A DNA stretch of 24,231 nt from IMG/VR virus record IMGVR_UViG_3300024346_000501, positions 1-24,231 of that record; one strand, 5' to 3'. Within the stretch, counting starts at the first letter, position 1. Every line of letters begins with the position of its first letter. Made by a program: the position numbers and the translations under genes. The stretch comes from a virus. Shown in pieces: positions 1 to 24,231 of this stretch. The notes under the pieces were generated by a model. It was not told where the DNA came from, did not search any database, and was given only the letters and a program-made list of their open reading frames with translations.

Positions 1-720
1 AAGCGCCTTGTAAGTACCGACGAAAGGTTTGATATTTGAAAGCTCTAATAAAAGCTCTTTTCTTTTAGCATTAATTAATTTCCAGTCGGTTGCAACTTCA
101 TTGATGTCGTGATCCTTGAATAAAAACTGATCGGCCGTTGAAACCCCGGCTCCAAAATTGTTCAATAGGACTTGAAGTCTTTCGTCTTCACCGACAGTTT
201 CTCCGTAAATAGAAATAATAGCAATGTCGTGATCATCGATCGTGTCGTAAATTCTAAGGAACCTTAAGTGTGTTCCTTCATCTTCTGATCTCAGACCGAT
301 GTTGACCTGCAGGGCTTCTTTTGCATACGAAGTACCAACTGTATGGATGCCGTTTGTTGTTGAAACTGCCACCGAATTGTCTTGAACCTCAGATTCAATT
401 ACAGTTTCAATGTTAGCATAAGGTTCGCCGTTGACAACGGTTGCTGTCAACAGATTGATGTTCTTATTAGTATAATTGGTATCGAACATCTCGAAACCAA
501 ACTTTGAAGATGTAACCCCTGAACCGATTGGCTTAATTAGAACTGGGGCCCCGTAAGGGCCAACAGCTTCTTCAAGCACAAACAGAGTTACAACTTCAAA
601 AAGACCGGTCGAAACCTCATTCATATGAATGCTTCCGGTGAACTTTTCTAACGTTGAATCGTACTCTAATTGGATCTCAGAGTTTGTACCATTAAAAAAC
701 CTTAAACCTGAGTATCTCAT
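1..720 (-). CDS. Baseplate structural protein, N-terminal 240 residues (gene leaves the window)
   Basis: The reading frame is open from the ATG at 720 to the window edge, so only the first 240 residues are seen. It starts MRYSGLRFF and is rich in beta-strand-like sequence. Near residues 200-240 it has an RLQVLLNNFG segment, then acidic/aromatic DQFLFKDHDINE, and then NAKRKELLLELSNIKPFVGTYKAL. From memory, this last pattern (KRKELL followed by P-[FY]-[IV]-G-[TS]-Y-K) recurs in large baseplate wedge proteins of T4-like and jumbo phages. Its place directly after gp25, gp6 and a small gene agrees, because T4 has gp7 and gp8 after gp6. The start shares a base with the upstream stop (TAATG), so translation is probably coupled. 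A gp7-type role is inference; a fibre-attachment protein is possible. Confidence 0.55.
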   Translation of the reverse strand, partial: MRYSGLRFFNGTNSEIQLEYDSTLEKFTGSIHMNEVSTGLFEVVTLFVLEEAVGPYGAPVLIKPIGSGVTSSKFGFEMFDTNYTNKNINLLTATVVNGEPYANIETVIESEVQDNSVAVSTTNGIHTVGTSYAKEALQVNIGLRSEDEGTHLRFLRIYDTIDDHDIAIISIYGETVGEDERLQVLLNNFGAGVSTADQFLFKDHDINEVATDWKLINAKRKELLLELSNIKPFVGTYKAL

Positions 721-995
721 TACTTAGTTCTGTAGTAGTCTTTTGGCGTAGCAAACGATTTGTAAATCTTAAGGCCCGCTACGGCTTTAACCATGGTTAC
801 GAACAAATCTTGGATGAATACAATTACATCAAACATAGTTTGATTTCTCTGAATGTGTGTAGATACAGATTTGAAAAACAGATCGGTAGAATAGTCACGT
901 CCCTCGTTTAGCTTACCATCGTTAGCGTGCTTAGCAAGATCGTACTTCTTACCAAGTCTGTATTTGTATAACCCTTTATATAATTCGTCAGCCAT
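720..995 (-). CDS. Small unknown protein in the baseplate wedge operon
   Basis: This 91-residue protein is not recognised. It is basic and aromatic-rich at its N-terminus (MADELYKGLYKYRLGKKYD). It has a hydrophobic stretch at about residues 53-76 (FDVIVFIQDLFVTMVKAVAG) that reads more like an amphipathic helix than a certain membrane segment, and it ends YYRTK. Its start overlaps the gp6-like stop as TAATG, and its own stop overlaps the next start in the same way. It is therefore locked between two baseplate genes and is probably made in step with them. A small virion or assembly component is the natural guess, but nothing in the sequence proves this. Confidence 0.7.
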   Translation of the reverse strand: MADELYKGLYKYRLGKKYDLAKHANDGKLNEGRDYSTDLFFKSVSTHIQRNQTMFDVIVFIQDLFVTMVKAVAGLKIYKSFATPKDYYRTK

Positions 996-2824
996 TATAG
1001 TGCTTTTCTATTTGCAGATTGAATTTTAGTATAAACCGATCTTGGAATTGGCTTAGAGAAGCTGATCGATAACGCAGCTGCTTCACCGATCTTAACTGCA
1101 TCAGTAATTAGTGAATTACTTCTATCAACCCAACCGCCTCTAAACATTGCTACCTCTTCTTTACCCAACACGATATCACCGAATTCATCCAGACCCGTTA
1201 CAACTTGTCTAACGTCCACTGGAATACCGGATGCCGGTTCGAAAGTGACAGTATTTGATGTTACTGTCTTTTTGAAGAACATGATGCGATTTTTACCGTT
1301 ACCGACGTCTTCAAGAACCGGAGTTTGAGGCGTGATAGTAGTTTGAGTCACCGTATAAGAACCAGTTCTTAAAGCGTCTTGTTCATTCTTAGACATGAAC
1401 TGTACGTTAACCGAATCGACTCCATCGACGCCCTCTAATAGAGCCACGATGTCTGATTTTGGCAATCTGTCTCTTCTAGTGATTGAGAACAGATATTCTG
1501 AAATCTTAGCTCTAATTTTGTTCATCAATTGCACTTCGTCAAAACCTTCAAAGTGACGAACCCAAACGTTCATTGCATAAAGTTTTTCTTTAGGCTCTAC
1601 GAATGATACTTCAGTCGTAACCATCTGTTGACCCGAAAGTTCAATGGCTTCTCTAATACCTTCAAGCTCGCTTTGCATAAAGAAGAACTCTTCCTTAGGC
1701 ACTGAGAAGTAATCATGGTTTGAGCTTAATTTAGACTTAACATCAGGCAACAAGAACAAGTATATCACATTGTCATCGTCCAAGTACTGATCATCAGTCA
1801 AGTTGTATGCATCGATGTAAGAGAACATGTTGTAACGCGCCAGGAAGTGCTCATAGTTCTCTGGTGTTGCCAACACAAATGACTTAGACATCAACGGTGC
1901 AATCAGTTTAGTGAACTCCAATGACTCCGGATTAGCACCCATTTTAGGGGCAGCAGTTACTCTGATTTGCAACAAATTGTTTAGATCGTATTCGTTACCG
2001 AAAGCATCGTAAGCTGGATCAACAAACTTGAATGTCAAATCTTTAGCATCACCCAGATTACCAGCTGAACCCTTAGTTTTAATGTACTCTACGGAAATGA
2101 TTGAACCCAAAGTTGGCATCATACCGAAATTGCCATTACCAAAAAATAGGTCTAGACCTCCCGAAACACCGGTCTTAACAATCACACCCTTAGTGTCAGC
2201 CTGCATATCGTAAAGGGAATCGTAGATTCTCCAAGTTTCACCGTTGACAGAAACAGAAACTCTATCGTGTGCAGTAGAGCCGTTGGTTTGAATATTGAAT
2301 GTTTGGAAAGGATCGCCGGTACCAGTTAAAGTTTGTGTTTGAGTCTCACCCTGAACAATCGGAAACTTAATGTAAGCTCTTTCGTTCTTTAGAATCGGCG
2401 TAATATCGTTTGAAGATCTTAGCAAATAAATCAAGTTGTTGTTATTGCTTCTGATCTGATTATTTTGTCTGATGTATAAAGCATCGCCTTGGATGTCGTC
2501 TTGCATACCAGGCTTCCAAGAGACTTCTATCTCGCCAAGTGCCGAGAAACCCCTAGTTGGATCGTGACCTGTAAGTCTAGCCAAGCCGTAAACTGACTCA
2601 GGTTGCTGAGCAGTCATAATGTTTTGCTCTACTGTTGAATCTTCCAAGTATAAAAGAATAAGCTGCGTCATTTCTGATGCAACCTTAACGAGCTGTGCGA
2701 ATGGAGACGCTGAAGTAAACAAAGACTCGGCCCGACCATAAACCCTGCTCAAGTACGTTCTAGCATCTTGTTGGATTTCACTAGCCTTGATCCTAGCGGT
2801 ATTGATAAAATTAAATTCAGCCAT
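995..2824 (-). CDS. Baseplate wedge protein, gp6 / baseplate J-like
   Basis: This 609-residue protein looks like the T4 gp6/baseplate J family, which forms the ring holding the wedges together around the hub. Visible hallmarks are an N-terminal helical part ending in SVYGLARLTGHDPTRGFSA (about residues 75-93), where baseplate J proteins have a similar 'A..tG..p..g.pA.G' transition. A strand-rich middle contains FFGNGNFGMMPTLGSIISVEY. A long region then resembles the J-type sequence preceding the fold-back domain (SLEFTKLIAPLMSKSFVLATPENYEHFLARYN). A later segment, IRAKISEYLFSITRRDRLPKSDIVALLEGVDGVDSV, matches the common closing motif of the family. It lies directly downstream of the gp25 gene, as is common in myophages. 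The length is close to T4 gp6 (about 660). Confidence 0.85.
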   Translation of the reverse strand: MAEFNFINTARIKASEIQQDARTYLSRVYGRAESLFTSASPFAQLVKVASEMTQLILLYLEDSTVEQNIMTAQQPESVYGLARLTGHDPTRGFSALGEIEVSWKPGMQDDIQGDALYIRQNNQIRSNNNNLIYLLRSSNDITPILKNERAYIKFPIVQGETQTQTLTGTGDPFQTFNIQTNGSTAHDRVSVSVNGETWRIYDSLYDMQADTKGVIVKTGVSGGLDLFFGNGNFGMMPTLGSIISVEYIKTKGSAGNLGDAKDLTFKFVDPAYDAFGNEYDLNNLLQIRVTAAPKMGANPESLEFTKLIAPLMSKSFVLATPENYEHFLARYNMFSYIDAYNLTDDQYLDDDNVIYLFLLPDVKSKLSSNHDYFSVPKEEFFFMQSELEGIREAIELSGQQMVTTEVSFVEPKEKLYAMNVWVRHFEGFDEVQLMNKIRAKISEYLFSITRRDRLPKSDIVALLEGVDGVDSVNVQFMSKNEQDALRTGSYTVTQTTITPQTPVLEDVGNGKNRIMFFKKTVTSNTVTFEPASGIPVDVRQVVTGLDEFGDIVLGKEEVAMFRGGWVDRSNSLITDAVKIGEAAALSISFSKPIPRSVYTKIQSANRKAL

Positions 2825-2837
2825 TTGCCACGTCTTC

Positions 2838-3194
2838 TTAATTTATGTAAACACCCACTTGATATTTGCTATCAATCACGATGTCAATTTGTGCAATGTC
2901 TCTAACAGTTCCTTTGTAAAAAGCAACCGAAACATTGGTATTATATTTTTTAGCTAATGGTACAAATAGATCAATCTGTTTTTCTAGTTCAGACAGTATT
3001 GAGCCCTCGTTATAGTTCAACGTATAGATTAGATGCTCTAAATTAGCACCAAAACCAGGTTCTCCAAGCACTTCTCCCTTGTTAGTAAACATAACTGTTT
3101 CCAGTTGTGTAATCAACATCGCGATTTCACTCTCAGAATGAATCGATGTAGGATCAAAGTTTGGGTCTCCAGCCGCCTTTACGTAGAATTCCAT
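2838..3194 (-). CDS. Baseplate wedge subunit gp25 (GPW/gp25 family)
   Basis: At 118 residues it has the family's usual size. The diagnostic core is present: FTNKGEVLGEPGFGANL at about residues 36-52, matching the conserved 'T.KGER...P.FG..L' signature in which the E-P pair is important for sheath/baseplate contact. Here the usual Arg after E is replaced in the GEVLGEP context. A helix follows (ILSELEKQIDLFVPLAKKY), then two antiparallel strands. gp25 seeds sheath polymerisation on the baseplate wedge. The gene is followed 13 bases later by the gp6-like gene and is preceded by a TGATATATA box only nine bases before its ATG. Confidence 0.88.
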   Translation of the reverse strand: MEFYVKAAGDPNFDPTSIHSESEIAMLITQLETVMFTNKGEVLGEPGFGANLEHLIYTLNYNEGSILSELEKQIDLFVPLAKKYNTNVSVAFYKGTVRDIAQIDIVIDSKYQVGVYIN

Positions 3195-3203
3195 TGCTAT
3201 GTT

Positions 3204-3212
3204 TATATATCA
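3204..3212 (-). promoter_or_regulatory. Late-promoter-like box TGATATATA upstream of gp25
   Basis: The minus strand reads TGATATATA in the 20-base gap between the neck-like gene and gp25. The same nonamer occurs in other late gaps here (13301, 17129, 20322). It resembles the T4 late -10 element TATAAATA. The ATG follows nine bases after the box, so a transcript starting there would have almost no leader. Confidence 0.5.
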
Positions 3213-3214
3213 TT

Positions 3215-4051
3215 TTAAGAATGGAACCACCAGTCGGTGCCTTCGTCATTCTTGATTTCTTCAACTACTTTATCCAATTCTTCTTGACCCATTGATTGAA
3301 TAATATCGGCATTAACAGTAACACCGCCTGGTAAGTTGTAACCAAAGATAGCAAGCTTTTGGCCAAGAGAAATCATGACCTTAGCTGCAACATATCTAAA
3401 GAATATCTCGTCACCGAACAGGGCGCAATCAGGAATAGTCTCGTAGATCTCTAAAATAGTATCCCTGTATGGCGTTTGACCAGTGAACTTAAGTTCGTGT
3501 GTCTGTTGTGAGTAATGGAACGACAGTGGATTTTCTAGGATCTGGCGAGCCATATCAAAGAATGATTCGTTAATTACGTAATACTGCAAGTTCTCTGCAC
3601 CGGATACAATGCTTGAACCGCCAGAGTGTAGTGAACCAAAAAGAGCTCTTTGAATATCAAAATCACCAGTTGTAAAGGTAATGGACGAACCTGCACCGTA
3701 ACGTGAACCGACTTCAGCAACAGCGTACACCGAATATACTTCGTTACCCCCAGTTGCTGGATTCTCACCCGGTAAAGTTAAGGCCCTTCTTTGCTTGAAA
3801 TGATCAGTATTAAAGGCCTCCTTTGGAATAACCAAGAAGTTCTCGGTAACAGAATACTCATAACTCTTGTAGAACCATTTTTTGGCTCTTTTAATAATGT
3901 TGTACACCTCAGACCTTGGTAGATTCATAGGAATCATACACGCTCCTGTCACATAACTGCCAATCTCGTCGATAAAATCGTTAAGACAGTTAGGATCATA
4001 CGATGGCGGTGTAGTTAAATCGTTTAGATTGCCTTCAAAAATGTCGCCCAT
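3215..4051 (-). CDS. Probable neck protein, gp13-like
   Basis: This is a 278-residue structural protein. The best clue is the C-terminus: a helix (FFRYVAAKVMISLGQKLAIFG) followed by LPGGVTVN at about 240-247 and a closing acidic helix (QEELDKVVEEIKN). Neck proteins of the gp13 type in T4-like cyanophages, as I remember them, have the same 'GQ...LPGGVT.NG..I...A..EI..LEEE' ending. The N-terminal part (SEVYNIIKRAKKWFYKSYEY, about 47-66) also fits the gp13 pattern of a helix of paired charged and aromatic residues before the first beta region. gp13 sits at the head-tail neck in T4. Finding it between an amidoligase and gp25 rather than beside gp14 is unusual. The assignment is from remembered motifs, not a search. 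Confidence 0.5.
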   Translation of the reverse strand: MGDIFEGNLNDLTTPPSYDPNCLNDFIDEIGSYVTGACMIPMNLPRSEVYNIIKRAKKWFYKSYEYSVTENFLVIPKEAFNTDHFKQRRALTLPGENPATGGNEVYSVYAVAEVGSRYGAGSSITFTTGDFDIQRALFGSLHSGGSSIVSGAENLQYYVINESFFDMARQILENPLSFHYSQQTHELKFTGQTPYRDTILEIYETIPDCALFGDEIFFRYVAAKVMISLGQKLAIFGYNLPGGVTVNADIIQSMGQEELDKVVEEIKNDEGTDWWFHS

Positions 4052-4053
4052 TT

Positions 4054-5346
4054 TTATTGTATTTTATTTGAATTCACAATCTCCGTTCCGTCGAATTGTG
4101 CTGTTTTTTCGCTGTAGTTACCCTCTCTAAAGATACCACCCTTCATTTTACCTTTGAAAATGCTATCTGTGCCAAACACATAACAGTTTTCAGCAGCTAC
4201 ACTAGAGTGTGTGTAACATGATTTGATTTTAGAGTCCTTAACGCTAGATGATTGATACAAGCTGCATCCATCGACATCAGAACCTTCAATCTTACAGCGA
4301 TAAAAATCGCTGTATTTAGCTTCACCTCTAAATTCGCAATCAACGAATTCATAGTTCGACAAACCGTGAGCACCTAGTAGTTTACCATCTGCAACCTGTA
4401 CCTTAGACCTGTCAGTGTCGTAATTAATGTGACCTTCTGTTAAACCACCTTGAGTGATTAACGCAATCACTTGGTATTTAATCTGGTCCCAAAACATATC
4501 TATCGTCTCACCGTGATTTTTTAGATCTAGTGTAAAATTAATGTTTTTGAACCGGTCGAAGTGTCTATGATCTTTATATAGAGCATATATTGGCTTCATT
4601 TTAGCCATAATTCTCCTTAGTTCAAGACGATTTAATTCTGTTAGATCGCTATTTTGACAAGCGTTCCACAATTGAATAAGAAAATTATCCAATAGGTGTA
4701 GAATTGTAGAAGCTTTCTTTTCGTAATCCTTGCCACCAAGATATCTAAATTCCAGATAACCGTCGTTCTGCTTCAAAAAGTTTACACCGTAATACTTAGT
4801 ATCTGGATATTTGAACTGCTGTTTTGAAATGTGATTTTCATCAAAGTTAAACAGTTCGTTTTTAGGCAAAATGTATTTGATGGATTTAGCATAAACTAGA
4901 TCCTTACGCTGTGGAAAGAACTTGTAAACCTGATCCTCTTTGAAGTCCAAGATAAACTTCAAAGTGTTCATATGAGTGATGAAGTTTGAACCTACATATT
5001 TCTTATCAAACGATACATTTAGGTGAATACCGGCTCTATCGGTTGTGTAACCATTGACTTTGATCCATTCTAACATTTTAATGATCGTAAGTCTGGCATC
5101 CGAGTATGGTAAAGCACCAGTTACCATTTCAATCAATCCGGCGCCGCCTGACAAATCAGGTTCCATCTTAAATTCTCTATCAGATGGTACAAAATCTGAG
5201 TGTGCTTTTTCCTCAACGCGAATCTTTCTACCTAAAACTTCACCTACCATTTTAGCAGTTGTCTCGACATCGTAATTTGAATAAAACTCAAACTCAATAC
5301 CGCAGAAAGCCTTTAAGAGAATGTCCTTGTTTGCCTCGTTTAACAT
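4054..5346 (-). CDS. Amidoligase-like enzyme (GCS/GS fold) fused to a pentapeptide-type beta-helix
   Basis: This 430-residue protein has two parts. Residues 1 to about 300 carry the marks of the carboxylate-amine ligase superfamily related to glutamate-cysteine ligase (amidoligase_2 type): GIEFEF at 16-21 (the G-x-E-x-E metal/ATP strand), MEPDLSGGAGLIEMVTG at 61-77 (the D-x-S...E-[IM]-V motif), RAGIHLNVSFD at 104-114 (the G-x-H-[LV]-[NH]-V motif) and YLEFRYLGG at 197-205 (the E-[FY]-R motif). The core acidic, His and Arg positions are kept, so it is probably active. Residues 332-430 (CEFRGEAKYSDFYRCKIEGS and onward) form short Cys/Ser-rich repeats of about five residues typical of right-handed beta-helices. 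Such enzymes join amino groups to carboxylates on peptides or small molecules. Its place in a virion operon suggests a structural protein as target, which is inference. Confidence 0.72.
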   Translation of the reverse strand: MLNEANKDILLKAFCGIEFEFYSNYDVETTAKMVGEVLGRKIRVEEKAHSDFVPSDREFKMEPDLSGGAGLIEMVTGALPYSDARLTIIKMLEWIKVNGYTTDRAGIHLNVSFDKKYVGSNFITHMNTLKFILDFKEDQVYKFFPQRKDLVYAKSIKYILPKNELFNFDENHISKQQFKYPDTKYYGVNFLKQNDGYLEFRYLGGKDYEKKASTILHLLDNFLIQLWNACQNSDLTELNRLELRRIMAKMKPIYALYKDHRHFDRFKNINFTLDLKNHGETIDMFWDQIKYQVIALITQGGLTEGHINYDTDRSKVQVADGKLLGAHGLSNYEFVDCEFRGEAKYSDFYRCKIEGSDVDGCSLYQSSSVKDSKIKSCYTHSSVAAENCYVFGTDSIFKGKMKGGIFREGNYSEKTAQFDGTEIVNSNKIQ

Positions 5347-5371
5347 ATAGATGTGCGCATTTCTATTTCTG

Positions 5372-5380
5372 TATATATCT
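5372..5380 (-). promoter_or_regulatory. Late-promoter-like box AGATATATA upstream of the amidoligase-like gene
   Basis: The minus strand reads AGATATATA, one base different from the TGATATATA box found in four other late gaps. It lies just downstream of the terminator at 5396-5431 and 25 bases before the ATG at 5346. It could restart transcription for the amidoligase-neck-gp25-gp6 unit. Confidence 0.5.
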
Positions 5381-5395
5381 GCGTGAGAAGGGCCT

Positions 5396-5431
5396 AAAAA
5401 AACAGGCTCTGATACAAGTACCAGAGCCTGT
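5396..5431 (-). terminator. Rho-independent terminator after the S1-domain gene
   Basis: On the minus strand a perfect 10-bp stem (ACAGGCTCTG/CAGAGCCTGT) with a 10-base loop is followed by seven T residues. It lies 19 bases after the stop of the S1-domain gene and closes that transcript. Confidence 0.9.
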
Positions 5432-5450
5432 GAATATATTAGTATTTAGA

Positions 5451-6809
5451 TTATGCTCCGAATACCTTCAAGAATACCTTTTTGGTCTCTTCGTCAACTT
5501 TAGTAACTTCAACCGCAATCTCTTGACCCTTGGTAAAAGTGTCTTTCAGTGATGTGCCTTCTGGGAACTCAGAGATGTGAGCCATGCCAACCACTGAACC
5601 GTGAACTGCGATGAACAAACCATAGTCCTTGATAGATCTAATGCTTGCGTTTTCAACCAACATCGGTACTTTTAGATTTTTAGTGAATTCTTCCCATGAG
5701 TTATCAACTCTGGCTTCAACCTTTTCCTTTTGGGTCAAAATGATCTTCTCATTAGTAACAATCTCTTTAATCTTAAATGTAACTTCTTCTCCAGGAGCGA
5801 TCTGTTGTGCCTTGTGGCGTTCAAACAAATCAGGACCTAGATCGTTAATGTGAATCATACCGGTCAAACATGTATTAAACTCTACGAATACACCGTATTT
5901 GGCAGTGCCAGTTACGTTACCCGTGATATCTTGATCCATGTTTTCCTGTAGATTAGCAATCTCGTTAGGAATCATCGCTTGTAAGTATTTTCTGTGCGAA
6001 ACTACAATCGTACCTTTAGCAGCTGAGAATGAATCAGGAACAACGTACATTTTAGTACCAACAATAGATGTGAAATCGTGCAATTTATTAATGCCTGCAA
6101 GTGAACCTGGCATAAAACAGTTGATGCCTTGTACACTAACAATGTAACCACCACCTGGGATCATTTCCTTAACAGTGCCTAAGTATGCTGTACCGCCATC
6201 TTCTGCCGCAACTCTAAGCTCAGCGAATATACGTTGTTTTGTACCTTCCGAAATGGAAGCAACTGCGTACTCTTTAGCATCAGTTTTATCGCTTAAAACC
6301 TTAACTGAAACTTCATCACCTGGGCGCAAATCAGCTAACACGTCTTTGTCTTCTCTAGATAGATCGATGTACAGCATTTCACGATAGCCGATGTCAACTG
6401 TAGCCCATCTTTCCGACATGGTGTAGATCTTACCAGTTTCGACGCCACCGACTGTCAATTCTGCCATAGATTCCTGGAACTGTACATCAGATAACATATT
6501 GTACATTTCTTGGGCATAAGGTTCGTGAGAATACACGATTTCCTTGTGACTTGCAGTCTTGATTCGAGTGTTGACCCTAAGTTTAGTGTTGTGATAAGAT
6601 TCGTAACCGTCCCAATCGAATTCTCCGTTTGATAGGATGAAATCGTTAGAATCTTTGTTCGAATCGTCGTCAGCTTCTAAATCCATGACAGTGTCTAGGA
6701 TTTCTTCTTGCTGCTCGACAGCGATGCTTTGTTTTTTGCTTAGTCGCTGTCTTTTTTGATTTTTTTGACCGTTTCCTTTAGTAGAATCGTTCTCTTGATT
6801 GGAGTTCAT
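5451..6809 (-). CDS. Multi-S1-domain RNA-binding protein, ribosomal protein S1-like
   Basis: This 452-residue protein has a low-complexity charged N-terminus (about 1-60, rich in Gln, Lys and Asp) followed by about four S1/OB repeats, near 119-185, 203-275, 293-362 and 380-450. The last two are clearest: GNVTGTAKYGVFVEFNTCLTGMIHINDLG and ASIRSIKDYGLFIAVHGSVVGMAHISEF, each with the S1 signature 'V..i..YG.FV.......G..H.s.l' and closing with ILTQK or VFLKV strands. The first two are divergent (ERWATVDIGYREMLYIDLS; GGGYIVSVQGINCFMPGSL). Cellular S1 brings mRNA to the 30S subunit and commonly has about six repeats, so this is shorter. It sits in its own late unit with a promoter-like box upstream and a terminator downstream. 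A host-translation, mRNA-stability or virion role cannot be distinguished from sequence. Confidence 0.85.
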   Translation of the reverse strand: MNSNQENDSTKGNGQKNQKRQRLSKKQSIAVEQQEEILDTVMDLEADDDSNKDSNDFILSNGEFDWDGYESYHNTKLRVNTRIKTASHKEIVYSHEPYAQEMYNMLSDVQFQESMAELTVGGVETGKIYTMSERWATVDIGYREMLYIDLSREDKDVLADLRPGDEVSVKVLSDKTDAKEYAVASISEGTKQRIFAELRVAAEDGGTAYLGTVKEMIPGGGYIVSVQGINCFMPGSLAGINKLHDFTSIVGTKMYVVPDSFSAAKGTIVVSHRKYLQAMIPNEIANLQENMDQDITGNVTGTAKYGVFVEFNTCLTGMIHINDLGPDLFERHKAQQIAPGEEVTFKIKEIVTNEKIILTQKEKVEARVDNSWEEFTKNLKVPMLVENASIRSIKDYGLFIAVHGSVVGMAHISEFPEGTSLKDTFTKGQEIAVEVTKVDEETKKVFLKVFGA

Positions 6810-6847
6810 TTAATGTTTAATTAAAGGTGAATAAATGATTGATAGAT

Positions 6848-6856
6848 TATATATTA
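6848..6856 (-). promoter_or_regulatory. Variant late box TAATATATA upstream of the S1-domain gene
   Basis: The minus strand reads TAATATATA in the 44-base gap upstream of the S1-domain gene; its first three bases are the stop codon of the preceding gene. It differs at one base from TGATATATA and lies 38 bases before the ATG, a spacing like that at 17129 and 20322. Confidence 0.35.
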
Positions 6857-7300
6857 CTTTTTCTTGTAGCGCTTGTCAGCCGCTTTTAATGCAGTATCAA
6901 CAGCAGAACTAGCTGCTTTTGACATGGCCAAGGTTAAAATAAATGCCAATTCTTGAAGTTTAATGAGAGACTCGTTTTTGGCCTCTTCTTGTATCTTCTG
7001 AAGATCTTTATTTGGATTAGAAGTTTTAGTATCTTTAATAGTTTTGTAAGAAAAAGCATTTAGAACTGTTTGATACCATTCAACGGTGCTTGTACCGAAC
7101 TGATTGGCTTTTAGTTTTTCTCTAATCTCTTTGTCCTCGTCTTTCCAGTTTTTAGGACCCGTTGGAGACGATGTAGTCGATGTGCTTCCGCCTCCTCCGC
7201 CCTGCGTTTGACCAGTACCTTCGGTATTGGTGTTATTACCACCGTTACCATCGGTAGCACTTCCAACACCGGTATTATTACCTGTAATTTTGTCTGACAT
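6854..7300 (-). CDS. Low-complexity small structural-operon protein
   Basis: This 148-residue protein is not recognised. Its N-terminal third is almost entirely Gly, Asn, Thr and Ser (residues 1-48, including a GGGGGSTSTTSS run), which looks like a flexible linker. The rest is helical, with KEIREKLKANQFG and ESLIKLQELAFILTLAMSKAASSAVDTALKAAD, and a basic tail RYKKK. The gene starts two bases after the stop of the spike gene and is the last gene of the baseplate operon. A flexible arm plus helical anchor suggests a virion accessory or chaperone protein; this is inference. Confidence 0.65.
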   Translation of the reverse strand: MSDKITGNNTGVGSATDGNGGNNTNTEGTGQTQGGGGGSTSTTSSPTGPKNWKDEDKEIREKLKANQFGTSTVEWYQTVLNAFSYKTIKDTKTSNPNKDLQKIQEEAKNESLIKLQELAFILTLAMSKAASSAVDTALKAADKRYKKK

Positions 7301-7302
7301 GA

Positions 7303-8043
7303 TTAATTGACTCTTACGTTATCTGATTTAGTGGAAGCAACGTTTGCTTTTGCAGGTGTGTTTAACGTATTGACAGTTGCAGTTACGGTTGCTGATTGGG
7401 CTTGTAACGCAGCTGCAGCCGCAACAAATGGTGCTGCGCTAAAAATAGGCAATGGTGCACCAGCAGCGGCTGCCGTCGTAAACGCCGTAGCGAATGTCGC
7501 AATTTGGTTTTGAATAGCCTTAATTTCGCCAATGATATCGGTTAACACTCGTGCATTTTTATCACCCAAAACTGCAGGCTCTTCTGCACCCCCAGAACCT
7601 CCTACAAGATGTAGAATATCTGGTACATTAATTTCACCGTCACCCTCAGTAGTAATCAACTTCAAACCTTCATCCGCAGCCCAATAGAATTGCATTCTAT
7701 CAGGATCGTAAAAGAATGAAACAACTTTAAGGGCTCCGTTTGCAGCCACCTTGGCCGCCATATCTTTGTCCTGAAGCACTTGAAACCAATACATTGGTTG
7801 ATATAGGTTTCCATTATCGAAGCGCACCGAAACTATGTCACCGACCTTTGGGACAGCGAATTGACCGTGCATGTTGTTAGTACATGGTGCAGCCCATGGT
7901 AGATCCACATCGGCAATCAGATCGAACTTTCCGAACACGCGAATGCGGCAACGTCCCATGTTTTGAGGATCCTCGTTGCTAACGATTTCCCCAAGCCAGT
8001 GAGAGTCCCTAAGGTTGTCCTTAAATAGTTCTCTTTGATTCAT
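7303..8043 (-). CDS. Baseplate spike/hub protein, gp5-type OB fold without a lysozyme domain
   Basis: The 246-residue protein opens with the gp5/VgrG OB-fold pattern: SHWLGEIVSNEDPQNMGRCRIRVFG (about 14-38), then DLPWAAPCTNNMHGQFAVPKVGDIVSVRF and NGNLYQPMYWFQ. T4 gp5 has the same N-terminal barrel, then a lysozyme domain and a triple beta-helix. Here neither follows. Instead there is a strand-rich middle (about 100-155), a VLGDKNARVLTDIIGEIKAI helix like those in spike proteins of many myophages, and an Ala-rich tail (AAPFVAAAAALQAQ). The protein presumably caps the hub and guides membrane puncture, with peptidoglycan hydrolysis done elsewhere. It shares a stop/start base with the upstream gene (TAATG). 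Confidence 0.8.
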   Translation of the reverse strand: MNQRELFKDNLRDSHWLGEIVSNEDPQNMGRCRIRVFGKFDLIADVDLPWAAPCTNNMHGQFAVPKVGDIVSVRFDNGNLYQPMYWFQVLQDKDMAAKVAANGALKVVSFFYDPDRMQFYWAADEGLKLITTEGDGEINVPDILHLVGGSGGAEEPAVLGDKNARVLTDIIGEIKAIQNQIATFATAFTTAAAAGAPLPIFSAAPFVAAAAALQAQSATVTATVNTLNTPAKANVASTKSDNVRVN

Positions 8044-9236
8044 TATTCGAAGATATTAGTACCCGGATTCAAGTTGCTCCTTTGGGTATTTATCATCGGA
8101 AAAATAGACTGAATGGCACCGCGTCTTAAAGCTGACTCTACCGGTTGTCCAGGTTGAGTGCCAAAAATATTTGTTGAGATGGATCTCTTAAAGCCTTCGC
8201 CGGTATCGTCTGCGCTGTTGACCAGACCTCGGTAAAGGTTATCTGGAATTCTGGTAGCGCGCCCTGCAAAGTTATCAGCTGCGTTAGATGCTCTTTGAAT
8301 TAATCTATCCAATTCAGAACCGTAAACATTTTCAGGGCGATCTAATAAATTCTTAGGATCCTTGGCGTTTAAGCTTGTTCCTAGAGCATTCTTGGTGCTT
8401 TGTAGGATGTCTTGACCCTCTTGAGCAATTCTGTCTCCGAATGCTTGCATTGGATTTCTAGAGGATGCAAGCGATGCCTGTTCCTCGTCCGATTTAGATG
8501 ACAATACCATTCCATTCAAGTACTGTGAACTTGATGTAATGATCCCGATCTTTTCGTAAGAAATTGTGATTTTTAGATCATCTGCCATCGCAGGATCGGT
8601 AGATGAAAGATTTGAGAATGCCTCTGAAGCTGATTCAGGTTTGAACTCGCAGAAATCGAACTCAAATGCAAACTTAGGCATTACATTAACAAGATCCGAA
8701 TTGATAACCTTTTCAATATTCTCGTTGACATCAGAAACACCTCTTTGATCTTTGACCTCGGAAACAATGACTTGCATTCTAAATTTGCGCATGTTTTCTG
8801 GTAGCACCTGGGTCCATTTAGCCGAGTCGTATATAGCCTGTCTGTACAGATCCATCAAACCGGAAATAGCCAGATTGATAGACTCTAAACAAGTGATTTC
8901 CAACACAGCATCATCACCACCGTGATAGCTTTCACCAAAGTTTTCATAAACTGTAATGGCTCTATCAACACCGGTCACTGATTTCCAATACCATGGCATT
9001 TCCTTGTTCAGCAATAACAGTGTGTCGATAAACTGTTCAAGTCTTATAGCCTTATCCGTTTCTCCGTAGAAATCCCTTAGAAACTTTACACCCTGTTCTT
9101 TGTTTAGTAGGGGTGAATTAACAATGTCAAACACCAATACAAACGATAGAAAAGTAGGATCCTGGTACGCATTCTTAGCATGCGATACCAAGTGCCCCTT
9201 TCTAAAGCCTTGCTGATTGGTGAACCTGTTTTCCAT
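8043..9236 (-). CDS. Baseplate structural protein, possible tail-tube initiator
   Basis: This 397-residue protein lies between the hub and the spike. The N-terminal 230 residues look folded: DPTFLSFVLVFDIVNSPLL, then a long helical part (AIRLEQFIDTLLLLNKEMPWYWKSV), then NMRKFRMQVIVSEVKD and FAFEFDFCEF with LKITISYEKIGI strands. The order of strand, strand and 'P.F.FEF..CEF' resembles tail-tube-like folds of T4 gp48 and gp54, but I cannot confirm this. The C-terminal 150 residues are polar and low in hydrophobic content, rich in Ser, Asn, Arg and Gly, and probably extended. Gene order next to gp27/gp5-type genes supports a baseplate position. The start is overlapped closely by an AT-rich box at 9241. 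Confidence 0.55.
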   Translation of the reverse strand: MENRFTNQQGFRKGHLVSHAKNAYQDPTFLSFVLVFDIVNSPLLNKEQGVKFLRDFYGETDKAIRLEQFIDTLLLLNKEMPWYWKSVTGVDRAITVYENFGESYHGGDDAVLEITCLESINLAISGLMDLYRQAIYDSAKWTQVLPENMRKFRMQVIVSEVKDQRGVSDVNENIEKVINSDLVNVMPKFAFEFDFCEFKPESASEAFSNLSSTDPAMADDLKITISYEKIGIITSSSQYLNGMVLSSKSDEEQASLASSRNPMQAFGDRIAQEGQDILQSTKNALGTSLNAKDPKNLLDRPENVYGSELDRLIQRASNAADNFAGRATRIPDNLYRGLVNSADDTGEGFKRSISTNIFGTQPGQPVESALRRGAIQSIFPMINTQRSNLNPGTNIFE

Positions 9237-9240
9237 ACCC

Positions 9241-9249
9241 TATATATTA
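9241..9249 (-). promoter_or_regulatory. AT-rich box TAATATATA, weak late-promoter candidate
   Basis: The minus strand reads TAATATATA, overlapping the stop codon of the hub gene and ending only four bases before the next ATG. It matches the variant at 6848, but the spacing is too short for an ordinary promoter with a leader, so it may be chance. Confidence 0.2.
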
Positions 9250-10764
9250 GATATTATTTAACCTAGCAGGCCACTCCTTTCTTGAAAGGTGTAAGACCTG
9301 TGTAAAGGTACCTTCGTTGTATTTGTATTCAATACCCATTACAACATAGAAACCCGATAGGAATGGATCTTGAATGTACTCGTTCTGCGTAGCATTTTCA
9401 TCGCTAGTGTTACTCGATGTATTCTCGCCAGCATTGCTCTCGTTAAAGCCCTTTTCCTTAGCATCTTTAGCCATTTGTTCAGTAACCCCAACGCCAATTT
9501 TTGAATACGTAAACATTACAACGGGTACTTTCAAATACTTATAGATTGCAGGGTTTGGCGTAGCCAATTCAACAACAAGTTTCATCTTATCAAGCTCAAC
9601 AAGGTTTTGAATATTGTTGATGGCACTGTAGTGCCAGTTCATGTGTACGTTACCATCGCCGGGTGTTGAGTCTTGTAAACCAACATATTTGTGCTTGATG
9701 TGAGTTGCATACTCATCAGTGCCAGAGTTTCTGCGGCCTTTTAAGGCTTCCTCATGATCCTTAATGTTAGTACTGACTAGGGATTCAACATCAAATTCAC
9801 TTAGTGTATCATCAGCATCAACCATGTTTTTGTTGATATCAAAGTACTGTACCCTTCTCTTATACCCGTTCTCTAGTGCAATTTTAGTTGAATTGTTAAT
9901 TAGATTATGGGATACAATGTGGTTAGATGTGTTTGAGTGACCGTGGTGATTAGTTAAAATCAATTGTGATTCTAATTTGCCTTCCGAATCGTCTGAATCT
10001 AGGGCCCTCTCCTTTACAAGGAATTGGCTGTTTACAATTTCAGTCAATTCAATATCCTCGGGCGCATTAAAAATCTTTTGCAAATCAACAAAATTTACAT
10101 AGTAGTATTGATCGATACCAAACGTTTGAAACGTATCATCACTAATGTAAGAATGTAACACTGTGTCGTTTAATAGTTCAAGCTTAGATTGGTACGCACA
10201 AAGCCTAATCATTTCATCATCGGTTGCATCAACATTTGTAGCAAATCCAAGTTGCAAATCTTCGGCAATATTTAGGATGTGATCGTAGCTGGTACCCATT
10301 CCGTAGCTTTTACAATCATCAGTGTATAGCCCTGGTAGCTTAGCATACGCTCTAACATTATATGTAGATCCACCCCTTGATTTGTCAACCGTACCAACCG
10401 GTGTTGTATTCTTAAAATCAATAATGTGGAAGTCCATTCTAACGTCTTTGAAAGACTCGTTCCTAGCTTTGATTCTTAGCGATAGTACATCGCCATCCCT
10501 TGGAAATGTAGCAATTGAGAAGATCTCCATTGAGTCTCTCAGTGTTATTGTAAGTTCAGGATACTTATCAACAACTTTCAAATTGAAGTTGGTGATTTCG
10601 TTTTGATCAAAGACATATCCGTTGATCTTGATAAATGGCTGATATGCAGCATTCATCGAGTCAACCGGTGCCCCAGTTTCGTTCTCGCCAAGGTCCAAAG
10701 TCTGGATCTCATCAAGTTTGATAGTTGGGTCCTTGATCGTCAGTATTTGAGAGTTTAAGCCCAT
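9247..10764 (-). CDS. Baseplate hub protein, gp27 / gpD-like
   Basis: The 505-residue protein fits the hub family (T4 gp27, late control protein D) that forms the trimeric cylinder holding the spike. Evidence is the beta-barrel-like N-terminal part (PELTITLRDSMEIFSIATFPRDGDVLSLRIKA, about 68-99), followed by FHIIDFKNT and the characteristic linker TYNVRAYAKLPGLYTDDCKSYGMGTSYDHILNIAEDLQLGF, where hub proteins have a short helix used for 'a.il..ia...gl.f'. QYYYVNFVDLQKIFN and FLSGFYVVMGIEYKYN with LSRKEW at the end complete a second barrel. About 60 residues near 430-470 are low in complexity (Asn, Ser, Glu) and form an insertion. It is followed by the spike-containing part of the operon, and its start shares a base with the upstream stop. 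Confidence 0.7.
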   Translation of the reverse strand: MGLNSQILTIKDPTIKLDEIQTLDLGENETGAPVDSMNAAYQPFIKINGYVFDQNEITNFNLKVVDKYPELTITLRDSMEIFSIATFPRDGDVLSLRIKARNESFKDVRMDFHIIDFKNTTPVGTVDKSRGGSTYNVRAYAKLPGLYTDDCKSYGMGTSYDHILNIAEDLQLGFATNVDATDDEMIRLCAYQSKLELLNDTVLHSYISDDTFQTFGIDQYYYVNFVDLQKIFNAPEDIELTEIVNSQFLVKERALDSDDSEGKLESQLILTNHHGHSNTSNHIVSHNLINNSTKIALENGYKRRVQYFDINKNMVDADDTLSEFDVESLVSTNIKDHEEALKGRRNSGTDEYATHIKHKYVGLQDSTPGDGNVHMNWHYSAINNIQNLVELDKMKLVVELATPNPAIYKYLKVPVVMFTYSKIGVGVTEQMAKDAKEKGFNESNAGENTSSNTSDENATQNEYIQDPFLSGFYVVMGIEYKYNEGTFTQVLHLSRKEWPARLNNI

Positions 10765-11273
10765 TATGCTTGCGTCTTAGTATCTGTATCTAAAGGTCCG
10801 TTTACAAGTCTGGCCGGTCCAACAACTGTTGATTTTTGTTGACCATCTTTAATCATGTTTGGCGGCAAAGCTTGCGTATTGTATTTTGCTGCTTTTTGTT
10901 GAATGAATTCAAGTCTCTTAACATCCTTTTCGGTCATTCTTCTTTGAGCAATAAACTTATCTTTTTGAGTCTCTTCGCTTGGTCTGGAAGGCTTGATGAA
11001 TTTCTTAAACGTTGAAATCAAAATCGGAATTTCAATTTCAGTACCAGCCTCGATAGAGAAAGGATTCGAGATGCCATTCCACTTTAGAATTAGATCAACT
11101 TTGTGTGGTGTTTTGTAGAAAGTCCACGACATAATGTCAGGTCTACCAGCCTCTTCTTCCGTTACAATGTGTACACCGATAACATCAACACCTGGCTTGA
11201 AAACCATAGTGGCTTCAGTCATGACAACCTTGTTGTCGACTACTGACTTCTTATTAAAAGCTTCAAATTCCAT
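10764..11273 (-). CDS. LysM-like baseplate protein, possibly gp53-type
   Basis: The 169-residue protein has a small folded N-terminal domain. The stretch DIMSWTFYKTPHKVDLILKWNGISNPFSIEAGTEIEIP (about 47-84) reads like the LysM-related fold of baseplate proteins: 'D.iS...Y......D.IL..Ngi.nP..i..G..l.iP'. T4 gp53 and tail protein X carry such a domain and help join wedges to the hub. The C-terminal half is charged and polar, with a helix (KDVKRLEFIQQKAAKYN), and has no recognised domain. It lies one base after the 668-residue gene and couples to the hub gene by TAATG. A gp53 name is tempting but unproven. Confidence 0.55.
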   Translation of the reverse strand: MEFEAFNKKSVVDNKVVMTEATMVFKPGVDVIGVHIVTEEEAGRPDIMSWTFYKTPHKVDLILKWNGISNPFSIEAGTEIEIPILISTFKKFIKPSRPSEETQKDKFIAQRRMTEKDVKRLEFIQQKAAKYNTQALPPNMIKDGQQKSTVVGPARLVNGPLDTDTKTQA

Positions 11274-11274
11274 C

Positions 11275-13281
11275 TTAGCCGTTTGTCATTCGTTTAACAG
11301 CAGTGAAGTTACCTGCCTTGTCTCTGTTACCATAAGCCGAAACCGTAACAGCTTCACCAACGTCTACACCGCCTTCTGGCATCAAGTACATTCTACCCTT
11401 GCCACCATTGAACATCGACTCAATGTCGGCCTTGTCTCTAGGTCTAGCATGCTTTAGAGTTACTTCGACTGTAAGATCGGTTGGAAAACCATCGTAAGAC
11501 ATTTCACCACCGAAAGAGAAGTCAGCCGATTCACAATATAAGTTACCAATTACAGCAATTGGGTTTAGTGGATTACCAACTGTCAAGTGCCACTCACCTG
11601 TAGCATTACCCTGAAGAAAGGCGGCCATGGCCTGAGTACCTTGTGGTGTACCAAACATATCCATCATTTGACCTCCTAAAAAGTTATTTAAGAACTTACT
11701 ATCTCCTAGGTTCATTTTGAAACCAAGCAATGAACCCGGATCTTTTTTGAACATATCACCTACAAAGTTTTTAGCACCACTAAAAAAGCCATCAGACATG
11801 CCCTTAAAGAAGCCAGTAAAATCACCCGAAGCCAGTTTTGAAGAGTCACCAAATGGCTTATTAAAACCGGCTGAACCGCCAGTGCGTCTAACAGATCCTC
11901 CCCAAAACTTACCATTATTGTATGTAAGTACTAATAGGTTTGACATTAGATCTAAGAAAGCCGCTCTAGGATTACCACCGGCAATTTGTCTCAAACTATA
12001 ATGGAACTTGATTTTGAAGTCTTGTTCAAAATTAAGACCCTGTTGTCTAACTGCAATTTCTTTAATGGCATTGATAGGTCCATAAACGTGGTTAGGATAC
12101 GTGTCGCCGAATGGATCCCAATCTTCTCTCTGTGCTTTGGTTTGTAAAGCACTTTGGCCATTTGCCGCACCGTAAATCGATGAAAGTACTGAACTTTGTT
12201 TAATAGTATCACCAACCTTGCCGCCACTACCACCACCAGACATCTCTTGTACCTTTGATTTAACCAATTCCCATTCGGTACTAACGTTAAATTTCAGAAT
12301 TTCTTCAAGTTTGTTTTCGGTAACTTCACTCATCCAAGTCACGGCTTGAGCCATAGCTGGCAGTGCAGATGAACTCATCTCTTTGCCATTAATGTCTGGA
12401 ACTGTAGTAATATCGTCTTCGATTGGCATTGGAAACCTTCTCAAAGTCAGCATGTAATCGTTCGAAATCTTGCCAGCATATTTGGCTAGTGCAAAATCAA
12501 AATAGTTATACCTGTAAGCCTCAGTAGCTCCGGATCCGTTATTGATTTCTTCAATGATCAACTTAATGCTTGGGTTTCTGTACTGGTTGTAATCTACTGT
12601 TTCACCGGTTGGAACATTTGCCACATCTTGGAGAATATTATCTAAAAGTGCAGCCAAATTTGCACTAGCCAAACCCGTATCTTCACTCTTTAAGGTAGAT
12701 TTGCCAAACAACCACGCCGCATTATAATCTTTTAGAGACGGATTCGTAAGCCCCGGGATACCCCTCCATTTGAACAGCGACCATTCATTAAATAGAGAAT
12801 ACGGCGCAGTTTCACCGGTAACCCAATTCTCGTCGGGTTGGCCCTGTTCGGTTGGATACCTGGCAGCGTTATATTCCTTAGGGTATAGGGCTTTTATGTC
12901 AGAAATTTGACTCTTTTCGTCCACGATGTCGTCGCTGTCTGCAAAGTTTGGATTATCCTCTACCTTTGGTTTAGTTACAACCCGAGACGAACCCTTATTA
13001 ACTGACTTTTTACCGTTCGTCTTTCCTTCATCCTCTGCTGAACCCCAATCACCGAAGACCGTATTCCACCCACTTTTTCCAGTCTCAACCGTGTTGTTGA
13101 ACGCGTTAGTAACGAGCTTAGTATCTGATGCTGTCGCACTTTGAACTCCAGCTGCGATTTCACTGAGAGCCGACGACTCCTTCTTGTCATTTGTAGCTGC
13201 CTTTGCAGCCGACTTAACAATAGTCTTAAGTGGTGGTGGCCCATATGGGGCCGCTGAAAATTGAGGTATATTGCTAGCCAT
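11275..13281 (-). CDS. Large baseplate/tail structural protein
   Basis: This 668-residue protein opens the baseplate operon. Its first 110 residues are low in complexity and charged. A middle part has FRRFPMPIEDDITTVPDIN-like and KEIAVRQQGLNFEQDFKIKFHYSLRQIAGGNPRAAFLDLMSNLLVLTYNNGKFWGG segments with mixed helices and strands. A Gly/Phe/Lys-rich insert follows (about 480-530). The C-terminal 90 residues carry the clearest pattern: GEWHLTVGNPLNPIAVIGNL, then CESADFSFGGEMSYDGFP, then LTVEVTLKHARPRDKADIESMFN. I associate this closing motif with baseplate or tail-tube-adjacent proteins of large myophages, but cannot name the T4 counterpart. It is not a tape measure: it lacks long coiled coils. A TGATATATA box lies 19 bases upstream. 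Confidence 0.6.
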   Translation of the reverse strand: MASNIPQFSAAPYGPPPLKTIVKSAAKAATNDKKESSALSEIAAGVQSATASDTKLVTNAFNNTVETGKSGWNTVFGDWGSAEDEGKTNGKKSVNKGSSRVVTKPKVEDNPNFADSDDIVDEKSQISDIKALYPKEYNAARYPTEQGQPDENWVTGETAPYSLFNEWSLFKWRGIPGLTNPSLKDYNAAWLFGKSTLKSEDTGLASANLAALLDNILQDVANVPTGETVDYNQYRNPSIKLIIEEINNGSGATEAYRYNYFDFALAKYAGKISNDYMLTLRRFPMPIEDDITTVPDINGKEMSSSALPAMAQAVTWMSEVTENKLEEILKFNVSTEWELVKSKVQEMSGGGSGGKVGDTIKQSSVLSSIYGAANGQSALQTKAQREDWDPFGDTYPNHVYGPINAIKEIAVRQQGLNFEQDFKIKFHYSLRQIAGGNPRAAFLDLMSNLLVLTYNNGKFWGGSVRRTGGSAGFNKPFGDSSKLASGDFTGFFKGMSDGFFSGAKNFVGDMFKKDPGSLLGFKMNLGDSKFLNNFLGGQMMDMFGTPQGTQAMAAFLQGNATGEWHLTVGNPLNPIAVIGNLYCESADFSFGGEMSYDGFPTDLTVEVTLKHARPRDKADIESMFNGGKGRMYLMPEGGVDVGEAVTVSAYGNRDKAGNFTAVKRMTNG

Positions 13282-13300
13282 TAAGTGACAGACTTTTTTC

Positions 13301-13309
13301 TATATATCA
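13301..13309 (-). promoter_or_regulatory. Late-promoter-like box TGATATATA upstream of the baseplate operon
   Basis: The minus strand reads TGATATATA, beginning within the stop codon (TGA) of the upstream gene and lying 19 bases before the ATG of the 668-residue structural gene. It is an exact copy of the boxes at 3204, 17129 and 20322. Confidence 0.55.
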
Positions 13310-13900
13310 GTCTATCCCATCCAGCTCATCAAACGTTGCTCTGTGTAGAATGTCTTCCAACCAACCTTTGGTTGTTGGTGTTCTGTCTTTTAGGAACCTT
13401 TTGACGGCCATTTCAAACTCGTCTCGGGTTTGGAAGTAATATTGACCGGTCCTGTAATAGACTCGGGTGCTCATTTCAAAGATCTCCTTGATAGCTTTCT
13501 CGACCATGAAGGTTTGTACGATGTTGAATAGATCGCGCACCTCGGCTTCTGTCTTCGTACACATGATAGAGTCGGCCACAACAGTATACTTCATCCAACT
13601 CTTTTCATCGGCCAATCGATTTTCAAAGTCTTCTGAGTTACTAAAAGAACTGCGTTTGAACTTAAAGGCTGTTTGTTTGCCCCTCAAATCGGTTACAAAC
13701 CTTTGACCTATAAAGTATCTTTTTAGAAAGTGAATGTCATCGTAAAACTTGATGATCTTAAGTAAATACTGTGGATTGTGATCGTCCATTTTGACTTCTA
13801 GGATGAGACCCCTGACCGAAAACAGAATGTTTGGGTTGGACGGGCTAGAAATTAGGGCGTGGCAGTATTCTCCCTTTGGAAATAACCTGTGCTGTATCAT
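13307..13900 (-). CDS. Unknown protein at the end of the middle unit
   Basis: The 197-residue protein is not recognised. It starts MIQHRLFPKGEYCHALISS and has alternating strands and helices, with FSVRGLILEVKMDD, YLLKIIKFYDDIHFLKRYFIGQRFVTDLRGKQ and a later helical part (RDLFNIVQTFMVEKAIKEIFEM). It is basic overall. Its ATG overlaps the upstream TGA as ATGA, so translation is coupled. It stands last before the baseplate operon, so a tail-assembly helper is possible, but there is no motif to support it. Confidence 0.75.
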   Translation of the reverse strand: MIQHRLFPKGEYCHALISSPSNPNILFSVRGLILEVKMDDHNPQYLLKIIKFYDDIHFLKRYFIGQRFVTDLRGKQTAFKFKRSSFSNSEDFENRLADEKSWMKYTVVADSIMCTKTEAEVRDLFNIVQTFMVEKAIKEIFEMSTRVYYRTGQYYFQTRDEFEMAVKRFLKDRTPTTKGWLEDILHRATFDELDGID

Positions 13901-14310
13901 TTATCAATGAATTTGACCACATCAAAGCGACTCAGTACACCCTTTTTTGGATAGTCGGTTCTATTGATGATGACCAACTTCATTGGGATCTTTGTGCTCT
14001 CTGGCATCAGGTCGATTAAAGTTTCTTTTAGGCCTTCAGCTGTTTCGGCCGTAAGGTTCTTGAGCAGATAGATTACCCGATTTTCGGTTGTCTCTGCCTG
14101 CTCAATTTTACCTACTAGATTTGTCAAAGTAGAATGCAAGTGAAGGCCAACGACATTGTCGTTGGGATCCAATCCGTATGGATCTGCCTTCGCTAGCTTG
14201 TTAACAATATCCAAATAACTAATGACATAAGCTTCTTCGCCGCACGATCTAACGTAACGATTAAACTCGGTCCTAGAATTACACCAGATACATTCTACTT
14301 TTAATACCAT
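13897..14310 (-). CDS. Unknown protein of the middle unit
   Basis: The 137-residue protein is not recognised. It begins with a hydrophobic strand and a Cys pair (MVLKVECIWCNSRTEF, residues 7 and 10), which might bind metal, although no second pair is seen (only Cys23). The remainder alternates helices and strands (YVISYLDIVNKLAK; ENRVIYLLKNLTAE; MKLVIINRTDY) in an alpha/beta order. It lies one base after the preceding stop, and its TGA overlaps the next ATG. The arrangement suggests coordinated expression with its neighbours, without showing a function. Confidence 0.75.
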   Translation of the reverse strand: MVLKVECIWCNSRTEFNRYVRSCGEEAYVISYLDIVNKLAKADPYGLDPNDNVVGLHLHSTLTNLVGKIEQAETTENRVIYLLKNLTAETAEGLKETLIDLMPESTKIPMKLVIINRTDYPKKGVLSRFDVVKFIDK

Positions 14311-14311
14311 T

Positions 14312-14635
14312 TTACTGTTTCAACATCCCTTTCAGAGATTTCAGCTCCTCCTCAAGATCTTTTATTTTGTTCTTGAGTTCGTCATCGGCCGGAACAAAAT
14401 GTTCGCCCCAATCCGAAATGATCTTGATCTGATCACTCTGCTTAGAATTACCAAGTTCCATGCCCATGTCTTCAGATAACTCGTACAACATGTTCATCTT
14501 GGTCAACACAACGTCGCCGTTCTCCAGATCGTAAACGACCTTGGATTCGAACTTTTCGCCGGCGGCGTTAATATTATCGTCAGTCACAGTCTTAATGATA
14601 CCGTTATCTGCGATTTCCAGCAGGATTCTCTGCAT
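14312..14635 (-). CDS. Unknown small protein with coiled-coil C-terminus
   Basis: The 107-residue protein is not recognised. The N-terminal part has strands (RILLEIADNGIIKTVTDD; FESKVVYDLENGDVV), and the C-terminal 25 residues form a likely coiled coil (ELKNKIKDLEEELKSLKGML) with heptad-like Leu/Ile spacing. It is acidic in the middle. It lies six bases after the preceding stop and one base before the next start. Similar short proteins with a terminal coil are common accessory or assembly proteins in phage tail clusters, but this one cannot be named. Confidence 0.72.
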   Translation of the reverse strand: MQRILLEIADNGIIKTVTDDNINAAGEKFESKVVYDLENGDVVLTKMNMLYELSEDMGMELGNSKQSDQIKIISDWGEHFVPADDELKNKIKDLEEELKSLKGMLKQ

Positions 14636-14641
14636 GATGCT

Positions 14642-14995
14642 TTATTTCATTGCAGCAGCCTCACGTAAAAGGCGCTGCGCTTCTTTTTTGTCTTCGCGGT
14701 AAGTCTCCTTATTCTTGACCGCACCAATTCTCCAAGCTTCCAACATCAATTCAACTTTGGCTTCTGAATAGCCCAAAGACAAAAAGTGTTCCTTCTTACG
14801 ATCCTCTATGGCTTGTAGTTGCTCAAAGATTGAATCTTCAGCTGCTTTACGATTCCGTTCGTAAAGGGTTTTACCTTCTTGTTGTGCCTTGTCATACCAA
14901 AGTCTACCAACGTCGCTAAAGCGACTGAACATGTTTTTGATTCGAAGCGTCTGCATCATACGAAGCTGTCCGCGACGGAAACGGCGATTACCCAT
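14642..14995 (-). CDS. Unknown basic helical protein
   Basis: The 117-residue protein is not recognised. It is strongly basic at the start (MGNRRFRRGQLRMMQTLR), suggesting contact with nucleic acid or an acidic partner. It then consists almost wholly of helices (RNRKAAEDSIFEQLQAIEDRKKEHFLSLGY; SEAKVELMLEAWRIG; REDKKEAQRLLREAAAMK). The segment SLGYSEAKVELMLEAWR has the look of a small UBA-like or helical adaptor fold, but this is only impression. Its start lies eight bases inside the end of the preceding gene, a tight overlap that argues for co-translation. Confidence 0.72.
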   Translation of the reverse strand: MGNRRFRRGQLRMMQTLRIKNMFSRFSDVGRLWYDKAQQEGKTLYERNRKAAEDSIFEQLQAIEDRKKEHFLSLGYSEAKVELMLEAWRIGAVKNKETYREDKKEAQRLLREAAAMK

Positions 14996-15524
14996 AATAA
15001 GTGTTTAGAAAATTAATGATTTGTTCTTTAATATACTCTTGAAGTTTATTTATCTCAATCTGGGCAAGAGCTACCCCCATGATTTCGTCTTTAAGATCTT
15101 CGTCCTCCATGTTTGCAGCTAACATTGCATACAATTCGGGTGTAGGTATGTTGATGTTTATAGCAACGGGTACTTCAACTAAGTTTTTCTTGCTCATCTT
15201 AACAATCATGGCAGCCATTGGCGATGGTGCTGGAGTCTGCGAAGACACTGATTGCGATGTAGTATTGGTATTAACAGCTGGTGTTTCAGGTTGAATTACA
15301 TCAGTTTGTGGTATATTCAGATCTGGAAAGTTCATGATCTGGTTGTCGTGTGCAACTTCAGTCATATACTCACCCAATATTGATGGATTGATTCTGGAGC
15401 CATCGGTAAAATGAAGCCATTTTGCGTCAGGTTGATTTTCAGCTACTTCGACGACATCGCCTATGCGTTCACTTTTAATCCATTGATACTTCGTAGTTTT
15501 CTTTTCTGCCATAACTGTACTCAT
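14988..15524 (-). CDS. Unknown protein with a Pro/Thr/Ser linker
   Basis: I chose the ATG at 15524, giving 178 residues (starting MSTVMAEKK). The frame is open to an earlier ATG at 15593, but that would overlap the preceding gene by 65 bases, whereas 15524 lies just four bases after its stop. The next ATG, four codons in, is an alternative. The protein has a short strand-rich domain (QWIKSERIGDVVEVAENQPDAKWLHFTDGSRINPSILGEY), a linker rich in Pro, Thr, Gln and Ser in the middle, and a helical C-terminus (KDEIMGVALAQIEINKLQEYIKEQIINFLN). It is not recognised. Its stop lies inside the next gene. Confidence 0.65.
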   Translation of the reverse strand: MSTVMAEKKTTKYQWIKSERIGDVVEVAENQPDAKWLHFTDGSRINPSILGEYMTEVAHDNQIMNFPDLNIPQTDVIQPETPAVNTNTTSQSVSSQTPAPSPMAAMIVKMSKKNLVEVPVAININIPTPELYAMLAANMEDEDLKDEIMGVALAQIEINKLQEYIKEQIINFLNTYYG

Positions 15525-15528
15525 ATTA

Positions 15529-15753
15529 TCAAGCTTCAAGTTCTTTTTCGAAGACTTTAACAAAATCACTGATAACTTCTTCAGGGGATTCATCTTTGAA
15601 ATCGAAGATTGTGTTTAGAAATGTCACCGATTCGGAAGGTCCCATGATTGCGTCATATTTCGAATATCTCGAAATGAATTGATTCAAACCCTTAGACTTA
15701 TACTCGGCTAACAGTGTTTTTGGTTCTTGTAAGATTACTTTGTTGAAACCCAT
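15529..15753 (-). CDS. Unknown small protein
   Basis: This 74-residue protein is not recognised. It is mostly helical: a basic start (MGFNKVILQEPKTLLAEYKSKG), a central NQFISRYSKYDAI stretch, and an acidic amphipathic C-terminus (SPEEVISDFVKVFEKELEA). It lies four bases after the dCMP deaminase and four bases before the chosen start of the next gene. The compact spacing, with no alternative frame, supports its being real. Confidence 0.7.
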   Translation of the reverse strand: MGFNKVILQEPKTLLAEYKSKGLNQFISRYSKYDAIMGPSESVTFLNTIFDFKDESPEEVISDFVKVFEKELEA

Positions 15754-15757
15754 TTAA

Positions 15758-16282
15758 TTATATTTGAATGTGAATAATTTCAATGCCCGCTTGCTTCAAT
15801 AGATCCTGACCCGACATATCACGATAGTCTTCAGTGAAGAATACTCTTTTGATACCCGATTGAATAATCATTTTAGAGCATTCAAAACACGGTGTTGTGG
15901 TTGTATATAGATCGGCTCCATCGGAGCTTAGGGTTGACTTAGAAATCTTTGTAATAGCATTTGATTCTGCGTGCAGAACTTCTCTACGGGTTTCGTAAAA
16001 GGTCTTACCACAAACTCCATTTGGGTTGCAGTAGTAGCCGTCGTCCTCTAGTGTTTTAATGACATCTGGCGCATTTGCATATCCTCCTTCAACTTCTACA
16101 ATCTCGACATGTTCGTGCTCACACGAGTTGTCAAAACCACCTGGAGTACCATTGTAACCGAAAGAAACGATTTGATGATCTTTAACGATCACGCATCCAA
16201 CCTTACGGCGCTGGGCATAACTAAGCTCAGCCACGTCGTAAGCGATCTTCATGTAAACACTATCAATTGATATTCTGGGCAT
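15758..16282 (-). CDS. dCMP deaminase
   Basis: The 174-residue protein has the full zinc-deaminase signature: HAESNAI at 104-110 (zinc-binding His and catalytic Glu) and PCFECSKMI at 131-139 (two zinc Cys). It also has the N-terminal strand RRKVGCVIVKDHQIVSFGYNGTPGG typical of the dCMP/ComE group, where GYNG(T/F)P binds nucleotide. An extended insert between 50 and 100, with Cys54, His56, His58, Cys85 and Cys91, is in the place where T4-type and Bacillus enzymes bind a second zinc. It turns dCMP into dUMP for thymidylate synthesis. No thymidylate synthase is visible here. It starts right after a terminator and leads a chain of small genes. Confidence 0.93.
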   Translation of the reverse strand: MPRISIDSVYMKIAYDVAELSYAQRRKVGCVIVKDHQIVSFGYNGTPGGFDNSCEHEHVEIVEVEGGYANAPDVIKTLEDDGYYCNPNGVCGKTFYETRREVLHAESNAITKISKSTLSSDGADLYTTTTPCFECSKMIIQSGIKRVFFTEDYRDMSGQDLLKQAGIEIIHIQI

Positions 16283-16285
16283 ACT

Positions 16286-16323
16286 AAAAAAATAAAGGTC
16301 TGCGTGTATTATACGCAGACCTT
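16286..16323 (-). terminator. Rho-independent terminator after the acidic core protein
   Basis: On the minus strand a perfect 11-bp stem (AAGGTCTGCGT pairing with ACGCAGACCTT, with the 7-base loop between) is followed by a T-rich run containing seven consecutive T residues. It lies 23 bases after the stop of the acidic gene and four bases before the dCMP deaminase ATG. Confidence 0.9.
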
Positions 16324-16346
16324 CTTAAAAAGTTTACTAAATTGAA

Positions 16347-17099
16347 TTAGATTGTCTCGCCTTCAGCGTTCCAAGCTTCCATCATCTCGTCGATCTTCTT
16401 AGAGTAAGCCTCTTTTAGACCGTTACAAGCTGATTCGTATTGCTCTTGTGTAATATCTTCTTTGCAAGATTTTAGAGCCTCAGTAGCCATAGAAGCGTGA
16501 AGAGCACAGTTTTCTTTTAGGTAAGATTCGATAGTGTGAGTGTCGTGTGCGTCTTCTTCCCAAACCTTAGCTTCTTCCTTTACTCTTTCGTAAAGTTCTT
16601 TAACCATCTCTTCGACAGTTGCTTTAGCTTCAGCTTCTTCAGACTCTTCGTCCTCATCTTCGTCTTCGTCCTCTCCGTCGGTGTCTTCAGCGTCCTCTTC
16701 GGATTTATCACCCTCAGCTTCTGCGTCATCACCCCCTTCCTCTTCGTCGTCTGCAATTTGGGTTTCGACCTCGTCGTCCTCCTCTTTTTCTTCGGCTTCA
16801 GCTACTTCAACAGCACCTTCTTCGCCCTCGTCTTCAGGCATCTCTTGATCGCCTTCTTCCGTTTCTTTGTCTTCTTCTGAGTGTACCTCTTCAGCATCAG
16901 ATTCCATCTCTTCAGCTTCTTCACCAGCACCTTCGTCCTCGGACTTCTTTGGTGCTTCAGCTTCAGGTTGATCGTCAGAAATTACTTCTTCACCACCTTC
17001 AGCCTCTTCAGGCTCACCCATAGCAACGATATCCTTCTCGATCTCTTCAGCAGAGTCCATAGAAGCGATATACTCTTCAAATGTTTTTAATTTTGCCAT
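16347..17099 (-). CDS. Very acidic protein with capsid-targeting-like leader, prohead core candidate
   Basis: Well over a third of this 250-residue protein is Glu or Asp, with runs such as GEDEDEDEDEESEEAEA and few hydrophobic residues between about 25 and 160. The N-terminus MAKLKTFEEYIASMD matches the leader of neighbouring genes (M-K-x-F-x-T-F-E-x-[FY]). The C-terminal 90 residues are helical (EEMVKELYERVKEEAKVWEED; ESACNGLKEAYSKKIDEMMEAW). T4 builds its prohead core from acidic small proteins such as gp67, cleaved later by gp21, so a core or packaged role is the best inference. It is transcribed from a TGATATATA box 29 bases upstream and stops at a strong terminator, i.e. it forms its own late unit. 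No enzyme motif is seen. Confidence 0.72.
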   Translation of the reverse strand: MAKLKTFEEYIASMDSAEEIEKDIVAMGEPEEAEGGEEVISDDQPEAEAPKKSEDEGAGEEAEEMESDAEEVHSEEDKETEEGDQEMPEDEGEEGAVEVAEAEEKEEDDEVETQIADDEEEGGDDAEAEGDKSEEDAEDTDGEDEDEDEDEESEEAEAKATVEEMVKELYERVKEEAKVWEEDAHDTHTIESYLKENCALHASMATEALKSCKEDITQEQYESACNGLKEAYSKKIDEMMEAWNAEGETI

Positions 17100-17128
17100 G
17101 ATGTGTATGGTTTTTATTTGTTATTAAG

Positions 17129-17137
17129 TATATATCA
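17129..17137 (-). promoter_or_regulatory. Late-promoter-like box TGATATATA upstream of the acidic core gene
   Basis: The minus strand reads TGATATATA, 29 bases before the ATG at 17099, in the 51-base gap behind the 104-residue leader protein. It is an exact copy of the boxes at 3204, 13301 and 20322. Confidence 0.6.
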
Positions 17138-17150
17138 GCACATTTTATGC

Positions 17151-17465
17151 TTAATAGTCTCTGTGACCACCATTGATTTTTTCAACAGCTTCGTACTCTC
17201 TTCTAGAATAGCTTGAAGAATCGCCCGCTATTGAAACTCTTTTACCAAGATCACCTAGTTTATAAAGTTCATCTGAAATTGCATCGCTAATTCGGTCGGG
17301 TGCATCCATGCCCACTAGAACTTCAATATCATTCCATTTAGGAACAAACATTACAGTTGCAGGTTGATTTGCTTTCTTTACTGCAGCAACAACTTTATCA
17401 AAGTCTTTCTTGTCCACTTTGTACGATTCGTTAATAAACGATTCAAATGTTTTGAAGTGTTTCAT
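17151..17465 (-). CDS. Small protein with capsid-targeting-like leader
   Basis: The 104-residue protein opens MKHFKTFESFINES, nearly identical to the internal leader of the preceding gene (MKHFKTFESFVNEG). In T4, internal proteins carry an N-terminal leader (IPIII starts MKTYQEFIAEA) that directs them into the prohead and is cut after an [I/L]-x-E site; here I-N-E then S fits that rule. The remaining part has a compact alpha/beta pattern: DFDKVVAAVKKA, ATVMFVPKWNDIEVLVG, DRISDAISDELYKLG and KRVSIAGDSSSYSRREYEAV. It lies one base after the 514-residue gene. It may be ejected or stay in the head; the role after cleavage is unknown. Confidence 0.75.
   Translation of the reverse strand: MKHFKTFESFINESYKVDKKDFDKVVAAVKKANQPATVMFVPKWNDIEVLVGMDAPDRISDAISDELYKLGDLGKRVSIAGDSSSYSRREYEAVEKINGGHRDY
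17431..17465 (-). repeat. Leader-coding repeat, copy 2 (start of the 104-residue gene)
   Basis: This 35-base stretch encodes the MKHFKTFESFIN part of the leader. It matches the stretch at 17663-17697 at 32 of 35 positions, which points to a fairly recent duplication. Confidence 0.8.
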
Positions 17466-17466
17466 G

Positions 17467-19011
17467 TTAGATTTTATTCTTTTTCATCCACTTACCAACT
17501 AGGTCAACTACCATATTAAAAAGCGGGTTGCGAGTATCTCCTTCAAAGTAATCTTTCACCAAGTAATATGCACCATCAACCTCTTCGTCGTTGTTAATCA
17601 TATCTTGAATCTGACCAGTGATTTGATCTGCAATATTCTCAGCCTCTTTGTGGCTGCCTTCGTTAACAAATGATTCAAATGTTTTAAAGTGTTTCATATC
17701 CTTTGATTCAAAATTGATTTTGAAGTTTTTGTCAATCTTCTTTACAAGCTTCATTAACTCTGTAAATGGTAGACCTGTTTCTTTCATTGCGTCTTGCATC
17801 GTCATTGCACCCGATGCAATCTGTTTAGCATAAGACATCGGCGAATACTTATTGATGTTGTAAGCTTCGTTTTGGATCTCATCCATTTTAGCCATTGCCC
17901 AATCAACTCCTTCAGTGCCTCCCCAGATCAACCATGCAATATAGCCTCTGTCCTTCCAAGGTGTGTCCTTAAATTCAGCAGCAACTTCAGAATTCTTTCT
18001 GTGTCTGTTAAACTGAGCCATTCTAGAAACTACGTCAGCCGATAGCGATTCACCTTTAGCCAATTGGTGAGCTCTAGCCCAACCAACCGCAGTACCACCA
18101 GTAACTTCTTCACGACCGTACTTCTCTTTCCACTCAATAGCCTTCTTAGCGTTTGCCTTAGCGGCCGCTGGATAGTCATTGTAAGTTTCTTCAGCCTCAT
18201 TAACAGATTCGTTAGTTTGACCTTTAACTTCTCTGGCAACATCGACATCAGCTCCACCCCAAGTACCTTTTTCTTTCTTGATGAAACCGTTAACTCTAGC
18301 ATAACCCCATTGCTCTTGTGACATGCCTTCTCTGTGAGTAGTATTCCACGCATCCATACCTCTTCTCATTACGATACGAAGTAGGGCAATATCAATACCG
18401 CTTTCTTCAGCTTTAGTCTTAAGCGCCTTTTCGATGTCTGGGTTATCAATTGGACCTCTGTCGCCTTTAGCCTTCTCTTCGTTTAATTCCAACGATTCGT
18501 TAGCTGCTTTGTACATTTGCTTTTCAAAGTCCTTAGCACCTTTAGCGTCTTTTCTGTACAGCTTAGCCATTACTTTGGCAACTGCACCATCAGCATGACG
18601 CATTAGATGTTGCGTTGAAGCCATTCTAGATTCTAGTTTGACTTTGCTTACATACTTATCAAGGGCATCGTTTTCACGGCCGATATCATCCATTTGATTA
18701 ATGATCTCATCCTCAAGTTCTTGTAGGATATCAATCTTAGTCTGATGGACGTCGTTATCGTTATTGTTGTAACCTCTTGATGGTTTGTAATCGTATGACT
18801 TATCTTCAAGCTCGTTTTCAAGCTCTTCGATTGGATCGCCGTCAAGTTTTAGGATACCAATCTCGATTCTAGTTTGAGTTAGCTTAGCAGCCAACTTGTC
18901 TAGCTCTCTTTTCTTCTTAGGATTACTGAACAGTCTACCTAAAAAGCTAAACAGCCCCTCATCAACTGAGGCGCTGTTTTGAAAGCTTTCAAATGTTTCG
19001 AAGTATTTCAT
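17467..19011 (-). CDS. Multidomain prohead/internal protein with leader and second embedded leader
   Basis: The 514-residue protein starts [12 protein letters not shown] with a likely cut after SVDE (residues 15-18). Residues 45-150 are a charged coiled-coil region. Then come two conserved phage modules: KALKTKAEESGIDIALLRIV to HREGMSQEQWGYARVNGFIKK with GTWGGADVD, and YPAAAKANAKKAIEWKEKYG to GTAVGWARAHQLAKGE, RMAQFNRHRKN and WGG. I recall both as uncharacterised domains in other tailed-phage head or portal-region proteins, but cannot give a Pfam name. After these comes a 40-residue linker and then an internal MKHFKTFESFVNEG (ATG at 17697) with a 63-residue tail. That tail could also be made as a separate 76-residue protein. 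The start overlaps the upstream stop as TAATG. Confidence 0.7.
   Translation of the reverse strand: MKYFETFESFQNSASVDEGLFSFLGRLFSNPKKKRELDKLAAKLTQTRIEIGILKLDGDPIEELENELEDKSYDYKPSRGYNNNDNDVHQTKIDILQELEDEIINQMDDIGRENDALDKYVSKVKLESRMASTQHLMRHADGAVAKVMAKLYRKDAKGAKDFEKQMYKAANESLELNEEKAKGDRGPIDNPDIEKALKTKAEESGIDIALLRIVMRRGMDAWNTTHREGMSQEQWGYARVNGFIKKEKGTWGGADVDVAREVKGQTNESVNEAEETYNDYPAAAKANAKKAIEWKEKYGREEVTGGTAVGWARAHQLAKGESLSADVVSRMAQFNRHRKNSEVAAEFKDTPWKDRGYIAWLIWGGTEGVDWAMAKMDEIQNEAYNINKYSPMSYAKQIASGAMTMQDAMKETGLPFTELMKLVKKIDKNFKINFESKDMKHFKTFESFVNEGSHKEAENIADQITGQIQDMINNDEEVDGAYYLVKDYFEGDTRNPLFNMVVDLVGKWMKKNKI
17663..17697 (-). repeat. Leader-coding repeat, copy 1 (inside the 514-residue frame)
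   Basis: This 35-base stretch codes the internal MKHFKTFESFVN and differs from the copy at 17431-17465 at only three bases. It lies in frame inside the 514-residue gene and begins with an ATG at 17697, so it could be a start codon of its own. Confidence 0.8.
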
Positions 19012-20288
19012 TACTTATAAGGAGCGTAAACTGTTTCCAGCCAATTTCTTAGTTCTTTTGTATCTTCTAGTTTGAAATCAGCAATAACTTCCTTCATAAA
19101 TTCTTTGAAGTTTCTTGCGTTTTGAGCAATGATATCAATCTCTGACATACCACCTTCTAGTAGTGATTCATTGGCTGCTAATTCAGCATTTCTGTCTTTG
19201 CCTTTAACTGCTTTATTCAATTCTTTTTCAAGCTCTTTCTTTTTAGCAGTTAGGGCCTTTAGCTTTTCTAGGTATGATTCTTTTTCAGAAGCTTCAGCTG
19301 ATTTCCAGTCTTTAACAACTTCTTTCATTTCAGTTGAAACTTCATTCCATTCCTTCTGAATTGCGTTGATTGAACGACCAGCACCTGGTTTACGACCTCT
19401 TCTAGCTTCATCAAGCTCATTTGATTCGTTGATTTCAACTGGAACAAGAACCGTCATGTCTCTTGCATCGTCATACTCCATCATGTACTTTTGACCATTG
19501 ATCTCAGTCTTGTAATCTTTGTGAGCTTTATCCCACGCTTTTTTAGTTACAGACTTAACGTTTGATAATGATTCTCTTAGCTTATACTTATCAATAAGTT
19601 TTGCTCTTCTTTCGATTTCAGCCTTAGACATGTATATGTTATCTTCGGGACCCCATTCACCATGACCTCCCAACTTAGCGATCTCTTTGTCGATCTTGTT
19701 TAGCATCTTACCGTAACGATCTGCAATTGGACCGCCTTCTGGTTCTGCTTCTTGCTCCATGTCTCTCATGATTTGAGCTCTTTCAGCCTGTAGTTTAGCA
19801 AGCTTTCTAGCGTTAGCTGATGACATTTCTTTTTTAGCTGGTTCCTTTGGAGCATTTTTAGCAGCGGCTCTTTTAGCCATATCAGCTCTCATCTTCAACA
19901 GAACTGGGTCGTTAAGGTCTCTGGCTTCGCCCACTGACCAATCCATTGCAATAACATTATCCATTTCTTTTTTCAAAGAAGAACGATAGTATTGCTCGAG
20001 ACCTTCTACACCTGATTTAGCTTGACCGTCAATGATCTGATCAGCAGCTTTACGACCCATCTTAGAGTTTAGAACCTTAAGAGCTTCTAAATCTGTTAGC
20101 TTGTAAGACTTCATCAAGCCTTCGATAGCTTTATAGAAATAGTTTTTAGCGTTGCGATCGTCGTCTTCAAGTGTACCCCAAAAACCGTATATTTGATTGA
20201 TATCATCTTCGCTGAAAGTAACCTTCGCAGCTTCGTCGATTTGATTTTTGGCATCTAGCCACTCGTTTAGATTTTGAACCTTTCTCAT
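19011..20288 (-). CDS. Prohead-core/internal protein candidate with several gp21-type cleavage sites
   Basis: The 425-residue protein opens [20 protein letters not shown], a leader of the same style as its neighbours but divergent, with I-D-E then A at 17-20. Five more sites fit the T4 prohead-protease rule [I/L]-x-E followed by a small residue: LRES, INES, LDEA and LLEG among them. The body is charged and helical ([48 protein letters not shown]), like a scaffold. One small module, [27 protein letters not shown], then [10 protein letters not shown], recurs in other phage head proteins as I recall. It is the first gene after a terminator and a TGATATATA box, so it leads a late unit. A scaffold or packaged role is inference; the protease itself is not in this window. 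Confidence 0.62.
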
Positions 20289-20321
20289 GATATATGAGTA
20301 TATTTTAATATTTTACTATTG

Positions 20322-20330
20322 TATATATCA
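20322..20330 (-). promoter_or_regulatory. Late-promoter-like box TGATATATA upstream of the head-core operon
   Basis: The minus strand reads TGATATATA directly after the T-run of the terminator and 33 bases before the ATG at 20288. Terminator and box are fused back to back, which argues that the box starts a new transcript. It is an exact copy of the boxes at 3204, 13301 and 17129. Confidence 0.62.
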
Positions 20331-20360
20331 AAAAAAAGAGGCCGCGCTAGCGGCCTCTTT
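20330..20360 (-). terminator. Rho-independent terminator after the UvdE-side block
   Basis: On the minus strand an 11-bp perfect GC-rich stem (AAAGAGGCCGC with GCGGCCTCTTT) and a four-base loop run into eight T residues. It lies 19 bases after the stop of the 74-residue gene and separates the early/middle-type block from the head-core genes. Confidence 0.93.
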
Positions 20361-20379
20361 GTTGAATTGCTCTGGGTGA

Positions 20380-20604
20380 TTAACCCTCTTGGTTTGGTTG
20401 ATCCTCAACGAAATACTTGTTTAGTGTTTCGATCTTATCGTCTGCTTCGCCCAATTGAGATACCAACTTATCCATCTCTTCGATGATTTGTGGGTGCTCA
20501 CCGATACCAACAGCATTAGTTAGATAAATCTCAATGGTAGCCAAAGCTTCCATTTTTTGAGCAGTGTACTTGGCCTTAAGGGCCTGAATTTTCAAATTAG
20601 CCAT
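20380..20604 (-). CDS. Small helical unknown protein
   Basis: This 74-residue protein is not recognised. It starts MANLKIQALKAKYTAQKMEALATIEIYL and ends in a Glu/Asp-rich tail after EEMDKLVSQLGEADDKIETLNKYF, so it is two amphipathic helices joined by a Gly/His turn (GIGEHPQ). The length and helix-turn-helix shape would allow a dimeric or chaperone-like protein. It overlaps the membrane-protein gene by eight bases, and together they end at the terminator. The joint expression hints that the two work together. Confidence 0.72.
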   Translation of the reverse strand: MANLKIQALKAKYTAQKMEALATIEIYLTNAVGIGEHPQIIEEMDKLVSQLGEADDKIETLNKYFVEDQPNQEG

Positions 20605-20842
20605 TATTTCGCTTTTCAGTGTTTAATAGAATGTGGATCAACATACCCATTGTTAAGATCTCATATGTGTTGGCATTTGTTTCAAAGCCAAATACCACAT
20701 CGATCAAACGGAATATCATCCATAGGACTGCCATGATAGGCAACAAAAGATAAGGTGCTTCACGAAGAATCTTGGCGATTCCAGTTACACCTTCACCAAA
20801 CCATTTGGCAGCTTTAACTGCACCTTCAATAATCTTATTCAT
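20597..20842 (-). CDS. Small membrane protein, holin-like in size only
   Basis: The 81-residue protein has an amphipathic N-terminal helix (MNKIIEGAVKAAKWFGEGV), then a clear membrane segment at about 29-52 (APYLLLPIMAVLWMIFRLIDVVFG). A second, shorter hydrophobic stretch lies at about 61-74 (EILTMGMLIHILLN), before a charged tail TEKRNNG. Two membrane segments and the size fit a holin or other small phage membrane protein. No endolysin or spanin is nearby, so no lysis role can be claimed. It overlaps the next gene by eight bases. Confidence 0.65.
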   Translation of the reverse strand: MNKIIEGAVKAAKWFGEGVTGIAKILREAPYLLLPIMAVLWMIFRLIDVVFGFETNANTYEILTMGMLIHILLNTEKRNNG

Positions 20843-20868
20843 GTTAAAAGAGTTTAATAGTTACGGGT

Positions 20869-21786
20869 TTATACAGTAAGCGCAATGAATTGTTTCATGT
20901 ACGCTTGGGTTGCCAATTCCTTGGCCTTTGCTTCGATCTCAACATCTAAGTCCAAACCATAATCATCGATGAATTCATATATGTAATCGGCATGGGCTCG
21001 CTTATTGGTCTGCGAAGCGTCTTCGTGAATTTGCTTACACGAAGAGAAGTGCACCAGCTGTTTGGCGTTTCGCCAAGTTGTAGCTGCTAGCTTAAGTGCT
21101 TCTTCCTGTGTTAATTCTCCAGGGTGACACCAGTGGTGATGGTAATCGAACGTGATTGGAATGCCTATTTTAGCATAGACGGTACCGTGAAGATCTTCAA
21201 CTGCGTACTGTTTTTCCTTATCGTCGTTCTCAACTACTAATCGAGTGCGAGCTGCTGGATTCAAAAGCCAGAAGTTAGCACAGAAGCGCGTCATGGCGTC
21301 TTCTTTGTTTGGAGCTGTGGTGTTAACGTGGATGTTAATAGCTGCGTGAGGTGTTCTGGGCAGTCCCATTAAATCCATGATTTCACCATGTTGATTAAGA
21401 TCCTTAATAGTCTTTTTCACCACCTTTTCGTTGGTTGAAGCCAAGACTGAGAATGGACCTGGATGAAAGGTCAAGCGCTGTCCGTATTTCTGAGCAAGCT
21501 GGCCAGCTTGAGCCAAAAGATCGACAATCTCGTCGTAGTTTGGCAGATCTTTGAATTCGTATTCGCTCATCCATGGGAACATATCACTTGACATTCGGTA
21601 TAGCTTAATACCATTCTGCTCGTTCCATTCAATGATTTTAATCATATCTCGAATGTTAGCAACAGCCAATTGGCCGGCATATTCAATGCCTTTCGCATTG
21701 TATGTTTTCTTGATCATGCCTCGACCGATGGTAACACCTTCCTTGGCCAAAGTCATATTGATACAGCAATATCCGTAATTAGTCAT
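20869..21786 (-). CDS. UV-damage endonuclease, UvdE/UvsE type
   Basis: The 305-residue protein has the whole UVDE pattern: YGYCCINMTL at the N-terminus, then FHPG at 107-110, INIHVN at 150-155, VENDD at 185-189, FDYHHHWCHP at 213-222, FSSC at 247-250 and RAHADYI at 263-269, with DVEIEAK near the end. These form the metal-binding ring of His, Glu and Asp in the TIM-barrel fold. The enzyme nicks DNA 5' to pyrimidine dimers and 6-4 photoproducts, without light. T4 uses DenV, an unrelated enzyme, for the same problem. The gene begins eight bases inside the end of the preceding gene. A phage exposed to sunlight would benefit; that is inference. Confidence 0.92.
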   Translation of the reverse strand: MTNYGYCCINMTLAKEGVTIGRGMIKKTYNAKGIEYAGQLAVANIRDMIKIIEWNEQNGIKLYRMSSDMFPWMSEYEFKDLPNYDEIVDLLAQAGQLAQKYGQRLTFHPGPFSVLASTNEKVVKKTIKDLNQHGEIMDLMGLPRTPHAAINIHVNTTAPNKEDAMTRFCANFWLLNPAARTRLVVENDDKEKQYAVEDLHGTVYAKIGIPITFDYHHHWCHPGELTQEEALKLAATTWRNAKQLVHFSSCKQIHEDASQTNKRAHADYIYEFIDDYGLDLDVEIEAKAKELATQAYMKQFIALTV

Positions 21787-22018
21787 TATACTTTATACCA
21801 TTAGTTCGACAAATGTTTAACATTTTACGCTCCATATTTGCAGCCTCTTCGAGAGTAAAAACATCAATGTCCCTAAATACCATACCATCAGTAACTTGGA
21901 CATAAATCTCATCCAAAAAGGTATTGATGGCAGCTACTTTGTGAACTGTCATATCGCTAGAGTAAACAATGTGCGAAGTTAAAGATACCCTCTGTAGTCT
22001 TTTTTCGAAACTAATCAT
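21779..22018 (-). CDS. Unknown small protein
   Basis: I place the start at the ATG at 22018 (MISFEKRLQRVS, 79 residues), which shares a base with the stop of the preceding gene as TAATG. A GTG three codons earlier is open too but less likely. This is the only start in the window with a Shine-Dalgarno-like AGGAG upstream, and it sits in the coding sequence of the previous gene. The protein is not recognised. It reads as a small alpha/beta domain: SHIVYSSDMTVHKVAAINTFLDEIYVQVTDG, with a terminal ANMERKMLNICRTNG helix. Its end overlaps the UvdE start. Confidence 0.65.
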   Translation of the reverse strand: MISFEKRLQRVSLTSHIVYSSDMTVHKVAAINTFLDEIYVQVTDGMVFRDIDVFTLEEAANMERKMLNICRTNGIKYND

Positions 22019-22437
22019 TAATTCCACTCCTTTTCATAAGTGTACCAATGATCAGCACTAGCACAGTCACGAATAGCGTCCTTAACCAAATGTGTCATAG
22101 TAGCACCCGTAAACATTTCGATTTGAGCATTGATCCACATTTCAGCAAGTTCTTTACTACCTTCGAACTGATTTACAGCGTAGTTTCCCAATGCATGATT
22201 AATGCGATCTGCAATGCTTGAATCTTCTTTGCAACGAGATCCATACAAATAATCATTAGAAGTATCTCGTGTCGCAATTTCGTTTACAATTTCTTCAAAT
22301 GAAGTTGTCTTACGATATACTGATACGTATGTTTGAATGGCGTTTCGGTTCTCCTTACTAATGAGAGATACTCCGTAACCTGAACCGTTGCATTTAACGT
22401 CGGATGCTTCAAACTTGGGATAAGATGTGTTATTCAT
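22018..22437 (-). CDS. Unknown protein of the small-gene block
   Basis: This 139-residue protein is not recognised. It opens with polar sequence and a strand pair (GYGVSLISKENRNAIQTYVSVYRKTT) and then has helices (FEEIVNEIATR; ADRINHALGNYAVNQF; ELAEMWINAQIEMF), ending with DCASADHWYTYEKEWN. Its stop shares a base with the next start. A 40-base AT-rich gap lies ahead of its ATG, the only sizeable gap in this block, so a promoter there may serve it and UvdE. Confidence 0.7.
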   Translation of the reverse strand: MNNTSYPKFEASDVKCNGSGYGVSLISKENRNAIQTYVSVYRKTTSFEEIVNEIATRDTSNDYLYGSRCKEDSSIADRINHALGNYAVNQFEGSKELAEMWINAQIEMFTGATMTHLVKDAIRDCASADHWYTYEKEWN

Positions 22438-22477
22438 ATTTGGTTTTTAATTATACTACTAATATACAACAAAAAAA
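22438..22477 (-). promoter_or_regulatory. AT-rich gap with TATAAT, possible early/middle promoter
   Basis: The 40-base gap carries GTATAATT on the minus strand (TATAAT at 22455-22450), but no good -35 element at normal spacing and no Bacteroidota-type TAnnTTTG. It is the only gap of size in the small-gene block and lacks the TGATATATA box, so a different class of promoter is possible. Confidence 0.25.
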
Positions 22478-22702
22478 TTAACTGGGAAAATCGGGGTTGA
22501 AAGTTTTCTTAGTTATTTTCAACTTTTTTTCATAATAGGCGATAAAGCTTTCACCGACTCCGATCTCGTCAATGATCCACTTGTTTGGAATTATAGGCTT
22601 GCGCTTAGAGGTACTAAGAATATCGTCGACTTTCACATGATTGTCGAAGATTGCCATTTCAGGCTTTGAATTCTGACGCTTACGAAATATTACAACTATC
22701 AT
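22478..22702 (-). CDS. Unknown small protein
   Basis: The 74-residue protein is not recognised. It begins with a hydrophobic strand and basic residues (MIVVIFRKRQNSKPEMAIFDNHVKVDD). Then comes a basic segment (STSKRKPIIPNKWIIDEIGVGESFIAYYEKKLKITKK) and an ending PDFPS. Charge is strongly positive, so contact with nucleic acid is possible. It starts four bases after the nucleotidase gene and ends before a 40-base gap. Confidence 0.7.
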   Translation of the reverse strand: MIVVIFRKRQNSKPEMAIFDNHVKVDDILSTSKRKPIIPNKWIIDEIGVGESFIAYYEKKLKITKKTFNPDFPS

Positions 22703-22706
22703 TACG

Positions 22707-23159
22707 TTACGCTACTTTTTCAAGGTATTCTAGAACAGTAACCCAGTTTGGAAACTCTTCGGTTCCAAAATGAATGTGCTTACCTTTGAATTCACCGGCT
22801 CCATTCTTGGTACGATCGTCAATCAAGAAGTCACCCATTAGCAAGTCCTTACGGTGAGAAAGCATCAAGCGCTTGTGAGCAAATTTACCGAGATTACGTT
22901 GAACCCAAATGCGTTTGTCCATCCAAGCTTGAGGATTACTCCACGGTGCAGTAGATAGAAAGAACACTTCGTGTTTTTCGGCTAGTTTTTTGATGGCTTC
23001 AATGGCACCTTCAATGGCTGGAGGATCGAGGAACAAACCTTTGTCAACACTAGTTAGCATACCAATCTTTTCAAGGCCTTGCTTACCGTGACGGGCTTCA
23101 ACGTGTTTTTCCAAATCGACCATCACTCCATCGAGGTCTACGTAAATAATCTTACTCAT
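22707..23159 (-). CDS. 5'(3')-deoxyribonucleotidase (HAD superfamily, NT5C type)
   Basis: The 150-residue protein has the HAD motifs in order: motif I YVDLDGVMVDLEKHV (nucleophile Asp8 and acid/base Asp10), motif II FFLSTAPWSNPQAW (Ser69-Thr70), motif III Lys104 in SHRKDLLMGD, and motif IV FLIDDRTKNGAGEF (Asp114-Asp115). The STAPW and LIDDRTKNG strings are typical of the NT5C family. It is nearer to this deoxyribonucleotidase group than to general HAD phosphatases. It removes the 5'-phosphate from dNMPs, and could rebalance pools together with the dCMP deaminase encoded about 6.4 kb downstream. The length is near that of other phage members. It lies four bases before the next start. Confidence 0.88.
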   Translation of the reverse strand: MSKIIYVDLDGVMVDLEKHVEARHGKQGLEKIGMLTSVDKGLFLDPPAIEGAIEAIKKLAEKHEVFFLSTAPWSNPQAWMDKRIWVQRNLGKFAHKRLMLSHRKDLLMGDFLIDDRTKNGAGEFKGKHIHFGTEEFPNWVTVLEYLEKVA

Positions 23160-23173
23160 GCTTTATCTTTAAG

Positions 23174-23374
23174 TTAGATGGCTAATATACTAAATTCTTT
23201 TGACTTGGTAAAATCCAAATCGACTTTTTTTACAGCTCCACCAGCTGCTTTGATGCGTACGTTAAATGGTACAATCCAAGCACTAAGATTATCTGAGTGG
23301 ATGATGGTCCAATGTTGGCCATCGTGTTCAAACACCTTAACACTTTTGGATTTTTGAAGCTTCTTTCGACCCAT
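23174..23374 (-). CDS. Unknown small basic protein
   Basis: This 66-residue protein is not recognised. It starts with a basic stretch (MGRKKLQKSKSVKVFEHD) and has strand-like pieces (HWTIIHSDNLSAWIVPFNVRI; VKKVDLDFTKSKEF). The sequence could form a small beta-barrel. Its ATG shares a base with the stop of a 25-residue frame just upstream (TAATG), which suggests that the two are translated together. Confidence 0.65.
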   Translation of the reverse strand: MGRKKLQKSKSVKVFEHDGQHWTIIHSDNLSAWIVPFNVRIKAAGGAVKKVDLDFTKSKEFSILAI

Positions 23375-23451
23375 TACTTGTGCTCTACTTCACCTTGCCA
23401 AAGATCTGCCCCGTGGCTTGAAGCTTCTTGTGTAACTGTGAACTGTGCCAT
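23374..23451 (-). CDS. Tiny 25-residue frame coupled to the next gene
   Basis: Between the stop at 23454 and the start at 23374 the only clean reading frame is 25 codons, starting MAQFTVTQEASSHGADL and ending VEHK. Its ATG lies two bases after the preceding stop, and its own TAA shares a base with the next ATG (TAATG), as in seven other junctions here. Such spacing makes it likely a real leader or small gene rather than chance. Whether the peptide works itself or only carries ribosomes to the next start cannot be told from sequence. Confidence 0.5.
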   Translation of the reverse strand: MAQFTVTQEASSHGADLWQGEVEHK

Positions 23452-23453
23452 GA

Positions 23454-23987
23454 TTAAATTTGATTGATGAGTTCTTTGATGCCATTGATTGCCATGTCAA
23501 GTGTGAGGTTTCCTTCGCGGTATTGATTGATCTCATCTTCAACGGCTGTCAATGTAGATTGCTTATTAAAATTCATATTCTCAGTTCGCTTCTTGAGACG
23601 ATTAAGAATCTCCTGTTGGTCTTGTATAGACTCTTGGTATTTTCGAGTCGTGTTACGGTAGTTAATAACTGCACGTGCAGCACAATTCATGCGCTCTTCG
23701 TGTGTATTTAACATGATGCGTTCTTTACATTTGTAAGTAACAGAAACTCCATCGTAACGATTGAAGATGTGATCAACCATGCGAGTTGGATTCAACTGAT
23801 AGATGGTCTCATCAGACAATTTACCATTGCGCAATCGCTTTCGACCAAAGCTACGACGGACGTAACCATTCTCGTAAAGATTGTAACACGTTTCGGTTTG
23901 AGGATCAAAATAGCTGACTGTACCGTTATCAGCTTGGCGTTGTGAAGTAATTTCAACGCACTTAAGGGTTAGCATTTTGTTTATCAT
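23454..23987 (-). CDS. Unknown protein with coiled-coil C-terminus
   Basis: The 177-residue protein is not recognised. The N-terminal half has strands and basic patches (SYFDPQTETCYNLYENGYVRRSFGRKRLRNG; TIYQLNPTRMVDHIF). The C-terminal half is a helix and coiled coil (NYRNTTRKYQESIQDQQEILNRLKKRTENMN). The RRSFGRKRLRNGK section is strongly basic. It may bind DNA or RNA, but the motifs are too general to say. It couples to the upstream gene by TAATG and lies two bases before the 25-residue frame. Confidence 0.7.
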   Translation of the reverse strand: MINKMLTLKCVEITSQRQADNGTVSYFDPQTETCYNLYENGYVRRSFGRKRLRNGKLSDETIYQLNPTRMVDHIFNRYDGVSVTYKCKERIMLNTHEERMNCAARAVINYRNTTRKYQESIQDQQEILNRLKKRTENMNFNKQSTLTAVEDEINQYREGNLTLDMAINGIKELINQI

Positions 23988-24231
23988 TAGTCTTGAATTT
24001 GAGGGTGAATATTGCGAAGGCGGGTTACATACCGCGGGTAATCGTAACCTTGAGTATCAACGAAGAACACAAACTCGTCAATAGTGATAATATGGAATTG
24101 TTCTTGCCCGTCTAGAACATCAGCAAAGAAACCATACATATCGTAATCATCAGAGTAATCATATTCCGGCAAAGATATCATAGCTTCCTTGACTGCATCG
24201 GGAAGCTTTGAGAAGTCAGTGTCTGTTACCT
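23987..24231 (-). CDS. Unknown protein, C-terminal part (5' end outside the window)
   Basis: The frame is open to the window edge with the reading VTDTDFSKLPDAVKEA before an internal ATG at 24181, so the start is probably upstream of the window. What can be seen is about 81 residues: a short helix and acidic SLPEYDYSDDYDMYGFFADVL, then IITIDEFVFFVDTQGYDYPRYV with strands, and a terminal NIHPQIQD. It is not recognised. Its stop shares a base with the next ATG. If the gene did start at 24181 it would be only 64 residues, but there is no sign of that. Confidence 0.6.
   Translation of the reverse strand, partial: VTDTDFSKLPDAVKEAMISLPEYDYSDDYDMYGFFADVLDGQEQFHIITIDEFVFFVDTQGYDYPRYVTRLRNIHPQIQD

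Follow-up and report, generated by a model that had tools for sequence, protein, structure and literature searches.

A predicted amidoligase fused to a pentapeptide-type β-helix is encoded among neck and baseplate genes of huge phages

The window analysed here is the whole stretch of 24,231 nucleotides of the IMG/VR virus record IMGVR_UViG_3300024346_000501. On its minus strand, an open reading frame at 4054..5346 (read 5346→4054, with an ATG start and its stop codon at 4054-4056) encodes a protein of 430 amino acids, which is supported by homologues and by a predicted structure. The initial annotation had listed this reading frame without its strand; the frame itself proved real. The protein consists of a putative catalytic domain with a GS/gamma-GCS-like fold in residues 1-300 (4447..5346, minus) and a C-terminal pentapeptide-type β-helix in residues 301-430 (4057..4446, minus). 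When the gene was compared with a 91%-identical relative (L009), dN/dS was 0.038, and by this estimate the gene is under purifying selection.

The ligase gene lies in an operon with virion genes, all on the minus strand. After a gap of 2 nt, the next gene downstream (3215..4051) encodes a T4 gp13-like neck protein, which was recognised in an hmmsearch against T4 gp13 structures (2.9e-9) and by the connector family PHROG_211 (1.5e-10), and whose relative in Tenacibaculum PTm1 is annotated as 'neck protein'. Since the AlphaFold model of this protein is only fair (pLDDT 70), its identity is taken from the profiles. Further downstream are a T4 gp25-like baseplate wedge protein (2838..3194; profile against T4 gp25 1.7e-4, best gp25-like chain 1.1e-4, PHROG_43 in 8/11 members) and a gp6-type baseplate wedge protein (995..2824; PHROG_219 5.9e-30). 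The upstream gene (5451..6809) encodes a ribosomal-protein-S1-like S1-domain protein (Pfam S1 8e-19; NCBIfam 30S ribosomal protein S1 3e-40, below the equivalog cut-off), and a gp5-type baseplate OB protein belongs to the same operon (7303..8043; Phage_base_V 1.6e-8). An operon shared with gp13-like neck, gp25 and gp6 genes had been proposed before, and the profile matches to all three confirm it.

Elsewhere in the window, several open reading frames at 16347-20288 (minus) share a similar N-terminus, which we take to recall the capsid-targeting sequence found in internal head proteins of T4; similar N-terminal starts occur in ligase neighbours of the phage group with the largest genomes (L002, L003). 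The 250-aa protein at 16347-17099 (minus) contains 41% Asp+Glu and may be a protein of the core or the head interior. It was considered as a substrate of the ligase and set aside, as nothing links the two beyond the shared strand. The window also encodes a UvdE UV-endonuclease (20869-21786, minus; Pfam 2.9e-56), a dCMP deaminase (15758-16282) and an NT5C-type nucleotidase (22707-23159). At a related locus, the homologue of window protein p505 (L003 3526-5136, minus) matches Peptidase_M15_4 at 5e-5, just below the curated cut-off, and may be a cell-wall peptidase in the tail hub.

For the catalytic domain, we aligned 75 diverse homologues, which are 28-82% identical to the window protein. The initial annotation had assigned four ligase motifs to the N-terminal 300 residues, and all four were found where it had placed them. 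On the minus strand, the first acidic pair lies in G16-x-E18-x-E20 (5287..5301; G16-I-E18-F-E20 in the window protein), which is followed by EPD64xS66GG...E73xxTG in residues 62-77 (5116..5163; E62-P-D64-L-S66-G-G68...E73-M-V-T-G), GIH108xN110xS112F (5008..5031; G-I-H108-L-N-V-S) and LE199FR201YxGG (4732..4755; L-E199-F-R201). G16, E18, E20, D64, S66, G68, E73, S112, K157, N189, E199 and R201 are invariant in 75/75 homologues, as are Y202 and G204, and position 108 is His in 69/75 and Gln in 6/75. The Glu, His and Arg positions had been named as decisive for the assignment, and the whole metal/ATP residue set (Glu pair, Asp, Glu, His, Glu, Arg) is kept in 75/75 save H108. The same series GxExE / D / E / H / EFR occurs in the same order in E. 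coli GshA (E27/E29, D60, E67, H150, E328, R330), where the metal/ATP roles of these residues are known from gamma-GCS structures. An hhalign comparison of the ligase family with the single GshA sequence gave nothing, and the comparison instead relied on the order of the motifs and on Foldseek. The N-terminal 210 residues form the best-conserved part of the protein, with a mean top-residue frequency of 0.62 vs 0.49 in the helix.

The AlphaFold model of the ligase protein was predicted with a pLDDT of 93.1 and a pTM of 0.86. In Foldseek searches against the PDB, this model matched glutamine synthetase (8fbp, 5e-5, probability 1.0), the bifunctional GshF (8e-4) and gamma-GCS (1v4g, 2.6e-3); the global TM-scores were low (0.25-0.32), the query being the whole two-domain chain. 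Against viral models, dozens of proteins named amidoligase were found, down to 7e-14. The prediction therefore shows the GS/gamma-GCS-type fold that the initial annotation had expected. The Pfam profile Amidoligase_2 (PF12224) gave no match to the window protein by itself; at E<=0.1 it matched 31/75 members, with 3.8e-10 as the best value. Its curated cut-off was exceeded by L028, a syntenic orthologue with 51-52% identity (27.5 vs 22 bits). Considering the motifs and the model together, we assign the protein with high confidence to the ATP-dependent carboxylate-amine ligases of the GS/gamma-GCS superfamily, within the Amidoligase_2 group, and it is very probably a working enzyme. PADLOC and NCBIfam did not match the ligase, so that no link to a defence system is indicated.

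In the same model, the β-helix starts near residue 302 and extends over ~128 residues to ~429. Foldseek identified this tail as a right-handed quadrilateral β-helix similar to AlbG (2xt4, probability 1.0), QnrB1 (2xtw) and EfsQnr (2w7z), and Pentapeptide_4 matched 44/75 members (best 1.7e-7), below the 38-bit cut-off in the members inspected. Near the end of the helix, the motif GKMKGGIFREG (4120..4152, minus) is conserved, and its R407 is invariant. The β-helix of the initial annotation thus stood as to its fold, in which AlphaFold, Foldseek and Pentapeptide_4 agree, and its length was corrected from the last 100 residues to ~128. The union of a ligase and a pentapeptide-type β-helix in one protein is, as far as homology and modelling tell, a new architecture; our literature search found no paper on a phage protein that combines an amidoligase with pentapeptide repeats.

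The neighbourhood of the ligase gene is conserved. The gp13-like gene lies directly downstream on the same strand in 109/169 distinct relatives, followed by gp25 and gp6, and the S1-like gene lies upstream of the ligase in 104/169 distinct loci. Because 107 of those 109 have a gap of -14 to +25 nt between the ligase and neck genes, with overlaps of 8-14 nt in 10, the two genes are probably translationally coupled. When we searched with a neck profile, the ligase was present in 80/80 of the best loci, a count that describes the clade and not all relatives, as the profile was built from ligase-bearing phages. Within its clade, the synteny of the ligase with the neck gene is strict. As the operon is shared with virion genes, the ligase is presumably produced along with the proteins of neck and baseplate, and hence late; operon membership speaks for co-expression, not for a substrate.

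A tblastn search against annotated phages found full-length relatives only in the metagenomic huge-phage records LR756500-504 and LR745206 (462-735 kb; 32-43% identity). Agrobacterium phage Atu_ph07 and Salicola phage SCTP-2 matched over the catalytic domain. A scan of IMG/VR gave at least 547 confirmed relatives, and one with a more distant profile gave 326; the family is common in huge-phage contigs. Among the GTDB genome contigs scanned with the ligase family, none of 93 pattern matches was a relative, so the family looks viral. Judged by these homologues, the ligase is a core gene of a big huge-phage clade that includes genomes of 462-735 kb. A DNA-level search of the operon among phages gave no match. 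The neck and gp6 genes (window 995-4051) are nearest, outside the huge-phage records, to those of Prevotella Lak phages and of other Bacteroidota phages, and the sequences hint at a Bacteroidota host for the window phage. In distant phages with similar neck and gp6 genes (Prevotella Lak, Tenacibaculum PTm1, Sphingomonas PAU, Flavobacterium MaF61 and Chryseobacterium MA9V-1), no ligase was detectable.

In a second group, which has the largest genomes, the neck-ligase operon is broken and the ligase gene is kept. Each of the 10 records checked, which were picked for carrying the ligase, has one full-length copy. A homologue of the window tail-region gene p668 lies <=5 genes from the ligase in 49/74 loci, often divergently, and the ligase is often on the opposite strand to neck or tail genes. 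These phages keep no S1-like gene close to the ligase. In 45/74 of these loci (e.g. L003 9829-11817), a gene near the ligase, mostly the next or second one downstream, encodes a DHH-family phosphoesterase-like protein, recognised by a weak Pfam match.

From these data, we infer the catalysis, the target, the role of the β-helix and a virion-directed timing as follows. Because of the superfamily, the reaction would pass through an acyl phosphate: Mg-ATP would phosphorylate a carboxylate in the β-funnel site (E18/E20/D64/E73/H108/E199/R201), and an amine would attack the acyl phosphate to yield an amide. By analogy with gamma-GCS, the carboxylate may be a Glu/Asp side chain or a C-terminus. The C-terminal β-helix may dock the enzyme on its target or mediate oligomerisation, and the target would be a neck, tail or baseplate virion protein that undergoes amidation, aminoacylation/glutamylation or cross-linking while the virion is assembled. 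The most likely reading, which we hold tentatively, is that in the course of assembly the ligase makes an amide bond on a protein of the virion neck or tail. Neck and tail proteins are favoured since the ligase gene is probably coupled to the neck gene and is often near tail genes when the operon breaks. The frequent opposite orientation of the ligase gene to neck and tail genes in the second group counts against a virion-protein target. The ligase may itself be a virion component; the alternatives are an assembly-time enzyme that is not packaged and a late enzyme acting on the host. If the ligase is truly absent from Lak, PTm1, PAU, MaF61 and MA9V-1, then not every phage with this type of tail requires the modification. 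A broader proposal appears rather unlikely to us, namely that throughout the lineage a dedicated protein ligase with a β-helix docking arm uses ATP to modify or cross-link neck/tail proteins covalently as an integral part of huge-phage assembly.

The main rival to modification of a virion protein is a ligase that acts late on the host, on peptidoglycan stem peptides, another envelope component or a metabolite, in superinfection exclusion or lysis timing. Such a role has been proposed for the amidoligases of podoviruses, whose cassettes were read as peptidoglycan modification and superinfection exclusion (PMC5498523; PMC10580990). It would fit the gamma-glutamyl cyclotransferase-type (GGACT) proteins that we found in 4/10 huge-phage records, and also the weak Peptidase_M15_4 match of the L003 tail-hub homologue, considering that tails may meet the cell wall enzymatically. 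However, a GATase_6 partner was found in 0/10 of these records, with the control positive in 14/14, and no ATP-grasp or GATase was present among the window open reading frames scanned. A search for COOH-NH2_lig (PF14395), which had no working positive control, was empty. Moreover, the ligase stands alone in a structural operon, whereas the known cassettes lie among replication and metabolism genes. We consider host-directed action somewhat unlikely.

An improbable alternative is that the ligase modifies the adjacent S1-like protein or host ribosomal proteins, as RimK does on S6. The upstream S1-like gene in 104/169 distinct loci favours this, and huge phages are known to encode S1-domain proteins (PMC7162821). 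The tightest coupling is nevertheless with the neck gene, not with S1, and the second group keeps the ligase without an S1-like gene nearby, which rules out the S1-like protein as an obligate partner. It is still harder to credit that the ligase fold is a non-catalytic, enzyme-derived virion scaffold in which the β-helix is the functional part. The gene does lie among virion genes, β-helices are common structural parts, and H108 is replaced by Gln in 6/75, but all acidic and Arg motif residues are invariant and the N-terminal 210 residues are better conserved than the helix. Finally, phages do acquire metabolic genes, and the initial annotation had offered a metabolic enzyme placed by chance as its second reading; this is barely credible and chance placement was rejected, as it is contradicted by the conserved synteny with the neck gene, by a position conserved across ~50% divergence with retention in genomes of >600 kb, and by the lack of a close cellular homologue in GTDB genomes.

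Until now, the amidoligases of phages were interpreted as enzymes that act on the cell wall or on metabolites and belong to early or middle cassettes. The gene of the predicted ligase described here is a core gene in a large clade reaching the biggest known phage genomes, where it is fixed next to the genes for neck and baseplate. With virion proteins as its targets, tail assembly would include an enzyme-driven covalent step; with targets in the host, the ligase would mark a conserved step by which huge phages take over the cell late in infection. Under either reading, a core protein of huge phages that otherwise lacks characterisation gains a specific, testable chemistry.

Compared with known systems, phi32_84 of phiEco32 (Amidoligase_2, PF12224) shares with the window ligase a GS/gamma-GCS-like fold and the series GxExE / D...E / HxH-or-HxN / EFR. 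It belongs to a non-structural cassette, tens of kb from the phiEco32 virion genes, with a RimK-like ligase, a GATase-type (glutamine amidotransferase) protein, a COOH-NH2 ligase and a gamma-glutamyl cyclotransferase, and it has no β-helix, whereas the window ligase is β-helix-fused and lies in a neck/baseplate operon. The window ligase is a member of the amidoligase superfamily and not of the phiEco32/RIO-1-type podovirus cassette. AUZ94978 of Atu_ph07 is similar in its catalytic domain and scores above the PF12224 cut-off, but its gene is among head genes (portal, prohead core), with neighbours unlike those of the window ligase. Both AUZ94978 and Salicola SCTP-2 gp124/gp125 have other N-terminal extensions and no β-helix; in SCTP-2, gp125 and gp124 are two tandem divergent amidoligases (L007 6924-10684). 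The virion proteome of Atu_ph07, a distant relative, comprises 131 proteins (PMC6102473). The paper on huge-phage genomes (PMC7162821) makes no mention of amidoligase. E. coli GshA and glutamine synthetases share the fold (Foldseek) and the metal/ATP motif residues with the window ligase, but they are dedicated small-molecule enzymes, and hhalign with the single GshA gave no significant profile alignment. AlbG, QnrB1, EfsQnr and MfpA have a right-handed β-helix as in the C-terminal 128 residues of the window protein; they stand alone and bind gyrase, whereas the window helix is short, ligase-fused and carries its own conserved GKMxGGIFRxG end. The nearest counterpart in architecture is A0A6J5PQ40, an uncultured Caudovirales phage protein in BFVD named just 'Uncharacterized protein', whose model matches that of the window protein over its full length (TM 0.88) with the same domain arrangement.
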